A DNA stretch of 64,000 bases from an uncultured Latescibacterota bacterium (GTDB lineage: Bacteria > Latescibacterota > UBA2968), in the NCBI GenBank assembly GCA_951812755.1, contig OX638329.1:2713339-2777338 (forward strand). The letters run 5' to 3'. A program made the position numbers and the translations under genes. Shown one piece after another: positions 1-64,000 of this stretch. How positions within the stretch are numbered: position 1 is the stretch's first letter; each line of letters opens with the position of its first letter. The notes beneath the pieces were generated by a model, which did no database searches, had not been told where the DNA came from, and saw only the letters and a program-made list of their open reading frames with translations.

Positions 1-64
1 ATACGCGCTTTCCCGCCGGATTGATTACTTCAATAGCTTCGGAAGTTATGGTATCAATTGCCAT
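1..64 (-). CDS. 5' fragment of an unidentified CDS running off the left edge
   Basis: A minus-strand ATG at 64 is preceded at good distance by GGAGGC (complement of 72-77). The frame stays open to the window edge and encodes about 21 residues beginning MAIDTITSEAIEVINPAGK. It lies 46 bases downstream of the stop of the FG-GAP lipoprotein gene on the same strand, so the two may be cotranscribed. The N-terminus vaguely resembles that of aldehyde dehydrogenases (an 'IEVINPA' stretch), but 21 residues are too few to assign a family. Confidence 0.6.
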   Translation of the reverse strand, partial: MAIDTITSEAIEVINPAGKRV

Positions 65-110
65 GTTATATGCCTCCAAGACAAGGGCTTGGGCTTCTTC
101 AAACGATATT

Positions 111-1502
111 TCACGGGCTGTAATAGTTCCAGGTCATCTTACTGCGGCGGTAGTGGTCTTGCGACCACAAGCGCTGGCGGTCAGAACCCCGATTCTCAGA
201 CTCGTTGAAGTAGATGTGGAGTTGGTTGCCGTGCAAGACGATCAGCTCTTCGCGCCAATCTCCAGCCACATCGCCCACATAGAGCCGGTCGGCCTTTTCC
301 TCAAACCGATGGAGAAAGCGCCCGCTAAGCGGATCGAAGATGCCAATATCTCCAGAGATATGGCGCTCTTTGGCTGCGGCAAGCTGTTTGCGGTCACCAG
401 TCCAATCGATCTTGTGGATGACCTCGATCCCTCTTATGGTCCAGCCCTCGGGTGCTACATCGTCCATCTGGTAATCCGCGATTTTCTTTCCCTGCGCGTC
501 AAAAACAAAAGGCTTCTGATGCTCGTTATAGCGGCTCCGACACCATATCTCCAGGCCCGGTCGCTTTAGGTCAAACTCGCCGACCGCCGCATTCTGGGGT
601 TCTTGACGGCGAAAGTGCGTTTCCCAGAAGAGTTGTTCGTGGTTGTAGAGGAAAATGCGATTGCCGCCCCCTTCTTCTAAGGCGACGATTTCCAGGCCCG
701 GTATATCGGGAAGCACGTCGTAGATGAAGATCGAGTCAATGTGACCTCTTAGGGGAATCCGCAGTAAAATTTTGCCATCGGCAGAGACGACCGTAGCGCC
801 GATCACTTCGTCTTGCCCATCTCTATTCAGATCCGCCAGCCGTGCGCCGTTGTGGGCGCAGGCAACGAAATCGTCGCGTTCCCACAGGGGGACAAAATGT
901 CTGCGCTGGAGATCGGCCAGCGCATAGGCCGCTAGAAAGCGCCCCATGCGGTAACCTTTGGCATTGGTGGCTTGGAGGAGTAAATCGCGATCTCCCGCGC
1001 CGCGGAAATTGGCTACGACCAGGTGCTCCCAGCGTTGAGCGCCTTTGGGGATGGGCGGCTTTGCGGTCCACTGCTCGCGCCCTGTAGTGCCATCAATTAC
1101 GTGGAGCGTGCCATCCTGGGTGAGGAACAGCACTTCGACCTGTTCATCGCCATCGATGTCTGCGGCCTGAACGCCTGGACCGTGATGGCCGGGTAGGCCG
1201 ATGCGCTCTGAGGAGCCGCCTACCCAAAGGTCGGTTTCGAGTACCCAGAGTTTGCGGCCATCGTGGGCATGAGCCGTGAGATAATTGGGAACGGTGACCA
1301 GGTAATCCATGCGTCCATCCCCATTTAGATCGGCGACAATGAGGCCGCCAGCAGTATCCGTAGGGCCGGGAATATCCAATTGGATGACGAATGGATTTAC
1401 GGGGTATTCAGGCCAGTGCGAACGCATGTTCCCAAGGGTGGAACAACTGGTTAGCATCACCAGCGTCAGAAGACTTGGCAATGCCAATGTGATTATTCTC
1501 AT
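111..1502 (-). CDS. FG-GAP/VCBS-repeat lipoprotein
   Basis: A 463-residue exported protein. The N-terminus is a lipoprotein signal peptide: MRI, a hydrophobic stretch, then the lipobox LTSC with Cys near residue 20, so the mature protein is probably membrane-anchored. The body contains repeated Asp-rich calcium-type loops of the FG-GAP kind (DLNGDGRMD, DIDGDEQVEV, DLNRDGQDEV), typical of a beta-propeller. Such proteins bind calcium and often mediate adhesion or polymer binding; no catalytic motif is visible and the substrate is unknown. The gene precedes the truncated CDS at the left edge on the same strand. Assignment as a propeller is firm; its role is inference. Confidence 0.8.
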   Translation of the reverse strand: MRIITLALPSLLTLVMLTSCSTLGNMRSHWPEYPVNPFVIQLDIPGPTDTAGGLIVADLNGDGRMDYLVTVPNYLTAHAHDGRKLWVLETDLWVGGSSERIGLPGHHGPGVQAADIDGDEQVEVLFLTQDGTLHVIDGTTGREQWTAKPPIPKGAQRWEHLVVANFRGAGDRDLLLQATNAKGYRMGRFLAAYALADLQRRHFVPLWERDDFVACAHNGARLADLNRDGQDEVIGATVVSADGKILLRIPLRGHIDSIFIYDVLPDIPGLEIVALEEGGGNRIFLYNHEQLFWETHFRRQEPQNAAVGEFDLKRPGLEIWCRSRYNEHQKPFVFDAQGKKIADYQMDDVAPEGWTIRGIEVIHKIDWTGDRKQLAAAKERHISGDIGIFDPLSGRFLHRFEEKADRLYVGDVAGDWREELIVLHGNQLHIYFNESENRGSDRQRLWSQDHYRRSKMTWNYYSP

Positions 1503-1517
1503 ATGCTTTCTCTTTCA

Positions 1518-1653
1518 CTAGTGCATCGTGGCGTAAATCATGCCCCATATAGACATGAACAGCAAAACCTTCTGGATTGCGGCTAAAACCATGCCGCAAT
1601 GACAATCGCAAGTCAAACTGATATGCACAACTTCTTTTGCCACGATGCACTAG
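1518..1653. mobile_element. 136-bp MITE-like element with 15-bp perfect inverted ends
   Basis: CTAGTGCATCGTGGC at 1518-1532 is repeated as its exact reverse complement at 1639-1653. If the outer TA is read as a target duplication, the inverted repeat is GTGCATCGTGGC flanked by TA on both sides, as for IS630/Tc1-type non-autonomous elements. The interior carries a minus-strand copy of the ATTGCGGC...GCCGCAAT palindromic repeat that recurs near 17.2-19.0 kb. It lies between the FG-GAP gene and the HEPN-partner gene and encodes nothing. The rest of 1503-1764 shows no recognisable feature. Confidence 0.7.
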
Positions 1654-1764
1654 GCCAGTTATGAGACTACGCCGTTTTCATATCTCTTTGAATCTAAATG
1701 AACCGTATCGGGATAAATATTTTGCTCCTGAGGCTCTATGGATAGTGTTACCTTTTTTAATACA

Positions 1765-2160
1765 CTAAACAGCCGCTACACTTTGTGAACGAACCAACAG
1801 AGCATAAGGAATCTCAAATCCCGCTACGGTGGCGTCAGATATCGTTTCTATCTCATTCGGACTTACTCGTCTTGAGGCATTAACGGAACGCACAAATGGA
1901 TCCTGGGTTTTTAGAACCGTGATTCGAATAAGTGGTCGCCAAAAAGATTCATCGCCGTGTTCTCGAACAAGCGTTGTCATTTCCCTGATTGCGTCAGAGC
2001 GAGAAAGCATGTCAAGTTTTTGAGCACTGACGATTAAATGCCAGGGTTGTGCAAAGCCCGGCCCAAAAGTATTAAGCATAAAGAGTGTCACTGGGCCCCA
2101 CTTATCGCTCAGCCTCTGAAGAAGCAGGCGGAGTTGACTTACCAGTATTTCATGATCCAT
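1765..2160 (-). CDS. Hypothetical partner protein of a HEPN-domain gene
   Basis: A 131-residue protein of no family I recognise. It starts with an ATG inside the 3' end of the upstream HEPN gene (22-base overlap), so the two are translationally coupled and probably act together. The centre contains a region rich in Trp, Phe and Leu (FGPGFAQPWHLIVSAQKLD) and a 'FWRPLIRITVLKTQDPF' stretch. The nucleotidyltransferase GS...DxD signature usual in HEPN partners is absent. There is no signal peptide or membrane segment. By position it could be an antitoxin or regulator of the HEPN protein; this is inference from gene order. Confidence 0.6.
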   Translation of the reverse strand: MDHEILVSQLRLLLQRLSDKWGPVTLFMLNTFGPGFAQPWHLIVSAQKLDMLSRSDAIREMTTLVREHGDESFWRPLIRITVLKTQDPFVRSVNASRRVSPNEIETISDATVAGFEIPYALLVRSQSVAAV

Positions 2161-2558
2161 TGTAAGACCCCATCTGTTTGATCTCTGATTGCATCCAACA
2201 TATCAATAGCATCCTGCTGAGAATAGGTGCCTGTTGCTGCGTATCGCCACAGAGGATTCCACGGAACCGCTGTTGACCAGTTATTGAACAATATTTGATT
2301 ACTGGAATCCAGTTCTGGTTTAAGACCTGCGAGGAGTAGCAGTTGATCAAGGTCGTGAACAGCATAGACAGGCTTTAATTTCCCTTGATCCGGGTACTCG
2401 TTCAACCCCAATACCCTACAGATTCTGGCCTTCAAAGCGAGTTCCACTGCATATCCTGCAAGATAGACACTACCATTATACTGGCCTGCATTGTACAGCG
2501 TCTCTGCCTCCTGTAATCGGAGAGAGGCCAATGCTTTCAATTCATCCTGTGTCGGCAC
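2139..2558 (-). CDS. HEPN-domain protein
   Basis: A 139-residue helical protein with the pattern of HEPN domains: an N-terminal helix (LRLQEAETLYNAGQYNGSV), a conserved second helix (YLAGYAVELALKARI) and a later AVHDLDQLLLLAG segment. HEPN proteins are often RNases or dormancy toxins, or dimerisation modules paired with a small partner. The classical R-x4-6-H catalytic signature is not obvious, so RNase activity is uncertain. The start is GTG at 2558 with a GGGG-containing site upstream. It begins 15 bases after the stop of the sulfatase-like gene and overlaps the following unknown gene by 22 bases, suggesting one minus-strand transcript. Confidence 0.75.
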   Translation of the reverse strand: MPTQDELKALASLRLQEAETLYNAGQYNGSVYLAGYAVELALKARICRVLGLNEYPDQGKLKPVYAVHDLDQLLLLAGLKPELDSSNQILFNNWSTAVPWNPLWRYAATGTYSQQDAIDMLDAIRDQTDGVLQWIMKYW

Positions 2559-2573
2559 TTTGCCCCTTTTATT

Positions 2574-3998
2574 TTAGTCGTCTTTCGCCTTTTCTTCAAC
2601 AGTCCCTTCCACCTTCTTATTCCCCGCCTGCAACCGCGCGGCCTGGCTGGCAGAGCCGATGTGCATGTTGTTGTATGCATCTTCTGAGGATTTGAAGGGG
2701 CCGTCGTAATTCTTGCGGCCGTGCCAGTTCAGGTTCGTGTACATGGGATTGGTATGGCCCACTTCTTTTTCGCGTTTGGCAATATAGGCTTCCATTCGCC
2801 CGCGCAATAGGGCGACCATTTCGGGTTCCTGGTCCGCAAGATTCGTGGTCTCACCCGGGTCCTGAATCAGATTGTAAAGCTCTACTTCGGGCTTAAAATG
2901 GAAATCGGGTTCCAATGCCACGATTAGCTTCCACTCGGGTGTGCGCCAGCCGTGTTTTCGCATCCAGGTACACTCGGTAATATAAAATTCCGATTCGTGC
3001 GTGTGGCTTTTTCCCTCAACCATTGGAATCAAGCTGCGTCCGTCAAATGCGATGTCTGTTTCTATATCCAGAAGTTCCAGAATCGTGGGCGTGAGATCTT
3101 TGTGCTGGTTGTAACCTTTCACGCGCACGCCTTTGGGCAACCGTCCGGGCAGGCGCATTGCGAGGGGTACTTTTAATGTACACTCGTATATGCCGTGGTG
3201 ATCAAAATAGCAATCGTGCTCGTCCAGGGTCTCGCCGTGGTCGCCATTGATTACGATTAGGGTATTATCACTCAGGCCCAGTTCATCAACACGGGAGAGC
3301 AGGCGCTGGATACACGCATCCATATAGGCGATTTCGCCGTCGTATTGCGCCACCACAAAATCGGCGTCGGTAATGCCCGGCGGCATCCAGCTCAAATGGA
3401 AATCTCGAAATGGCTTGAATGCTTTTACGGGTTCCATGCTGGTTTTGGACGGGTCGCATGGGTCTTTGCTGTAGAACATTGAATCGTATGGTGGCGGTGG
3501 CAAATAGGGCGCGTGCGGGTCCATGTGTCGCAAAAATAAGAAAAACGGTTTGTCGCCCGCGGCCAGGCGTTCCAGTTCGGGCAATGTCACTTCATTGAGC
3601 AACTCGGCTTTGTGCAGAGGACGTTCGTCCCAACTTCCCCACGCTCTAAAGTTCACATATTCATCAAATCCGCGAGAACTCGGATTTCCCGTAAAGCCCA
3701 CACACACGGTCTCATAGCCTTCTCCGCGCAAAATTTCGGGCAAGGTCGTGACATCTTCTGTCAATCCGCCGCGGTGGCGCAGTGCCACGACATCGGTGGA
3801 AAAACAATCCATGCCCGTGAGCATTGACGCATAAGCCGGTGTGGTGGGGATATGCGCGCTAAACGTGTTTTCGAACAAGACGCCCTGTGTGGCAAATTTG
3901 TCGATATGCGGCGTCGTGAGCCGATCATAACCATAGCAACTCATGTGATCCGACCACAAACTATCAATTCCAAATAAAATTACATTCTGTTTTGCCAT
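2574..3998 (-). CDS. Sulfatase/alkaline-phosphatase-superfamily hydrolase with Thr at the nucleophile position
   Basis: A 474-residue soluble hydrolase of the sulfatase fold. Visible landmarks are the metal-binding N-terminal FGIDSLWSDH (Asp12), the nucleophile loop ending in LTG (residues 60-62) and the NGDHGETLDEH segment near residue 250. Classical sulfatases have [C/S]-x-P-x-R; here the loop is T52-T-P-A-Y, with Thr at the formylglycine position and Tyr where Arg is expected. It may therefore be a phosphatase or phosphodiesterase rather than a sulfatase. I chose ATG at 3998 because GGAG sits just upstream; an in-frame TTG four codons earlier lies over that site. It follows the TIM-barrel isomerase gene by 12 bases, so the pair forms an operon. 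Confidence 0.85.
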   Translation of the reverse strand: MAKQNVILFGIDSLWSDHMSCYGYDRLTTPHIDKFATQGVLFENTFSAHIPTTPAYASMLTGMDCFSTDVVALRHRGGLTEDVTTLPEILRGEGYETVCVGFTGNPSSRGFDEYVNFRAWGSWDERPLHKAELLNEVTLPELERLAAGDKPFFLFLRHMDPHAPYLPPPPYDSMFYSKDPCDPSKTSMEPVKAFKPFRDFHLSWMPPGITDADFVVAQYDGEIAYMDACIQRLLSRVDELGLSDNTLIVINGDHGETLDEHDCYFDHHGIYECTLKVPLAMRLPGRLPKGVRVKGYNQHKDLTPTILELLDIETDIAFDGRSLIPMVEGKSHTHESEFYITECTWMRKHGWRTPEWKLIVALEPDFHFKPEVELYNLIQDPGETTNLADQEPEMVALLRGRMEAYIAKREKEVGHTNPMYTNLNWHGRKNYDGPFKSSEDAYNNMHIGSASQAARLQAGNKKVEGTVEEKAKDD

Positions 3999-4010
3999 GT
4001 TATTCTCCAA

Positions 4011-4829
4011 TTAAAAATTTGCGACAATTTTTTTGAACCCATCGCCATAAGCTTTCAAGGTTTCATCTGAATCGTGATCGCTTCCTGGCTTGTGGATTAC
4101 TTCCACGGAAAAGAAACCGTCAAATCCGGCATCGTGTAATAATTTTAGGGGCGTGACATAGTCCAGGTCGCCTTCGCCTAGAGCGACGGTGGTAATTTTT
4201 CCATTTTCGGTGTCATAACGCCCGTCGTGTGCGTGCAGGTGTTTGGTCATCGCACCAATCGTCTGCATGGTTTCTTCGGGGCGTTCCATGTGGCGCTGCG
4301 GGTGCATCAGGTCCCACAAGATACCCAGATTGGGATGATTCACTTTTTCTACCACTGCGCGCACTTGCGTCGAGACACACCACTCGTCGTGCGTTTCCAT
4401 CATGACAATGACGTCGCGTTCGGCTGCGTGATCCATTACGCGCTTGTATGCCTCAGCCGTTCGGTTCACCATCCAGAATATTTCGCCTTTACCGCGCGCG
4501 CCGCCAAATGTGCGGATCAATCCGGCACCCAGATCAGCCGCGAGATCTATTGCAGCGTTGGCCTCGGCGATGGATTTATCCAATGTTGCGGGGTCTTCTG
4601 CAGCAAATTTTGCCCCGGTCGCTACGCAGGATATTTTCAATCCGGCATCTTCCATTTTCACCCGCGCTGCATCTCGCGCCGCCGCAGGCATGTCCAGTTC
4701 AAAACCCGAGGCGTGTCCCCATCCCGCGCGAGGCTCCAATCCTTCGAATCCATGGCGCTGCATCCCATCGATAATCTGCTCAATAGACCAATCCGGGCAC
4801 ACACTCGTCATTGTTCCCAGCCGAATCAT
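4011..4829 (-). CDS. Sugar phosphate isomerase/epimerase-like TIM barrel
   Basis: A 272-residue cytoplasmic protein of the AP-endonuclease-2/xylose-isomerase-like TIM-barrel family. Family hallmarks include MIRLGTMTSVCPDWS at the start, VMMETHDEWC (metal-binding Glu and His), NLGILWDLMHPQ, KHLHAHDGRYD and GFFSVEVIH near the C-terminus. Such enzymes isomerise or epimerise sugars and inositols using a divalent metal. AGGAAAGGAGCGAGTA precedes the ATG. It is the first gene of a minus-strand unit continuing into the sulfatase-like hydrolase, which suggests the two process related substituted sugars. The substrate cannot be read from sequence. Confidence 0.85.
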   Translation of the reverse strand: MIRLGTMTSVCPDWSIEQIIDGMQRHGFEGLEPRAGWGHASGFELDMPAAARDAARVKMEDAGLKISCVATGAKFAAEDPATLDKSIAEANAAIDLAADLGAGLIRTFGGARGKGEIFWMVNRTAEAYKRVMDHAAERDVIVMMETHDEWCVSTQVRAVVEKVNHPNLGILWDLMHPQRHMERPEETMQTIGAMTKHLHAHDGRYDTENGKITTVALGEGDLDYVTPLKLLHDAGFDGFFSVEVIHKPGSDHDSDETLKAYGDGFKKIVANF

Positions 4830-5350
4830 TACTCGCTCCTTTCCTATTCCAGTGTTGTTCTCGAAATATCGGTGCTTAACCTAATGCCATACTTCCGCTC
4901 TCGCAAGCGGAAAAGGAATCAACTGAACAGGTTTTTCCTTTCGGAATAATGAACGCAATAGCTAAAGTATTTTGAATGGTTGAGTTGGGTGACTGTAATA
5001 ATAGGTCAGTTTTTTTTATTCGATGGAACGCGCGAGGCCATTTTCTGATCTAAGGATACAAGACCGGGGATCGTTTCTGCATGGATGTGGGGTGTCGCTG
5101 TACAGATATAGCCACATTCCAGGGTGTAGCGGAGCGAGTAGTATCGGTCTTTTTATATGTACAAACTATAAAAATTTTAACAATTTATTACAATTTTCAC
5201 GGGAACGAAGTGACCTGCGGATTGTTTAAAATACTGTAGCCGCAAAGTGCGGCAGGTTGATGGTGCTGATCGGATTTTGGTTCCGGCCGGACAAAATGAG
5301 ATCGGTGCTTGAGAGCGGTTCATAGAAGTTCAACAGTGAGGAGCAAGGCC
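4830..5350. other. Divergent intergenic region with hairpins and a candidate ECF-type promoter
   Basis: No gene is supported here. TTCCGCT...AGCGGAA forms a 7-bp hairpin at 4893-4912. GCCGCA-AAG-TGCGGC forms a tight hairpin at 5239-5253, in the leader of the repeat-protein gene. GGAAC at 5202-5206, followed about 17 bases later by GTTTA, resembles a -35/-10 pair of ECF sigma factors; an ECF gene lies downstream at 7697. Surrounding sequence (5140-5200) is AT-rich. Promoter identity is a guess from pattern. Confidence 0.35.
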
Positions 5351-6355
5351 ATGAAAAAGTGGATGACCTATAGTGTTGCGTTGGCACTGACATGTGCCCT
5401 GTGGGGCGGTCAGGACGCGCAGGCGGCAGGACCTGTATTTGTGGATGAAAATGCCGATGGCATTGATGATAATGTGCGAATATCGTATCATCGCGGGCGC
5501 AAAGGTGTTTTGGGACAACGCGGCACGTCTTCGCAGTTGACCAAAGAGCAACGCGCGGAATTGAAAACTCTGGTTGACGGATTAAAAGAATCGGATACGT
5601 CTAAGGAAGATATTCGCGCAGCAGTGAAGGCCAAGCTGGAAGAATGGGGTATTGAATTCCCTGAACGCCCAGCTATTTCGTCCGGGTTGGCAAAGTTGCT
5701 TACTGAGGATCAGAAGACTGAATTGACGACGTTGATTGATGGCTTGAAAGAGTCGGACACGTCGAGGGAAGATATTCGGACGGCGGTGGCTGCGAAATTG
5801 GAAGAGTGGGGTGTTGAACGTCCTGAGCGAGGCCTGGACGCGCTGTTGACCGAGGAGCAGGAAATTGGGCTCAGGGTTCTGATTGAGTGGTTAAGAGCAG
5901 AGGACAAATCCAAAGAAGAAATTCGTGCTGCTGTGAATGACCAGCTTGAAGAATGGGGTATTGAACGCCCCGAGCGAGGTCTGGCAGCCGTGTTGACCGA
6001 TGAGCAGGAGACAGAGCTTAAGACGTTGATTGACGGCTTGAAAGCGTCGGATACGTCTAAGGAGGATATTCGTGCGGCAGTGGATGCTAAGTTGGAAGAG
6101 TGGGGTGTTGAACGTCCTGAGCGTGGTTTGGTAGCCTTGTTGACCGATGAGCAGGAAGCCGCGCTCAAGACGTTGATTGACGGCTTGAAAGAGTTGGATA
6201 TATCCAGGCGAGTCATTCGGGCGGCGGTGGATGAGAAATTGGAGGAATGGGGTGTTGAACGTCCCGATCGCTCGCGAGGAGGGAAGCGTGGGGATGGTCG
6301 GCGAGGTGGGCACCGCGGCAGAGGGCATAAAACACCATCCACAAGCTCGGGATAA
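5351..6355 (+). CDS. Secreted protein with five 49-residue helical repeats
   Basis: A 334-residue exported protein. A signal peptide (MKKWMTYSVALALTCALWG...AQA) is followed by a short acidic segment (DENADGIDDN, calcium-loop-like). Five near-identical helical repeats then start at nucleotides 5537, 5699, 5846, 5993 and 6140. Each runs from LT-x-E/D-Q through a helix to D-I-R-A-A-V and LEEWG-[IV]-E-R-PER; units 2-4 are exactly 147 bases. The C-terminus is basic and Gly/Arg-rich. The LT-x-E-Q opening recalls Spy/CpxP-like periplasmic proteins, but I cannot assign a family. ATG 5351 is preferred over an earlier in-frame codon at 5309 because GAGGAG (5338-5343) precedes it and the signal peptide starts there. 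Confidence 0.8.
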   Translation: MKKWMTYSVALALTCALWGGQDAQAAGPVFVDENADGIDDNVRISYHRGRKGVLGQRGTSSQLTKEQRAELKTLVDGLKESDTSKEDIRAAVKAKLEEWGIEFPERPAISSGLAKLLTEDQKTELTTLIDGLKESDTSREDIRTAVAAKLEEWGVERPERGLDALLTEEQEIGLRVLIEWLRAEDKSKEEIRAAVNDQLEEWGIERPERGLAAVLTDEQETELKTLIDGLKASDTSKEDIRAAVDAKLEEWGVERPERGLVALLTDEQEAALKTLIDGLKELDISRRVIRAAVDEKLEEWGVERPDRSRGGKRGDGRRGGHRGRGHKTPSTSSG

Positions 6356-6415
6356 TTTATCGGTTCCTGGTGGAAGGGTATTTGCCCTTCCACATTTGAT
6401 AAACCATCGCTATAA

Positions 6416-6596
6416 CTGACGTTACGCATCTGCACAATATAATGTGCCTGTCATTCTGAGCGAAGCGCAGCGAAGTCGAAGGAGCGGGGTACAACTGCGT
6501 AGCAGTTCATCTCCTACTAACACAGGTAGAAAAGATGCTTCGGCTCCGTTCCACTCCACTCAGCATGACAAAAACGCCAGACCTGCGTAACATCAG
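6416..6596. mobile_element. 181-bp non-autonomous element, copy 1, with 7-bp target duplication
   Basis: CTGACGTTACGCA at 6416-6428 and TGCGTAACATCAG at 6584-6596 are inverted with one mismatch. The direct repeat GCTATAA flanks the element exactly (6409-6415 and 6597-6603), the mark of transposition. The interior is a GTCATTCTGAGCGAAGC-type sequence and its near complement, giving long-stem potential, with no reading frame. A second copy is at 15640-15792 and a truncated inverted one at 21505. The right duplication supplies bases just before the ribosome binding site of the next gene. Confidence 0.85.
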
Positions 6597-6615
6597 GCTA
6601 TAAAAAGGAATGCGT

Positions 6616-7683
6616 ATGAAACGATTATCAATCTTTGTTTGTGTATTGTTCCTGGGGCTGGGAACAGCAGATGCAGATGTGCTTACTGACGTGACTGTGG
6701 GAACGATTTACGATACCAATGTGGATGGGGTCTATGATGGGGCGAGTGCTTTTGTGACGCAACTTTCCGCTTCTGTGATGCGCCCTGTGGAGATGGACGC
6801 TTCATATCTGCGGTTCTTTTTTTCGGGCGATGGGTTTTTATTTGGTCACAATGGCGACCGAACATTTGCGACCAATCGATTGGGCGTGGATTTTGTACGG
6901 GATCTGAACAGTGGTGAGCGCGATAGGGTATTTGCGGGTTTTGCGCTTGCTGCGCGCGCAAATCGCTCCATTTACGATGTGTATGATTACACCGGGCTGA
7001 CGGGATACGTGCAGGGCAAATGGTATAGCGCTGAGAATACAATGAAGCGGGTGGGGTATCAGCTCAACTGGCGGTCGTATCCAAATTTGAATGTGTCGCG
7101 TTATGTGGATCATTACGCATTTTTTCAGATTAACCAGTTTTTGCCCTCGCGTACGACATTGAGGGGTGATCTGGGATTGGGCTATAAGTTGCGCGAGGGG
7201 GCAGAAGGGCAGGTGGTTTTGGGTTTGCAGGTGGCGCAATCTCTGACAGATAATACGGGCTTGCGGGTGCGCTACCAGCGGCGCATCAATTTGCGGGCTG
7301 CGAATGATACGCCCACGCGATTCAATGCACTCATTTACGGCGATGACGATATCTTAAAGGATCGCTACGATTATAGCGGCGATCAAATAACTGCACGGCT
7401 GACCCAGCAATTGCCCTTGCAGGTTCGGATTATTCTGGAAGGTGGATACGAAAAGCAGTCTTATAAAGACGACTTGGCGCGAGATGTCAGTGGCGCGATT
7501 TTGTTAGGGGGCGCGTTGCGTCGGGATGAGTATTCGTTTTTTGATGCGTTTTTGGAGTTGCCCCTAACGCAGCGCGTGACAACGGAGTTTGGATATGGTA
7601 TTTCGCGCAATTTCTCAAATGATGAATTTTATAACTACGACAGGCGACAAAGTGTATCTTTTAATTTGATTGTTGAATTTTAG
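6616..7683 (+). CDS. Outer-membrane beta-barrel protein
   Basis: A 355-residue protein with a signal peptide (MKRLSIFVCVLFLGLGTADA) and a body of alternating aromatic/polar strands. It is rich in Tyr, Arg and Gly and ends in FNLIVEF, with the terminal Phe typical of barrel proteins inserted by BamA. Length and pattern fit a DUF560-like or porin-like barrel; no specific family is evident. I place the start at ATG 6616, six bases after AAGGA; the in-frame ATG at 6610 touches that site. It is 13 bases upstream of the ECF sigma gene, so they probably share a transcript, with the 181-bp element just upstream possibly modifying expression. Confidence 0.75.
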   Translation: MKRLSIFVCVLFLGLGTADADVLTDVTVGTIYDTNVDGVYDGASAFVTQLSASVMRPVEMDASYLRFFFSGDGFLFGHNGDRTFATNRLGVDFVRDLNSGERDRVFAGFALAARANRSIYDVYDYTGLTGYVQGKWYSAENTMKRVGYQLNWRSYPNLNVSRYVDHYAFFQINQFLPSRTTLRGDLGLGYKLREGAEGQVVLGLQVAQSLTDNTGLRVRYQRRINLRAANDTPTRFNALIYGDDDILKDRYDYSGDQITARLTQQLPLQVRIILEGGYEKQSYKDDLARDVSGAILLGGALRRDEYSFFDAFLELPLTQRVTTEFGYGISRNFSNDEFYNYDRRQSVSFNLIVEF

Positions 7684-7696
7684 GCGGAGATTTTCT

Positions 7697-8290
7697 ATGC
7701 TTAATTGGTCAACATGCGACGATAAATTGCTCGTTGGGTATGCTAAGAAGGGGCATGCGAAGGCGTTTTCTGAATTGGTGCGGCGACACCATATGCGGAT
7801 TTTTCATACGGCGTTTGGCATGGTGGGCAATAGGGAAGATGCCGATGATCTGGCACAGCTCGCGTTTATCAAGGCGTTTCAGTCGCTTCACCGGTTTAAA
7901 GGGCAATCGCTGTTTTCCACCTGGTTGTATCGCATCAGCATCAATTGTTGTCTGGATTGGATTAAGTCGCAACAGCGCAAATATGACGTCAAGATGGATG
8001 ATGAATGGTGGTTCAGACAAGCAGACGATGAAGCTCTGTTTGCAGGTACAAAGCGAACGGATTACATGGTTGAACAGGGCGAGTTGCGCGATGTTCTGGC
8101 ACACGCCATGTCGCAGATGCCGCCCATTTTTCGGTCTGTGCTGGTCCTGCGCGAGTTGAACGGGCTGTCGTATCAGGAGATTGCCAATGTTGAAGGGTGT
8201 TCGGTGGGCACTGTAAAATCGCGTCTGTTTCGGGCGCGTGCCCAACTTCGCAAATTGTTGAGGCCGTTTTACAAGGCACTTGTGGCGTAA
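7697..8290 (+). CDS. ECF-type RNA polymerase sigma factor
   Basis: A 197-residue sigma-70 family factor of the extracytoplasmic function group. Region 2 is seen in 'NREDADDLAQLAFIKAF' and 'FSTWLYRISINCCLDW'. Region 4 has the helix-turn-helix LSYQEIANVEGCSVGTVKSR followed by LFRARAQLRKLL. There is no region 3 or N-terminal extension, as expected. The start is ATG 7697 with GGAG at 7685; an earlier in-frame codon overlaps the previous gene. It sits 13 bases after the barrel gene and 22 before the Rieske lipoprotein gene. No recognisable anti-sigma factor is adjacent, so control must be through another gene or a non-standard partner. Confidence 0.92.
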   Translation: MLNWSTCDDKLLVGYAKKGHAKAFSELVRRHHMRIFHTAFGMVGNREDADDLAQLAFIKAFQSLHRFKGQSLFSTWLYRISINCCLDWIKSQQRKYDVKMDDEWWFRQADDEALFAGTKRTDYMVEQGELRDVLAHAMSQMPPIFRSVLVLRELNGLSYQEIANVEGCSVGTVKSRLFRARAQLRKLLRPFYKALVA

Positions 8291-8312
8291 GATTTATTGA
8301 GGAGACAGAGCA

Positions 8313-8762
8313 GTGGATGAGAAGACGGAAAGAAGGGCGTTTTTGACACAGGCCCTCGCGCTTGTGGGGGGGTGCATGTGCGCCGGATGGATTTCGGGGT
8401 GTGAGAATGATGTGTTGAAGTCATCTGGTGAGAGTGTGCAGTTTGATGTGGGCAGCGCGCCTGCGTTGGCACAGGTGGGAGGGTCTGTGAAACAAGTTTT
8501 TAGCGGTCAAAATGGCGGCGCGCCCGTGATCATTTTTCGCGTTGCTGAAGAAAATTTTGTGGTTTTGAGTTCTGTGTGTACGCATGAGGCGTGCGAGGTG
8601 GATTTGCCAGGGGAACGCGATCCGCAAATCTGGTGTTCATGCCACGGTGCGAGATTTGACAGGACAACAGGGGCGGTTTTGCGCGGTCCAGCTACCGCGC
8701 CTTTGCCGCGATTTGAGAGTACTTATGACAATGAGACACAGACTTTGTCGATTCTGTTTTAA
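8313..8762 (+). CDS. Rieske [2Fe-2S] lipoprotein, twin-arginine type
   Basis: A 149-residue iron-sulfur protein. The N-terminus has a twin-arginine-like ERRAFL motif, a hydrophobic segment and a lipobox ending at Cys30 (ISGC), suggesting folded export and lipid anchoring. Cluster ligands are C89-T-H91 and C108-S-C110-H111. C94 and C110 occupy the disulfide positions of high-potential Rieske proteins. It would transfer electrons at the outer face of the inner membrane or in the periplasm. The start is GTG 8313, with GGAG at 8301. No cytochrome b gene is nearby, so it is not a conventional bc1 component. It is last in the barrel/sigma operon and is followed by a terminator. Confidence 0.9.
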   Translation: MDEKTERRAFLTQALALVGGCMCAGWISGCENDVLKSSGESVQFDVGSAPALAQVGGSVKQVFSGQNGGAPVIIFRVAEENFVVLSSVCTHEACEVDLPGERDPQIWCSCHGARFDRTTGAVLRGPATAPLPRFESTYDNETQTLSILF

Positions 8763-8800
8763 GGAGCGAGAGACCAGAGGCTGTCGTTAAATTATAATAG

Positions 8801-8843
8801 AAAACCGATCTCTGAAGTTATAGGGATCGGTTTTTTGTTTTTT
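8801..8843 (+). terminator. Rho-independent terminator after the Rieske gene
   Basis: AAAACCGATC (8801-8810) pairs perfectly with GATCGGTTTT (8825-8834) around a 14-base loop, followed by TTGTTTTTT. It closes the barrel/sigma/Rieske unit. Confidence 0.85.
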
Positions 8844-8940
8844 ATTAACTTGAATGTCGAGATGGATTGCTTTCCGGGACTGAATTGCGCTATATTGTGA
8901 TAATCGCATAAACTCAGCGGTCCATTGAGAGGAATAAAAA

Positions 8941-10206
8941 ATGTCTGATCTGGCAATTGACGGTGGTCCCAGAGCTGTTACTACTTCTATGAATGATTCG
9001 TGGCGGGATGTGAGTGATCTGGAGAAGCAGTACGTCAATTATGTTCTGGATAATAAGGATGACGCTTATGCAGAACTCGACAAGTTTGAAGAAGCGTATC
9101 GGGCTTTTGTGGGGACCAAACACGCGCTTTGTATGTGCAATGGCACAGCAGCTCTGCATTCGGCGATTTTTGCCGCAGGTGCATGCGCCGGGAAAGAGGT
9201 GATTGTGCCCACTGCGACATGGCACGCGACGATTACACCAATTTTGCACTGCAATGCGACGCCTGTGTTCTGCGAAGTAGATCCGGAAACATTTTGCGCT
9301 GATCCCGAGGATGTCAAAAAGCGGATTACGCATCGCACCTGCGCGATTGTGGTGACGCATCTTTATGGCAATCCGGCAGATATGGATGCGTTTTTAGATA
9401 TTGTAGAAGGGACCGATATCGCGCTTATTGAAGATGCGTCCCATGCCCCCGGGGCGATGTGGGGCGGTAAGATGGTCGGTTCTATTGGGCATATCGGCTG
9501 TTTTAGCCTTCAGGAGAAAAAACCGGTGTCTGGCATAGAAGCCGGTGTTGCGACGACGAATGACGATGATCTCTACGACCGCATGCTGGCTCTGGGGCAG
9601 TGTGGACGATGCGATGCGCTGTGGCAGACGGATCGTTTTAAGGCACTTCGCAATATGGGTCTGGGTGTCAAATACCGCGCAAATCCTCTGGGTATTGCGA
9701 TGGCTCGCGCACAGTTGGAGCGCTTGCCGGGGCTGAATGAGAAGCGGATGGCCTGGTTTGGGCGAATGGATAGCCTGCTCGGTGAAGTTCCCGGTGTGGC
9801 TCCGCAAAAGACATATCCGAAGGCGAGGCGGGGCGGGATGTTGTTATACGCTGGAACGGTTGATCCCGATGTGTTTGGTGCTCCGCTCCCGATTATCATA
9901 AAAGTACTGGTTGCGGAAGGGGTGTACGTCGCAGAGACTACTGCCTGGGGGTATAGCGCGATGCACCTGGAACCGCTTTTTAACGATTTTTCGTTCGATG
10001 ATTTGGGTGGGCCGTGGGCGGATTTGTCGGCAGAGGCGAGGCGGCCTGTGTGCAATTTGCCGGTGAGCGAGCGGTTACAGGACATGAGTTTCTGGCTTGC
10101 CACGCCGGTTGCGCCCTCGGCCGAGTGGGTGGCGCAGACCGCGCAGGCGTTTGCCAAGGTGGTGGCCCACCGCGAGCGATTATCTGAGATTGCGAATGGA
10201 TTTTGA
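8941..10206 (+). CDS. DegT/DnrJ/EryC1 family PLP-dependent aminotransferase
   Basis: A 421-residue fold-type I aminotransferase of the sugar-aminotransferase/AHBA-synthase family. It has CNGTAALH (cofactor phosphate binding), ALIEDASHAPGA (Asp165 contacts the PLP ring nitrogen) and CFSLQEKKPVSG, in which Lys194 lies at the Schiff-base position. The usual GEGG after the lysine reads GIEAG here, a modest deviation. Such enzymes transaminate keto-sugars or cyclic ketones; the substrate is unknown. GAGAGGAATAAAAA precedes ATG 8941. The next gene starts two bases after its stop, implying coupled expression with the GWxTD protein. Confidence 0.9.
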   Translation: MSDLAIDGGPRAVTTSMNDSWRDVSDLEKQYVNYVLDNKDDAYAELDKFEEAYRAFVGTKHALCMCNGTAALHSAIFAAGACAGKEVIVPTATWHATITPILHCNATPVFCEVDPETFCADPEDVKKRITHRTCAIVVTHLYGNPADMDAFLDIVEGTDIALIEDASHAPGAMWGGKMVGSIGHIGCFSLQEKKPVSGIEAGVATTNDDDLYDRMLALGQCGRCDALWQTDRFKALRNMGLGVKYRANPLGIAMARAQLERLPGLNEKRMAWFGRMDSLLGEVPGVAPQKTYPKARRGGMLLYAGTVDPDVFGAPLPIIIKVLVAEGVYVAETTAWGYSAMHLEPLFNDFSFDDLGGPWADLSAEARRPVCNLPVSERLQDMSFWLATPVAPSAEWVAQTAQAFAKVVAHRERLSEIANGF

Positions 10207-10208
10207 TT

Positions 10209-13200
10209 ATGCGCTTTTTAATTTTTTCCATATTCCTCGCGTTTTTCCCGTTGCAGACGCCCGCTGAAGAGGGACGGGTGTCTTTGGAGGGCAGTCTCGC
10301 GCTCGGCGTTGATGCATGTAGTTTTCGCGGAGACGATGGTCCTTATGAAGAGGTTGTTATCCGTTTTCCCGCGACGCAACTCGCGTTTGAAACACGGGGT
10401 GATAGCCTTTTTGTTGCGCGTTATGTCCCGCGTCTCGAGTTGTTCGATGAGGATGGCAATTCGGTCAAGAGGATAGAGGGCGAGCGCGTATTTTCTTCTG
10501 CAGAGCGGATCGCCGATCCGGAACACTTTGTCTATGATATCGCGCGGTTCCAGGTTCCAGCGGGATATTATCACGCGGTTCTCGAGGTCAAAGCCGTGGG
10601 TAATGACCGTCGGGGACGGGCGGTGTTTTCTATTGAGGTACCCGGGTACAAGACGGGCCGGCTCGCGTTTAGCGATCTGTTTTTTGTTGATCCGTCTTCT
10701 CAGAATTTTGAAGCCGCTTCCTTTCTCAAAGCAGGTCAGGTTCTTTTGCCGTTGCCTGAGCGCGAGGTCGGGAATGGCGCACCCCTGCACTTTTATGTCG
10801 CGCTCTACGAGATCGGGAGGCTTGCCCACAGTGTGCGTTTTCAGGTCCGCGATCGTTTCGGTCATGTCGTTTTTGACCATCGGCGGGAATTTCCCACATA
10901 TCGGGAGGATGCAAAATTTGTCGAGGGGATTCCACTGCGCGGGTTGCCGCCCGGAACATATACGCTGAGCGTTGAAGCGCGTGCTGGTGAGCAAGTAGCG
11001 CGTACGCAACGCGATTTTCGCATAGCGGGTTCGCCGGTTGAATTGTCGCTCACGGCACAGCAGCAGGTTCTTATGGAGAAGATGCTGGAACACTTTTCAA
11101 CGCCGGAGGCTGCACAGGAATACGCGAAAGTCGATGCGGGGGAACGCGCTGTTTTTATGTACGGGCATTATCTCGAGCGGGTGCCGCTTTTTGCACAGGC
11201 TTATATTGCACCGGTCGTGGGATTGGGCAATCGCGAGATTGGGATGGCGATGTTGCGGGCGATAGGTCTTGAAGAAACGCTTATGAAGCGCGTTGACAGG
11301 ACGTTTGGCGAGCGTTTGCCCGAGGCGGATACGCTTGCGGTGAGGATGGCGCGCGATATGGTTGATTTTGTACTGGATGAAGATCCGCTGGATCCTTATG
11401 CGTTGACTGCGAAAGCATTGATCGCGCTTGAGGGTGGGGCACTGGCAGAAGGCGAGGTGAGGGTGCGAAGGGCGCTCGATGTTGCTCCCGATTTGCCCGA
11501 AGCGCGCAATGCTATGGGTATTGTGAGGATGGGACGCGGCGATTGGGATGGCGCTGTTGAAAAATTTCAAGAGGCGGCGGATTGGACAAATGTGGAACTG
11601 GCGCGTTTTCTTTCTGGGAAGGGCGAGGGTTTGGGATATTTGAAAGCGGCAGTTGCGCGAGATCCCATCCATCATTTTCTCCATTATATGATGGGGCGCG
11701 TGTTAGAGCGCAGGGGTGAACTTGCCGAGAGTGCGGTTGCGTATAGCCAGCAGATAGCGGTAGATCCATTACATGCGAGGGCGCGATTTGACTTTGGGCG
11801 CGTGTTGTTCAAACAAGGGCGTATTGATTCGGCTACGGTTATTTGGCGAGATTTGATGGAGGCGCGGCCCGATTTTCGCAGTTTATGCGTGCATCCACTG
11901 CTGGAGGCGTATCTCAATATTGGGGAAACGGGCAAAGCGCACGCGCTGATTGCAGAGGAGTTGCGCACGCTCAGCGATGAGGCGAGAGCGCGTGTGGAAG
12001 ATATTTCACTCGTGGCGGGTCCAGAGGAATTGGCGGCGTACCAGCGTCTGGAACCCGAGGAGCGGGCGCAGTTTGTTCGGGCGTTCTGGCAAAAACGCGA
12101 TCCCACGCCGGCAACACCTGGCAACGAGCGGTTGGTCGAGCATTATCGGCGCGTTGTTTATGTGTTGCAGAATTTTTCAAAAGATGGACGAAAATGGGAT
12201 AGGCGAGGCGATGTGTATATCCGTTATGGCGAACCCGCGCATGTGAGTAAAAGATCGGATATCCGGTTTGAGACAGATGCGGAGGTCGTGCGGGTAAAGG
12301 AGCGGTTGATAGCGATGCTGTCGCCAGAGGCCAAGCAGGAAATTATCGCGCGAATAGGTCGGTTGCGCACATCGACGCGCGATGTCGAAATCGAGTCTGA
12401 GTTGGGAGAGGTGGTTGCGGTCAGCGATTTCGAGTCTATCGATTTTGAGATGAATCCCAATCGCGTGTTTTTTGCCAGGAGGAGCGATGATGTGAATACT
12501 TATGTTCGCGGCAAGGAACTCTTTGGGCGGGATCGCCCGGGCATGAGCGAGCGCCCGATGCGGGGGATACCGCTTTATCCGGTCAATGGAAGCGAGCCGT
12601 GGGAATACTGGATCTATCCGGATGTGGGCGGGGGTATTGAAGTTGTTTTTACGGCGCTGACGTCGAAGGGCGATTTCGATTTTCCCGATGTTTCGCAGGG
12701 GCGGAAAATTGCGCGGTTTAACCAGAGGTTTTGGGAAGATACGCGGCCCGAGGTTGTTATTTCACGGGCGGTGAATGCGCAACCCGATCGCTATGTGCCC
12801 GTTGGCAAGGGCGTGCTGGATTTTCACTATGCTTCGGCAGATTTCAGGGGGGCAGGTGATAAATCTCGGCTGGAGGTATATTATGGCGTGCCGGTCTTGG
12901 ATGCGATTGATGATGGGGGACAAGAGGTCGTTTTTGAGCGCGGTATCGCGCTTTTTGACAGCAGTTGGACACCGGTTTATCGCAAATTGGAACCGATGCC
13001 GGTGAGCGTGGATGAGGGCGGTGTTGAGGCCGGTACATTGGCGATAGATGAACTCGCGCTTCAGGTTTTGCCCGGGCGATATTATTTGGGGCTTCAGATC
13101 AATCATCCGGCATCCGGGCGCAGGGGTGGATATACGCAGGAACTCATGGTGGAGGATTATGCGGTCGCCGGACTCAAGATAAGCGATATAGAGCTTGCGG

Positions 13201-13616
13201 GAAGGGTGCAAGTAGATTCTTCGGCTACTGATAAAGGCGGGGTCGAGGTTATTTCGCTGCCGTCGCGCACCTATAAAGCCGGGCAGCCGGTTGTTATTTA
13301 TTACGAGGTTTACAGTTTGATAGGCGATGATTTTGGGAATACAAAATATCGTGTGGATTACCGCATTACACCACGAGAAGGCAAACTCAGCGGCGTGCAG
13401 GTTTTGCGGGCGCTGGGTCGCTTGCTCGGTATTGAAGAAAAAGCGGTTGTTACTATTTCTTATGAGCGGACGGGTACAGTGTCTGATGAGTACAATTATC
13501 TGGAAATTGACCCGGGCGAGTCAAAACCGGGGCGTTATGAAATTGCGGTCGCGATTACCGATTTGAATACCGGGCAAACCGCTGAGAAGACTGTGATATT
13601 TTTTATCCGCAGATGA
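10209..13616 (+). CDS. Large exported GWxTD-domain protein with TPR region
   Basis: A 1135-residue protein. The N-terminal signal peptide (MRFLIFSIFLAFFPLQTPA) is followed by a long beta-rich region with two sandwich-like segments. Tetratricopeptide-like helices occupy about residues 390-600 (for example 'DPYALTAKALIALEGG' and 'HFLHYMMGRVLERRGELAES'). A GWxTD-type region follows near 620-760, with FVRAFWQKRDPTPATPGNE and VYIRYGEPAH; the GW-x-TD signature itself reads RKWDRRG. GWxTD domains are common in Gemmatimonadota, Latescibacterota and relatives; their function is unknown. ATG 10209 is chosen over an in-frame TTG at 10203. It directly follows the aminotransferase gene. Confidence 0.8.
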   Translation: MRFLIFSIFLAFFPLQTPAEEGRVSLEGSLALGVDACSFRGDDGPYEEVVIRFPATQLAFETRGDSLFVARYVPRLELFDEDGNSVKRIEGERVFSSAERIADPEHFVYDIARFQVPAGYYHAVLEVKAVGNDRRGRAVFSIEVPGYKTGRLAFSDLFFVDPSSQNFEAASFLKAGQVLLPLPEREVGNGAPLHFYVALYEIGRLAHSVRFQVRDRFGHVVFDHRREFPTYREDAKFVEGIPLRGLPPGTYTLSVEARAGEQVARTQRDFRIAGSPVELSLTAQQQVLMEKMLEHFSTPEAAQEYAKVDAGERAVFMYGHYLERVPLFAQAYIAPVVGLGNREIGMAMLRAIGLEETLMKRVDRTFGERLPEADTLAVRMARDMVDFVLDEDPLDPYALTAKALIALEGGALAEGEVRVRRALDVAPDLPEARNAMGIVRMGRGDWDGAVEKFQEAADWTNVELARFLSGKGEGLGYLKAAVARDPIHHFLHYMMGRVLERRGELAESAVAYSQQIAVDPLHARARFDFGRVLFKQGRIDSATVIWRDLMEARPDFRSLCVHPLLEAYLNIGETGKAHALIAEELRTLSDEARARVEDISLVAGPEELAAYQRLEPEERAQFVRAFWQKRDPTPATPGNERLVEHYRRVVYVLQNFSKDGRKWDRRGDVYIRYGEPAHVSKRSDIRFETDAEVVRVKERLIAMLSPEAKQEIIARIGRLRTSTRDVEIESELGEVVAVSDFESIDFEMNPNRVFFARRSDDVNTYVRGKELFGRDRPGMSERPMRGIPLYPVNGSEPWEYWIYPDVGGGIEVVFTALTSKGDFDFPDVSQGRKIARFNQRFWEDTRPEVVISRAVNAQPDRYVPVGKGVLDFHYASADFRGAGDKSRLEVYYGVPVLDAIDDGGQEVVFERGIALFDSSWTPVYRKLEPMPVSVDEGGVEAGTLAIDELALQVLPGRYYLGLQINHPASGRRGGYTQELMVEDYAVAGLKISDIELAGRVQVDSSATDKGGVEVISLPSRTYKAGQPVVIYYEVYSLIGDDFGNTKYRVDYRITPREGKLSGVQVLRALGRLLGIEEKAVVTISYERTGTVSDEYNYLEIDPGESKPGRYEIAVAITDLNTGQTAEKTVIFFIRR

Positions 13617-13688
13617 CGCAGATGAAAGACGTGGGGTTGGGGGCTGGGTAATTTTTAATTTTTAATTTCTAATTCTTAATTGCATTTC

Positions 13689-15620
13689 ATGACTCTACGC
13701 GCCTTTCTCATCGGATTGTTCATATCTGTTCTCGTCAGTTTATGGCCTTCTTATACCACGTATATCCTCCAATCTGCGCGTGCAGATTACGCGCATCTCT
13801 CCGTTGCAATTCTCCTTCCTTTTCTGTTATTGCTGTTGGTCAATCTCTATTTTTCTCGCAAAAGTAAGGGGCTTACGCCTTCTGAGCTTATTCTCATCGC
13901 TTCGATGGGGATGGTTTCCGCCCTGACGCAGGGCGAGTGGCTTGCGGGCTATTTTCTCGGTGTGATTACGGCACCGGTCTATTTTGCCTCTCCCGAAAAT
14001 GGCTGGGCAGATACACTGCTTACGCGTTTGTCCGATTGGTCTGTTGTTTCCGATCACAACGCCGCGGTTGCTTTTTACGAGGGGTTGCCGGCAGGGGCGG
14101 CTTTTCCGTGGGGGAGTTGGATCGTTCCTCTTTTCTGGTGGGGGTGTTTCTTTTTGGCGTTTTATGCTGCCAATTTGTGTCTTATGGTGGTCTTTCGGCG
14201 GCAGTGGATGGATTACGAGCGTTTGCCTTTTCCTCTGGCTGCTGGTCTTCTGGAACTCACCGGGGAACACGGGCAACGGGGTACGCTGATGGATCTGTTG
14301 CGCAATCCGCGTTTTAAGATCGGTTTTTTTGTCGCTCTTTTTCTGTTTGGATGGGATATCGCTTCCTGGTTTACCGAGTTGATTCCGCCGCTGCAGGCCA
14401 ATATTGACCGGCAAGTTTTTATCGGCGAGGGGTTTCCATATTTGCGGTTTAAGACGAATCCCCTGACGATTGCGTTTGGTTATTTTACCGAGTCCAATGT
14501 GCTGTTTAGCATCTGGTTTTTCCATCTGGTGATGGTGCTGCAAGTGGGGCTGATGAACCGTTTGGGGTTTGAGATGGGGTCGCCTGATCCGTGGTGTTCT
14601 TATCATCCGGCCGTGGGATGGCAGAGTTTTGGCGGCTTGCTGGCATTTGTATTATGGGGGCTGTGGGTTGCGCGGGATCATCTGTGTGCGGTTTTTCGGA
14701 AGGCGTTTACTTCGCGTGGAGGCGATGTCGATGATTCGGGTGAGCTTTTTTCGTATCGTACGGCGGTGTTCGTTTTTTTGGGATGTGTTCTGTTCAGTGT
14801 GTTGTTTTTCTGGGCACTCGGGCTTTCGGGGTGGGCTGCCCTGGCTTTTTGGGGTGCGACGCTGGTGCTTTATCTCGGGCTGGCGCGCATTATTGTGGAG
14901 ACTGGTCTGATTTATTTGAGAACGCCGATTACTGCACAGGCTTTTACCTGGCATGTTTTGGGGATAACGGGTATTGGGCCGATGCATGCGATGGCGCTCG
15001 GTCTGGCGTACACGTTTTTTGCAGATGCGAAGACGATTGGCGTGACAACGCTGGCGCATATCCCGCGTCTTGGACAGGCAATGGGTCACAGTCGTAGGAG
15101 GCTTGTGCCGCCTGCTGTGGGCATGGCGTTTATCGCTGGCGCGTTGGCGGTTTTTGTGTTTATCATTTATCAGGGCAATTACACGGTGGGCAGTTATAAT
15201 TTTGGTAGTGTGAGTTTTAATGGCTCGGGCGATGGGGGGATTGGGGTGTGGCTTCTGATTGCCAACCGCATTCGGAGTAATGCGTTAGAGACGGACTGGA
15301 TGCGTCTGGGTTGGCTGGGGTTTGGCGCGATTTTTACACTGGGTTTGTACGCGCTTCGCTACCGTTTTCCTGGGATTGCGCTGCATCCCATCGGTTTTGC
15401 GATTTCGGCATCCGATGTTTTGCGCAGTGGTATTTCGTCGATTTTTATTGTGTGGTTGTGCAAGACATTGATTTTGCGCTTTGGCGGTCTTGAGAGTTAT
15501 CGGCGCAATACGCCGCTTTTTATGGGGTTCGTGGTCGGTTTTTTGGCGGCTATTGCCTGCGGTGCTATTGTGGATTTTATCTGGTTTCCCGGTCAGGGGC
15601 ATAAAATTAATGGTTGGTAA
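13689..15620 (+). CDS. DUF6785-like polytopic membrane protein, paralogue 1
   Basis: A 643-residue integral membrane protein with roughly a dozen hydrophobic segments, starting at MTLRAFLIGLFISVLVSLWPS. It shares its plan with the 650-residue protein at 47858-49810: both have an early 'YFLGxI' segment, a charged loop after FR(R/K)QW, a 'YLGxARxIxETGxIY' stretch and the ending WFPGQGH. It resembles families annotated DUF6784/DUF6785, which look like oligopeptide-transporter-type permeases, but the substrate is unknown. The start is ATG 13689; an in-frame TTG at 13680 is less likely. It lies 72 bases after the GWxTD gene, across an AT-rich spacer of TAATTTTTAATT-type repeats. Confidence 0.7.
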   Translation: MTLRAFLIGLFISVLVSLWPSYTTYILQSARADYAHLSVAILLPFLLLLLVNLYFSRKSKGLTPSELILIASMGMVSALTQGEWLAGYFLGVITAPVYFASPENGWADTLLTRLSDWSVVSDHNAAVAFYEGLPAGAAFPWGSWIVPLFWWGCFFLAFYAANLCLMVVFRRQWMDYERLPFPLAAGLLELTGEHGQRGTLMDLLRNPRFKIGFFVALFLFGWDIASWFTELIPPLQANIDRQVFIGEGFPYLRFKTNPLTIAFGYFTESNVLFSIWFFHLVMVLQVGLMNRLGFEMGSPDPWCSYHPAVGWQSFGGLLAFVLWGLWVARDHLCAVFRKAFTSRGGDVDDSGELFSYRTAVFVFLGCVLFSVLFFWALGLSGWAALAFWGATLVLYLGLARIIVETGLIYLRTPITAQAFTWHVLGITGIGPMHAMALGLAYTFFADAKTIGVTTLAHIPRLGQAMGHSRRRLVPPAVGMAFIAGALAVFVFIIYQGNYTVGSYNFGSVSFNGSGDGGIGVWLLIANRIRSNALETDWMRLGWLGFGAIFTLGLYALRYRFPGIALHPIGFAISASDVLRSGISSIFIVWLCKTLILRFGGLESYRRNTPLFMGFVVGFLAAIACGAIVDFIWFPGQGHKINGW

Positions 15621-15639
15621 TGGAATTAAAAATTAGGAA

Positions 15640-15792
15640 CTGATGTTACGCATCTACACAATATAATGGCCTGTCATTTTGAGCGGAGCGCAGCGGAGTC
15701 GAAAAATCTACTACCAACGCAGGTGGAAGAGATGCTTCGGCTCCGTTCCACTCCGCTCAGCATGACAAAACCACAGACCTGCGTAACGTCAG
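15640..15792. mobile_element. 153-bp non-autonomous element, copy 2, with 7-bp target duplication
   Basis: CTGATGTTACGCA (15640-15652) and TGCGTAACGTCAG (15780-15792) form the same inverted ends as the element at 6416. TTAGGAA flanks it on both sides (15633-15639, 15793-15799). The interior matches copy 1 but is shorter by about 28 bases in the middle. It lies between the membrane protein and the amidase gene. Confidence 0.85.
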
Positions 15793-15847
15793 TTAGGAAT
15801 TAGGGAAAGGTGTACAACTGGTCGCAGTCCAGACCAGTTCATTAAGA

Positions 15848-17173
15848 ATGAAAAATACCCAAAAAACAGTGGCACATCCGCTGGCTCAAATAGCCGCTGA
15901 GTTGCGTTCTGGGCAGCGGGATTTAGAGAATTACGTTGCGGAGTGTTGTAAACGCATTGATGAATGGGACGGAGATATTCGGGCTATGTTGCCGGAGGCG
16001 AATCGTCTGCAACGTCTGTTGAATGATGCTGCCGGGCTTGCGAGCAGTGGTGAGATTCCCCCGTTGTTCGGTATTTTGGTTGGGGTCAAAGATATTTTTC
16101 ATGTTGAGGGCTTTGAGACGCGAGCGGGTTCTGGTGTGCCGCCAGAGGTTCTCACGGGTCCCGAAGGCGGGTGCATAAAGGCGTTGCGGGAGGCGGGTGC
16201 GCTCGTTCTCGGCAAAGCGGTTACGACGGAGTTCGCGTGTTTTAAGCCGGGACCTACGCGTAACCCACGAGACCTGAGTTTTACGCCCGGTGGGTCGAGT
16301 AGCGGTTCTGCTGCGGCAGTGGCGGCCGGGTATTGCCCTCTCGCGCTCGGCTCGCAGACTATTGGCTCGGTTATCAGACCAGCTGCGTTTTGTGGGATTG
16401 TCGGTTTTAAGCCGAGTTATGCGCGTATTGATATTTCTGGATTTGTTCATTGCTCTCCGTCGGTCGATACGATTGGGATGTTCACGCAGGATATCGCGGG
16501 TATGGAGATGGCGGCCGCTGTTTTGTGTAGCGGATGGCGCGATTCTGTTACGAGGTCGGAAAAACCGACGTTGGGAATACCCGTGGGTCCCTATTTGGAT
16601 CAGACAGAACCACAGGCGAGGGTGGATTTTGACGCGCAGGTACAGGCGTTGCAAGCGGAAGGGTACAATGTCGTGGAGGTGCGGATGTTCGATGATATTG
16701 CCGATATTGATGATCGGCATAGAAATATGATGAAGGGGGAGATGGCAGAGGTTCACGCGCCGTGGTTTGATAAATACGCTTCGACTTATGATGCGGGTAC
16801 GCGCGCGCTGGTCGAGGAGGGGCGCGCGCTTTCGCAATCCGAGATCGATGCGGGTCGAATGGGTCGCATAGAGTTGCGTGAAGAGGTGGCGTCTTTGATG
16901 AAGGTAGAGGGGATTGATCTCCTTGCCTGTCCAGCGGCGACGGGCGCGGCTTTGAAAGGTCTGGCGAGTACGGGAGATCCCTGTATGAACCTGCCGTGGA
17001 CCCATACGGGGATGCCGGTGATATCTTTGCCCGCGGGAAGAGCGTCCGATTCGGGTATGCCGCTGGGTATTCAGTTTATTGCCCCGTTTCACCGCGACGA
17101 GGAGTTGCTTGCATGGGCGGCATATTTGGAGCGGGATCTTTTGCATTTTAGTTATAGCAATGCGAATAAATAG
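15848..17173 (+). CDS. Amidase-signature family hydrolase
   Basis: A 441-residue amidase of the Ser-cisSer-Lys family. The catalytic Lys81 is in ILVGVKDIF. The Gly/Ser-rich signature GGSSSGSAAAVAAG (about 148-161) supplies the cis-Ser. The nucleophile Ser174 lies in GSQTIGSVIRPAAFCG. The usual Asp of the DTGGS motif is replaced by Gln-Thr, a known variation in the family. Such enzymes hydrolyse amides, including GatA-like, urethane and amino-acid amide substrates. With no gatB or gatC nearby it is unlikely to be GatA. It has no signal peptide. The ribosome site before ATG 15848 is weak. Confidence 0.9.
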   Translation: MKNTQKTVAHPLAQIAAELRSGQRDLENYVAECCKRIDEWDGDIRAMLPEANRLQRLLNDAAGLASSGEIPPLFGILVGVKDIFHVEGFETRAGSGVPPEVLTGPEGGCIKALREAGALVLGKAVTTEFACFKPGPTRNPRDLSFTPGGSSSGSAAAVAAGYCPLALGSQTIGSVIRPAAFCGIVGFKPSYARIDISGFVHCSPSVDTIGMFTQDIAGMEMAAAVLCSGWRDSVTRSEKPTLGIPVGPYLDQTEPQARVDFDAQVQALQAEGYNVVEVRMFDDIADIDDRHRNMMKGEMAEVHAPWFDKYASTYDAGTRALVEEGRALSQSEIDAGRMGRIELREEVASLMKVEGIDLLACPAATGAALKGLASTGDPCMNLPWTHTGMPVISLPAGRASDSGMPLGIQFIAPFHRDEELLAWAAYLERDLLHFSYSNANK

Positions 17174-17220
17174 TTAAAGGCATCGCCCATCCTGGACGCC
17201 TGCTTAAGGCATGTAGGCGT

Positions 17221-17331
17221 GACGATAGGAATAGCGATTGTCATTGCGGCATGTTTTTAGCCGCCACGCGCACGCCGAAGGCATGGCGAAGCCACACCAC
17301 AACGCCAGTAATCCAGTGTCTTTTATTCTTT
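17221..17331. repeat. 111-bp direct repeat, copy 1, with palindromic core
   Basis: This 111-bp stretch is repeated essentially identically at 17552-17662. It contains GTCATTGCGGCATG...AGCCGC, a hairpin core found in at least six places in the window (minus strand near 1567-1608, here, 17417, 17570, 18807 and 18977). It ends in AATCCAGTGTC. The spacer 17174-17694 between the amidase and dehydrogenase genes is essentially filled by these repeats and the element at 17334-17517; I see no gene in it. Confidence 0.8.
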
Positions 17332-17333
17332 TA

Positions 17334-17517
17334 AACGTCATGTGTGACTTTGAAATAATGGTGAAGAAAACAAGCAATCAGTGGTCAGCAGTCAGAAAAA
17401 CAAGGGTTTTAGAGCCGTCATTGCGGCAGGGTGTTAGCCGCAATCCAGTGGTTTTGACTTTCTTATATTTGTTTATCGGTATTACTATATGGCGGTTTTG
17501 AAGTCACACATCACGTT
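17334..17517. mobile_element. 184-bp MITE-like element with a palindromic repeat inside
   Basis: AACGTCATGTGTGACTT (17334-17350) and AAGTCACACATCACGTT (17501-17517) are inverted with one mismatch in 17. CTTTTA occurs directly outside both ends (17328-17333, 17518-17523) and can be read as a 6- to 8-bp target duplication because the ends share further A residues. A copy of the GTCATTGCGGC...GCCGCAATCCAG repeat lies inside near 17417-17452. It separates the two 111-bp direct repeats, which suggests insertion into, or duplication around, this site. Confidence 0.65.
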
Positions 17518-17551
17518 CTTTTAAATAGTTAAAAGCATCTCCTATTGGCAT

Positions 17552-17662
17552 GACGATAGGAATAGCGATTGTCATTGCGGCATGTTTTTAGCCGCCACGC
17601 GCACGCCGAAGGCATGGCGAAGCCACACCACAACGCCAGTAATCCAGTGTCTTTTATTCTTT
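17552..17662. repeat. 111-bp direct repeat, copy 2
   Basis: Matches 17221-17331 over its full length. It ends 32 bases before the start codon of the alcohol dehydrogenase gene, so that gene's promoter may lie in or beyond the repeat. Confidence 0.8.
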
Positions 17663-17694
17663 CCCACCTTTAATTGACATTATAGGAGCAAAAA

Positions 17695-18762
17695 ATGAAA
17701 GCAGCTATTCTCCACAAACCCCATACTCGTGTTTCTGTCGAGGATGTGGATATCGAATCTCCCCATGAGGGAGAAGTGCTTCTCGATATCGTGGGTGCGG
17801 GCGTTTGTCACAGCGATTATCATTATGTGGATGGGCACGTAAAGCCTCGCGCACTTCCCCTGGTTATGGGGCATGAGGGCGCGGGTATCGTCAGAGAGGT
17901 CGGTCCTGGTGTGACCAGTGTTCAGGTTGGTGATAAGATTGTTTTGTCTCTCGATGCGATGTGCGGCTATTGCCGGAATTGTAGCGAGGGTAGCCCCGCG
18001 CTTTGTGAGACACATCAAGGGGGTGTGCCGAGTCGAATTTCCAAGAATGGGACGATTTATCACCACGGGCGGCCCACATATACCGAGCAGTCGGTTGTTT
18101 TGGCAGATGCGTGTGTAAAGGTGCCGGATGATACAGATCTTCGGATAGCGTGTTTGATTAGTTGTGGGGTGATTACGGGTATTGGTGCTGTGGTGAATCG
18201 CGCAAAGGTGGAAGCGGGCGCGACAATGGCTGTGTTCGGCTGTGGGGGTGTTGGTCTGAATGTTATTCAGGGGGGTGTTCTGGCTTCGGCTGGAAAGATT
18301 ATCGCTGTGGATAAGGTGCCGTATAAGCTGGAGTTGGCGGAACAGTTTGGGGCGACGCATTTTGTGAATGCGGATAGGGAGGATCCGGTTCAGCGGATCA
18401 GGGAGATTACGGGTGGTGGGGCGGATTATGCGTTTGAGGTCGTCGGGTTTCCCGCGCTTGTGAGGCAGGCGTTCGCGTCGGTTCGGATGACTGGAGCCGC
18501 AATTGTGGTGGGGGTGCAGCCGACGGGAGAGGATATATCTGTCGATGGTGCAGATCTTTTGCGCGATCGCGCCATTATGGGTTCGTGGCACGGAGCTGCT
18601 CGCGCCCGCGTTGATTTTTTGTGGATTCTGGATCTCTATCGGCAGGGGAAGATTAAATTGGACGAGTTGATATCGCGCTTCCGCCCGCTGGATGAGATCA
18701 ATGAGGCGTTTGAAGATATGGTTCAGGGGAAAGTGGCGCGCACGGTGCTTGTATTTGATTGA
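17695..18762 (+). CDS. Zinc-dependent alcohol dehydrogenase (MDR superfamily)
   Basis: A 355-residue medium-chain dehydrogenase. Catalytic-zinc ligands are Cys38 (GVCHSDYH) and His60-Glu61 (MGHEGAG). The structural-zinc lobe is complete: Cys90, Cys93, Cys96 and Cys104. The Rossmann motif is FGCGGVGLN, followed by an Asp in IIAVDK, which favours NAD over NADP. The family oxidises alcohols or reduces aldehydes; overall pattern is nearer class III/glutathione-type enzymes than sorbitol dehydrogenases, but the substrate is not fixed. TATAGGAGCAAAAA precedes ATG 17695. It stands alone, flanked by repeats on both sides. Confidence 0.92.
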   Translation: MKAAILHKPHTRVSVEDVDIESPHEGEVLLDIVGAGVCHSDYHYVDGHVKPRALPLVMGHEGAGIVREVGPGVTSVQVGDKIVLSLDAMCGYCRNCSEGSPALCETHQGGVPSRISKNGTIYHHGRPTYTEQSVVLADACVKVPDDTDLRIACLISCGVITGIGAVVNRAKVEAGATMAVFGCGGVGLNVIQGGVLASAGKIIAVDKVPYKLELAEQFGATHFVNADREDPVQRIREITGGGADYAFEVVGFPALVRQAFASVRMTGAAIVVGVQPTGEDISVDGADLLRDRAIMGSWHGAARARVDFLWILDLYRQGKIKLDELISRFRPLDEINEAFEDMVQGKVARTVLVFD

Positions 18763-18787
18763 GATGGTTTGTTAGTCTCGCGGTGCA

Positions 18788-19054
18788 GGAGTGACGAGCG
18801 ATGGGTGTCATTGCGGCATGGTGTTGAGCCGCCACGCGCAGCACAACGCCAGTAATCCAGTCTATCGGAAAAATATATCAGCAAATTTTTTTGAAAGACC
18901 ATGAGTACTCTTTCAAATAAGTTTCGTGTCTAAACCCACTGGACTCCGGCCTGCGCCGGAGTGACGAACAGCGGTTGTCATTGCGGCATGCTTTAAGCCG
19001 CAATCCAGTCTATCGAAAAAACATATCAACAAATTTTTTTGACAGAGCAATGAG
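18788..19054. repeat. Two tandem copies of a ~100-bp intergenic repeat
   Basis: GGAGTGACGA...GTGTCATTGCGGCATG...AATCCAGTCTATCGGAAAAATATATCAGCAAATTTTTTTGA at 18788-18905 is repeated with small changes at about 18958-19054. Each copy contains the GCGGC...GCCGC palindromic core, and copy 1 has an insertion between the arms like that in the 17.2-kb copies. The interval 18763-19068, which holds the region upstream of hsdM, contains nothing else I can identify. Confidence 0.7.
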
Positions 19055-19068
19055 CTAAAGGACTTAAA

Positions 19069-21504
19069 ATGGCTTTGAAGAAATCCCAACTCTATTCATC
19101 ACTCTGGCAAAGCTGCGATGAGTTGCGCGGTGGTATGGATGCCTCGCAGTACAAGGACTATGTCCTGACACTGCTATTCATGAAATACATCTCGGACAGG
19201 TACGCAGGTGATCCAGACGCGCTCATTGAAGTGCCTCCTGAGGGTGGTTTTGCCGATATGGTGAAGTTGAAGGGCGACAAGGAGATCGGTGATAAGATCA
19301 ACAAAATCATCGGTAAACTTGCCGAGGCCAACGAACTTCAGGGTGTCATTGATCAGGCTGACTTCAACGACGAGAGCAAACTGGGTGCGGGTAAGGAGAT
19401 GCAGGACCGACTGTCGAAGTTGGTCGCCATATTCGAGGGCCTTGACCTGCGCGGCAATAGAGCGGAGGGCGATGATCTGTTGGGCGATGCTTACGAGTAC
19501 TTGATGATGCACTTTGCCACCGAGTCCGGTAAGAGCAAGGGGCAGTTTTACACGCCGTCAGAGGTGTCGCGGATTATGGCGAAGGTGGTTGGCATTGGAC
19601 CGGACACTCGTCAGGACGAGACGATTTACGACCCGACTTGCGGCTCTGGCTCGCTGTTGCTCAAGGCCGCGGACGAGGCACCAAATGGCATCACGATCTA
19701 CGGACAGGAGATGGACAATGCCACATGGTCGCTCGCACGGATGAATATGATTCTGCACGGTCATGAGACAGCCGAGTTGTATAACGGCAATACGCTGGCT
19801 GCCCCGTATTTCAAAAATCCTTATGACAAGCTCAGGGCCTTTGATTTTGCGGTTGCCAATCCGCCTTTTTCCGCCAAGGCGTGGTCCAGTGGTCTCAATC
19901 CAGAGCACGATGAGTACGGGCGCTTTGAGTACGGTATCCCTCCGGCAAAGAATGGCGACTACGCCTTTCTCCTGCACCTTATTACATCGCTCAAGAGCAG
20001 AGGCAAGGGGGCGATCATTCTACCTCACGGCGTATTGTTCCGCGGCAATAAGGAGGCGGATATCCGCAGAAATCTCATCCAGCGCGGTTTTATCAAAGGC
20101 ATTATTGGTCTGCCGGCTAACCTGTTCTACGGCACTGGTATTCCCGCGTGTATTCTGGTCATCGATAAGGAGAACTCGCATGCCCGCACGGGTATTTTTA
20201 TGATTGATGCGAGTAAGGGGTTTCTCAAGGATGGCAATAAGAACCGCTTGCGCGCGCAGGATATACACCGGATCGTCGATGTGTTCAATAAGCAGATTGA
20301 GGTGCCGCGCTATTCCCGCATGGTGCCGGTGGCTGAGATTGCCAGTCCTGCTAATGACTACAATCTCAATATCCCGCGTTATATTGATTCCAGTGACCAG
20401 GAAGATCTGCACGATCTCGACGCGCATCTGCATGGTGGTATCCCAGACCGCGATCTGAATGCGCTCGGTGCTTATTGGGAGGTTTTTCCTTCGCTGCGCC
20501 AGGCGTTATTTGTCGGCAATGGCCGTGCGGGCTATAGCGAGGCCCGGGTTGATACGGTGAAGGATGCTATTCTTGACCACGACGAGTTTAAGTGTTATAT
20601 GAAGCAGGTTTCGGATGTACTGGATGGTTGGCGGGAGGCCCACGAGCCGCTCCTCAAGAGTCTTGAGAAGGGTAACAATCCCAAGGAAATCATCCACACC
20701 TTGTCGGAAGACCTGCTTAAGCGTTTTTCTAATCTGCCGCTGCTCGACACTTACGATATTTACCAGAGGCTGATGGACTACTGGGATGAGGTTATGCAGG
20801 ATGATGTATATCTCATTGCCGACGATGGTTGGACCGAAGCAACCAAACCGCGCGGGATTATTGAGGATAAGGAAAAGAAGATCAAAGAGACGCCGGATTT
20901 GACCATCAAGCGTACGAAGTATAAAATGGACCTGATTCCTCCAAGGTTGATCGTCGCGAGCTACTTCGCTACAGAGCAGGCGACCATTGAGGCACTACAA
21001 GCAGATCAAGAGGCTGCTGCCCGCGAGTTGGAGGAATTTGTCGAAGAACACACGGGCGAGGATGGTTTGCTGCAGGATGCCGCCAATGACAAAGGCAAGG
21101 TTACTAAGACTGGAGTGACGACGCGGCTTAAGCTCATTCGGGACGAGCCGGATAGTGATGAGGAACGGGATGCTCTCACGCACTGTCTGGATCTGATTGG
21201 CGTTGAGTCCAGGGCGAGTAAGGCTGTGCGGGATAATCAGTCTGCGCTGGATCAAAAGGTGCTGGTCCAGTACTCAAAACTCACCGAGTCCGAGATCAAG
21301 ACGCTGGTGGTTGAGGACAAGTGGTTCGTAAGCATACAGGCGGATATTCAGGAAGAGGTACAGCGGCTTACACAGAAGCTCACCGGACGTATTAAGGAAT
21401 TAGACGAGCGCTACGCCCGACCACTTCCGGAGTTGGAGCGGGAGGTGGATGTTTTTAGCGCGAAGGTCGAGGGACATTTGAAGAAGATGGGGATCGTGCT
21501 GTAA
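19069..21504 (+). CDS. hsdM: Type I restriction-modification DNA methyltransferase subunit HsdM
   Basis: An 811-residue N6-adenine methyltransferase subunit. The N-terminal HsdM helical domain (LWQSCDELRGGMDASQYKDY) is followed by SAM motif I (YDPTCGSGSLLLKA, near 195) and catalytic motif IV NPPF (FAVANPPFSAKAW). A long coiled C-terminal extension beyond residue 520 makes it larger than the ~500-residue minimal HsdM, as in several type I families. It methylates the target adenine together with HsdS and is required for restriction with HsdR (28433). AAAGGACTTAAA precedes ATG 19069. The stop codon at 21502-21504 abuts a truncated mobile repeat. The gene appears intact. Confidence 0.95.
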   Translation: MALKKSQLYSSLWQSCDELRGGMDASQYKDYVLTLLFMKYISDRYAGDPDALIEVPPEGGFADMVKLKGDKEIGDKINKIIGKLAEANELQGVIDQADFNDESKLGAGKEMQDRLSKLVAIFEGLDLRGNRAEGDDLLGDAYEYLMMHFATESGKSKGQFYTPSEVSRIMAKVVGIGPDTRQDETIYDPTCGSGSLLLKAADEAPNGITIYGQEMDNATWSLARMNMILHGHETAELYNGNTLAAPYFKNPYDKLRAFDFAVANPPFSAKAWSSGLNPEHDEYGRFEYGIPPAKNGDYAFLLHLITSLKSRGKGAIILPHGVLFRGNKEADIRRNLIQRGFIKGIIGLPANLFYGTGIPACILVIDKENSHARTGIFMIDASKGFLKDGNKNRLRAQDIHRIVDVFNKQIEVPRYSRMVPVAEIASPANDYNLNIPRYIDSSDQEDLHDLDAHLHGGIPDRDLNALGAYWEVFPSLRQALFVGNGRAGYSEARVDTVKDAILDHDEFKCYMKQVSDVLDGWREAHEPLLKSLEKGNNPKEIIHTLSEDLLKRFSNLPLLDTYDIYQRLMDYWDEVMQDDVYLIADDGWTEATKPRGIIEDKEKKIKETPDLTIKRTKYKMDLIPPRLIVASYFATEQATIEALQADQEAAARELEEFVEEHTGEDGLLQDAANDKGKVTKTGVTTRLKLIRDEPDSDEERDALTHCLDLIGVESRASKAVRDNQSALDQKVLVQYSKLTESEIKTLVVEDKWFVSIQADIQEEVQRLTQKLTGRIKELDERYARPLPELEREVDVFSAKVEGHLKKMGIVL

Positions 21505-21606
21505 CTGATGTTACACATATCTGGGTGTTTTTGTCATGCTGAGCGGAGTGGAACGGAGCCGAAGCATCTGTTCCACCTGCGATAGCAGAAAATGACCTGC
21601 TATCGC
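21505..21606. repeat. Truncated inverted copy of the 7-bp-duplication element, plus hairpin
   Basis: CTGATGTTACACA at 21505 and the following GTTTTTGTCATGCTGAGCGG-type sequence match the end of the elements at 6416 and 15640 in reverse orientation. The distal end is missing. GCGATAGCAG (21579-21588) and CTGCTATCGC (21597-21606) form a perfect 10-bp hairpin with an 8-base loop, just upstream of the next gene's ribosome site. It begins immediately after the hsdM stop codon. Confidence 0.7.
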
Positions 21607-21631
21607 TGTGATCAAACGAAGGAGTAATAAC

Positions 21632-22477
21632 ATGTCAGTCTCAAATACGATAAATCTTCCAAAGGTTCAATTTGGACAATATCAGATCAGTCGTCTCATT
21701 ATGGGTGACAATCCGATCTACGGGTATGCACATTTCAATCAGTTGCTCTCGGAGCACCAGAAAGAAGCCAATACATCTGATCAGGTTATGGCAACTTTGC
21801 GTCGCGCAGAAGAAGTGGGTATTAATGCCTGGCAAAATACGCTTACCGAACGCTCGGCTGCCGATCTTCAGCGTTACCGGGATGGGGGAGGTACGATCCA
21901 TTATTTCTGTCTCAGCAGGGGAGGACACTGGTATGACGATCCCTCACTGATCGATGAAGCCGCCAAACACGGTCCCATTGGCATGGCGCCCCATGGAAGT
22001 GGTGTTGCAGGACGGTGCTTTCAGGAGAATCGTCTGGACTATCTTCGAGATATTCTCAAGCGTATTCGCGACACGGGGGTTATGGTCGGTCTATCGGTAC
22101 ACAATCCCCGCATTATTGAGATTGCCGAAGAAGAGGACTGGGATATCGACTATTATATGACTGCGCTGTATTATTTGCAGGGCGCACGCGAAGAATTTGA
22201 ACAAAAATTTGGTCATCAACCCCTGAGTGAAATCTATCTCCGCGAACACCGAGATCGCATGTGTGGTATTATTCGCAGTACTGATAAGCCGTGCATCGCT
22301 TTCAAAGTCCTCGCTGCCGGACGCGCTATTAACTCGAAAAACCAGATCCGCGAGGAATTTGATTTTACGCTAAAAAATATCAAATCCAATGATGTTCTTC
22401 TAGTGGGGATGTATCAAAAGTTCAACGACCAACTCGGCGAAAATGCGGTGATGATAGCTGAGCTGTGTCAGGGGTAG
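21632..22477 (+). CDS. TIM-barrel-like hypothetical protein lodged between hsdM and hsdS
   Basis: A 281-residue soluble protein. It opens with a beta strand and LIMGDNPIYGYAHF. Later segments alternate strand and helix as in a TIM barrel, with GPIGMAPHGS, MVGLSVHNP, IDYYMTALYYL and IAFKVLAAGRAI; the last two resemble late strands of aldo-keto-reductase-like or (beta/alpha)8 oxidoreductase folds. No clear catalytic tetrad can be assigned. GAAGGAG precedes ATG 21632; an earlier in-frame GTG at 21608 is less likely. It interrupts the normal hsdM-hsdS order and has no evident link to restriction, so it looks like cargo of a rearrangement. Confidence 0.65.
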   Translation: MSVSNTINLPKVQFGQYQISRLIMGDNPIYGYAHFNQLLSEHQKEANTSDQVMATLRRAEEVGINAWQNTLTERSAADLQRYRDGGGTIHYFCLSRGGHWYDDPSLIDEAAKHGPIGMAPHGSGVAGRCFQENRLDYLRDILKRIRDTGVMVGLSVHNPRIIEIAEEEDWDIDYYMTALYYLQGAREEFEQKFGHQPLSEIYLREHRDRMCGIIRSTDKPCIAFKVLAAGRAINSKNQIREEFDFTLKNIKSNDVLLVGMYQKFNDQLGENAVMIAELCQG

Positions 22478-22578
22478 TTGAGTTTGAGGCGGCTGAGGAC
22501 TACCGGCAACAGAGATACTGTCGAGGTTCACCGAAGCGTTCAGTGCGAAGGTTGAGAACGTTTGAAGATGGGGATGAT

Positions 22579-23493
22579 ATGGAGATGAGTGCTATAACAA
22601 TACAAACTAAGTCGCTGTCTAATCCCAGTGGCTATAGTGGTGAACGGCAGACGTACAAAAACACAGACATTGGCGTGCTTCCCGCAGACTGGGATTGTAG
22701 TCGTTTGGGCGATTTGACTATGCGTGTGGGCAGTGGCATAACCCCCACAGGTGGGGAGCGTGTTTATGTATCGGAAGGTCGTCCGTTTCTACGAAGCCAA
22801 AACGTGGGATGGGGAGTATTAGACCTGCACGACCTCGCATTTATCACAGATGAGACACATGCATTGTTTGCCGCGAGCGAAATCAAAGAAGGGGATGTAT
22901 TGCTCAACATCACAGGTGCATCGATTGGACGCAGCGCAATCGCCGATATTACAGTCGCTCGTGGGAATGTAAATCAGCATGTCTGTGAGATTCGCCCGGA
23001 TCCAAAGCGGCTTGATTCGAAGTTCCTGAATAGTTATTTGCTCTCTGTGGCAGGTCAAAGGCAGATTGACAACTTTCAGGCAGGTGGAAATCGGCAAGGT
23101 CTTAACTACAGTCAAATTCGTTCGTTTTTGATTCCACTACCTTCTCTCCGTGAACAATGCGCCATCGCCGAGGCGTTGTCGGATGTGGATGGATTACTCA
23201 CGGCATTGGAGGAACTGATCGCCAAAAAGCGAGCCATCAAGCAGGCCGCTATGCAGCAACTTCTCACCGGCAAGACCCGACTACTAGGATTTGCCGGGGC
23301 ATCATCGGAAGTGTGTACTGCGCCGTCTAGATGCAATCGGACAGATATAGGGGGCATAGGTGTTGTTCCAGAGGGTTGGCATATCATTAGTCTCGGGGAT
23401 GTTTGTAGAATTCAAACCGGGAAGAGAGATGGGAACTTCAGGGTCTTCAAGTGGTCCCAATTCGAACTCAGTGCTTGTGCCAACGTGGGTTGA
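22579..23493 (+). pseudogene. hsdS: Type I specificity subunit HsdS, truncated in its second recognition domain
   Basis: The first target-recognition domain is complete (about 22630-23160: TDIGVLPADWDCSRLGDLT to the LNYSQIRSFLIPLPSLREQ boundary), followed by the central helical spacer (AIAEALSDVDGLLTALEELI). The second domain begins normally (GVVPEGWHIISLGDVCRIQ) but stops matching after TGKRDGN near 23435; the remaining 18 residues are an out-of-frame read into qatB. A full HsdS has about 400 or more residues. The start is uncertain: ATG 22579 or 22585, with a GTG at 22465 also in frame. It may survive as a half-HsdS that dimerises, but it looks broken by the qat junction. Confidence 0.85.
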
Positions 23494-24274
23494 TGAGCCG
23501 GGTACCACCGTGCCCTTGCCGGACGGTACAGAGGATCAAGGTAATCAGCATGATGCGTCACCGCGACCAGCAATTGAGCCAGCTCCGCTACCAGCTCGAT
23601 TTCGAGGTGCGCGGAGGAATTTCACGGCGTTTGCAAAATCAGGGGGAAATAATCAAGGGGCTCTGCGGCGTGCCGTGCGTGACTATGTGCGTTTGGGAAG
23701 CGGTGGAAGTGATAGAGCAACGCGACGAATGGGTGCCTCGCGTGCGACTGCTGAAAGAATGCTCGGAGTATTCCGAGAATTCCAGCGGAACGGCATTGAT
23801 CCGACCCTACAGCGGCATAATCTGGAAAATCTGGCTGGACGCCCCGCTGTGGATGTATTTATCGGGCTCACCGATGTCATTTGTCTGGATGGTGGGTCAA
23901 TTGATGAAGGTATCGCGCGTGATGCTTGGCTGGAAACAATTGTCGATATAGACCAACTTGGAATTGAGATTTTGGATGATTTATCAACTGAACATATTGA
24001 GGAAGTTTTTCTGGCATTCGTCGCGCACGCGATCGAAACACGGGTGTATCAGGATATTGGATTAAACGGATTCCAAACGGCTGAAGACCTGTCGACTATC
24101 GAGGCATTTGAAGCTCAGTTCCATGATTATATCCGACGCGCAGTGCGCGATGCCTTTTCGTCTGATCTCATCAGCCTGTCCAATTTGTCTGATCAAGACA
24201 TTTCGAACATCGTGAATGAGACATATCGGAATGCTTGGGATCTTCTTGAAGCATGGGGTGACATCAAGGAATGA
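23429..24274 (+). CDS. qatB: QatB-like component of a Qat anti-phage cluster
   Basis: A 281-residue protein beginning MGTSGSSSGPNSNSVLVPTW, then a Pro-rich linker and FRGARRNF...RRAVRDYVRLGSGGSDRATRR. This N-terminal pattern matches my recollection of QatB proteins. The C-terminal half is helical, with no catalytic motif. Qat systems (QatA ATPase, QatB, QueC-like QatC, TatD-like QatD) protect against phages. The ATG at 23429 lies inside the residual hsdS frame, marking the junction. qatC overlaps its stop by four bases (ATGA). No qatA precedes it. Identification rests on the N-terminus plus the diagnostic qatC-qatD neighbours. Confidence 0.8.
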   Translation: MGTSGSSSGPNSNSVLVPTWVDEPGTTVPLPDGTEDQGNQHDASPRPAIEPAPLPARFRGARRNFTAFAKSGGNNQGALRRAVRDYVRLGSGGSDRATRRMGASRATAERMLGVFREFQRNGIDPTLQRHNLENLAGRPAVDVFIGLTDVICLDGGSIDEGIARDAWLETIVDIDQLGIEILDDLSTEHIEEVFLAFVAHAIETRVYQDIGLNGFQTAEDLSTIEAFEAQFHDYIRRAVRDAFSSDLISLSNLSDQDISNIVNETYRNAWDLLEAWGDIKE

Positions 24275-25632
24275 GACGACACAGCATTATAGCACGGCTA
24301 GGGCCAGCAGATACATCGCGAATTAGGGTTCAAGAACCCGGCTCTGAGGTAACGCAGATTCATTTTATCGATGGTAACGGACGGCTTGGTTTCGGGCTCG
24401 GGCAAATGGTTGATCAATTAGGTGATTGCTCCATACGTCCGACTGATACCGCGCTCGATTTGGCTCTATTGGCTGCAATGGTGACGGCTGCTGATACACG
24501 GCTATCACGAGCGACCGAAGCACAGGATAGCTGGACACGCGAAATAGACCTGTATGTACCTGTGTGTAATCCGGACCTCTGGAAAACTGCGAGTGGCCTA
24601 ATTGTAAGGATGCTGAGTTTCCTTACAGGAGACCGTTGGCGCGTCTTTTTCCGAGCACGTCATCAAGATTATCGACAGATCATCAAGACCAGGACAGAAC
24701 TGTTTCCCCCGACATTCGACTGCCTGTGTCTGTTCTCGGGGGGACTCGATAGTTTTGTTGGGGCAATCGACTTACTGTCTGACGGCGCGAAGCCGCTTTT
24801 TGTCGGTCATTACTGGGACTCAAGCACTAGTTCTTCGCAGGAGATATGCGCTGAGCAACTGGGAAAAGTGTATGGAGATTTGGCAACCCGCTATGTGCGT
24901 GCTCGTGTAGGATTTCCTAAGAATCTCGTCCGAGATTCCAAGCCTGAGGAAACAACCAGAGGCCGCTCATTCCTATTCTTCGCGTTGGCGGCGTTAGCCG
25001 CGAGTGGTTTCGATAGGGATAAGACCGTGTACGTACCGGAAAACGGTCTTATTTCCTTGAATGTACCACTTGATCCATTGCGGATCGGTGCTTGGAGCAC
25101 ACGCACTACGCATCCTTTTTACATGGCAAGGTGGGCGGACCTGTTACGCCTCCTCGACATGGCAATAACATGGCAGAATCCATACCGCTTCCTAACAAAA
25201 GGAGAAATGCTGTCTGAGTGTGCTAACACGCCTTTTCTTGAGCGTCATTTGACGGAAACAATATCATGCTCGTCATTTACAAAGGCGCGGTGGAAGAAGT
25301 TGCCTCACCAACATTGTGGCTATTGCATGCCATGTCTTATACGGCACTGCGCGATCATGCACGCATTTGGAAATGATCCAACGCCCTATACGTTAGGGAA
25401 TTTGGGAACTCGCCCTCTAAACTCAAATAAAGCCGAAGGCCAGGATATTAGATCATTTCAGTTGATGTCACAACGATTAGCACAGCACCCAGAACTAGCC
25501 CGATTCTTGATCTGGAAATCTGGTCCGATGTCGGACTATTCCGATCAAGAAATTGCGAAATATGAGGCTGTCTTCGTGCGGGGAATCGCGGAAGTTGGAG
25601 CAATTTTGGATAGGGTGTTGGTCAGGCCATGA
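24271..25632 (+). CDS. qatC: QatC, QueC-like PP-loop enzyme
   Basis: A 453-residue PP-loop ATP pyrophosphatase-type protein. The nucleotide-binding motif FSGGLDSF starts near residue 155. A zinc-type cysteine cluster near the C-terminus (Cys333, Cys349, Cys352, Cys355, in HCGYCMPC) matches QueC (7-cyano-7-deazaguanine synthase). The protein is about twice the length of QueC because of an N-terminal ~150-residue region, as expected of QatC. No other queuosine genes are adjacent, so a defence role is favoured over tRNA modification. It overlaps qatB and qatD by four bases each, giving tight coupling. Key motifs are intact. Confidence 0.88.
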   Translation: MRRHSIIARLGPADTSRIRVQEPGSEVTQIHFIDGNGRLGFGLGQMVDQLGDCSIRPTDTALDLALLAAMVTAADTRLSRATEAQDSWTREIDLYVPVCNPDLWKTASGLIVRMLSFLTGDRWRVFFRARHQDYRQIIKTRTELFPPTFDCLCLFSGGLDSFVGAIDLLSDGAKPLFVGHYWDSSTSSSQEICAEQLGKVYGDLATRYVRARVGFPKNLVRDSKPEETTRGRSFLFFALAALAASGFDRDKTVYVPENGLISLNVPLDPLRIGAWSTRTTHPFYMARWADLLRLLDMAITWQNPYRFLTKGEMLSECANTPFLERHLTETISCSSFTKARWKKLPHQHCGYCMPCLIRHCAIMHAFGNDPTPYTLGNLGTRPLNSNKAEGQDIRSFQLMSQRLAQHPELARFLIWKSGPMSDYSDQEIAKYEAVFVRGIAEVGAILDRVLVRP

Positions 25633-26399
25633 TGAAGTATAGCGAGCCAATACGGGGGATTGATTTTCACTGTCACGTTGATCTTTATCCTAATCCTACC
25701 GAAGTGATCGCAGCGTGCGAAAGAGAGCAGATCGCTACGCTTGCGGTCACAACAACGCCGAAGGCTTGGCCTCAGAACAGACAGTGGACCGAGAGAAGTA
25801 GATATGTATTTTCGGCACTAGGTCTCCATCCTGAACTCGTCGGGGAACGTCACCGTGAGATAGCATTATTGGAAGAATATATGAAGGAGAGCCACTTTAT
25901 TGGGGAGATCGGACTTGATGGTAGTCCGCAGTATTATAAGCACTGGCAGGTACAAATCGAAGTCTTCACGCGAGCCTTAGATGCTGCACAGAGGCTCGGT
26001 AGGCGTATTGTCAGTATTCATAGCCGCAGAGCTGCAAGCAAGGTGGTGGAATGCCTAGAAGAGCGCACAACTTCTGACCGAGTTTTGCCGATCTTGCATT
26101 GGTTCTCTAGCTCTATGGCTGTTGGTCGCAAGGCTGCGAGTATAGGTTGTTATTTTTCAATCAACCATCAAATGCTTGAACACAATAGGGGAATCAGGCT
26201 AGTGAGGAACTTACCAGAAGATCGGCTGCTCACAGAAACCGATGCACCGCTCACCTTCATAGGTGAGCGCAAGAGTGAACCTACCGATGTCATCATGACC
26301 ACTGAACGTCTAGCAGTTGTAAGAGACATTTCTGTGGTCGAACTGAGGCGTATTATACGGGCTAATGCGATGCGAGTCTTCCGCTTTACAGATGTTTGA
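25629..26399 (+). CDS. qatD: QatD, TatD-family metal-dependent hydrolase
   Basis: A 256-residue amidohydrolase-fold protein of the TatD nuclease group. Metal ligands seen are HCH in GIDFHCHVD (His14, His16), Glu in IGEIGLDG, His in SIHSR, His in ILHWF and Asp in LTETDAP. TatD enzymes are Mg-dependent DNases or deoxyribonuclease-like hydrolases. As the third gene of qatBCD it is probably the nuclease-like component. ATG 25629 overlaps the qatC stop as ATGA. It is followed by 55 bases and then the DUF4062 gene in the same direction. All ligands are present, so it looks active. Confidence 0.88.
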   Translation: MMKYSEPIRGIDFHCHVDLYPNPTEVIAACEREQIATLAVTTTPKAWPQNRQWTERSRYVFSALGLHPELVGERHREIALLEEYMKESHFIGEIGLDGSPQYYKHWQVQIEVFTRALDAAQRLGRRIVSIHSRRAASKVVECLEERTTSDRVLPILHWFSSSMAVGRKAASIGCYFSINHQMLEHNRGIRLVRNLPEDRLLTETDAPLTFIGERKSEPTDVIMTTERLAVVRDISVVELRRIIRANAMRVFRFTDV

Positions 26400-26454
26400 T
26401 TAAATATGAATCTACGATAGATCTACTCTATCTCGCCAGTAAACAGGTTTTAAC

Positions 26455-28017
26455 ATGACACCACTTCGCATTTTTATTAGCAGCGTGCAGACAGAGTTCG
26501 CACAAGAGCGAGCGGCGTTGCGCGATTATCTGCGCGGAGATCCGTTGATGCGGCGGTTCTTCGAGGTGTTCTTGTTCGAGGAGGTTCCGGCCTCGGATCA
26601 ACGGCCCGATGCGCTTTATCTGGATGAGGTTGAACGATGCGATCTCTATGTGGGATTATTTGGAAGTGACTATGGGACTGAGGACGCAGAAGGTGTATCG
26701 CCTACGGAACGGGAGTTTGACCGCGCGACCACTCTGGGAGTGCATAGTCTGATCTTTGTGAAGGGAACAGAGAACCATGTCCGGCATCCGAAGATGGAGG
26801 CGTTGATCGGTAAGGCGCAGGCGGGGCTAATTCGGAAACGATTCAATACCCAGGCAGAACTGGTAACCGGTCTCTATGCGGCGTTGGTAGAGTACCTGGA
26901 AGTCAAAGAATTGATCCGCTGGGGGCCATTCGATGCGGCACCTTGCGCGAAGGCTGTGTTGGAAGATCTCGATTTCGAGCGAATCATTCGATTCATTCGC
27001 ACTGCACGCAGAGCCAGGCAGTTTCCGTTGACGGAAGATGCATCTCCCGAGGAGTTGTTGGAGCATCTGAAGCTTCTGAATGACGGGCGGTTGACAAATG
27101 CAGCGGTGTTGCTGTTCGGGAAGGCGCCTCAGCGGCATCTCATTTCTTCCGAAGTTAGATGTGCCCACTTCCACGGGACAGAGGTCGCCAAACCGATTCC
27201 GTCCTATCAGGTCTATAAGGGTACGGTGTTCGATCTTGTTGACCAGGCGGTAGATTTCGTGTTGAGCAAGATCAATCGGTCAATAGGCACACGGGTGGAG
27301 AGTGCCCGCGCTCCTCGTACCTATGAAATTCCAGAAGAAGTTGTGACAGAAGCCATTGTCAACGCAGTGGCGCACCGCGACTATACGGACAATGGTAGCG
27401 TGCAGGTCATGCTTTTTGCAGACAGGTTGGAGGTCTGGAATCCTGGCAGGCTACCGCCGCTACTAACACTGGAGAAGTTGCGGGTCGCGCACACGTCGAT
27501 ACCCGGCAATCCTCTGGTGGCAGAATCTATGTACCTTGCGGAATATATCGAACGAATGGGAACTGGAACGCTGGATATGATCCGTCGCTGTGTGAAAGCG
27601 GGTTTGCCCGAACCGGAGTTCACTATTCCTCAGGGATTTGTCACGACGGTTTGGCGAGCAGCATCTGCAGAGCAAGCTGGGGTGCAAGCTGGGGTGCAAG
27701 CTGGGGTGCAAGCTGGGGTGCAAGCTGGGGTGCAAGCTGGGGTGCAAGCTGGGGTGCAAGCTGAATTGTCAGTCAAGGATATTGCCATGCTACAAGCGTG
27801 TGTTCGGGAAGCGGCAACGAGTAGAGAGTTGTGGATAGTCGCGGGATATTCGACCCGAACAAGAAGCTTTGAGCAACAGCTTAGACGGCTATTAGCCGAC
27901 GAGTTACTGGAAATGACTGTCCCTGACAAACCGCGTAGCCCATTACAGAAGTATCGGCTAACGGACAAGGGACGGGTTGCTCTTTCAGGTCCGAAGACAA
28001 GGGATACAGAGGCATGA
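26455..28017 (+). CDS. DUF4062 protein with RecG-like ATPase C-terminal region
   Basis: A 520-residue multidomain protein. Residues about 1-100 are DUF4062 (RIFISSVQTEFAQERAALRDYL, LYVGLFGSDYG), a TIR/NTase-like module often found in defence and NLR-like proteins. The centre and second half resemble the C-terminal HATPase_c_4/RecG-like domain (EEVVTEAIVNAVAHRDYTDNG, DRLEVWNPGRLP, YIERMGTGTLDMI). A low-complexity linker of seven AGVQ units (27672-27755) precedes a C-terminal winged-helix-like region. It follows qatD by 55 bases and overlaps the next remnant by four. It could be a signal-responsive regulator or effector; this is inference from domain combination and position. Confidence 0.8.
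   Translation: MTPLRIFISSVQTEFAQERAALRDYLRGDPLMRRFFEVFLFEEVPASDQRPDALYLDEVERCDLYVGLFGSDYGTEDAEGVSPTEREFDRATTLGVHSLIFVKGTENHVRHPKMEALIGKAQAGLIRKRFNTQAELVTGLYAALVEYLEVKELIRWGPFDAAPCAKAVLEDLDFERIIRFIRTARRARQFPLTEDASPEELLEHLKLLNDGRLTNAAVLLFGKAPQRHLISSEVRCAHFHGTEVAKPIPSYQVYKGTVFDLVDQAVDFVLSKINRSIGTRVESARAPRTYEIPEEVVTEAIVNAVAHRDYTDNGSVQVMLFADRLEVWNPGRLPPLLTLEKLRVAHTSIPGNPLVAESMYLAEYIERMGTGTLDMIRRCVKAGLPEPEFTIPQGFVTTVWRAASAEQAGVQAGVQAGVQAGVQAGVQAGVQAGVQAELSVKDIAMLQACVREAATSRELWIVAGYSTRTRSFEQQLRRLLADELLEMTVPDKPRSPLQKYRLTDKGRVALSGPKTRDTEA
27672..27755 (+). repeat. Seven perfect 12-bp tandem repeats in a coding linker
   Basis: GCAAGCTGGGGT occurs seven times without change, encoding AGVQ units between the ATPase-like domain and the C-terminal winged-helix region. 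Because 12 is a multiple of 3, copy-number change alters linker length without frameshift. Confidence 0.95.
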
Positions 28018-28404
28018 GCGAGAGTCAGAACATCGAATGGAAAGAGACCTGGCGAGACGAATACCTGAAATGGGTCTATGGATTCGCCAACGCTCAGGGC
28101 GGCGACGGTCTGTGGTTGAGGTTCCCGTTCTCCGCTGCGTATCAAGTGCCCGATTCCCTTGCTGGTAGTGCCGCTGCCCCAAAGATTGCCCCAAGAAACT
28201 ACCCAAGAAACTACCCAAGAAACTACCCAAGAACAAATTTTGGCCTTACTCGAAGCCGAGCTTGAGCTAACTCAGCGTATGTTGGCTGAACGTGTTGGCC
28301 TTACGCCGGATGGGGTCAAGTACCACTTGACAAAGCTGCGTGCCGCTGGTGCTATCCGTCATGTCGGATCGACCAAAGCTGGTCGATGGGAGGTGCTGAA
28401 GTGA
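28014..28404 (+). pseudogene. Remnant of an AlbA_2/winged-helix ATP-binding regulator
   Basis: Frame 1 from ATG 28014 gives the typical N-terminus of AlbA-type proteins (SESQNIEWKETWRDEYLKW, GFANAQGG) and then loses similarity near 28104. A second frame, shifted by one, gives an ETTQ repeat linker and a C-terminal winged helix (ERVGLTPDGVKYHLTKLRAAG) ending at 28404. The several hundred residues expected between are absent. This is therefore an internal deletion with frameshift. Three perfect 12-bp repeats (CAAGAAACTACC, 28192-28227) lie at the linker. The start overlaps the DUF4062 stop. Confidence 0.8.
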
Positions 28405-28432
28405 GTCTCTTCAAAGCAAGAGGAATAGAGGT

Positions 28433-31405
28433 ATGAGCACTGTAGGACAACGGGAAATCCTCACGCAGAAGCGTGTGATTGCGTTTTTTAAGGATGCGCT
28501 GGGCTATGCCTATCTCGGCAATTGGCAGGACCGCGATAATAACCGCAATATTGAGAGGGAATTGGTTATTGACTGGCTCGAAGGTCAGGGGCATAGCAGG
28601 AAGATTATCGAGAAGGTGCTGTTTGATCTGGGCAAGGCGGCTGCGCTTGGAGGGAGTAAGACGCTTTACGATGTCAACCGCGAGGTCTATAGTTTGTTGC
28701 GCTATGGCGTGAAGGTGCAGCGGGATGTGGGCGAGCATACCGATACGGTCTGGTTGATTGACTGGAAAAATCCGGACAAAAACGACTTTGCCATTGCCGA
28801 GGAGGTGACAGTTACAGCAGAGAATACCAGGCGACCGGACATTGTGCTCTATGTCAATGGTATTGCGCTGGGGGTGTTGGAGCTAAAGCGTTCTACGGTC
28901 TCGGTGACTGAGGGTATCCGCCAGAATCTCGACAGCCAGAAAAAGGCGTTTATTCGTCCGTTCTATACCACGGTGCAACTCGTGATGGCTGGCAATGAAA
29001 CCGAGGGGGTGCGCTATGGCGTGATCGAGACACCGGAGAAGTACTGGTTGCGCTGGAAGGAAGCTGGGGCGCATCCGGACGCTGGCGATAATCCGCTGTT
29101 GCGGGAACTGAGCCAACTTTGTGGGAAGGAGCGATTGCTCGAGATCATCCACGATTTCATTGTTTTTGACGCGGGGATTAAGAAGACTTGTCGGCACAAT
29201 CAGTATTTTGGGGTGCGAGCGGCTCAGGAACAGGTGAAACGACGCGAGGGTGGCATTATCTGGCATACTCAGGGTAGTGGTAAGAGCCTGGTCATGGTCT
29301 GGCTGGCGAAGTGGATTCGTGAAAATATTACTGATCCCCGGGTGCTAATCATCACTGATCGCACGGAACTGGATGAACAGATTGAAAAGGTGTTCAAGGG
29401 GGTTAGTGAAGACATATACCGGACGAGTAGCGGTGCGGATCTGGTGCGCGTGCTCAATGCTGGCGACGAGTGGCTGATCTGTTCGTTGATTCAAAAGTTC
29501 GGTACGTCGGAGGAAGGCGATATCGACGCATTTATCGAGGATATTCGCAGGCATCTGCCCAGAGGATTCCATGCAAAGGGCGAGATATTCGTTTTTGTGG
29601 ATGAGTGCCACCGCACCCAGTCCGGAAAACTTCACGAGGCAATGAAGACTGTGTTGCCGAGCGCAATGCTGATCGGCTTTACCGGGACGCCGCTGCTCAA
29701 AGCCGATAAAAGGCGGAGTATCGAGACCTTTGGGCCGTACATTCACACCTACAAGTACGACGAGGCTGTGAGCGACAATGTGGTGTTGGACTTGCGTTAC
29801 GAGGCGCGCGATATTGACCAGAATATTACCTCGCAGGATAGGATCGACCAGTGGTTCGAGCTTAAAACCAGGGGGCTGACCAACGCGGCGAAGGCGCAGC
29901 TCAAAAGACGATGGGGTACGATGCGGCAGGTGCTGAGTTCGCAGGATCGGCTGCAGAAGATTGTCGCCGATATTTTGCTTGATATGGAAACGCGCGACCG
30001 GCTACAGAGTGGCCACGGTAATGCGATGCTTGTTTCCGGCAGTATTTATTCGGCCTGTCGCTTATTTGAGATGTTTCAGCAGACTGATTTGGCGGATAAA
30101 TGCGCCATTGTGACTTCTTATAGACCTGCTCCGGCGGATATCAAGGGCGAAGAGTCCGGCGAGGGGCTTACCGAGAAGTTGCGCCAGTTCGATATCTATC
30201 GAAAGATGCTCGCGGCGCACTTTAACGAACCGGAAGACACGGCAATGAATAAGGTTGGGCAGTTTGAGCGGGAAGTGAAGAAGCGCTTTGTCGATGAGCC
30301 AGGTCGGATGAAGCTCTTGATCGTGGTCGATAAATTACTGACTGGCTTCGATGCTCCGCCAGCGACGTATCTTTACATCGACAAGCAGATGCAAGATCAC
30401 GGCCTGTTTCAGGCGATATGCCGCGTCAATCGCCTCGATGGCGAGGATAAGGAATACGGCTATATTATTGATTACAAGGATCTGTTCCGATCGCTGGAGC
30501 GGTCAATCCGGGATTATACAGGCGAGGCTTTTGAAGGTTATGACGACGATGACGTGAGGGGGTTATTGAAGGATCGGCTTCAGCAGGGGAGGGAGCGGCT
30601 GGAGGAGACACGCGAGGCGGTTAAGGCACTGTGCGAGCCGGTGGCGCCTCCGCGCGATACTGCGGATTATTTGCGCTTCTTTTGCGCTGCTGACAACGAT
30701 GGGCAACTTAATGATAAAGAGCCCAGACGCATAGCCCTCTATAAGATGTCCGCGGCGTTTCTGCGGGCTTATGCCAACATAGCCAATGAGATGCGCGAGG
30801 CCGGGTACTCCGACGATGAGGTGCAGGATATCAAGGCCGAAGTGGGGCACTACGAGAAGGTGCGCGAGGAGGTCAAGCTTGCCAGTGGTGATTATATCAA
30901 TCTGAAGATGTACGAACCGGCAATGCGGCATTTGCTCGATACGTATATCCGCGCAGAGGAGAGCGAGGAGCTTTCGACATTTGACGATTTGACGCTCGTG
31001 GAACTGATTGTCGAGCGCGGCGATGCAGCGTTGGATGCGCTACCCGAGGGTATCCGGAAGAATCCCGAAGCCATAGCCGAAACGGTTGAGAACAATGTGC
31101 GGCGGCTCATTATCGACGAGATGGCGGTCAATCCCAGGTATTATGAGAAGATGTCGGAGTTGTTGGATGCTCTGATTCACCAGCGCAAGCAAGAGGCAAT
31201 AGACTACAAGGATTACTTGTCCCGGATCGTCGCACTGACTGAGAGGGTCAGCAATCCGCAGACGCAGGCCTCCTATCCTTCCAGCATCGACAGTGGCGCA
31301 TTGCGAGCACTTTTCGATAATTTGCTTTGCAGGTGCGAGGCCCAACGCTTTCCTACGACGCCGAGCCACTGGTGGATCTCAAAGCGGCGAAGGCACTTGC
31401 CATAG
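28433..31405 (+). CDS. hsdR: Type I restriction endonuclease HsdR, C-terminus frameshifted
   Basis: A 990-residue motor/nuclease subunit. The N-terminal nuclease motif lies in RPDIVLYVNGIALGVLELKR (PD...ExK, about 133-152). The helicase core has Walker A TQGSGKS, FVDECHRTQSG (DECH box) and IGFTGTPLLK. HsdR translocates DNA and cleaves non-self DNA in complex with HsdM and HsdS. ATG 28433 follows AGAGGAATAGAGGT. After AALRALFDN near 31318 the frame gives unrelated residues, while the expected C-terminal domain appears in another frame at 31327-31554. The C-terminus is therefore probably lost by a frameshift. It is separated from hsdM/hsdS by the qat insertion, about 5 kb. Confidence 0.9.
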   Translation: MSTVGQREILTQKRVIAFFKDALGYAYLGNWQDRDNNRNIERELVIDWLEGQGHSRKIIEKVLFDLGKAAALGGSKTLYDVNREVYSLLRYGVKVQRDVGEHTDTVWLIDWKNPDKNDFAIAEEVTVTAENTRRPDIVLYVNGIALGVLELKRSTVSVTEGIRQNLDSQKKAFIRPFYTTVQLVMAGNETEGVRYGVIETPEKYWLRWKEAGAHPDAGDNPLLRELSQLCGKERLLEIIHDFIVFDAGIKKTCRHNQYFGVRAAQEQVKRREGGIIWHTQGSGKSLVMVWLAKWIRENITDPRVLIITDRTELDEQIEKVFKGVSEDIYRTSSGADLVRVLNAGDEWLICSLIQKFGTSEEGDIDAFIEDIRRHLPRGFHAKGEIFVFVDECHRTQSGKLHEAMKTVLPSAMLIGFTGTPLLKADKRRSIETFGPYIHTYKYDEAVSDNVVLDLRYEARDIDQNITSQDRIDQWFELKTRGLTNAAKAQLKRRWGTMRQVLSSQDRLQKIVADILLDMETRDRLQSGHGNAMLVSGSIYSACRLFEMFQQTDLADKCAIVTSYRPAPADIKGEESGEGLTEKLRQFDIYRKMLAAHFNEPEDTAMNKVGQFEREVKKRFVDEPGRMKLLIVVDKLLTGFDAPPATYLYIDKQMQDHGLFQAICRVNRLDGEDKEYGYIIDYKDLFRSLERSIRDYTGEAFEGYDDDDVRGLLKDRLQQGRERLEETREAVKALCEPVAPPRDTADYLRFFCAADNDGQLNDKEPRRIALYKMSAAFLRAYANIANEMREAGYSDDEVQDIKAEVGHYEKVREEVKLASGDYINLKMYEPAMRHLLDTYIRAEESEELSTFDDLTLVELIVERGDAALDALPEGIRKNPEAIAETVENNVRRLIIDEMAVNPRYYEKMSELLDALIHQRKQEAIDYKDYLSRIVALTERVSNPQTQASYPSSIDSGALRALFDNLLCRCEAQRFPTTPSHWWISKRRRHLP

Positions 31406-31554
31406 ATCACGCTATTCGCAGTGTGAAGAAAGCAGACTGGCGGGGTAACAAGTTCAAGGAACGCGAGGTCCTCAGAGCAATCAAGTCAGAACTCGACGAC
31501 GAAAGTCTTGCAGAACAGATCTTCGCGATAGTGAAAAATCAACGGGACTATTGA
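31327..31554 (+). pseudogene. C-terminal fragment of HsdR in a shifted frame
   Basis: About 70 residues (YDAEPLVDLKAAKALAIDHA, then KKADWRGNKFKEREV and ending IFAIVKNQRDY) match the conserved HsdR C-terminal helical domain, normally continuous with the preceding gene. The frame differs from hsdR by one position. The break lies between about 31318 and 31345. The following metallopeptidase gene starts at the next base after its stop region (TGAGGTG). Confidence 0.8.
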
Positions 31555-31555
31555 G

Positions 31556-32278
31556 GTGGAAGGCCATCGCATCGACATAGGCGGGATATCGGTAGAGGTG
31601 GTCCGCAAGGATATTAAAAATCTCCATGTGGGTGTGTATCCACCAGGTGGTCGGGTACGAGTGGCTGCTCCGCTGCGTCTTGATGATGACGCTGTGCGGC
31701 TGGCTGTTATTTCGCGTATAGGATGGATTAGGCGGAAACGGGCGGAATTTGAGCAGCAGGATCGCCAATCTCAGCGGGAGTTTGTGACCGGAGAGAGCCA
31801 TTATTTTAGAGGACGACGCTACAGGCTCAAGGTGATTGAGCACGATGGTCGCCCGGGTGTTCATCTGCTTAACAACACGACACTGGGGTTACGCATCCGT
31901 CCGGGTGATAATCGAGATACTCGGGAAGCGATACTTCATCGCTGGTATCGCCGCCAACTCCGCGACCAATTGCCCCCGCTTCTCGCCAAATGGGAAGGGA
32001 AAATAGGCGTGAAGGTTGCCGAGGTTCGTATCAAAAAGATGAAGACCCGCTGGGGGTCATGCAATGCTGAAGATAGGCGCATCTGGGTAAATCTGGAACT
32101 CGCCAAAAAACCGGCTGTGTGTCTGGCGTACATTCTTGTACACGAGATGGTACATTTGATTGAACCCAGTCACAATGATCGGTTTCGGGATTTGATGGAT
32201 ACGTTCATGCCTCAGTGGCATTTGCATCGAGATGTGCTCAACCGCGCCCCGCTCGCTCATGAAGACTGGCGTTATTGA
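31556..32278 (+). CDS. YgjP-like/DUF45 zinc metallopeptidase
   Basis: A 240-residue protein of the M48-related YgjP/WLM-type family. The zinc signature HEMVH (VHEMVHLIEPSHNDRF) is complete, with the trailing His-N-D-R-F typical of YgjP. Upstream features are a beta-rich N-terminal domain (HIGVYPPGGRVRVAAP type) and RWGSCNAEDRRIWVNLELA. It starts with GTG 31556 directly after the HsdR C-terminal fragment, and genes of this family commonly follow type I hsdR. Its role in the system is not established; it may process or regulate the complex. No damage seen. Confidence 0.85.
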   Translation: MEGHRIDIGGISVEVVRKDIKNLHVGVYPPGGRVRVAAPLRLDDDAVRLAVISRIGWIRRKRAEFEQQDRQSQREFVTGESHYFRGRRYRLKVIEHDGRPGVHLLNNTTLGLRIRPGDNRDTREAILHRWYRRQLRDQLPPLLAKWEGKIGVKVAEVRIKKMKTRWGSCNAEDRRIWVNLELAKKPAVCLAYILVHEMVHLIEPSHNDRFRDLMDTFMPQWHLHRDVLNRAPLAHEDWRY

Positions 32279-32348
32279 ATGGAATTGCGAGCATCCGATC
32301 AACTGGGATAGTCCAGTTTTAGGCTACGAAAGACTGAGGGTCAGAGTG

Positions 32349-33254
32349 ATGAAACGTTCGGAACTTCTCGAATTAATAGCCGGAGGTGAGAACTCTGGTG
32401 TAGAGTTCAAGCGGGATGACTTGCGTCCGGAGCAGCTCGCGAGGGAACTATTGCCCGTTTCTGGCAGCGACTATCGCGATTTGAGCAGGGAAAGGCTGGT
32501 GGATTATCTCACCGCTATTGTCGGAGATCGAGATGTACCGGAGACCGACGAGGCGTGGAACGAGCGGCTTTGCGCGTTGGGATTTATGGTCGAGCGGGAG
32601 GATGGCCCACCCGCCTGTACGATCGCCGGGTTGATTTTGTTCGGCTATCGACCGCGCCGCCTGTTGCGCCATGCCGGTATTCGCTGGATGTGTTTCGATG
32701 GGGAGGAGAAGACCTATGAGGCTCTTGACGATCAGGTGATTGAAGGACCTCTTGTCGATCTCTGGCGGGTGCTGTCGGGGGGGCGTGAACTTGTGGAAAA
32801 GGGTCTCATTGAACGCCTTGCCGATGCGATGCGGCCATTCGTGTCCAAGGAGGCGGGGCAGGTAGATGAGTCTATGCGTCGGGAACGGCGTTGGCACTAT
32901 CCGCTGGATGCTCTGCGCGAAGGCATTGTCAACGCGCTCACGCATCGGGACTGGACGCGATATGAGCAAATCGAGGTGGCCCGTTACGCAGATCGCATTG
33001 AGATTACAAGCCCTGGTGCGTTGCAAAATGGCATGACAATTGAAAAAATGGTCGCTGGCCAGCGCATTCCCCGCAATTTGCTCATCTCCGAGACATTGCG
33101 GGACTATAGCTATTCCGATGCACGCGGCATGGGGGTACGGAACAAGATCATTCCACTGATGCGGGCGCAAAACGGCGTTGACCCGGAGTTCGAGGCGACC
33201 GAAGATTACTTGCGGTTGACGTTGCGCCGAGGCTCACCTCAGCGTTCAGGATGA
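32349..33254 (+). CDS. RecG-like ATP-binding protein with most of the AlbA domain missing
   Basis: A 301-residue protein. The N-terminus is the start of an AlbA_2 domain (MKRSELLELIAGGENSGVEF). It then jumps directly from RPEQLARE to LLPVSGSDYRDLSRERLVDYL, which in full-length relatives follows a ~115-residue AlbA core. The remainder is conserved: TIAGLILFGYRPRRLLRHAG, the N-box HATPase region EGIVNALTHRDW, and ARGMGVRNKIIP. The deletion is in frame, so a shortened product is possible. The start is ATG 32349. It ends the defence island before the IS607-type element. Relatives act as transcription regulators or helicase-associated proteins; function here is uncertain. Confidence 0.75.
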   Translation: MKRSELLELIAGGENSGVEFKRDDLRPEQLARELLPVSGSDYRDLSRERLVDYLTAIVGDRDVPETDEAWNERLCALGFMVEREDGPPACTIAGLILFGYRPRRLLRHAGIRWMCFDGEEKTYEALDDQVIEGPLVDLWRVLSGGRELVEKGLIERLADAMRPFVSKEAGQVDESMRRERRWHYPLDALREGIVNALTHRDWTRYEQIEVARYADRIEITSPGALQNGMTIEKMVAGQRIPRNLLISETLRDYSYSDARGMGVRNKIIPLMRAQNGVDPEFEATEDYLRLTLRRGSPQRSG

Positions 33255-33369
33255 AGGGCATTTTCAGGCAATTTTAATCGACATTTTTATCATAATACAT
33301 CTATCTGCAAGGGCTAACGCAAAGTAGATAAAACATTTACTTTTGCTAACTTTTTTGTATATCATTGAT

Positions 33370-33945
33370 ATGAATTATGTTCCGAGTAGAGTTGCATGCG
33401 AGCGATTAGGATTGCAGCCCAACACATTGAGGCGTTGGGCTGATACTGGTCGTATTAAATCTTTTCGCACAAAAACGGGACAGCGCAGATATGATGTCGA
33501 TGACTACTTGCGAGGGTCAATTAGCCCTGCCGTTGTTTGCTACTGCCGAGTCAGTAGCCCAAAACAAAAAGACGACCTTGATAGACAAGTCGCGTCTATG
33601 CAAGAGCAATTCAAAGGAGCGGAAATTGTCAAAGACATTGGCGGTGGACTCAACTACAAGCGAAGAGGATTACTTTCCATATTGGAGCGACTACATAGCG
33701 GGGAAAAACTCAAAATTGTGGTTGCCCACAAAGACCGTCTTACAAGATTTGGCTTTGAACTCATTGAGTGGATGGCGCAACAAAACGGTGGCGAGGTCGT
33801 GGTTCTCAGCAGAAATGACGAGAGTCCACAAGAAGAACTTGTCCACGATATTTTGTCCATCTTGCATACGTTCTCTCGCAGATTGCACGGACTTAGACGC
33901 TACCATAGTCAGATCAAAAAAGATACGTCTTTATCTGACGGCTGA
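33370..33945 (+). CDS. tnpA: IS607-family serine recombinase TnpA
   Basis: A 191-residue transposase. An N-terminal MerR-like winged helix (ACERLGLQPNTLRRWADTGR) binds the element ends. The serine-resolvase catalytic domain has VVCYCRVSSPKQKDDLDRQ with the catalytic Ser, and later AHKDRLTRFGFELIEW with the arginines used in strand exchange. The start is ATG 33370 (an in-frame TTG at 33343 is less likely). The 3' end overlaps tnpB by about 130 bases in another frame, as usual in IS607. The gene looks intact, so the element may be active. Confidence 0.92.
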   Translation: MNYVPSRVACERLGLQPNTLRRWADTGRIKSFRTKTGQRRYDVDDYLRGSISPAVVCYCRVSSPKQKDDLDRQVASMQEQFKGAEIVKDIGGGLNYKRRGLLSILERLHSGEKLKIVVAHKDRLTRFGFELIEWMAQQNGGEVVVLSRNDESPQEELVHDILSILHTFSRRLHGLRRYHSQIKKDTSLSDG

Positions 33946-35029
33946 ACAAAGAACGATAGTCAAGCAATGGATAGGCGTTACTCGCTATGTGTATAACAAG
34001 ACTGTTGAGTATTTAAAACAGCCTGATACAGTGGCAAGTTGGAAAGCTATAAAGGGCGACATACTCGGCGACTTGCCAGCATGGGCGAAAGACGCGCCTT
34101 ATCAGTCTAAGAGCGTTGCTATACGCGACGCATGTGTTGCAATGAGTGAGGTAAAGAGAAAGAACAAGATTGACAAGCAGAGAAAACACAAATTACGCTT
34201 CAAGTCGCGCAAGCATCCTAAGCAATCTTGTTATATACCAAAATCTGCTGTAAAGCCAAAAGGCTTGTATCACACAAAATTAGGTAAGATTCATTATAGC
34301 GAATCATTGCCTGATAATATTCGGGATAGTCGCTTAGTTGTCCATCAAGGACGCTATTATGTGACTATTCCAACACAAGTGCAACGGCGCGTAGGCGAGA
34401 ACCAAGCGCGTGTCGTTGCACTTGATCCAGGTGTTCGCTGTTTCCAAGCGTTTTTTTCAGAAAACAGTTGTGGCTTTTTAGGTCGCTTTGCAATCGGTAA
34501 AATACAGCGATTGTGCCAGCACTTAGATGACCTCATTTCTCGCGCAACAAAAGTATTGGCAAAGCGTAGATACCGCATGCTTAGAGCATGTAACCGTATC
34601 CGACACAAGATACGAGACCTCGTTGACGAGATGCACCACAAAGTAGCATGTTTTCTGGTCAAAAACTTTGATGTTATCCTGCTACCCAAATTCGAGCCGT
34701 CTAACATGGTCAAGCGTGGTAAGCGCAAATTAAGGCGCAAGTCTGTACGCCAAATGCTCACGCTTAGTCATTATCGCTTCAGCCAATTTCTCAAGCACAA
34801 AGCGTTTGAGCACGGCAAACTGGTCATAGACGCAAACGAGGCATACACGTCTAAAACAGTGAGTTGGACTGGCGAAGTTATAGACAGTCTCGGCGGGCGC
34901 AAAACAGTAACAGGAAACGACGGACAAACAATGGATAGAGACTTAAACGGCGCACGGGGAATCTTTCTCCGTGCTTTGGGAGATCACCCCCCACTACAAC
35001 AGGCAAGCATTTGTAATGGGCATCGTTAA
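33815..35029 (+). CDS. tnpB: TnpB-like RNA-guided nuclease of an IS607-type element
   Basis: A 404-residue protein of the TnpB/OrfB family, ancestor group of Cas12. RuvC residues are the Asp in VVALDPGVRC, Glu in LLPKFEPSN and Asp in TMDRDLNGARG. The zinc-finger cysteines of typical TnpB (CxxC...CxxC in the YTSK region) are replaced: YTSKTVSWTGEVIDSLGG has no Cys. This variant occurs in a known TnpB subgroup. The N-terminal region before ATG 33815 is tnpA read out of frame; the true start could also be a downstream TTG. A guide RNA probably lies over the 3' end but I cannot delimit it. Confidence 0.85.
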   Translation: MTRVHKKNLSTIFCPSCIRSLADCTDLDATIVRSKKIRLYLTAEQRTIVKQWIGVTRYVYNKTVEYLKQPDTVASWKAIKGDILGDLPAWAKDAPYQSKSVAIRDACVAMSEVKRKNKIDKQRKHKLRFKSRKHPKQSCYIPKSAVKPKGLYHTKLGKIHYSESLPDNIRDSRLVVHQGRYYVTIPTQVQRRVGENQARVVALDPGVRCFQAFFSENSCGFLGRFAIGKIQRLCQHLDDLISRATKVLAKRRYRMLRACNRIRHKIRDLVDEMHHKVACFLVKNFDVILLPKFEPSNMVKRGKRKLRRKSVRQMLTLSHYRFSQFLKHKAFEHGKLVIDANEAYTSKTVSWTGEVIDSLGGRKTVTGNDGQTMDRDLNGARGIFLRALGDHPPLQQASICNGHR

Positions 35030-35071
35030 TAGGTAATTACTCTTAATGAAAAAGGATCGGGATATATTCAG

Positions 35072-35419
35072 ATGAACATAGATATTAAGTGGGAGCGAAA
35101 AGCCGGGGTCTTGATTGCAATACCCAGTGGTCCTATTGACAGTATCAGTGCCCCTGGATTTCAGAGTGTCCTGGAATCCGGAATTGATCCTGGAGATCAG
35201 GCATTGGTCCTGGACGCTGAGCAAGTATCTTTCATCGGCAGTGCGGGGATTCGGATTTTTCTGAACCTTGCCAGGAAATTTGACGCATCGGGCAAGCAAT
35301 TTGGAATTTGTGCCCTTTCTGGCCCAATCCGCAATGTTATCACTATCGGTGGTTTTGATAAGATCATCTCGGTGTATGATTCTCAGGCCGAGGCAATTGA
35401 CGCATTCAAGAGCAGTTGA
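35072..35419 (+). CDS. STAS-domain anti-sigma factor antagonist-like protein
   Basis: A 115-residue cytoplasmic protein of the SpoIIAA/STAS type. The conserved segment ALVLDAEQVSFIGSAGIRI places Ser57 where SpoIIAA is phosphorylated (normally SSxG; here GSAG). Such proteins bind anti-sigma kinases in partner-switching pathways. No kinase or anti-sigma gene is adjacent, so it is an orphan here. The ribosome binding site (AAAAGGA) is rather far from ATG 35072. It is transcribed away from the IS607 element and towards the convergent hydrolase gene. Confidence 0.85.
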   Translation: MNIDIKWERKAGVLIAIPSGPIDSISAPGFQSVLESGIDPGDQALVLDAEQVSFIGSAGIRIFLNLARKFDASGKQFGICALSGPIRNVITIGGFDKIISVYDSQAEAIDAFKSS

Positions 35420-35435
35420 TCTACGGAGCTTACCG

Positions 35436-36986
35436 TTATATAGGGTCGAAATAGGTCAGATCAGCACCGTGATTTTCCATCGCGAGGACCGAGTCTCCTT
35501 TCAGGCGTACTCTGATGTCCCGCGTGCGGTGTTTTAGAACGATTTCGCGCTCGGCGAGGGGAAAGCGTATTTCGATGGGGATGTTGATCTGGGGTTCGGG
35601 GATTAAGAGATAGCCATTGGAATAGGTGAAGCGGTCGGCGATGGCGATATCGGACGGATTGACCCAGGTTGGGACACGGACATATAGAGGTCCGGGGGAT
35701 TTGACGGTGATTCTCAGGCAGTCATTTGTGTAGGGTGACTCGACTTTGATATGTTCGGTTTCGAGATCGAAATGGAGATTCACCCGGTGGATTGAGGATT
35801 CGGTGCGCACAGCTTCGCGCAGGACTTCGCAGAGTGAGCCGACGCCCCCGCCTACGATGTCCGTGTTGAAGCTGATTCGCTCGAAGTCGAGGGGCGCGTG
35901 ACCATAAGGTGCGGGGAAGCCAAAGCCGCCGAGATGCCGGTCTGCGACCTGGCGAAGTCCGTCTATGTTGTGCGGATTTGGCGGGTCTTCTATAAAACTG
36001 TTGTCGCGCAATTGCGAAGGCAATATGTGACATCGCGTGATGCGCTCGGCGTCTTCGAAGTATTCGGTATATCCTTTTCTGCCCAGAATCAGGGCAGTTT
36101 CGACAATATCGCCCGTGTTGTTGATCTCTCCGCGGTCGGGACTCGCATCGTCTCCACTGTTCTCGATTACCCATCCAATTTCATCGCGAATTTCCCACAG
36201 TCCATTGTCGTAAAATGCCTTGACCCGATTGAGCAATCGCGCGTCATCGAGTAGGTCTGCGAGTTGTGCGAGCGAAGACATGACGCATGTTGTCGAATGG
36301 GTATGCGATCCGAAGCTCTCGCGGTCGTAAGCACCCGATTCGAGGAAGAATTCGCGGGTTGTTTTTTCTTTCAGGATTACGGCGAGTTCGAGAGCAGGTC
36401 CATAGCCCGTGGCGCGGTAGTATTTGACCAGGGGACCGATTGATCTCGCGATTCCGGTGATAAAGGTGTTTTCGCGTACTTCTATGCCGTGTTCATTCTC
36501 AAGGCGATTGAAGTCCCAACTCGAATCTGGTTTGAATAGCTCGAATATGTCCCGGATGCTGTTTTCGGCAATTTTGCGGGCGTGATCGGAATTTCTGTAT
36601 TTGACCAGTGAGTACAGGGCGTGGAAGCCCTCGCGCACATTGTGGGTCGTAAAGCTGTTGGTCGGTCCTCCGATCTCCGTGCGGTTGAGGGGTAGCGCGA
36701 CTGGTCCGCTATAGGAGAAGAAGGCGGCGTTGGCGTGTTTTTCAATCGCATCGGGATCCACAGATATGCCGCCTGCGTCTTCGGCGTTGAGCAATGCGTT
36801 GAGGTGTCGGCCGGGCACATGCGACTCGGAGTGGACGCCGCTAAACCGCAATTGTGGGTTTGGCCAGACTTCGGAACCGAAGAAGGGGATGTCGTTGTCG
36901 TCTGCGTTGAAGACATTGCTCATCATTCGGCAACCCAGGCGGATCGCGTCGGTGATGTCGGTGGTGTTGATCTTGGAGAGTTTCAT
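35436..36986 (-). CDS. GH127-like (alpha/alpha)6 barrel protein
   Basis: A 516-residue protein resembling the DUF1680/GH127-type beta-L-arabinofuranosidase group. It has a helical toroid N-terminal region (FTTHNVREGFHALYSLVKY, HSTTCVMSSLAQLADLL, NTGDIVETALILGRKGY) and a beta-sandwich C-terminus (LYVRVPTWVNPSDI, NIPIEIRFPLAEREIVL). No signal peptide is present, so it would act in the cytoplasm. The conserved Cys/Glu catalytic set of GH127 was not traced with certainty, so activity is unproven. ATG 36986 has a weak upstream site. It is a single-gene unit convergent with the STAS gene and divergent from the TonB receptor operon. Confidence 0.55.
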   Translation of the reverse strand: MKLSKINTTDITDAIRLGCRMMSNVFNADDNDIPFFGSEVWPNPQLRFSGVHSESHVPGRHLNALLNAEDAGGISVDPDAIEKHANAAFFSYSGPVALPLNRTEIGGPTNSFTTHNVREGFHALYSLVKYRNSDHARKIAENSIRDIFELFKPDSSWDFNRLENEHGIEVRENTFITGIARSIGPLVKYYRATGYGPALELAVILKEKTTREFFLESGAYDRESFGSHTHSTTCVMSSLAQLADLLDDARLLNRVKAFYDNGLWEIRDEIGWVIENSGDDASPDRGEINNTGDIVETALILGRKGYTEYFEDAERITRCHILPSQLRDNSFIEDPPNPHNIDGLRQVADRHLGGFGFPAPYGHAPLDFERISFNTDIVGGGVGSLCEVLREAVRTESSIHRVNLHFDLETEHIKVESPYTNDCLRITVKSPGPLYVRVPTWVNPSDIAIADRFTYSNGYLLIPEPQINIPIEIRFPLAEREIVLKHRTRDIRVRLKGDSVLAMENHGADLTYFDPI

Positions 36987-37087
36987 TTTATGAGGCCCTA
37001 TTTAAGGGTGGATTTTGCGGGGTTTTAAATGGGCATAAGATATTTATAACTCCCTTTTTTTTCGTAAGATAATGGGTGAACTTTCAC

Positions 37088-37116
37088 TTGACAATGGAAA
37101 TTAGAGTCCATAAACT
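37088..37116 (+). promoter_or_regulatory. Candidate sigma-70 promoter of the TonB receptor operon
   Basis: TTGACA at 37088-37093, a 17-base spacer, then TAAACT at 37111-37116. The -35 is perfect and the -10 matches 4 of 6. It lies 72 bases before the receptor start codon in the 201-base divergent region; the rest of that region shows no other feature. Confidence 0.45.
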
Positions 37117-37187
37117 TATATCTGAAGTAGAATTATTAAAATAGCGGTTTTTCGTCACAAGTTTTTTCATCCTAAAGGAGGTAGAGC

Positions 37188-40100
37188 ATGAAGAACGCTT
37201 ACAGAGATGTTTTTCGCCTGCCGGGATTTTGGGTGGCACTGTTGTGTACAGTGTTGCTTGCCTTACCGGTTGGGCTACAAGCTCAGACTACGGGTAAAAT
37301 CGCCGGGCGTGTTACAGACGCCGATACCGGTGAGCCGCTGCCCGGGGCCAATGTCGTGGTGATAGACACGAAAATGGGCGCGACGGTCGATGTCAACGGC
37401 GAATACTTTATTTTGCGCGTGTCGCCGGGCATTTACGAAGTGCGGGCTTCGCTTGTGGGGTATCAGAGCGTTTCCAAGACCGAGGTGGAAGTGCTTTTAG
37501 ACCGCACCGCGACGGTTGACTTCCAGCTCAAAGAATCGACGGTCGAGTTGGACGCTATTGTGGTGACTGCCGATCTCGATCCCGTGCAGATGGACGTATC
37601 GTTTGCACAGCAGGCGATTACGCAGGCTCAACTCGAGGCCATTCCCGTTGGTGCGCGCATCCGGGATCAGGTCGCCACGCAGGTGGGTTTAGATAAAGAT
37701 GCATGGGGTATTACCATTCGCGGTGAAAACTCCATGTCAATCGGTTTTAATATGGACGGCGTGACCTCGGCTGACCATCGCCAACAGCGCGCTTATACAT
37801 CTTTTTCAAAGACCGCGGTCAAGCAGGTTCAGGTGCTCACGGGTGGTTTTAATGCCGAATATGGGAATATCCGCGCCGGGGTTGTGAACTTTGTGACCAA
37901 AGAGCCCAGCCAGTTTTTCGCTTCGGCAGAAGGCACGTACAATCCCGCCGGCAAGAAGCACTTTGGGCCAAATCTCTATTCTGAAGAAAATTGGTGGGAT
38001 GTGGGGCGTTTTCAGTCCAATACGCCTACCGAGGACCGCAATGGAGATGGCGAGCCGGACTTTATTGGCTGGAACCAGGAACTCGCAAACCGCACAGCAG
38101 GTGGCGGAACATGGGGGGCTGGCGTAAGCGGCGATCCCATTACCACTGTTGAACAGGCAAAGGCGATATGGGATTGGCAGCATCGGAGTTATGATGGAGA
38201 TGATCCGTATGCCGACGGTCCGTTTAACGCAAACCCGGAAGACCGCGATTACGATTATTTGTGGGATATTACGGTTGGTGGTCCGATTTTGAAGGACAAG
38301 GTGGGGTTCACGGCATCGAGCCGCAAAGAGCGCATGGCCTATCCCTTTGATGTGGGCACGGTTTCTTATCGGGACAATACCACACAACTCAAGCTGACGT
38401 TTACCCCTACTGCCACGACCAAATTGAGTGTGCAGTATATCCGGGGATTCCAGCACGGGAGCCATCAGGGCAATAATGTGGGCGTGCCGCAGCGCACACA
38501 GCAGGCGGTTTTCGAGAATTACACCCATTCCCGTATGTTTATGCCCTCTGCCGATTACCAGAAGATGCAAATTGAGCGCAATCACGGGTTGGTTTCCTGG
38601 ACACACACTTTGTCTGCCAAGACGTTTTACAACTTGACGGCGCGGTTTGGGGGTGTGGATTGGACCACGCAATGGCATCCGCTAAAGCTGTCCAACGCGC
38701 CCGCAATAGCCATCCACACAGATGGTTCGAGCGAACCGGTCAACGACGATAGCAGTGCGGATGCGGCCAGAGCGCGGGGCGCCGTGGTTTTGAACGAAGC
38801 CCCCTTTGGCTGGAATTACAATCCCGGTGGCAATGACATTCTCAATATTTACCGAATGCAGGGCGGTGGTGGCAATAGCCGTGCAGGCGACTGGTCCACC
38901 ATTGATGAACTCGATATTACGGCTGATTTCACCAGCCAGATTACCCCGCATCACCAGATTAAAGCCGGTGTTCAGGTGCATCATTTCAATTTGCACGAAA
39001 ACCGGGGTTATGTGCCAGCTGCAGTTCCCGAATACAGCGATCCCCTTTTCAGAGATGAATACGAAGGTCCGCGCACCAGTTCATCGGGTGACGTGATCTT
39101 TCCGTGGACCGGGCGCAATGATTCGGATTTGCCCAACAATGGCGATATCAACGGAGATGGTGTTCTCAATGAATCGGATGTGCCTTCGGGCGGCGCAACG
39201 GGTGACCACAACAACTATTTTGTGAAAACCCCGATTTTCGGCGGTGTCTTTTTCCAGGATAGGATGGAGTATCGCGATATCGTGGTCAATGCCGGGGTTC
39301 GTCTGGATTGGCATCGTCCCGACCTTTATTTCGACCTTCCAAATGAAACCCATTTCCCGTGGTTTGGCAGAGATGCCGAAGCTGTTTATCGCGCGGTGCG
39401 CAAGGTGCGTCCGCCAACCGATTGGGCTTTTAGCCCCCGTTTTGGTGCGTCTTATCCGATTACGGATTTGAGCAAAATGTTCATCAACTACGGGCACTTT
39501 AACCAGATTGTGAATACGCGCGATATGTATCGCACTCAGAGCGGTTTGGGGCAGTCGCTGGAGTTTTTTGGCAATCCGTGGATAAAGATGGAGCGCACGA
39601 TTCAGTATGAAATGGGATATGAACGCAGCTTCCAGGGCCAGTATCTTTTGACGGGAACGGTTTATTTCAAAGATGGCGAGAACGAAGCCTGGCCCGCCGT
39701 GCGGATCAGGGGGGCATTTAACACGGGTGCTCCTCGCAACACGCAAAATGCCTTTGTGACTGATGCGCGCGGGCTGGAGCTGAAGTTGCAGAAGACTCGG
39801 GGCCAGTTCTTTACTGGTTTCTTGTCTTATGATATTCGCCAGGCGCGGGTTCGCAACACAGCGTGGCAAGATATCCGCGATGCGAAGACGGTCTCAACGC
39901 CTTCGACAACCGTGCTTGAGAATAGCCCGAACAATGCCGCGCCGCCATTCAAGGCAAAGCCCCAGATAAAGTTGGGTGGCAATTTCCGAACGCCTCTCGA
40001 TTACGGCGGCGAACAGAGGATGCTCAAAGGCGGCTGGAATCTCGGTTTCTATCTCGATCGCGAGGCGGGTGAGTGGTTTAACTACAACCCGGGCAATGCG

Positions 40101-40538
40101 GATGCTTCGCTGATCAATGTGCTCAACGCGCAGTGGGTTGATGAATACGCCGCGCACCTGCGCATTTCCAAGATGTTCGATATGCCGGGATCGCCTATGC
40201 TGTTCGTTGAAATTTCCAATCCGTTCAATTTCCAAAATACGCATACTCTGGGCGGCGGTAATCGCAACGACCTTTTTGGGACTGTGCCTGAAGACACGCC
40301 CAGAGGAGGCGTGGGGAGTTTTGGCGGTGGCCAGGCCTTTGTATATTCCGGCACGAATACTGGCAATCGCTTCCGCGCGTATATGGAATCGATAGGCTGG
40401 ACAGTAGATTCAAATGGCAAATTGCAAGAAGGCAAGCGACCGGGTACCGATGTCTTGGATTTCCAGGATATCCGACGGCCTTCGCTCCTCTTTAGCGACC
40501 TGCGAGACATTACGTTTGGCGCCAGGTTCAGTTTCTAA
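37188..40538 (+). CDS. TonB-dependent outer-membrane receptor with regulatory-like N-domain
   Basis: A 1116-residue receptor. A signal peptide (ending GLQAQ) is followed by a carboxypeptidase-regulatory-like beta sandwich (GKIAGRVTDADTGEPLPGAN), a plug domain (ITIRGENSMSIGFNMDGV, TGGFNAEYGNIRAGVVNFVT) and a long barrel ending in FGARFSF. It would import a large ligand, perhaps a glycan or protein fragment, using TonB. A strong AAAGGAGGTAGAGC precedes ATG 37188. It heads a three-gene operon with a large exported protein and a PorV-like protein. No SusD homologue is adjacent, so it is not a standard Sus pair. Confidence 0.88.
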   Translation: MKNAYRDVFRLPGFWVALLCTVLLALPVGLQAQTTGKIAGRVTDADTGEPLPGANVVVIDTKMGATVDVNGEYFILRVSPGIYEVRASLVGYQSVSKTEVEVLLDRTATVDFQLKESTVELDAIVVTADLDPVQMDVSFAQQAITQAQLEAIPVGARIRDQVATQVGLDKDAWGITIRGENSMSIGFNMDGVTSADHRQQRAYTSFSKTAVKQVQVLTGGFNAEYGNIRAGVVNFVTKEPSQFFASAEGTYNPAGKKHFGPNLYSEENWWDVGRFQSNTPTEDRNGDGEPDFIGWNQELANRTAGGGTWGAGVSGDPITTVEQAKAIWDWQHRSYDGDDPYADGPFNANPEDRDYDYLWDITVGGPILKDKVGFTASSRKERMAYPFDVGTVSYRDNTTQLKLTFTPTATTKLSVQYIRGFQHGSHQGNNVGVPQRTQQAVFENYTHSRMFMPSADYQKMQIERNHGLVSWTHTLSAKTFYNLTARFGGVDWTTQWHPLKLSNAPAIAIHTDGSSEPVNDDSSADAARARGAVVLNEAPFGWNYNPGGNDILNIYRMQGGGGNSRAGDWSTIDELDITADFTSQITPHHQIKAGVQVHHFNLHENRGYVPAAVPEYSDPLFRDEYEGPRTSSSGDVIFPWTGRNDSDLPNNGDINGDGVLNESDVPSGGATGDHNNYFVKTPIFGGVFFQDRMEYRDIVVNAGVRLDWHRPDLYFDLPNETHFPWFGRDAEAVYRAVRKVRPPTDWAFSPRFGASYPITDLSKMFINYGHFNQIVNTRDMYRTQSGLGQSLEFFGNPWIKMERTIQYEMGYERSFQGQYLLTGTVYFKDGENEAWPAVRIRGAFNTGAPRNTQNAFVTDARGLELKLQKTRGQFFTGFLSYDIRQARVRNTAWQDIRDAKTVSTPSTTVLENSPNNAAPPFKAKPQIKLGGNFRTPLDYGGEQRMLKGGWNLGFYLDREAGEWFNYNPGNADASLINVLNAQWVDEYAAHLRISKMFDMPGSPMLFVEISNPFNFQNTHTLGGGNRNDLFGTVPEDTPRGGVGSFGGGQAFVYSGTNTGNRFRAYMESIGWTVDSNGKLQEGKRPGTDVLDFQDIRRPSLLFSDLRDITFGARFSF

Positions 40539-40563
40539 TAACCACAACGAATAGGAGAGAAAT

Positions 40564-42783
40564 GTGATACAAAGACGATTTACAACACTTCTGGTGTTCG
40601 CGGCATTGCTTATGCCATTGAGCGATGTCAGCGCACAATGGATCGGAAGGATGTGGGGAAACTGGCCCAATATCGACTATTTTGTCACCATCAGGTCTCC
40701 GGGCGGACGGGCGACGGGTTTCACCAATCCCGACGTCAATACTGTAAATGCTCAGGTGATGGACGGGTTGTGGCAGTATGCCATACGAGATTTTAATGTT
40801 CCGTCCTATTTTGAGCCATTTCAGGGCGACCAGCCCGAGTTGTTGGGCAAGCCATTTACAAAGTTTGTGATTGACCATAAGCAGGACGCGCGGGATTTTA
40901 CGCGCACGCATTTTGAACTCAGCGATGGCATTACGCCAAAAATTTATCGCAACCAGCCGCCAACGGTCACGCAGGATGGTGTGACTTTGTCGCAGACGCT
41001 GTGGACGATTTTTCCCGACCGCCTCGATCAGGTGATCCCAGATCTGACTGCCGATCTGTTGATCCCGCTCGAAGTGGGGTATGCGGGTGGTCTCACGGAG
41101 CGGCGCAGGCTCTATGCCTGGCAAAGTCCAGAGCAGGATGATCTGTTTATCCTGATCCGGAGTTATGGCCGTCCCGATCCGCCCAATGTTCCCGACTCCA
41201 GAGTTGGCGCGCGCGGGTCTGCGCCGAGTCCCGAGTCGAGCACGGCCAATCCGGTGTTTGAGAACCTTTATATCGGGCACAATGCGTACATCCAGAGAGG
41301 CGGTGGACAGGGTCCGGCTGGCGAGGTGCGGGATGAGGGCGCAGTAGAAATTGGTTCTCGCCACCGCACGGCAAATCTCGGCGCGCTCGGCGAATGGGAT
41401 GAGCTTTATTTTTACGACGACGAGCAGAAGCTCTTCTATGCGAGAGATGGCGATTCGGCCATCAGTGACGGATATCGCTCTGACGGCGATGACCGCGGTG
41501 AACCGGCGCCTCCCGAGGGTCACGATGCTCTCGAACTGGCCAAGGCCGCGCGGATTTCGGCTGGCGAGTTCTTAGAGTCCGAATACAAGGGCAAGCTCTG
41601 GCTCTACGTCTCGCAAAATCCCACGACTTTTGAAGATTTGTCCGATACGAACAACTGGTTCCTCAACGATCCAAACTCTCAAACCTCTCAACCTCGCGTG
41701 ATAAAGCGCGTTGATGGTTCCAACTGGCGCTCGACAGATGGAGGTACCCGCGCCGAGGTCTATGACTTTATCGTGGAGCCGGGGACGACGCGTGCTCAGC
41801 GCATCTTCCAAAGTGACGCGCCCGACCACAAACCCACGTCTGTCGATATGTGGGCGTTTCAGATTACGTGGGGACCGTGGGATCTGAGACCCGGAGAGTG
41901 GGTCCATACCGTAGAAGCCTGGATCGTGGCTGGCCCACATGCAGATGAAAACAAGCGCGTTGGCGCGCAGTGGGCCAATGGTTCGATTTCTTTTGAGCAG
42001 AAAGAGGCTTTTCTCAATAGCGGTCAAGATTCGTTGATGAAGGTCGTGGAACTGGCGCGACAGGCATGGAGAGATCGCCGTGCAGTCAACGGCACCGTGC
42101 AGGGAAAGGAAGTCTCGTGGCCCATCGGGGTTGCGCCGAGTCTTCCACTCGGTCCGTCGTGGCCTTCCACTGTGGCTTACAAATCGGGTCCCGCGCAAAA
42201 TGAGATCGAATGGGCAGCGGTTTCCGATGCCGTGGGCTACAATCTCTACAAGATGGTTGGTCATCAAACCAATTTGCCCGATCCACCGATAGCGGTCAAT
42301 GGGAATACGCTTATTACGGAAACCAGCTATACCGACACAGATGTCGTGCGCGGCGAGCGGTATTTCTACGCGGTTACGGCTGTGGATGCCGATGGGCAAG
42401 AGAGCAGTATTTTTGCCACGCGCGGTCTCGGCAATGGCGTGAGTCCATTTTCGGCTCCTGTTGACGATCTGACAAAGGTTCGCGTCGTGCCCAATCCCTA
42501 CAGTATCTTGGGTGGTAATTTGTCGGACGGCGGTTTTAACTTCACGGGGCAGCCCAACAAGTTGCTTTTTGTGAACCTGCCTGCCCGGGCCATTATTCGG
42601 ATCTTTACGCTTCAGGGCGACCTGGTCACGCGGATTGATCACATTTCGGGTTCGGGCGACCAGGAGTGGCCGCTGATGGCAAATGATAACAACCAGTTCA
42701 TTGTCAGTGGCGTGTACGTCGCGCATATTACCAATCCCGACACGGGCGAAACCGATATCGAGAAATTCGTGGTTATTCGGTAG
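40564..42783 (+). CDS. Exported multidomain protein with type IX-like C-terminal domain
   Basis: A 739-residue secreted protein starting at GTG 40564 (AGGAG upstream; the ATG at 40561 would hit a stop at once). A signal peptide (MIQRRFTTLLVFAALLMPL...SAQ) precedes a beta-rich body of unknown family. A fibronectin-III-like segment lies near residues 530-620 (NEIEWAAVSDAVGYNLYKMV). The C-terminal ~95 residues (VRVVPNPYS, then RAIIRIFTLQGDLVTRID, SGVYVAHIT, EKFVVIR) match the FlgD-Ig/type A sorting-like domain of FCB-group secreted proteins. It probably passes through a type IX-like system or is surface-attached. It is the middle gene of the receptor/PorV operon. Confidence 0.75.
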   Translation: MIQRRFTTLLVFAALLMPLSDVSAQWIGRMWGNWPNIDYFVTIRSPGGRATGFTNPDVNTVNAQVMDGLWQYAIRDFNVPSYFEPFQGDQPELLGKPFTKFVIDHKQDARDFTRTHFELSDGITPKIYRNQPPTVTQDGVTLSQTLWTIFPDRLDQVIPDLTADLLIPLEVGYAGGLTERRRLYAWQSPEQDDLFILIRSYGRPDPPNVPDSRVGARGSAPSPESSTANPVFENLYIGHNAYIQRGGGQGPAGEVRDEGAVEIGSRHRTANLGALGEWDELYFYDDEQKLFYARDGDSAISDGYRSDGDDRGEPAPPEGHDALELAKAARISAGEFLESEYKGKLWLYVSQNPTTFEDLSDTNNWFLNDPNSQTSQPRVIKRVDGSNWRSTDGGTRAEVYDFIVEPGTTRAQRIFQSDAPDHKPTSVDMWAFQITWGPWDLRPGEWVHTVEAWIVAGPHADENKRVGAQWANGSISFEQKEAFLNSGQDSLMKVVELARQAWRDRRAVNGTVQGKEVSWPIGVAPSLPLGPSWPSTVAYKSGPAQNEIEWAAVSDAVGYNLYKMVGHQTNLPDPPIAVNGNTLITETSYTDTDVVRGERYFYAVTAVDADGQESSIFATRGLGNGVSPFSAPVDDLTKVRVVPNPYSILGGNLSDGGFNFTGQPNKLLFVNLPARAIIRIFTLQGDLVTRIDHISGSGDQEWPLMANDNNQFIVSGVYVAHITNPDTGETDIEKFVVIR

Positions 42784-42809
42784 GCTCGCATTCAGACGAG
42801 GAGGCTGTT

Positions 42810-43934
42810 GTGAAATTACATAATATTATCTGGGTCTGTTTGCTGGCATTCGTCCTTTCCGGCGTGCAGGCCAACGCACAATTTGTAGATCCCCGGGTTC
42901 TCGACGATGGTCAAAAGATTCGCGATATAGAACCCATTTATCCCAATCAGGAAGAAGTCAGACCTTCGGGCGTGAAGTCCGCGCAGAGCGGTTTTGTGTT
43001 TCTCGGATTTTCCACAGATGCGCGTAGAGCTGCAATGGCGGATGCGGGCGCGGGTCTGATCGGCGATGCGCCGGGTGCGCTGTTTCTAAACCCCGGTCTG
43101 CTGGGGTTTGTACACGAACGGCAGGCATTTTTTTCCTATGCCAAATGGATTTTTGAAACGAATCACCAGGTTGCTGGCGCGGTTTTCAAAATTCCAGATG
43201 CACCGGGTACCTTTGGCGTGGGCTTTATCACGCACAGCGCGGGAGAGATCAATGGTACTGCGATCAATCCCGATCCCGCCAGTGTGGGGTTCACCGAGAC
43301 GGGTACATTTACCACGACGAATTACGCCCTGTCCGCAGGCTGGGGTTTTCAGATTACCGATAGGTTTTCAGTAGGGGCAATGGCGCGTTTTGCTCATCAG
43401 GGGCTGGGATCGACTGATGTCTTTGTCGCTGGCAATCGGCAATCGCAGTCGAATGATCTCAATGCTTTTGCCGTGGATATCGGGACCTATTTCAATACGG
43501 GGTTCCGGAATCTGGTGATTGCTATGAGCGTGCGGAATTTCAGTCCGGGAGGAGAGTCTCAGTTTCAGCGCGAGCATTTCGAGTTGCCCCGGTCGTTCCG
43601 TCTGGGTTTTGTTTTCGATCTGATTTCGATGACTGGCCGAACCCCTGCGCCGCATCATCTGAATCTCGTCACCGAGATCGACAGTCCGATAGATTTTGAC
43701 GAGCGCACGCTTGTGGGTGTAGAATATCGGTTTAAGCAGGCGACCTCTGCGATGGGTTTTGCCTTGCGCGGTGGGTATAAGAACAATCACGATCTGGAAG
43801 ATTATTCGCTCGGTGCCGGCATTGATTACAAAACCGAGGCAGGGAAAGGCGTTCGCATCGATTATGCGTTCAAGCATTTCAATACGTCTTTCACCGATCC
43901 CGTGCAGATGGTGAGTGCCGCGATTAGTTTCTGA
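42810..43934 (+). CDS. PorV/PorQ-like outer-membrane protein
   Basis: A 374-residue barrel protein starting at GTG 42810 with GAGGAGG just upstream. The signal peptide ends near ANAQ. A conserved early segment STDARRAAMADAGAGLIGDAPGALFLNPGLLG is characteristic of the PorV/UPF0164 group. The C-terminus ends in VSAAISF, a barrel-insertion signal. PorV shuttles type IX substrates to the surface and PorV-like proteins often accompany TonB receptors. Its place after the receptor and a type IX-like substrate supports cooperation. The operon ends at the terminator 43949-43988. Confidence 0.8.
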   Translation: MKLHNIIWVCLLAFVLSGVQANAQFVDPRVLDDGQKIRDIEPIYPNQEEVRPSGVKSAQSGFVFLGFSTDARRAAMADAGAGLIGDAPGALFLNPGLLGFVHERQAFFSYAKWIFETNHQVAGAVFKIPDAPGTFGVGFITHSAGEINGTAINPDPASVGFTETGTFTTTNYALSAGWGFQITDRFSVGAMARFAHQGLGSTDVFVAGNRQSQSNDLNAFAVDIGTYFNTGFRNLVIAMSVRNFSPGGESQFQREHFELPRSFRLGFVFDLISMTGRTPAPHHLNLVTEIDSPIDFDERTLVGVEYRFKQATSAMGFALRGGYKNNHDLEDYSLGAGIDYKTEAGKGVRIDYAFKHFNTSFTDPVQMVSAAISF

Positions 43935-43948
43935 TTAACCCTTAAACC

Positions 43949-43988
43949 AAAAAACGGCGATGGACATAAGTCCACCGCCGTTTTTTTT
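43949..43988. terminator. Strong bidirectional terminator
   Basis: AAAACGGCG...TGGAC-ATAA-GTCCA...CGCCGTTTT is a long stem with one mismatch and a 4-base loop, followed by a T-run (to 43988) and preceded by an A-run. It can end the receptor operon and, on the other strand, the dehydrogenase gene. Confidence 0.9.
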
Positions 43989-44002
43989 ATGCGTTGTTGG
44001 GT

Positions 44003-45058
44003 TTATACCAACCCGCCTTTGATCGCTATTTTAATCGCGTCTTTGCCGTCGAGATTGTATCCGCTGTGCAGGGCGTTGAATCCTTCGGCTACGCGGTCAA
44101 TGGGTATGGTGTGGCTGACGAGGTCGGCAAAGGCGTATTCGTTTCGTTCGAGGATGGGGAGCGCGCGCACAAAGTGTTCGGGTGTGCTTGCCCACACGGC
44201 TTCGAGGCGCATGTTGCGGCGCATAAACATCTGGTTGGGATTGCAGTCAAAAGACCCCACATCGACGAAATGGCCCATGGCGACGTACGTGCCGCTGTGC
44301 CGCAGGAATGTGACGCCTTCGGGAATGGCGGGCAAAAATCCCGCGCATTCAAAGACGACATCGGCGCCTGCGCCTCGGGGCGTGTTTTCGCGCACAATTT
44401 TCGTGCGTTCTTCGGGATCGGGTATGTCGGCAATGTCGATGGTGAGATCTGCGCCGAGTCGCTCGGCCAGTTCCAGACGCCCTTTGGGACCGCCGACCAT
44501 GATGAGCCGCCCCGCGCCGCTGACTTTGGCGGCGACAAGTGTGAGCAGGCCAATGGCGCCCGATCCCTGTACGACGACGGTGTCGCCAAATTGCAAGCCC
44601 GAACGCATTGCGCCGTGTACGCCAATGGTAAAAGGTTCGGTGATGACCGCAACTTCGGCGGGCATATCGGTTTTGAGCACGACTGAATCGGGGTTCCACA
44701 GATAGATGTATTCGCCAAAGCCGCCCCGCAAATAGGGAGCTTCTTCGGCTTGTAGAAAACCGTATGCGCCCTTATTTGTTCCAGGTGCGAAGAGAACTCG
44801 ATCTCCGGGCGCGATGGGATTGCCCAGATAATCGGTTTCCACGCCGGATCCCAGGCTGTCGATGATGCCGACATTTTCGTGGCCGAGTATAATTTCGCCT
44901 TGCAACCGCTGATATTCCCAGTTGTGCAGGTCTGTGCCGCAGATGCCGGCGAGTTCTTGTTTGAGCAAGATCGATCCCGGTTCTGGATCGGGAACGGGAT
45001 ATTCGCGTATTTCGAATTTTTCGCCGCTCATCACTGCGGCGCGTCCGATGCGAGACAT
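44003..45058 (-). CDS. Zinc-binding dehydrogenase (MDR), without the structural-zinc lobe
   Basis: A 351-residue medium-chain dehydrogenase. Catalytic-zinc ligands are Cys40 (GICGTDLH) and His60-Glu61 (GHENVG). The four-Cys structural zinc site is absent; the corresponding lobe reads FAPGTNKGAYGFLQ. The cofactor motif is VQGSGAIGLL. This pattern fits polyol or threonine dehydrogenase-like members more than classic ADH. AAAGGAGCGTAAT precedes ATG 45058. It follows gmd by 17 bases on the same strand, so it may oxidise a sugar or polyol in nucleotide-sugar metabolism; the substrate is inferred only from position. Confidence 0.85.
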   Translation of the reverse strand: MSRIGRAAVMSGEKFEIREYPVPDPEPGSILLKQELAGICGTDLHNWEYQRLQGEIILGHENVGIIDSLGSGVETDYLGNPIAPGDRVLFAPGTNKGAYGFLQAEEAPYLRGGFGEYIYLWNPDSVVLKTDMPAEVAVITEPFTIGVHGAMRSGLQFGDTVVVQGSGAIGLLTLVAAKVSGAGRLIMVGGPKGRLELAERLGADLTIDIADIPDPEERTKIVRENTPRGAGADVVFECAGFLPAIPEGVTFLRHSGTYVAMGHFVDVGSFDCNPNQMFMRRNMRLEAVWASTPEHFVRALPILERNEYAFADLVSHTIPIDRVAEGFNALHSGYNLDGKDAIKIAIKGGLV

Positions 45059-45075
45059 ATTACGCTCCTTTTGGG

Positions 45076-46056
<981 letters not shown>

Positions 46057-46188
46057 GAGAGTCCTTTCGAAAATGCGGCACTCGTGCCAGCGCAACAATT
46101 AATGGGGAATACGAAGGTACGTCAAGTCAATACATGCGTGTTTTCAAAAAGTTCACGGTGTCTCGGCATGGGCTGCAAATAAGAGCCA

Positions 46189-46217
46189 TTGACAGTCGGG
46201 ATTATTTTAGATATTTT
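46189..46217 (+). promoter_or_regulatory. Candidate sigma-70 promoter of the small barrel gene
   Basis: TTGACA (46189-46194), 17-base spacer, TATTTT (46212-46217), located 41 bases before ATG 46258. It is the best promoter-like pair in the divergent region between gmd and the barrel gene. Confidence 0.45.
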
Positions 46218-46257
46218 AGGTTAAGTGCCGGGGTAGAACCTTTCAGGAGGAGATGCT

Positions 46258-46896
46258 ATGAAATACTGGCTGATGTGTACGGTTGCCGGGCTGTTGGCTT
46301 TGGGCACACCTGCTCAGGCCGACGTGGTTGGCGAAGAAGAAAAAACGGGCAGAGATGGGGTCAATATAGGCCCTATTCGCGCGGGACAGTTGGAAGTGAC
46401 GCCGATTATGTCTGTGCGGTTTTCAGGTAGTAGCGTGTTCTATCGCGCCGGGGTTCAAGTGGCTTATTCGATTAGTCGATGGCATCAAATTGGCGGTTCT
46501 TTTATCGCGGGCAATAGACAATACGACCGGCGCGCAGGTCTCGATACCCCTGACCGGGACGATCTAACGCAAGTGCTGGACAATGCTACAATAGATGCTC
46601 GGGGGCGTTATTTGACTGTGGATGACGGGTTTGGTTCTTCGGTGTCGGGTTTTTATCGGTTGAATATTCCCATCCAAATTAAAAAGCGCACCTTTCCGTT
46701 TTTAGAAGCCTTTGCCGCACGCGATTTTTGGGGATGGGGCAATGTTAGTGAATTGGGCGGTGGCGCAGGTACGCGCCAGGTGCTGTCAAAACACACGGCT
46801 CTGACCGCGATGTATGGGTATTCGGTCTTATTTGCGGGGGAAGATCGCATCAAACGCCATTTTGTGAAGGGTGGCGTGTCGGTGTTTTTTAGATAA
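46258..46896 (+). CDS. Small outer-membrane beta-barrel protein
   Basis: A 212-residue protein. A signal peptide (MKYWLMCTVAGLLALGTPAQA) is followed by amphipathic strands (VTPIMSVRFSGSSVFYRAGV, HQIGGSFIAGNRQYD) and a C-terminal FVKGGVSVFFR. Size and pattern fit a small barrel of the OmpW/porin-like type, but no family is identified. Ribosome site AGGAGGAG is strong. The gene is a monocistron between a promoter-like pair and a terminator. Its function is unknown. Confidence 0.7.
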   Translation: MKYWLMCTVAGLLALGTPAQADVVGEEEKTGRDGVNIGPIRAGQLEVTPIMSVRFSGSSVFYRAGVQVAYSISRWHQIGGSFIAGNRQYDRRAGLDTPDRDDLTQVLDNATIDARGRYLTVDDGFGSSVSGFYRLNIPIQIKKRTFPFLEAFAARDFWGWGNVSELGGGAGTRQVLSKHTALTAMYGYSVLFAGEDRIKRHFVKGGVSVFFR

Positions 46897-46922
46897 AATC
46901 GGATACTATTGAAAATATTTTT

Positions 46923-46954
46923 CTCCCGGCCTTGAGATAGGTCGGGAGTTTTTT
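46923..46954 (+). terminator. Rho-independent terminator
   Basis: CTCCCGGCC (46923-46931) pairs with GGTCGGGAG (46940-46948; one G-T pair), loop of 8, then TTTTTT. It ends the small barrel gene. Confidence 0.9.
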
Positions 46955-47023
46955 GTTGATCTTTGCTCCCCGTTGCGTATTTGTATATATTGAAACACCT
47001 TTGGTTTTTAGTGAGGTGGCGAT

Positions 47024-47362
47024 ATGTTTGAGACAGATGTTCTCGATAGAGCCTTGAAGATACGGCGCAGGCAGAGAAATCGGGAGCGCATCGCGCTTAT
47101 AGATCGTGTGGCGAGTGCGTTGCGCGTTTGTCGAGAGAAGTATGGCGTGCGCGAGGCATTTATCGTTGGATCGCTTCTTTTTTCACACCGATGGGATCAC
47201 AAGTCCGATGTCGATGTGGCAATCGGTGGCGCTTCTGAGCGCGTTCTGGATGTGATGAGGGTCGTGGAAGGTGCTGTTGAACGGGATGTAGATGTGATCG
47301 ATCTGGATTTGCACATGTCTGCCGACCACTTTCGGCAAAAAGGAATGAAGATCTATGGATGA
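47024..47362 (+). CDS. MntA-like nucleotidyltransferase (antitoxin candidate, module 1)
   Basis: A 112-residue minimal nucleotidyltransferase. The signature GS (Gly49-Ser50, in FIVGSLLFSHRWDHKSDVDVAI) is followed by Asp62-x-Asp64, completing the metal-binding motif; the spacing between GS and DxD is standard. In MntA/HepT systems this protein inactivates the HEPN toxin by adding AMP to it. It overlaps the HEPN gene by 8 bases. GAGGTGGCGAT precedes ATG 47024. The product is short and positively charged at the N-terminus. Confidence 0.85.
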   Translation: MFETDVLDRALKIRRRQRNRERIALIDRVASALRVCREKYGVREAFIVGSLLFSHRWDHKSDVDVAIGGASERVLDVMRVVEGAVERDVDVIDLDLHMSADHFRQKGMKIYG

Positions 47363-47816
47363 AGCGAGATACGCCCTGTTGAAGGCGGAAGTAGAAGATC
47401 TCTGTGGGCAGATTAATCAGATTTATGCGCGCATTGAGGACCGACATTCCGAATTTGGCAATCGCACAGAGAGTCTCGATAGTATGGGATATCAACTTCA
47501 CAACCTCTATTGCGCCTTTGAACAGGTGTTTGAAATAATTGCCCAATTTTTTGAAAATAATATCGCAGGCGAGCGTTATCACACAGATTTGCTGCGCCGA
47601 ATGCGTCTGACGATTGAAGGTATTCGTCCCGCATGTATATCTGAGGAAGCTTTTACCCTTTTAGATGAATTGCGTCGTTTTCGGCATTTTTTCAGGCATG
47701 CATATCTTTCGGAATTGGATTTTGATAAACTCGCTCATCTCGTGGAGGTAGGAAAAAAATTGCGGGTTGTTTTTGAACGCGATCGACAACAGTTCTTTGA
47801 AAAATTGAAGCCCTGA
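47355..47816 (+). CDS. HepT-like HEPN ribonuclease toxin candidate, module 1
   Basis: A 153-residue all-helical HEPN protein. The catalytic signature R-x4-H-x-Y is intact: Arg110, His115, Tyr117 (RHFFRHAY). It resembles HepT toxins, which cleave RNA and are silenced by AMPylation near that motif. It overlaps its nucleotidyltransferase partner by 8 bases. The module is followed by the unrelated membrane protein gene with its own ribosome site. A second module of the same plan is at 55752-56508. Both could be active toxin-antitoxin or phage-defence units. Confidence 0.85.
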   Translation: MDEARYALLKAEVEDLCGQINQIYARIEDRHSEFGNRTESLDSMGYQLHNLYCAFEQVFEIIAQFFENNIAGERYHTDLLRRMRLTIEGIRPACISEEAFTLLDELRRFRHFFRHAYLSELDFDKLAHLVEVGKKLRVVFERDRQQFFEKLKP

Positions 47817-47857
47817 CGAACTGGTGTGATATCTAAAACAGGAGGAAATACTATACG

Positions 47858-49810
47858 ATGGCTCTTGAGGAGGGAATCGTTGATCGCGATGCACTCGCCG
47901 CGCGGGAAGGTGTGACTGCGCGGTCGATCATTTTGGGATTGGCACTCGCGCTGGTCGTTATTGGGTGGAATACGTATGTTGAATATATCGCCCACACCGC
48001 GCGTATGAATATCACACATTTTCCAATTGCGTTATTTGCGCCTTATGTGGTGCTGACTTTGGGCAATGCACTCGCGCGCCGATGGCAGGCCCCATGGGCA
48101 TTGACGATTACCGAAGTGTGGACGATTCTGGCGATGGGATTGGTGGGGGCTGCTGTTCCCGCCTATGGGTTGACGAGTTATTTTTTGGGCATGATTTCCA
48201 TTCCGTATTATCTCGCCACGCCCGAAAATCAGTGGGGAAGTTATTTTCACCAGTATTTGCCCAACTGGTTGATTCCCTCCAATGAAGGCGGGGCCATGCA
48301 GTGGTTGTTTGAAGGGATGCCCAGTCCGGATATGCCCATTCCCTGGGGCGTGTGGTTTGTGCCTTTGTTTGGCTGGATGACGTTTATTGCCGCGATTGTG
48401 GTGGGGTGCATTTGTCTGGCGGTGATGTTGCGCAAGCAATGGGCAGAGCACGAGCGGTTGGCTTATCCCATTTTGCATCCAGCGGGTGATCTGGCAGAAG
48501 CAGAGTACAAAGTACCCCTTTTGAAGAATAAGTTCTTTCTTTTTGGTGCGGCTATTCCATTTCTCATCCTGTCCTGGAATATCATCAGTTATTTTTCGCC
48601 CGGATTCCCGGTTATCAGCCTGGGACCGGGGTGGATGCCCATGGGTGTATATTTCCCGCGCATCCATGTGCGGTTCAATTTTTATACTGTGGGTTTTGCC
48701 TATTTTGCCAACCTGGATGTGCTGTTTTCCATCTGGGTATTTTATTTGTTTTACTGCGTGCAGGCGATGTTTTACAGGCGCTTGGGGATTAATCTGAGCA
48801 ACAAAGGCAGTGCTGCCGATGCGACGACCTCGCTACAAGCCGGGGGCGCGTTTGTGGCGATGGTTTTATTTGGGTTGTGGATGGCGCGGTTTCACATTCG
48901 CGATGTGTTCGTCAAAGCGTTTCGCGGGGATCGTCATATTGAGGATTCAGACGAGATGCTTTCGTACCGCGCGTGTGCGTTTGGCCTGCTGTTCAGTCTG
49001 ATTTTTCTAATTTTCTGGTTCCAGGCTGTGGGCATTAGCTGGGCTGTTGCGATTGTTCTTACGCTGGGTATTTTTATTACTTATCTGGGTACGGCACGGG
49101 TGATTGCCGAGACCGGTGTGATTTATTTCAGCATGCCGATGACGCCCAATGGCCTCTTGCCCTTTATTTTTGGACCCAAATCATTTGATGCTTCAACGCT
49201 GACGGCATTGCGCCTGGTCGATTCAGTCCGTTCACAGAGCAAGGCGATGTTTATGCCTCCGCTCGTGCATGCGGCGCGCATTGCAGATATGGCGGGGAGA
49301 AATAAGAAACGACTCATTTTGGGCATTGGATTGACGCTCGTGGTCGGTATTGGTGCCGCAATTGCCTATTCGCTTTATCTGGGCTATTTGCACGGGGCGT
49401 ATAATTTCAACGATTTTCCATTTACGCGCTATCCGCCGCGGACCTACGATGGGCTGGTCACGGCACTCAAAGGCGAAGAAAAATGGGAGAGTGAGCGTCC
49501 CCTGTTTTTGCTGTTGGGCATTGGCATTTTTGCCGTGGTAAGTCTGATGCGCTACCGTTTTGCATGGTGGCCCCTCGCGCCTATCGGCATGGTTGTGCCG
49601 CTGACGCATGCCGTTCATTCGGTTTTTTCTGTTTTTATGGCATGGGGCATCAAATCGATTATTTTACGCATAGGCGGCGTGGATCTCTATCGGCGTTTGC
49701 GTCCCTTATTTTTGGGTCTGCTCGTAGGCCATGCTCTGGGTGTGCTTCTGTCGTTTTTTGTCGATCAGATCTGGTTTCCAGGGCAGGGCCATCGCACGCA
49801 TTCGTGGTGA
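47858..49810 (+). CDS. DUF6785-like polytopic membrane protein, paralogue 2
   Basis: A 650-residue membrane protein with about a dozen transmembrane segments, homologous along its length to the protein at 13689-15620. Shared blocks are 'YFLGMI' early, an 'FWxxxxxWxF' segment after a charged loop, 'YLGTARVIAETGVIY' and the terminal WFPGQGHRTHSW. It has a short cytoplasmic N-terminus (MALEEGIVDRDALAAREGVT) absent from the paralogue. It probably transports a small organic solute, but no substrate is known. An AGGAGG site precedes ATG 47858 by 13 bases. It stands alone, with degenerate CGCAGAT repeats downstream. Confidence 0.7.
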   Translation: MALEEGIVDRDALAAREGVTARSIILGLALALVVIGWNTYVEYIAHTARMNITHFPIALFAPYVVLTLGNALARRWQAPWALTITEVWTILAMGLVGAAVPAYGLTSYFLGMISIPYYLATPENQWGSYFHQYLPNWLIPSNEGGAMQWLFEGMPSPDMPIPWGVWFVPLFGWMTFIAAIVVGCICLAVMLRKQWAEHERLAYPILHPAGDLAEAEYKVPLLKNKFFLFGAAIPFLILSWNIISYFSPGFPVISLGPGWMPMGVYFPRIHVRFNFYTVGFAYFANLDVLFSIWVFYLFYCVQAMFYRRLGINLSNKGSAADATTSLQAGGAFVAMVLFGLWMARFHIRDVFVKAFRGDRHIEDSDEMLSYRACAFGLLFSLIFLIFWFQAVGISWAVAIVLTLGIFITYLGTARVIAETGVIYFSMPMTPNGLLPFIFGPKSFDASTLTALRLVDSVRSQSKAMFMPPLVHAARIADMAGRNKKRLILGIGLTLVVGIGAAIAYSLYLGYLHGAYNFNDFPFTRYPPRTYDGLVTALKGEEKWESERPLFLLLGIGIFAVVSLMRYRFAWWPLAPIGMVVPLTHAVHSVFSVFMAWGIKSIILRIGGVDLYRRLRPLFLGLLVGHALGVLLSFFVDQIWFPGQGHRTHSW

Positions 49811-49953
49811 GAAAGGTATCCGCAGATGTACGCAGATAAACGCAGATGGTTGTAGGGGCGGTTTCCTCTGCCCTCCCATGAAAAGTTAAGATACAAGGTC
49901 TGAGAAGGGTGGTGTCGTCTTACCTTTCATTTAACCCATAAATTTTGCATTGC

Positions 49954-50781
49954 ATGAATCGCTATTTCCAAGTATCTGTTGTCGTTCCGAGCGCGCGGGT
50001 TGAAATCGCGTCTGCCCAGTTGTTTGAACTGGGTTGTTGTGGTGTTGTGGAAGAGGATATAAGCGATGGGGTTCGTTTAACGGCGTATTTTGAGGCGGTG
50101 CAAAATGAGGTGGAGATACGACAAGTTCTTATGCCCCATGAATGCCGCTTTGAACAGGTGCCCGATACGGATTGGACACTGGGGTGGCGTTCTTTTTTTC
50201 AGCCCGTTTATCCAACCCCTCGCATGGCAATTTGCCCACCATGGGATCGGGTGCCCGATCCTCCAGGTGGTTTTACAATCGCGATTGATCCCCAAATGGC
50301 GTTTGGCACAGGGCATCATGAGACAACGCGTCTGGCACTTTTGGGCTTGGAGAAGAAGATAATATCAGGGGATCGGGTGCTGGATGTTGGTACGGGATCG
50401 GGGATTTTGAGCATTGCGGCTGTGAAGTTGGGGGCTTCTGAAGTGATGGCTGTGGATATTGAGGCGGCTGCGATTGAAAATGCCCGGGCCAACTGTGTTT
50501 TGAATGGTGTGGATACAAAGGTGGTTTTAGGACAGTATTCTGTCGATAGGGTATCGGGGGTTTTTGATGTGGGGATTGCAAATATTATCAGCAGTATTTT
50601 ATTGCCTATAATTCCAGAAGTGGCAAAGCGACTCCAATCTGGAGGCTACGCGATTTTGGGGGGGATTTTGGATCGCGAGCGCGCGGCGCTTTGCGCGGTG
50701 CTGGACAGGGCCAATCTGACGCTTGACGAGATGTTGGAAGACGGCGAATGGTTGTGTGCGATTGCACGCAAATCCCGATAG
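49954..50781 (+). CDS. prmA: Ribosomal protein L11 methyltransferase
   Basis: A 275-residue SAM methyltransferase. The N-terminal domain (SVVVPSARVEIASAQLFELG) binds the substrate. The catalytic domain has the PrmA-specific FGTGHHETT and the SAM motif RVLDVGTGSGILSIAA, plus AVDIEAAAIENARAN. It trimethylates ribosomal protein L11. ATG 49954 is chosen over an in-frame TTG at 49945; no good ribosome site is visible. It is 8 bases upstream of the GIY-YIG protein gene, so they are cotranscribed. Upstream, 49811-49953 contains degenerate CGCAGATG repeats. Confidence 0.9.
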   Translation: MNRYFQVSVVVPSARVEIASAQLFELGCCGVVEEDISDGVRLTAYFEAVQNEVEIRQVLMPHECRFEQVPDTDWTLGWRSFFQPVYPTPRMAICPPWDRVPDPPGGFTIAIDPQMAFGTGHHETTRLALLGLEKKIISGDRVLDVGTGSGILSIAAVKLGASEVMAVDIEAAAIENARANCVLNGVDTKVVLGQYSVDRVSGVFDVGIANIISSILLPIIPEVAKRLQSGGYAILGGILDRERAALCAVLDRANLTLDEMLEDGEWLCAIARKSR

Positions 50782-50789
50782 GATAAACT

Positions 50790-52181
50790 GTGAACCAAAC
50801 TGTTAAGGATCGCATCTACGATTTTTTAGAGCAGCGCGATACGGGCGTACACGCAGAGATACTGGCTTCTGAGGTACTGGGTTTACGCGGCGCACGCGGT
50901 TCCATAGCGGATAAGGTAGTGTGGGCAGCTATTGATGATGATCTTCGATTTGTATGTGATAACAATGGGATGTGGTACTTAAGACCTCCGGGACAGGGTA
51001 AGACTCTGCGGGAGGTTTCTTTTTTTTGTTTTGGGCTGATTCCGTCTGCAGATGCCGAGGTTTATGTGCTCGCGGGTCGCAAGGTGCAGATGGGGGGGCG
51101 CGAGACCCTGTTTCCCACGGTTCGGGTTCGTATGGATGAGCGGGAGGAGATACTGGCTTCTTATGTCGAGGAGATAAAAGATGCGATTCCTGCGGGATTT
51201 CAGTGGTCCAGGATGCAGAGGGACTTGAACAGGCTAAGTCGCCTGATGATGGGCAATGCGATCGTGGATTCCGGGATTTGTCTGTTTCGGCTGGGGAGAC
51301 GTTTTTGTCCCGATGTCCAATTGCATTCTGTCGAGGATCTGGCTTCTGCTATGGGGCTGTCTTTTGTGTCGGATCGCGGGGCTGAGGGGGAGGCGAGTTT
51401 GCAGGCCGATGTGTTGTTGCATCTTTTGGAAAGGTGTGAAGAGGAGGGTCTTGATACGATTGAAGCAGTGACCGCTGCGCTGTACCCGGATCCCATTCCA
51501 ATACATTTTGATGCGTATGCTTTTGACGAGGTATTTTTGAGCGCGTTGCCCGAGGTGCCGGGGGTTTATATTATGCGGGATCGCGAGGGTGGCGTGATTT
51601 ATTTGGGCAAGGCGGTGGATTTGCGAAAGCGCGTGGGCAGTTATTTTGCCAGAAGATCGGAGCGACCGAAAAAGACGCAGCAGATTTTAGATCGGATATG
51701 GTCCATGGAGGTCGAGACGGTGGGGTCTGAGCTTGAGGCGCTCTTGCTCGAATCGAAGCTGATCGCGCTGTGTCAGCCCGAGTTTAATACGCAGGTTGAT
51801 GTACACAAGCGCGATGTGGAATTGGGCACTTTAAAAAATGTGGCTCTGATTCTGCCGTCGGCTGAGTTGGATTGCGTTGAGTTGTTCTGTGTTGTGAATG
51901 GTACATCTTTTGTACAGGTGCGTGCGCGCAAAGATCTGTGCGATTGGGATGGGGTAGAGCGTAATCTATACGAACTCTATTTTATCGCAGAATCGGAATC
52001 AGATCTTGAAATGGGTGCCTCTTTTGAAATTTTAAAAAGTTGGATGATCGCAAAACGCGATGCGATAAATTGGGTGGATATGGATCGCTCGGGCAGCCCC
52101 GAAAATGCATTGCGGATGGTGCGGGAATACGTGCAACAATGCGAGGATGAGGATTGGGAGAAAATTTCCTGGCGGGTGTGA
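50790..52181 (+). CDS. GIY-YIG protein with a DnaQ-like domain lacking catalytic residues
   Basis: A 463-residue protein. Residues ~1-65 look like a winged-helix. Residues ~72-215 follow the pattern of a DnaQ/epsilon 3'-5' exonuclease (REVSFFCFGLIPSADAEVYV, HSVEDLASAMGL, ASLQADVLLHLLERCEEEG), but the DxE, Asp and HxxxD acids are missing. From ~254 there is a UvrC-like GIY-YIG domain (PEVPGVYIM, then VIYLGKAVDLRKRVGSYF with Gly273 and Arg281). The C-terminal region is unassigned. Fusions of exonuclease and GIY-YIG occur in many bacteria; here the exonuclease part seems dead. It is directly downstream of prmA (8 bases). Confidence 0.8.
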   Translation: MNQTVKDRIYDFLEQRDTGVHAEILASEVLGLRGARGSIADKVVWAAIDDDLRFVCDNNGMWYLRPPGQGKTLREVSFFCFGLIPSADAEVYVLAGRKVQMGGRETLFPTVRVRMDEREEILASYVEEIKDAIPAGFQWSRMQRDLNRLSRLMMGNAIVDSGICLFRLGRRFCPDVQLHSVEDLASAMGLSFVSDRGAEGEASLQADVLLHLLERCEEEGLDTIEAVTAALYPDPIPIHFDAYAFDEVFLSALPEVPGVYIMRDREGGVIYLGKAVDLRKRVGSYFARRSERPKKTQQILDRIWSMEVETVGSELEALLLESKLIALCQPEFNTQVDVHKRDVELGTLKNVALILPSAELDCVELFCVVNGTSFVQVRARKDLCDWDGVERNLYELYFIAESESDLEMGASFEILKSWMIAKRDAINWVDMDRSGSPENALRMVREYVQQCEDEDWEKISWRV

Positions 52182-52184
52182 TCG

Positions 52185-53255
52185 TTATTTTCCCGTAGTT
52201 TTTAGCCCGTGTCCTGTGAGGGGGGCGACGACGATTTCGTCTTTTTGAGATGGATATTTCACATAAGCTGCAATGGCTGTGGCCGAAGTGGGTTCGATGT
52301 AAAAGCCCATTTCGGCCATTAGTTTTTGGGCGTTGCGCGTTTCGTCGTCGTCAACGGTGAGAATGCCGCCCCCTGTTTTGTCAATGTACTGGACAATCTG
52401 CGCCGCGCGAGCGGGTTCTGCAATGGCGATGCCTTCGGCGATGGTCGCGGAGGGTTTATCCGTCCAGTTGGGCATAAGCGGGGCACAATGGGCGGATTGA
52501 ACGGCGATGAGTTTGGGTATGTGGGTGATCAAATTTTGTTTGAGAAGGTCCGTGAATCCGATGTAGGCACCGATCAGTAGCGTTCCATTTCCCGTTGGTA
52601 TGATGAGTGTATCTGGCGCGTTGAAATTGCGTTGCTCCCAGATTTCATAGGCATAAGTTTTGGTGCCGTGAAAGAAAAAGGGATTCCACACATGGCTTGC
52701 ATAAAAGTGTTTTTGCGCCGCGTCTTGAACCGCACGCGCCGTATCTTCCCGCGATCCTGGGATTTTGTAAAGGGTTGCGCCATAGCTCTGGATTTGCGCG
52801 AGTTTTGCCGCTGAGGTACTGTCGGGAACGTAGATGTCACAGGCAATTTTCGCACGCGCTGCATAAGCCGCGACAGCCGCACCCGCGTTGCCCGACGAAT
52901 CTTCGACCATGTGGTGAACGCCCAATGCTTTTGCATGGCTGATCAAAACGGTTGCGCCGCGGTCTTTGTACGACCCGGATGGGAACAAGTGGTCTTGTTT
53001 TACGAGAAGCGATTTGCCCGCGATGGTTACGGGCGTCAGCGGCGTGAACCCTTCATCAAGGGTGACGATATGGGCGTCGTCTTCAATGGGTATGGCTTCT
53101 CGGTAGCGCCACAGGGTGGGGGGGCGGTGGGGAAGTGCGTCAGCAATTAATTCGGCTTCAAAGTGGAGGTCAAAGAGGCCACCGCAGGAGCAACGCCACT
53201 GTAAGGTATTGGCACTACAGGTTTTTCCACAGATTTGGCATAGCAGGTGTGTCAT
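52185..53255 (-). CDS. thrC: Threonine synthase-like PLP enzyme with a zinc ribbon
   Basis: A 356-residue fold-type II PLP enzyme. The PLP lysine is Lys97 in SGSYKDRG, with SSGNAGAA (phosphate-binding loop) and GNGTLLIGA downstream. A short zinc ribbon (Cys6-x2-Cys9, Cys22-x-Cys24) opens the protein, as in one class of threonine synthase-like enzymes. Threonine synthase converts phosphohomoserine to threonine; the specificity is inferred. Its ATG is one base after the stop of the M81 peptidase gene, so translation is coupled and it belongs to an M55-M81-ThrC operon. A role in amino-acid recycling from degraded peptides is possible. Confidence 0.75.
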   Translation of the reverse strand: MTHLLCQICGKTCSANTLQWRCSCGGLFDLHFEAELIADALPHRPPTLWRYREAIPIEDDAHIVTLDEGFTPLTPVTIAGKSLLVKQDHLFPSGSYKDRGATVLISHAKALGVHHMVEDSSGNAGAAVAAYAARAKIACDIYVPDSTSAAKLAQIQSYGATLYKIPGSREDTARAVQDAAQKHFYASHVWNPFFFHGTKTYAYEIWEQRNFNAPDTLIIPTGNGTLLIGAYIGFTDLLKQNLITHIPKLIAVQSAHCAPLMPNWTDKPSATIAEGIAIAEPARAAQIVQYIDKTGGGILTVDDDETRNAQKLMAEMGFYIEPTSATAIAAYVKYPSQKDEIVVAPLTGHGLKTTGK

Positions 53256-53256
53256 A

Positions 53257-54723
53257 CTATCCGTCTATTTCTCGTGGCGGTTGCACGTTATCGTCCAGAG
53301 GAAATATGGGGCGTTGGCATTCGGTAAAGGGCAGGGATTTCAAGTTGGCACTGGTGGAGCCGGGTGCGTCAACAGGCACGATTCGGGCGGCTATTTCTTC
53401 GAAGTGAACCCGAAAGCCGTTGGGCGATTTGCACACGACCAGATCAAAGTCTCGCGGGTCGAGGCCGCGCGCTTCAAAGACTTTGCGGTCCATGATGCTT
53501 ACCGGGCGCGTGGTCGCCATGATGCTGTAGGTCCCAGTTGTAAGAACTGCCGTGTTGCCCGCATGTCCCGATGTGCCCGTGCCTGTGATATATGCCCCAT
53601 CGGTGAGCAGTTGGACATAGACTTCGCATTCGAGGGGAGAAAAACGCGCTTTGTCAACTGCGCCGCCAATGGGAATGGTTATGGAGGCACCTACACCTGC
53701 ATTAAAGGCCGCTTCAACGGCCGGGGGATCGACAATGGGCAGGAGTGCGCGGCCGTGGTAGTTGTGTTCAAACAAGCCCTTGAGAATGGCGTTGCTATCG
53801 CCAGACGCGCCCGAAGATGTGGCATCGGCAGCGTCTGAAAAAACAGTGAGGCCCTGGGTTTCTTCTGCCAGGCGTATGGCGTCTGGAATCGCGGTGAGTG
53901 GTGCGGTGAAATGGTTGCGATTGTCCCACATGTATTGGGCGATGCGTTTGGCTTCGCGTTGTGCGCGTTCGGGATCGTTGTCGGTAAATACGATGACGTT
54001 GGAGCGCAGGTCGGGTACATCGGTGAAGGGATTGCCGATATAGACCCCGCTACCCAGGCCCCCTTCGGAATTTTCTATTTCCCGACACCAGCGGATGGCC
54101 TGACCAAATCGTCCGGTTTTGGTGATGAGTTCGTCGCCTCGCACGAGCATGGGCAATGGAATGTGCGCGACGGTGGGTTTGACATTGCTATCGAGAAGGG
54201 CGAGGAGGTTGCGCGCACCCCGTTGTCCGGTTTCGTACATGTCGATGTGTGGATACGTGTGAAAGGGAACCATAATGTCGGATTGCGCGATGAGGCGGTC
54301 GGTGATAATGCCGTGCAGGTCAAAGGTGGTGACAATGGGTACATCGCCGAGGATGTTGCGGATTTCAGTGAGAACATGTCCTTCGGGATCGACTTCGGTT
54401 TCGCCGGCCATTGCGCCGTGAAAGACCATGAGCATTCCGTCTGCGGGTGCGTTGTTGCGAATGCCTGTGAGTAGTTCGTCCATGAGTCTGTTGAGGTCCG
54501 CGTCGGCGACTGGCCCGCCGGATACAGATGATGCCGAATAGATGGGTACTAAGTCGATGTCCTCGCGTTTGGCAAAGATGTCGAGCGCGCCGGCGATTTC
54601 GGTATTGCTGCCTCGCAGTGCGAGCAGTTCGTCGCCAAATAATACGTTGAACATATCATAGGGCATGCGCGCCGGATTAAAGCTGGATGTTTCTTGTTTG
54701 AAGGCTGCGAGCAGAATTTTCAT
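53257..54723 (-). CDS. M81 family metallopeptidase, MlrC-like
   Basis: A 488-residue peptidase of the microcystinase C (MlrC)/M81 group. It begins MKILLAAFKQETSSFNP. Visible metal-site candidates are FHGAMAGE and VTTFDLHGIITDR (Asp and His), with TYPHIDMYETG and the C-terminal TTGTYSIMATTRPVSI region typical of the family. Such enzymes cleave linearised peptides, including those from cyclic toxins and perhaps D-amino-acid-containing peptides. ATG 54723 follows GGGAGAAAAA; an earlier in-frame codon at 54753 is less likely. It lies 26 bases after the M55 gene and is coupled to thrC. Confidence 0.85.
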   Translation of the reverse strand: MKILLAAFKQETSSFNPARMPYDMFNVLFGDELLALRGSNTEIAGALDIFAKREDIDLVPIYSASSVSGGPVADADLNRLMDELLTGIRNNAPADGMLMVFHGAMAGETEVDPEGHVLTEIRNILGDVPIVTTFDLHGIITDRLIAQSDIMVPFHTYPHIDMYETGQRGARNLLALLDSNVKPTVAHIPLPMLVRGDELITKTGRFGQAIRWCREIENSEGGLGSGVYIGNPFTDVPDLRSNVIVFTDNDPERAQREAKRIAQYMWDNRNHFTAPLTAIPDAIRLAEETQGLTVFSDAADATSSGASGDSNAILKGLFEHNYHGRALLPIVDPPAVEAAFNAGVGASITIPIGGAVDKARFSPLECEVYVQLLTDGAYITGTGTSGHAGNTAVLTTGTYSIMATTRPVSIMDRKVFEARGLDPRDFDLVVCKSPNGFRVHFEEIAARIVPVDAPGSTSANLKSLPFTECQRPIFPLDDNVQPPREIDG

Positions 54724-54749
54724 TTTTTCTCCCGTGCTTTTGCATATTT

Positions 54750-55532
54750 TCAATAATAATCCTGGATGGATTGCAGCGTTCGCCTCACAGTATAGGGATC
54801 AACGCGCTCTGCACCGGAAAATCCGCGGCTGGCCGACTGCGCGGATTCGAGCCGTTTATAGCGCACTTCCATGGTTAAGGGTGATGAAAATGCAAAGGGT
54901 TTTATGGCGTTTCGTTTGGTCACGGCGTTCTGGATCGTTTCATAGATTTCATTTACCACCCGTTTGGGGTGTTTGCTCACCGCACAGTTCCATCCCATCC
55001 CCTGCTTGGTCGTGACAGTGACAACACCGGGGAAAAAACACTCGGCTTCCGCGGTTCCCTTGTCGTCACTTGAGGCAAAAATGACTGGCACCCCTCGCTC
55101 TCCCGCAACGGCTGCATCGATAGCCATTTCTCCCACTTCGCGTCCGTTGATTTTGATCCATTGATATGCCGCCGAACTAAAGGTGTGACACATCACGCCG
55201 TCAACTGTATTGTCCATGGCGTGATAGCCGACCAGCGCTACGCCATCATAAGATTCATCCATGCCGGGAAACCGGTGTTCAAATCCCACGCCGAGCGCGA
55301 TATCACACCGCTCGTCCAGGAGATCGTAATTCAGATTCAAGCTCCCGCCGTGATTATCCCATACAATGACCTGTTCTGCACCGGCTGCAAATAATCCGCG
55401 GACAGCTGCATCTGCTTCTCGCGTGGCCTGTAATTTGGCGAATTCTAAATTCCTAGAAGAGTTTAGCGATGCGCCAGGTGATCCTACGCCACAGGCTACG
55501 CCTTCACAATCGACAGCGACGACAAATTTCAT
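54750..55532 (-). CDS. M55 family D-aminopeptidase, DppA-like
   Basis: A 260-residue zinc peptidase. The N-terminus MKFVVAVDCEGVACGVG gives the Asp8-x-Glu10 zinc motif of M55. Further marks are IVWDNHGGSLNLNYD, VALVGYHAMDN and EVGEMAIDAAVAGERGVPVIFASSDDKGTAEAE. DppA cleaves D-amino-acid-containing peptides and dipeptides. The start is ATG 55532 after AAAAAGGAGGGAACA; a longer in-frame reading from 55592 is basic and unlikely. It is the first gene of the minus-strand operon. The tRNA-Thr gene lies upstream on the other strand. Confidence 0.9.
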   Translation of the reverse strand: MKFVVAVDCEGVACGVGSPGASLNSSRNLEFAKLQATREADAAVRGLFAAGAEQVIVWDNHGGSLNLNYDLLDERCDIALGVGFEHRFPGMDESYDGVALVGYHAMDNTVDGVMCHTFSSAAYQWIKINGREVGEMAIDAAVAGERGVPVIFASSDDKGTAEAECFFPGVVTVTTKQGMGWNCAVSKHPKRVVNEIYETIQNAVTKRNAIKPFAFSSPLTMEVRYKRLESAQSASRGFSGAERVDPYTVRRTLQSIQDYY

Positions 55533-55624
55533 TGTTCCCTCCTTTTTTTCTTCTTTCTTGACAGCCTTCAGAGCTTTGTGTATTTTTCGCATGAAACGAG
55601 AACAGTATTTTTTTATATTTTAGA

Positions 55625-55700
55625 GCCATCCTAGCTCAGCTGGTAGAGCACCTGATTCGTAATCAGGCGGTCGGCGGTTCGAATCCGCTGGATGGCTCCA
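55625..55700 (+). tRNA. tRNA-Thr (anticodon CGT)
   Basis: A complete cloverleaf: acceptor GCCATCC/GGATGGC, D-stem GCTC...GAGC, anticodon stem CCTGA/TCAGG with loop TTCGTAA (anticodon CGT, 55658-55660), T-stem GGCGG/CCGCT around TTCGAAT, discriminator T and encoded CCA. It reads ACG codons. Confidence 0.95.
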
Positions 55701-55751
55701 TTATTTTATGGGTACTTTAGGTGTGTGTGGGTGTAAAAGGAGCGCAGCAGA

Positions 55752-56060
55752 ATGGCAATTGTTGACAGTCTTCCCGAGTTGTCAGATACAATAATGCAAG
55801 ATATTGAAAAAGGTGTGGATATTTTGAAGTCCGGAGGATGTAAATCTATCTACATCTTTGGATCAGTTGCTGAAGGGCGTGTTACTGACCGATCTGATAT
55901 CGACTTTGCAGTCAGAGGGTGCCCACCAGATAAATTTTACAATCTGCAAGGTAGGCTGCTCTTAGAGCTTACACGGACCACAGACCTTATAGATCTGGAT
56001 TCAGATGCCGACCTGGCATCTTTTCTTGAACGCGAAGCGACTTTGATCCATGTTGGATGA
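55752..56060 (+). CDS. MntA-like nucleotidyltransferase (antitoxin candidate, module 2)
   Basis: A 102-residue minimal nucleotidyltransferase. Gly37-Ser38 in IYIFGSVAEGRVTDRSDIDFAV is followed by Asp49-x-Asp51. It is shorter than the module-1 protein and its sequence differs, so it is not a recent copy. In MntA/HepT pairs it would add AMP to the toxin. It overlaps the HEPN gene by 11 bases and follows the tRNA gene by 51 bases, suggesting possible co-transcription. AAAAGGAGCGCAGCAGA precedes ATG 55752. Confidence 0.85.
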   Translation: MAIVDSLPELSDTIMQDIEKGVDILKSGGCKSIYIFGSVAEGRVTDRSDIDFAVRGCPPDKFYNLQGRLLLELTRTTDLIDLDSDADLASFLEREATLIHVG

Positions 56061-56508
56061 TCGGACCCGAGTTCTGGTGCGGCGTGAATTGCAACAGATT
56101 GAAAAATTGCTCTCCGAATACGATGATCTCATTGAGTCTTCTCGATCAATTGCGCCAACGCTGATAGAATATACAGCCCTTGGTGCCGTATTGCAATCTT
56201 TCTACAACGGCGTAGAAAATATTTTTCAGACAATTGGGAAACGAGTTGATGGACAAATTCCTGCGGGAGAATCCTGGCACAAGGATCTTTTGCTTCAGAT
56301 GGGACGTAAAGCCGAGTCTCGAAAGCCCGTCATCACTCAAGCAACCATAGAACGCCTTCAGCCATATCTTGGTTTTCGCCATGTATCAAGGCATACTTAT
56401 ACATTTGTCCTGGTGTGGGATAAAATGCAAAACCTTGTGTGGGACTTGAGAGATGTTTGGAATGTGGTACGAGCCGATGTGGAATTGTTTTTAGTTTTAT
56501 CGGAATGA
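56050..56508 (+). CDS. HepT-like HEPN ribonuclease toxin candidate, module 2
   Basis: A 152-residue helical HEPN protein. The R-x4-H-x-Y motif is intact at the same positions as in module 1: Arg110, His115, Tyr117 (RHVSRHTY). Other similarity to module 1 is limited (YNGVENIFQTIG versus YCAFEQVFEIIA), so they are family members rather than recent copies. It overlaps its partner by 11 bases and is followed by a terminator at 56511. RNA cleavage is expected from family knowledge, not shown. Confidence 0.85.
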   Translation: MLDDRTRVLVRRELQQIEKLLSEYDDLIESSRSIAPTLIEYTALGAVLQSFYNGVENIFQTIGKRVDGQIPAGESWHKDLLLQMGRKAESRKPVITQATIERLQPYLGFRHVSRHTYTFVLVWDKMQNLVWDLRDVWNVVRADVELFLVLSE

Positions 56509-56510
56509 TG

Positions 56511-56547
56511 AAAAAAGCCCCGACCATCAAGGAAGGGGCCTTTTTTA
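56511..56547 (+). terminator. Terminator after the HEPN/nucleotidyltransferase module
   Basis: AAAAAAGCCCC (56511-56521) pairs with GGGGC-C-TTTTTT (56535-56546) with one bulge. It ends module 2. The AT-rich stretch to 56767 shows no other clear feature. Confidence 0.8.
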
Positions 56548-56767
56548 TTGTGGTATTGACGCACAGTGTGAATTTTTACTACATTTATTTTTTGGGGTCT
56601 TTAGCTCGGATTATTTTTGTAACATATTAAAAATAATGATGTTATGGTTTTTTGTTTTTGTTTGAATCCCTCTGGCACAGGAGTTGCAGTTAGGAGGCAG
56701 TGCGGTGTCTGCCTTCAACACGAGCAGGTTTTCCGGATAATCTGGAACTTTTAGCTGGAGGGATAGT

Positions 56768-57226
56768 ATGAAATACGTTACGATTCTTTTTTTATTGGGT
56801 TTTTCGCTGAGTTGCAATGTGGTCGATCCCGTGTCGATCTCAGGGGCGGTTGAGAAAATTTCGCCCGAGGCATTTGCCAATGCTGCCGTGACTATTTTGC
56901 ACGAAGAAGGCTATACGGTAGAAACGGTTGATCCCGTAGCTGGTGTGGTTACGACGGGCTGGCGCCATGAGTCGAGTTATGCGAGTCAGACTTTTTTCGA
57001 TGTTTCGCGGCGCACGCGCATTTCGATTGTGATGGATTTTTATACTCATGAGGTCAATGTGCAGATGACCAAGCAAAAAAGAAGTGGTGATGATCCCTGG
57101 CGGAATAACGGGCTGTCAGATGCCGATAGAGATCGGTTGCAGTTAATTCTCGCGCGTATTCAAGAGCGCATCCGGTTAATTGCCCAGCGCGAAGGAGTTG
57201 TTGCCACAAAAAGGAGTATCTGGTGA
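56768..57226 (+). CDS. Hypothetical exported protein, possible lipoprotein
   Basis: A 152-residue protein. The signal-like N-terminus (MKYVTILFLLGFSLSC) has a Cys at 16 but an imperfect lipobox (SLSC). The body has a DUF-like alpha/beta pattern (ANAAVTILHEEGYTVETVDP, VVTTGWRHESSYAS, RTRISIVMDFYTHEVNVQM), resembling small lipoproteins of the DUF4136/BamC-repeat type, but this is not certain. GGAGGGATAGT precedes ATG 56768. It is followed after 73 bases by the TonB receptor gene, with which it may be linked. Function unknown. Confidence 0.65.
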   Translation: MKYVTILFLLGFSLSCNVVDPVSISGAVEKISPEAFANAAVTILHEEGYTVETVDPVAGVVTTGWRHESSYASQTFFDVSRRTRISIVMDFYTHEVNVQMTKQKRSGDDPWRNNGLSDADRDRLQLILARIQERIRLIAQREGVVATKRSIW

Positions 57227-57299
57227 CACTATAACCGTCGAGAGGTGTTATACACTATGGACGGTTGATGTATTTCACAAGTCATTAGAAGGAGCAATC

Positions 57300-59537
57300 A
57301 TGAAGTTTTTGGGGGTGCTGTTGTTGCTGTTGTTGCTGTTGTTGCCGTTGTCTGTTCAAGCGGCAACGCTGAGTGGGTTTATTTCGGATCAGAGCAATGG
57401 CGAGTCGCTGCCCTATGCGACGGTGATGTTAAAAGGGCAAGGTACACCCATTGGTGCGCTGAGCAATGTGGATGGGTATTATGCCATTCAAGGGGTACCT
57501 GCAGATATCCCCTATGTGTTGACTATTTCTTATATCGGGTATATCAGTTTTCAGGATACACTGACTTTTCGAGCAGGGGAAACAAGGCGGCTCGATGTGC
57601 AACTCAAACCCGAGCCAATAACCGTGGAGGAGATCGTGGTGGAGGGTAAGCGAGAGGAGGAAGAACAGCGCATTCAGCCGGGTTTTGTCGAGGTAGAAAC
57701 GGCAAAAATTCGCGAGATGCCAGCTATTGGTGAGACGGATATTTTGCGCTCATTACACCTTTTGCCCGGTATTCAGGCCGCGTCGGATATCAGTGCGGGC
57801 CTTTATATCCGCGGTGGTGGACCAGATCAGACTTTGATTCTGTTGGATCAAATGCCGCTTTACAATCCATCGCATGCATTTGGCTTCTTTTCTACTTTTA
57901 ACCCCGATGCCATTCGAGATATGAGTTTGCACAAAGGGGCTTATCCCGCGAAATACGGTGGCCGTTTGGGATCTGTGCTCGACGTACACAATAAGGACGG
58001 CAATCGCAAGGGATTTGATGCCAGCGGGGGAGTAAGTCTTATTGCTGCGCGTTTGACACTCGAAGGCCCAACTCCAAAGGGGTCGTGGATGGTGTCGGGG
58101 CGGCGCACTTATATCGATCCGTTATTGTCTTTCATTCGGGATGAAGACACAGATGTTCCCACGTATTATTTTTACGACTTAAATGCCAAGCTCAATCAGG
58201 ATTTTTCCGAGAATGACAAAGTGCAGATCAGTGGGTATTTGGGCCGAGATGATCTGAGTTTTGACATTGGCGAAGATGCTTTTTTTGGCATCCGATGGGG
58301 GAATACGGCTTTTTTGGGCAAGTGGACGCATGTGTTTTCGCCCGCGCTATTTGGCAATTTTGTGGTGGCGGGCAGCGATTATGCCAGTAAGATAGAACTG
58401 AATCTTCTCGATACGCCCATCTTGCTTTCCAACAGTATTAGCGACTTTACCATCAAAGGCGATGTGGATTGGTTTGCCGCACGCGATCACGCCATCAGCG
58501 GAGGCTTTTTGGCTACGCATTACAATTTTGAATTTAATCAGGAATTTAATCTGGATGACCAGTTCGACCTGCGCCTGAATCCCAACTTATTATCGGCGTA
58601 TGTGCAAGATCATTGGCAGCCCGGCTCTGCAACAGATATTCGCCTGGGCGTGCGGAGCAGTTATTTTAGCGCGGGCAATCGCTTTCATGTCGAGCCGCGT
58701 TTGTCAATGAGTTACCGCAGAGGCAACTGGCGATGGAAGGCGGCTGGCGGTTCATATCACCAGTATTTGCAGTTGGTGACCACCGAGTTGTTTAGCGGCG
58801 GTGATTACTGGGTGCCGCTGGATGAGACGGTGGAACCCGGACGATCATGGCAAGGGGTTGTCGGCGTGGAATGGGAACCTTCCGAGCGTTACCAGGCTAC
58901 TGTGGAAGCCTATTATACCGATATGGCGAATCTGGTTGTGCTGGACAACCGCGTTGCTGCCGATGTTGAGGGTACAACCGTAGAAGAGGCGTTTGTGAGT
59001 GGGGGGACCGGATATGCAACTGGCGTCGAAGTCTTTTTACAGCGCCGCACCGGACGATTGACCGGATGGATCGGGTACACACTGGGATGGACGCGGCGCA
59101 CATTTGCCGAATTTAATCAGGGCAAGACATTTCCGCCCAAATACGACCGACGCCACGATGTGTCTTTTGTGAGCAATTATCGTCTGGGCAGGTGGTCGTT
59201 TGGCGCAAATTATATTTATGGCACAGGGCAGGCATTTACACCCGCGTCTGCGCGTTATACATTGCGCTCACCCGCGTTGCGCCACCGGGGTGGAGCAGCC
59301 GCTGATCTTGTCCTCCCCTCAGACCGCAACAGCGCGCGTTTGTTGCCCTATCAGCGATTGGACTTGAGTGTGAAGATGCGGTTTCGCCCATTTGAGGTGA
59401 ATGGGGAATTTTACGTCCAGGTATTTAACGTGTTCAGCAGGCGCAATGAGTGGTTTGTCATTTTTGATGCGACCGACCCAGATGTGGTCAAGATGTTGCC
59501 TATAGTGCCAACACTGGGGATTAATTTTGATTTTTAA
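57300..59537 (+). CDS. TonB-dependent receptor with carboxypeptidase-regulatory-like domain
   Basis: A 745-residue outer-membrane receptor. The signal peptide has a run of eight leucines encoded by CTGTTGTTG units. It is followed by an Ig-like domain (LSGFISDQSNGESLPYATV), the plug (GLYIRGGGPDQTLILLDQMPL) and the barrel, ending LGINFDF. It would import an organic or siderophore-like ligand. ATG 57300 follows AGAAGGAGCAATC; an earlier in-frame start at 57180 overlaps the preceding gene. Its stop overlaps the region upstream of the DUF4249-like lipoprotein gene, so the two form a unit. Confidence 0.88.
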   Translation: MKFLGVLLLLLLLLLPLSVQAATLSGFISDQSNGESLPYATVMLKGQGTPIGALSNVDGYYAIQGVPADIPYVLTISYIGYISFQDTLTFRAGETRRLDVQLKPEPITVEEIVVEGKREEEEQRIQPGFVEVETAKIREMPAIGETDILRSLHLLPGIQAASDISAGLYIRGGGPDQTLILLDQMPLYNPSHAFGFFSTFNPDAIRDMSLHKGAYPAKYGGRLGSVLDVHNKDGNRKGFDASGGVSLIAARLTLEGPTPKGSWMVSGRRTYIDPLLSFIRDEDTDVPTYYFYDLNAKLNQDFSENDKVQISGYLGRDDLSFDIGEDAFFGIRWGNTAFLGKWTHVFSPALFGNFVVAGSDYASKIELNLLDTPILLSNSISDFTIKGDVDWFAARDHAISGGFLATHYNFEFNQEFNLDDQFDLRLNPNLLSAYVQDHWQPGSATDIRLGVRSSYFSAGNRFHVEPRLSMSYRRGNWRWKAAGGSYHQYLQLVTTELFSGGDYWVPLDETVEPGRSWQGVVGVEWEPSERYQATVEAYYTDMANLVVLDNRVAADVEGTTVEEAFVSGGTGYATGVEVFLQRRTGRLTGWIGYTLGWTRRTFAEFNQGKTFPPKYDRRHDVSFVSNYRLGRWSFGANYIYGTGQAFTPASARYTLRSPALRHRGGAAADLVLPSDRNSARLLPYQRLDLSVKMRFRPFEVNGEFYVQVFNVFSRRNEWFVIFDATDPDVVKMLPIVPTLGINFDF

Positions 59538-59547
59538 GAGGATTGTG

Positions 59548-60486
59548 ATGAGATATTTCGTTTTGATGGTGGGGTGTCTGATCGCACTGGTGGGGTGTAA
59601 GGCCGAGCGCGATCCGTCGAGTCTTTTTGGTCCCGATGCTTCGGGCGTTCTGGTTGTGGATGCGCTTTTGATTGTCGATCAACCCCTGCCTCGGGTGTTG
59701 ATCAGTCAAACCGTAAAGGCAAACGCGACGTCTTGGAGCTGGAACCCCTGGGATGACTGGGAAGGCGTAAGCGATGCCGAGGTCGTGATAACCCTGGGCA
59801 ATCAGACGTTTTTGTACAGATCAGATTTCGCTCCAGGATATTATCTGCCCCCACCTGATGCGCCGCTCGTTTTGCCAAATACAACTTATCATCTGCGCGT
59901 GCGATCACAGAGTAGGGAAGCCACAGCGCAGACAATCACCCCCAGCAGATTAGATATTCGGGAGGTGGCATTATTAGATGATGAGACGTTCGAGGTCATC
60001 CGCCCATTGAAGAGATATGAAGATGGCAATGTGGAGGAGAATCGCGTAGTCTATCAAGATGGGCTTCTGGAAATGCGATTTGATCCGCTTCTCGCAAGCG
60101 GATACCAGATTGCCATTGAAAGTCTGGATCGCTCATCGGATTTTTTGGTCGATTCCGATTTTTTTGACGAAATAAATTTTGATCGATACGGCAGTTCGCC
60201 CGCACTGGAAGCCTCAGATGGCAATTTGCGTATGCCCTGGTTTATTGTGGCATTTGCCGGGCCTCATATCATTCGCGTTTATGCGGTTGACAAAAACTGG
60301 TTTGATTTGATTCGCTCTGTGCCCACGTTTTATCAAGATGATGATGGGAATGCGTTTCAGCCTGGCGGTCTGGCGGGCGACAATTTTGAGCGTCCACTGT
60401 TTAACGTTGATGGGGGCATAGGAATCTTTGGATCGGCGTCTGTGGATTCGGTGGGTTTTGTGGTGCTGCCCCGCGCGTCGCAATAA
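59548..60486 (+). CDS. DUF4249-like lipoprotein paired with the TonB receptor
   Basis: A 312-residue lipoprotein. The signal peptide (MRYFVLMVGCLIALVGC) ends at the lipobox LVGC. The beta-rich body (VDQPLPRVLISQTVKANA, AEVVITLGNQTFLYRSD, YHLRVRSQSREATAQTITPS) resembles DUF4249, a family often encoded beside TonB receptors in Bacteroidota. It may capture ligand or stabilise the receptor at the outer membrane. ATG 59548 follows AAGAGGA; an earlier in-frame codon at 59527 lies inside the receptor's 3' end. It is followed by a terminator at 60511. Confidence 0.75.
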   Translation: MRYFVLMVGCLIALVGCKAERDPSSLFGPDASGVLVVDALLIVDQPLPRVLISQTVKANATSWSWNPWDDWEGVSDAEVVITLGNQTFLYRSDFAPGYYLPPPDAPLVLPNTTYHLRVRSQSREATAQTITPSRLDIREVALLDDETFEVIRPLKRYEDGNVEENRVVYQDGLLEMRFDPLLASGYQIAIESLDRSSDFLVDSDFFDEINFDRYGSSPALEASDGNLRMPWFIVAFAGPHIIRVYAVDKNWFDLIRSVPTFYQDDDGNAFQPGGLAGDNFERPLFNVDGGIGIFGSASVDSVGFVVLPRASQ

Positions 60487-60510
60487 AGGTTATTGCACAA
60501 ATATACCCCA

Positions 60511-60541
60511 GGGCATCGGTTATAGACCGACGCCCTTTTTC
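60511..60541 (+). terminator. Rho-independent terminator
   Basis: GGGC-A-TCGG (60511-60519) pairs with CCGA-C-GCCC (60527-60535) around a short loop, then TTTTT. It ends the receptor/lipoprotein unit. Confidence 0.85.
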
Positions 60542-60546
60542 TTTGC

Positions 60547-60574
60547 TTGACATAAGTATTTATGGTATTATGAT
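60547..60574 (+). promoter_or_regulatory. Candidate sigma-70 promoter of the catabolic operon
   Basis: TTGACA (60547-60552), 16-base spacer, TATGAT (60569-60574). It is immediately after the terminator and 34 bases before the dioxygenase start codon. Confidence 0.6.
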
Positions 60575-60607
60575 TTATCTATCTAGCTATTTTGAGGAGG
60601 CATAAAA

Positions 60608-61414
60608 ATGACACCTGAAGAACAGAAAGCATTTTTCTACGATCAAGGCTATCTCGTGGTTGAAAATGTGGTGTCGCCCCAGGAGTTAGCAGAGTGTGAA
60701 GAAGAGATTCACAAATTACACATACTGGCAGCGGATTTGGCAGATAGTGGCGATAAGCGTTCGGGTAGTTTTCAGCGCGAGCCTTATGCAAGGGACAAGG
60801 AGCAAGATGGTTTGCCCGTGTTGCGAAAGATCGAACAGACGCGCGATTTTTCCAATGTGTTTAAGAATTTGGCTGCACATTCCAAACTCGTGCCCGTGGT
60901 TCAGAACCTGATTGGACCCGATTTGTTGTTGTTTCGCAGCACGCTTATGCTCAAGCCTGCGTTTCACGGGTCCTCGCATGGTTTTCATCAAGATTCGGCC
61001 TATTGGCCGATGGAGCCGCCCGCACTTGTCACGGTGAGTATTGCATTGACAGATGCCTATTCGGAGAACGGGTGCATTCGGGTGATTCCCAGGAGTCACA
61101 AGTGGGGCATGCAGAAATGGGGCGATATTGCGCGGCCTCAAGATGCAAAGTTGACAGATCGAAAAAATTTGGATACTTCACAGGCGATAGAGGTGCCGCT
61201 CAAGGCGGGAACAGCCCTCCTGTTTCACAGTTTGTGTGTACACGGTTCTGGTCCCAATCATTCATCTCGCCCGAGGCACACGGCACTCTATGCCTATTTT
61301 CCACCCACTGTGCGTTATATTGCGCGTGGATCGGATTCATCGCGCACGTTTCCGGTGATTGCCGGGTTAGAAGGCAGGGAAGAAGTCACAATGGTCGCCG
61401 AGGCGGCGGCTTAA
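60608..61414 (+). CDS. Phytanoyl-CoA dioxygenase (PhyH) family protein
   Basis: A 268-residue Fe(II)/2-oxoglutarate-dependent oxygenase. The iron ligands are His127-x-Asp129 (HGFHQDSAYWP) and a distal His212 (LCVHGSGPN), with an Arg nearby (SSRPRHT) to bind 2-oxoglutarate. Such enzymes hydroxylate varied small molecules, not only phytanoyl-CoA. GAGGAGGCATAAAA precedes ATG 60608. It starts a plus-strand unit with the Gfo/Idh oxidoreductase and the sugar kinase, so a sugar or sugar-like substrate is plausible. All metal ligands are present. Confidence 0.88.
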   Translation: MTPEEQKAFFYDQGYLVVENVVSPQELAECEEEIHKLHILAADLADSGDKRSGSFQREPYARDKEQDGLPVLRKIEQTRDFSNVFKNLAAHSKLVPVVQNLIGPDLLLFRSTLMLKPAFHGSSHGFHQDSAYWPMEPPALVTVSIALTDAYSENGCIRVIPRSHKWGMQKWGDIARPQDAKLTDRKNLDTSQAIEVPLKAGTALLFHSLCVHGSGPNHSSRPRHTALYAYFPPTVRYIARGSDSSRTFPVIAGLEGREEVTMVAEAAA

Positions 61415-61451
61415 TAAAATATTAATCACAATAACCGGGAGGTTCTGCGCG

Positions 61452-62435
61452 ATGTCTAAAGAAAAAATTCGGCTCGGTTTGATTGGATGTGGCGGCAATA
61501 TGCATCGGGCGCATTTGCCTCGTTTGAAAGCAGATGGGGGCGTGGAGATTATCGGGGTGGCCGATCCCGATGAGAGCCAGGCTGAGGCATTGATGGCAGC
61601 TTGGGGGAGTGAGGCATCTTTTTATGAAGATTATCGCCAACTCGTGCGGAATGAGGCGCTCGATGCCATGCTGATCAGTTCGCCCCATGCGCTGCATTAT
61701 GAACACGCCCGCTTGTCTTTGCAAAAGGGATTGCACGTTCTGGTTGAGAAGCCCCTCACAGTTGCTTCTCGGCAGACCAAGTCGCTGATCAATTTATCGG
61801 ATAAATTGAAATTGTACCTGGTGGTGGCCTATCAACGCAATTATATGGCTCCCCACGTTTATGCGCGTGAATTGATTCGGCAGGGTGAACTTGGAGATTT
61901 GCGCGGCGTGGTGGCTTATGTGACGCAAAATTGGGGAAGTATTCGCGGCTGGCGTTTGGTCCCCGAGTTGTCGGGGGGCGGCATGTTTATGGATACGGGT
62001 AGCCATCTCCTCGCCTCTGTGTTGTGGATTACGGGATTGGAGCCTGTGGAGGTCTCGGCCTTTGCGGAGAATGCGGGAAAAGCCGTGGATACCAATATGG
62101 TGGTCAATGTGCGTTTCAAAGGCGGTGGAGCTGGCACGCTGAATACCTTTGGTAATGCAGCGCATCACGATGAGCGAATTGCCATTCACGGGAGTAAGGG
62201 CTGTCTGGTATTCCATTTGCACCAGTGGCGGGTGCAGTCGGTTTTGCTGAATGACAAACTACTCGAAATTCCACCTCATATTCAGGAGACGACTCCCGAT
62301 CAGGCATTTTTTGATCTGATCCGCAACGATGGCGTGGGATATTCGCCGCCGGATTTCGCTTTGCAGGTCGCCCGCTTGTCCGAGGCCGCTTATCGCTCGG
62401 CTTCTGCAAAGAAGGCTGTAAAGGTGTCGCGGTAA
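61452..62435 (+). CDS. Gfo/Idh/MocA-family oxidoreductase
   Basis: A 327-residue NAD(P)-dependent sugar oxidoreductase. The Rossmann motif GLIGCGGNMHRAHLP starts at residue 9. The EKP motif (Glu99-Lys100-Pro101 in VLVEKPLTV) contains the catalytic lysine. The C-terminal domain carries the substrate pocket (GGGMFMDTGSHLL). These enzymes oxidise or epimerise sugars and inositols. GGGAGG precedes ATG 61452. It lies 37 bases after the PhyH gene, and its stop overlaps the start of the kinase gene (TAATG). Confidence 0.92.
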   Translation: MSKEKIRLGLIGCGGNMHRAHLPRLKADGGVEIIGVADPDESQAEALMAAWGSEASFYEDYRQLVRNEALDAMLISSPHALHYEHARLSLQKGLHVLVEKPLTVASRQTKSLINLSDKLKLYLVVAYQRNYMAPHVYARELIRQGELGDLRGVVAYVTQNWGSIRGWRLVPELSGGGMFMDTGSHLLASVLWITGLEPVEVSAFAENAGKAVDTNMVVNVRFKGGGAGTLNTFGNAAHHDERIAIHGSKGCLVFHLHQWRVQSVLLNDKLLEIPPHIQETTPDQAFFDLIRNDGVGYSPPDFALQVARLSEAAYRSASAKKAVKVSR

Positions 62436-63319
62436 TGCGCCGTGACCCACCTTGTGTGGTCGCTATTGGCGCCGTGTTGTGGGATGTGTTTCCCGATGGC
62501 GAGCGATTGGGAGGTGCGCCGGCAAATTTTGCCGTGCATGCGGCTGCTTTGGGCGCGCGTTCTGCTATGGTGAGTTGTGTGGGAGACGATGCACGGGGTA
62601 AGGCAGCACTTGAGATTTTGAGTAGATATGGCGTAGCAACAGATACTGTGCAAGTACATGCCCATCGACCAACGGGTACTGTGAACGTGACCCTTGTAGA
62701 TGGGCAGCCCACTTATGAAATTGTAGAAGGCGTGGCGTGGGATGCGATTACATGGTGTTCAGAATTGGCACCGATAGCGCGATCTGCTCACGCCTTGTGT
62801 TTTGGTACGATAGATCAACGCGAGGCGCAGAGCCGTCGGGCAATTACAAATTTTTTAGATGCTGCGTCGCCGGATTGTCTGCGCGTGTTTGATATCAATT
62901 TCCGACAGCACTATCACAATTATGAGATTGTGCGGGAATCTATAGCACGCGCTGATGTGCTGAAGTTAAATGACGAGGAAGTGGTTCTGCTGCGCGATTA
63001 TGTGGGTGGGGAAGAAGATGTGGATGCTTTTTTGACAGATATTCTCGCGCGTTTTGACCTGCAATGTGTGATTTTGACGCTGGGAGAACACGGGTGTCGG
63101 GTTGTGAGTGAGGGGGGGATTTGTCAGGCGGTGGGGAAAAGACAACAGGTCGTGAATACGGTGGGTGCTGGCGATGCTTTTACGGCGGCTTATGTCATGC
63201 ATTTACTCGCTGGCGCACCGATGCAGATATGCGCCGAACAAGCTAATGCCGTTGGTGGTTTTGTCACTACGCAAGATGGTGGGATGCCGCCGTTGCCCGT
63301 GCGTTTTCGGGTTTTTTAG
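62435..63319 (+). CDS. PfkB-family carbohydrate kinase
   Basis: A 294-residue ribokinase-like kinase, close to the fructokinase type. It has GGAPANFAVHAAALG (sugar-binding Gly-rich segment), DINFRQHYH, LKLNDEEV and the catalytic GAGDAF with Asp247. It phosphorylates a sugar with ATP. Its ATG overlaps the stop of the oxidoreductase by one base, so the pair is translationally coupled. This ends the PhyH/Gfo/PfkB unit; a sugar entering through the oxidoreductase could be phosphorylated here. The 73 bases after it are AT-rich repeats of TTAATTCTTAATT type. Confidence 0.9.
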   Translation: MRRDPPCVVAIGAVLWDVFPDGERLGGAPANFAVHAAALGARSAMVSCVGDDARGKAALEILSRYGVATDTVQVHAHRPTGTVNVTLVDGQPTYEIVEGVAWDAITWCSELAPIARSAHALCFGTIDQREAQSRRAITNFLDAASPDCLRVFDINFRQHYHNYEIVRESIARADVLKLNDEEVVLLRDYVGGEEDVDAFLTDILARFDLQCVILTLGEHGCRVVSEGGICQAVGKRQQVVNTVGAGDAFTAAYVMHLLAGAPMQICAEQANAVGGFVTTQDGGMPPLPVRFRVF

Positions 63320-63392
63320 TAGTGAGTAGTCAGTAGTCAGCCCGCCCAACCACCCAACCCTTAATTCTTAATTCCTAATTCCTAATTTTTAA

Positions 63393-64000
63393 TTACATAT
63401 ATCCCAGCGCTCTGAGCCGATCTTCGAGTGCTTTTTTTTCGTCTTCTGTATAGACCTCGTCGTCCGTGTGTGAAGGTTGTGCATCTGATGGTGCGGGCGT
63501 TGAGGGCGCGTTGACTATTGCTTGGCCTTGCATGTCGGTGGGGATGGGTATATCCAGGAGGCCGAGTATGGTCGGTGCGATGTCGCGTATTTCCAGATTG
63601 TATCTTTCGCCCGTGTGCGTGCCGTCTTTGAGGATAAAGATACCCTGTTGGGCGTGGTTGGCATCGTCTGGTCCGGTGTCGTTTTCAAGGGTGTGGATGG
63701 CGCGATGGCCTATTGTGCCAACAGAACGCCAGTGCAAATCGCCAAAATAGACGATCAGGTCGGGCGGGATATTGTTGATGGTGCTGTAAATATCTTCTGG
63801 TTTAAAGACCTGTGTCGGCAAGAGATTGCCCTTGTCGTCGGGAATGTCCGCGATTTTTTTCGAGAGTTCGTCACGTAAGACCTGATGCTCTTCGGGGGGC
63901 ACAATGCCTTTTGGTTCGCGCCCGGCAATGTTGAGAAAGATGCGCGCGTAATAGCCACCCGCACCCCAGGCTGTGGTTTTTGCCCAGTCGATTTCGAGAT
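63393..64000 (-). CDS. 3' part of a type I phosphodiesterase/alkaline-phosphatase-superfamily gene
   Basis: The frame is open to the right edge: about 202 residues are visible, starting beyond the window with LEIDWAKTTAWGAGGYYARI. Further marks are AGREPKGIVPPEEH, DLIVYFGDLHWRSVGTIG and LEIRDIAPTILGLLDIPIP, typical of the C-terminal half of nucleotide pyrophosphatase/phosphodiesterases. The tail is acidic and low in complexity (PSTPAPSDAQPSHTDDEVYT). Shorter in-window starts are not real. It is on the minus strand, convergent with the kinase gene. The N-terminal half with the nucleophile is outside the window. Confidence 0.75.
   Translation of the reverse strand, partial: LEIDWAKTTAWGAGGYYARIFLNIAGREPKGIVPPEEHQVLRDELSKKIADIPDDKGNLLPTQVFKPEDIYSTINNIPPDLIVYFGDLHWRSVGTIGHRAIHTLENDTGPDDANHAQQGIFILKDGTHTGERYNLEIRDIAPTILGLLDIPIPTDMQGQAIVNAPSTPAPSDAQPSHTDDEVYTEDEKKALEDRLRALGYM

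Follow-up and report, generated by a model that had tools for sequence, protein, structure and literature searches.

Analysis of a 64,000-nt stretch of genomic DNA from an uncultured Latescibacterota bacterium (the window) identified an exported protein of tandem helical repeats, termed REP, which constitutes an unnamed protein family and is encoded downstream of a promoter module shared with genes for outer-membrane proteins. The repeat structure, its conservation, the shared promoter module and the gene linkage were observed directly. The best explanation for these observations, held with a probability of about 0.5, is that REP is a tandem-repeat form of the Spy/CpxP-like periplasmic envelope-stress proteins, because it is accompanied by envelope regulators and outer-membrane proteins and, for three genera, by Spy-type neighbours.

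Architecture of the repeat protein

A sequence-only reading of the window had described the open reading frame at 5351-6355 as an exported protein built of five near-identical 49-residue helical repeats, with a calcium-loop-like N-terminus and a basic tail. The following features were located:

5351..6355, + strand: REP, exported repeat protein of 334 aa (open reading frame and translation; homologues found)
5351..5428, + strand: signal peptide of REP, residues 1-26, MKKWMTYSVALALTCALWGGQDAQAA (by inspection)
5438..5470, + strand: FVDENADGIDD loop, a DxNxDGxxD calcium-binding-like motif (related motif in relatives)
5537..5698, + strand: unit 1, 54 aa (repeat analysis)
5699..5845, + strand: unit 2, 49 aa (repeat analysis)
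5846..5992, + strand: unit 3, 49 aa, the most divergent (repeat analysis)
5993..6139, + strand: unit 4, 49 aa (repeat analysis)
6140..6271, + strand: unit 5, about 44 aa, up to the tail (repeat analysis)
6272..6352, + strand: basic Arg/Gly/His/Lys-rich tail, 27 aa (residue count)

The units start at residues 63, 117, 166, 215 and 264 and are thus spaced by 54, 49, 49 and 49 aa. As the earlier reading had stated, units 2-4 measure exactly 49 aa (147 nt) each and unit 1 carries a 5-residue extension. Its claims of an exported protein, helical repeats, loop, tail, leader hairpin, promoter and ECF gene stood as well, but the near-identity of the five units did not. Over the 38-aa core, pairs of units share 20-32 of 38 residues (53-84%) with unit 3 as the outlier, and the codons that differ between units include both synonymous and nonsynonymous changes. 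The array is not a product of chance, since the best self-match at a period of 49 reached 30/38 residues and exceeded the maximum of 13/38 obtained from shuffled sequences (n=300, periods 40-59 scanned). By simple residue count, the units carry a net charge of -23 and the tail one of +7.

Every unit opens with an LTxxQ motif (five in total), each placed at the start of a helix predicted by AlphaFold2. In the model, which is of modest confidence (mean pLDDT 54.9, pTM 0.29), every unit folds into two helices; within this low-confidence prediction the units form separate hairpins and no Spy cradle is seen. Searches of solved folds with the model (Foldseek, VIA-align) returned no match with E < 0.001 (best Z 5.7, rmsd 13.1 over 84 residues), and Spy, CpxP and CnrX were absent among the fold matches listed, an absence that does not exclude them. 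REP is presumably a periplasmic protein.

Distribution and unit number of the REP family

A profile of two units detected REP at a threshold of 1e-6 in 24 of 64 genomes of the phylum, distributed over 10 of 24 genera, and a search with the single protein at E 0.01 gave matches in 22 of 60 genomes, own genome counted. One record labelled Gemmatimonadota (L037) encodes a REP that shares 83% identity with that of the window over the best segment; the record is probably a mislabelled bin. No publication on REP was found by title or abstract start in the open-licence literature.

Unit number varies while both ends of the protein stay conserved. The copies that could be counted in nine of the 11 same-genus genomes have 3-5 units: five in G000, G001 and G003, four in G009, G006 and G002, and three in G004, G005 and G008. 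The G010 copy shows four units within its readable part and the G007 copy is masked. Elsewhere, two units were counted in G011, four each in G049 and G054, and three in G038. The unit core is kept even in distant members. Likewise, a DxDxDG-like loop, corresponding to DENADGIDD in the window, is present in all 16 family sequences compared and within the first 60 residues of the G010 protein; it is absent from the G054 member (L018).

The REP operon and its counterparts in other genera

REP is followed on the same strand by three genes, with which it probably forms one operon:

6616..7683, + strand: putative outer-membrane beta-barrel protein, 355 aa, C-terminal Phe (orthologue adjoins REP)
7697..8290, + strand: RpoE-like ECF sigma factor, 197 aa, 14 nt after the barrel gene (Sigma70 domains)
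8313..8762, + strand: exported Rieske-type [2Fe-2S] protein, the last gene (PF00355, 4.3e-13)

The ECF gene that the earlier reading had placed after REP is the second gene downstream, with the putative barrel gene first. Its product contains the domains Sigma70_r2 (6.6e-18) and Sigma70_r4_2 (3.5e-17) and matches TIGR02939 at 1.1e-39, under the equivalog cut-off. By inspection, no anti-sigma gene was recognised beside it. The barrel assignment is based on an N-terminus resembling a signal peptide and on a Phe at the C-terminus, which is present in 7/7 aligned relatives; the protein gave no Pfam match above cut-off and its AlphaFold2 model reached a pLDDT of 26. Barrels outside the genus are 24-42% identical to that of the window.

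Several sequence elements lie around these genes. A strong inverted repeat without a T run, GTGGAAGGG...CCCTTCCAC, is found past the REP stop codon (window 6370-6393) and may stop or slow transcription ahead of the barrel gene. The gap between REP and the barrel gene also contains a palindrome-like element from GTCATTCTGAGCG... to ...CTCAGCATGACA (window ~6448-6575), which may be a dispersed repeat because a related palindrome-like copy is located near a TonB-receptor promoter (L080 ~1579-1663). Further along the window, perfect 12-nt tandem repeats occur at 27672-27763 (7.7 copies of GCAAGCTGGGGT) and at 28190-28233 (3.7 copies of CCCAAGAAACTA). An Rfam search of the whole window at gathering scores yielded one tRNA only.

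Within the genus, the barrel orthologue adjoins REP in 10 of 11 loci, the contig of G002 ending first. Nine of the 11 genomes have the ECF orthologue at the REP locus; in G002 the contig stops at REP, and the REP locus of G008 has neither an ECF nor a Rieske gene. The best ECF match of G008 in a genome-wide search (8 genomes, 5 of them of the genus) was 47% identical, comparable to the 46% of a second ECF gene in the other four same-genus genomes searched. By reading, a gene for a dioxygenase-like Tat protein lies between the barrel and ECF genes in G004 and G006 (L044 10472-11275, L046 9995-10798).

Other genera vary this arrangement. G011 encodes an ECF factor, a regulator (by reading), a kinase, REP and the barrel, followed by two LTXXQ-type proteins, one of which is sub-threshold while the other matches Metal_resist (2.3e-16) and LTXXQ (4.3e-9). 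In G012, REP and the barrel precede a Spy-type protein (Metal_resist 2.1e-13, LTXXQ 2.2e-10), and in G013 REP is followed by the barrel. G043 and G025 have, by reading, REP, a DxDxDG-rich protein and the barrel. The intervening protein is exported and carries repeated DxDxDGxxD motifs (L054 9610-10281, L055 8405-9097), one of which the N-terminal loop of REP resembles. By reading, a barrel-like gene follows REP in G049, an efflux-type pair precedes REP and one sub-threshold LTXXQ protein in G054, and REP is divergent from efflux-type genes in G038.

These neighbourhoods bear on the leading alternative to a Spy/CpxP-like role, which we regard as possible but doubtful: REP could be a dedicated partner of the adjoining barrel, acting as a periplasmic plug, tether or adaptor and not as a general chaperone. 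Its acidic repeats would span a distance set by the number of units, with the basic tail touching membrane lipid or lipopolysaccharide. The adjacency of the two genes in the genus and in G011, G012 and G013, their near-adjacency in G025 and G043, the barrel-like gene of G049 and the C-terminal Phe of all aligned barrels are in line with such a partnership, as is a unit number of 3-5 between conserved ends. However, no barrel was seen near REP in the stretches read of G054 and G038, where REP stands beside efflux-type genes, and the paralogue REP2 (see below) has no relative of the barrel nearby within its stretch (L040).

A promoter module shared with outer-membrane protein genes

The sequence-only reading had noted a tight hairpin and a possible ECF-type promoter in the leader of REP, and both proved to be conserved. 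Three elements are distinguished upstream of the gene:

5177..5196, + strand: 10-nt direct repeats TTAACAATTT ATTACAATTT (mostly invariant at 27 aligned module sites)
5202..5229, + strand: ECF/sigma-E-type promoter with -35 GGAAC at 5202-5206, N17 and -10 GTTTAA at 5224-5229 (conserved blocks)
5239..5253, + strand: hairpin GCCGCAAAGTGCGGC, just downstream of the promoter (11-genome alignment)

In 10 of 11 same-genus genomes the block upstream of REP reads TTAACAATTTATTACAATTTTCAyGGGAACGAAGTG...TTGTYTAAAATA with the hairpin next. The hairpin folded in 10 of the 11 genomes, L046 being a case in which another stretch was folded, and in L044 its stem contains two compensatory pair changes (GCTAC/GTAGC). 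It would mark the 5' end of the mRNA. The full module comprises 63 nt, TTWACAATTT-ATTACAATTT-TCATGGGAACGAAGTG...TTGTYTAA, and reads as a sigma-E-type promoter of the form GGAAC-N17/18-GTYTAA. Sigma-E-type ECF promoters in E. coli keep a constant distance between -35 and -10. At the 27 aligned sites the GGAAC and GTYTAA blocks are 17 or 18 nt apart and enclose a variable middle; three sites upstream of dioxygenase genes have the -10 variant GTCTCAA. The two blocks resemble the sigma-E boxes GGAACTTTT and GTCAAA as they are given in an excerpt of PMC1804206. The module promoter would depend on an ECF sigma factor.

A 25-nt pattern of the module, searched with no more than 3 mismatches allowed, gave 27 sites in 10 of the 11 same-genus genomes and none with the reversed pattern as control. 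The genes 3' of these sites fall into few classes, namely REP (10), an exported protein with PD40, Omp85 and Peptidase_MA_2 matches (10), TonB-dependent receptors (4) and a Tat-exported dioxygenase-like protein (3), where Pfam assignment of the Omp85-type, TonB-receptor and dioxygenase-like classes refers to one example each. The Omp85-type target of the own genome is a protein of 1088 aa with matches to the PD40 propeller, Omp85 and Peptidase_MA_2. The dioxygenase-like gene has its own copy of the module elsewhere in G003, G004 and G005. A profile of the module detected at least 31 strong sites (E <= 3.3e-8) in 10 of 11 same-genus genomes, comprising the 27 training sites and four new ones, of which three precede TonB receptors and the fourth lies in G003:C37. 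As the profile was scored on the best 150 of ~1500-2100 first-look candidates per genome, weak sites could escape; the next match had E 9.8e-4 and covered model positions 2-25 of 63 only (L147). At least three of the strong sites fall in the own genome, one each ahead of REP, the Omp85-type gene and a TonB-receptor gene.

Searched by itself in the own genome, GGAAC-N16-18-GTTNAA is not commoner than its reversed control (26+4 versus 12+17 sites). Because this bare promoter pattern occurs at chance level (30 versus 29), specificity and evidential weight were assigned to the full module only. It is less likely that the module is a mobile repeat, as only promoter-like blocks, set apart by a variable spacer, are conserved and the flanks differ before the four gene classes. 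The REP and TonB-receptor sites have a longer flank in common.

G008 has no module, neither by pattern nor by profile among its best 150 candidates. The ECF orthologue, the Rieske gene of the locus, REP2 and the promoter module are all missing together from this genome (L048), as if the circuit had been lost, or never gained, as a unit; G008 is the single case of co-absence of module and ECF gene. The region upstream of its REP gene keeps GGAAC-N17-GTTAA and the hairpin despite the missing ECF orthologue.

The rare, conserved stress-type promoter that REP has in common with outer-membrane protein genes makes it probable that REP contributes to protecting the outer envelope or to sensing its state.

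A second REP gene, a two-component system and a candidate operator

The own genome encodes a paralogue, REP2, of 245 aa with three units and the loop FVDEDGDGIDD, which directly follows genes for an OmpR-type regulator and a HAMP-HisKA kinase. REP2 was found in 10 of 11 same-genus genomes, G008 being the one without it, and the kinase gene adjoins it in eight of these 10; the contigs of G009 and G010 begin at or near REP2. The arrangement resembles Pseudomonas, for which PMC5063474 reports that an LTXXQ gene called cpxP adjoins cpxR and that the CpxR site has the form GTAAA-N4-8-GTAAA. The region upstream of REP in G011 contains TTTAC-N5-TTTAC, the complement of such a site.

The 10-nt direct repeats upstream of the window's promoter may represent a response-regulator operator or an UP element. 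Among 400 Markov controls, 11 attained their three-repeat score of 13/15. The test covered the regions upstream of ten REP genes, of REP2 and of the REP2-linked regulator gene (12 in all) and five other genes of the window; 260 nt were scored, some starts are approximate, and repeats located ~385 nt upstream in G013 fall outside. The score of the region was reached by 3/400 controls for G011, 4/400 for G012, 8/400 for G025 and 11/400 for G000, and the remaining eight of the 12 regions and the five control genes gave no comparable repeat signal.

A broader reading can be drawn from these elements, though it seems somewhat unlikely. REP would found a new periplasmic tandem-hairpin family whose length is tuned by unit number and which acts as a multivalent holdase or tether for outer-membrane barrels, and the promoters of its compact regulon in Latescibacterota would fuse an ECF promoter to a response-regulator operator. 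As the sigma-E-type promoter is fused to the operator in that reading, two envelope-stress pathways would meet at one site.

Less probable still is a role of REP as a sensor accessory that binds a ligand (calcium at DENADGIDD or another metal) and keeps a pathway off, so that the kinase or ECF pathway is released once the ligand or a misfolded protein titrates REP. CnrX and CpxP keep their pathways switched off until titrated in this manner. The position of REP2 directly after a kinase gene, the proximity of REP to an ECF gene, the ECF gene near LTXXQ-type genes elsewhere in the own genome (see below) and the retention of the DxNxDGxxD loop in most relatives agree with this proposal. Against it, no membrane anchor and no anti-sigma gene were recognised in the REP operon by inspection, the loop lies outside the repeats and is dispensed with in the G054 member, and His and Cys are absent from the units of the window's protein (by inspection).

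Relationship of REP to known families

REP has no accepted Pfam or NCBIfam family, and Pfam, NCBIfam, PDB sequence and fold searches gave no clear match to a characterised repeat family, in line with the earlier reading. That reading had named no function for the combination of features; the genomic surroundings, the paralogue and the promoter held in common with other genes now indicate an envelope-stress role of the Spy/CpxP type. DUF6286, RcsD_ABL, DUF1002, PaaX, Band_7 and others, some of which pass family cut-offs, are unrelated families whose scores are sums of weak repeat matches, and were rejected. A PDB sequence search with REP alone gave no match at E up to 10; the 45 matches of the two-unit profile in the same range, among them designed repeats and ribosomal S13, were discarded as helix-composition matches.

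The closest approach to a known family is PF07813 (LTXXQ), which REP matches with 24.1 bits against a cut-off of 24.3, no stretch being significant alone. The G013 member scored 17.3 bits, and REP2 and the G011 and G012 members had no listed match. A profile comparison (hhalign) of REP with three Spy-like neighbours gave 61% probability over 50 columns. Homology to Spy/CpxP/ZraP is therefore suggestive, and REP was not filed as an LTXXQ member, because it falls 0.2 bits short, and comes that near only by summation, because the profile comparison stays at 61%, and because LTxEQ can be a simple helix cap. The motif could have evolved independently as an ordinary helix N-cap.

PF07813 itself is present in 16 of 18 hand-picked genomes and above the cut-off in 15. 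A genome scan at E 0.01 listed one gene of the own genome, which is not REP. The LTXXQ locus of the own genome (L198 3189-5450, C1 ~5740.2-5742.5 kb) consists of an ECF gene and two genes of the LTXXQ/Metal_resist type: the first exceeds the cut-offs and its product has a long FRGRGGPGF-rich tail, and the second stays below them. In G013, by reading, an LTXXQ protein (L199 1470-2579) seems to contain the two-motif domain twice in tandem where Pfam marks one stretch; its gene adjoins an ECF gene and an anti-sigma-looking open reading frame without a Pfam match.

Proposed role of REP

If REP is a Spy/CpxP-like protein, the following course of events can be proposed. A disturbance of the outer membrane or its proteins would act as the trigger, upon which the RpoE-like ECF factor encoded two genes downstream would transcribe REP and a small set of outer-membrane genes, possibly assisted by an OmpR-family response regulator at the upstream direct repeats. 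The exported protein, with its 3-5 acidic two-helix hairpins and basic tail, would then hold unfolded outer-membrane proteins or, alternatively, bind to its partner barrel, and may also feed information back to the sensor system. Such client binding has a precedent in Spy of E. coli, which protects certain outer-membrane proteins according to a section of PMC8546600. That REP is instead a structural surface or matrix protein without a chaperone or sensor role, co-controlled by chance and changing its array size by recombination, is very improbable: tandem arrays of variable copy number would suit it, and calcium-like loops and RG-rich tails are present in many exported proteins, but stress regulators and Spy-type proteins accompany REP in several lineages and even distant members retain the unit core.

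Most of what is known about envelope-stress responses comes from cultured Proteobacteria and a small number of other groups. Here, a small ECF-type regulon could be read directly from the sequence of an uncultured phylum, with a periplasmic repeat protein standing where Spy or CpxP would be expected; what is new is the regulation of REP via a shared promoter module. If REP is a holdase, its unit number offers a natural series for the effect of valency on chaperoning, and the regulon can be examined in a laboratory host by means of the promoter module.

Comparison with known systems

CnrYXH-type ECF systems serve heavy-metal sensing and encode an LTXXQ-like periplasmic protein near an ECF sigma factor. 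REP differs from them in its repeat structure and its lack of a visible membrane anchor; a barrel gene separates it from the ECF gene, and no CnrY-like anti-sigma factor was seen. Designed helical repeats (5cwb, DHR4) gave the best PDB profile matches to REP (2e-05) and likewise consist of two-helix repeats; they are artificial, and the score is a sum of weak stretches that implies no common origin.

The E. coli sigma-E (RpoE) regulon is similar in its GGAAC -35 and GTYTAA-like -10 elements, its RpoE-like ECF factor and its targets, which are outer-membrane proteins and a probable periplasmic helper. In contrast, the regulon described here is very small (at least three strong sites in the own genome by profile), a conserved direct repeat resembling an operator closely precedes the -35 element, and no RseA-type anti-sigma gene was recognised beside the ECF gene of the window. 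The apparent lack of an anti-sigma neighbour agrees with a passage of PMC8103513, which notes that some ECF factors have no obvious one.

The closest likeness is to Spy/CpxP/ZraP (PF07813 LTXXQ, PF13801 Metal_resist), whose members are small, helical and exported, contain LTxxQ motifs and are associated with regulators of the CpxRA or ECF type. Some REP loci adjoin Spy-type genes, and the local Spy-type proteins have RG/H-rich tails like that of REP. Spy carries two LTxxQ motifs, as stated in a portion of PMC4791398. Whereas Spy/CpxP/ZraP consist of one domain with two such motifs, REP falls under the Pfam cut-off, adds a DxNxDG loop and acidic units, and is built of 3-5 tandem hairpins of ~49 aa with one LTxxQ each.
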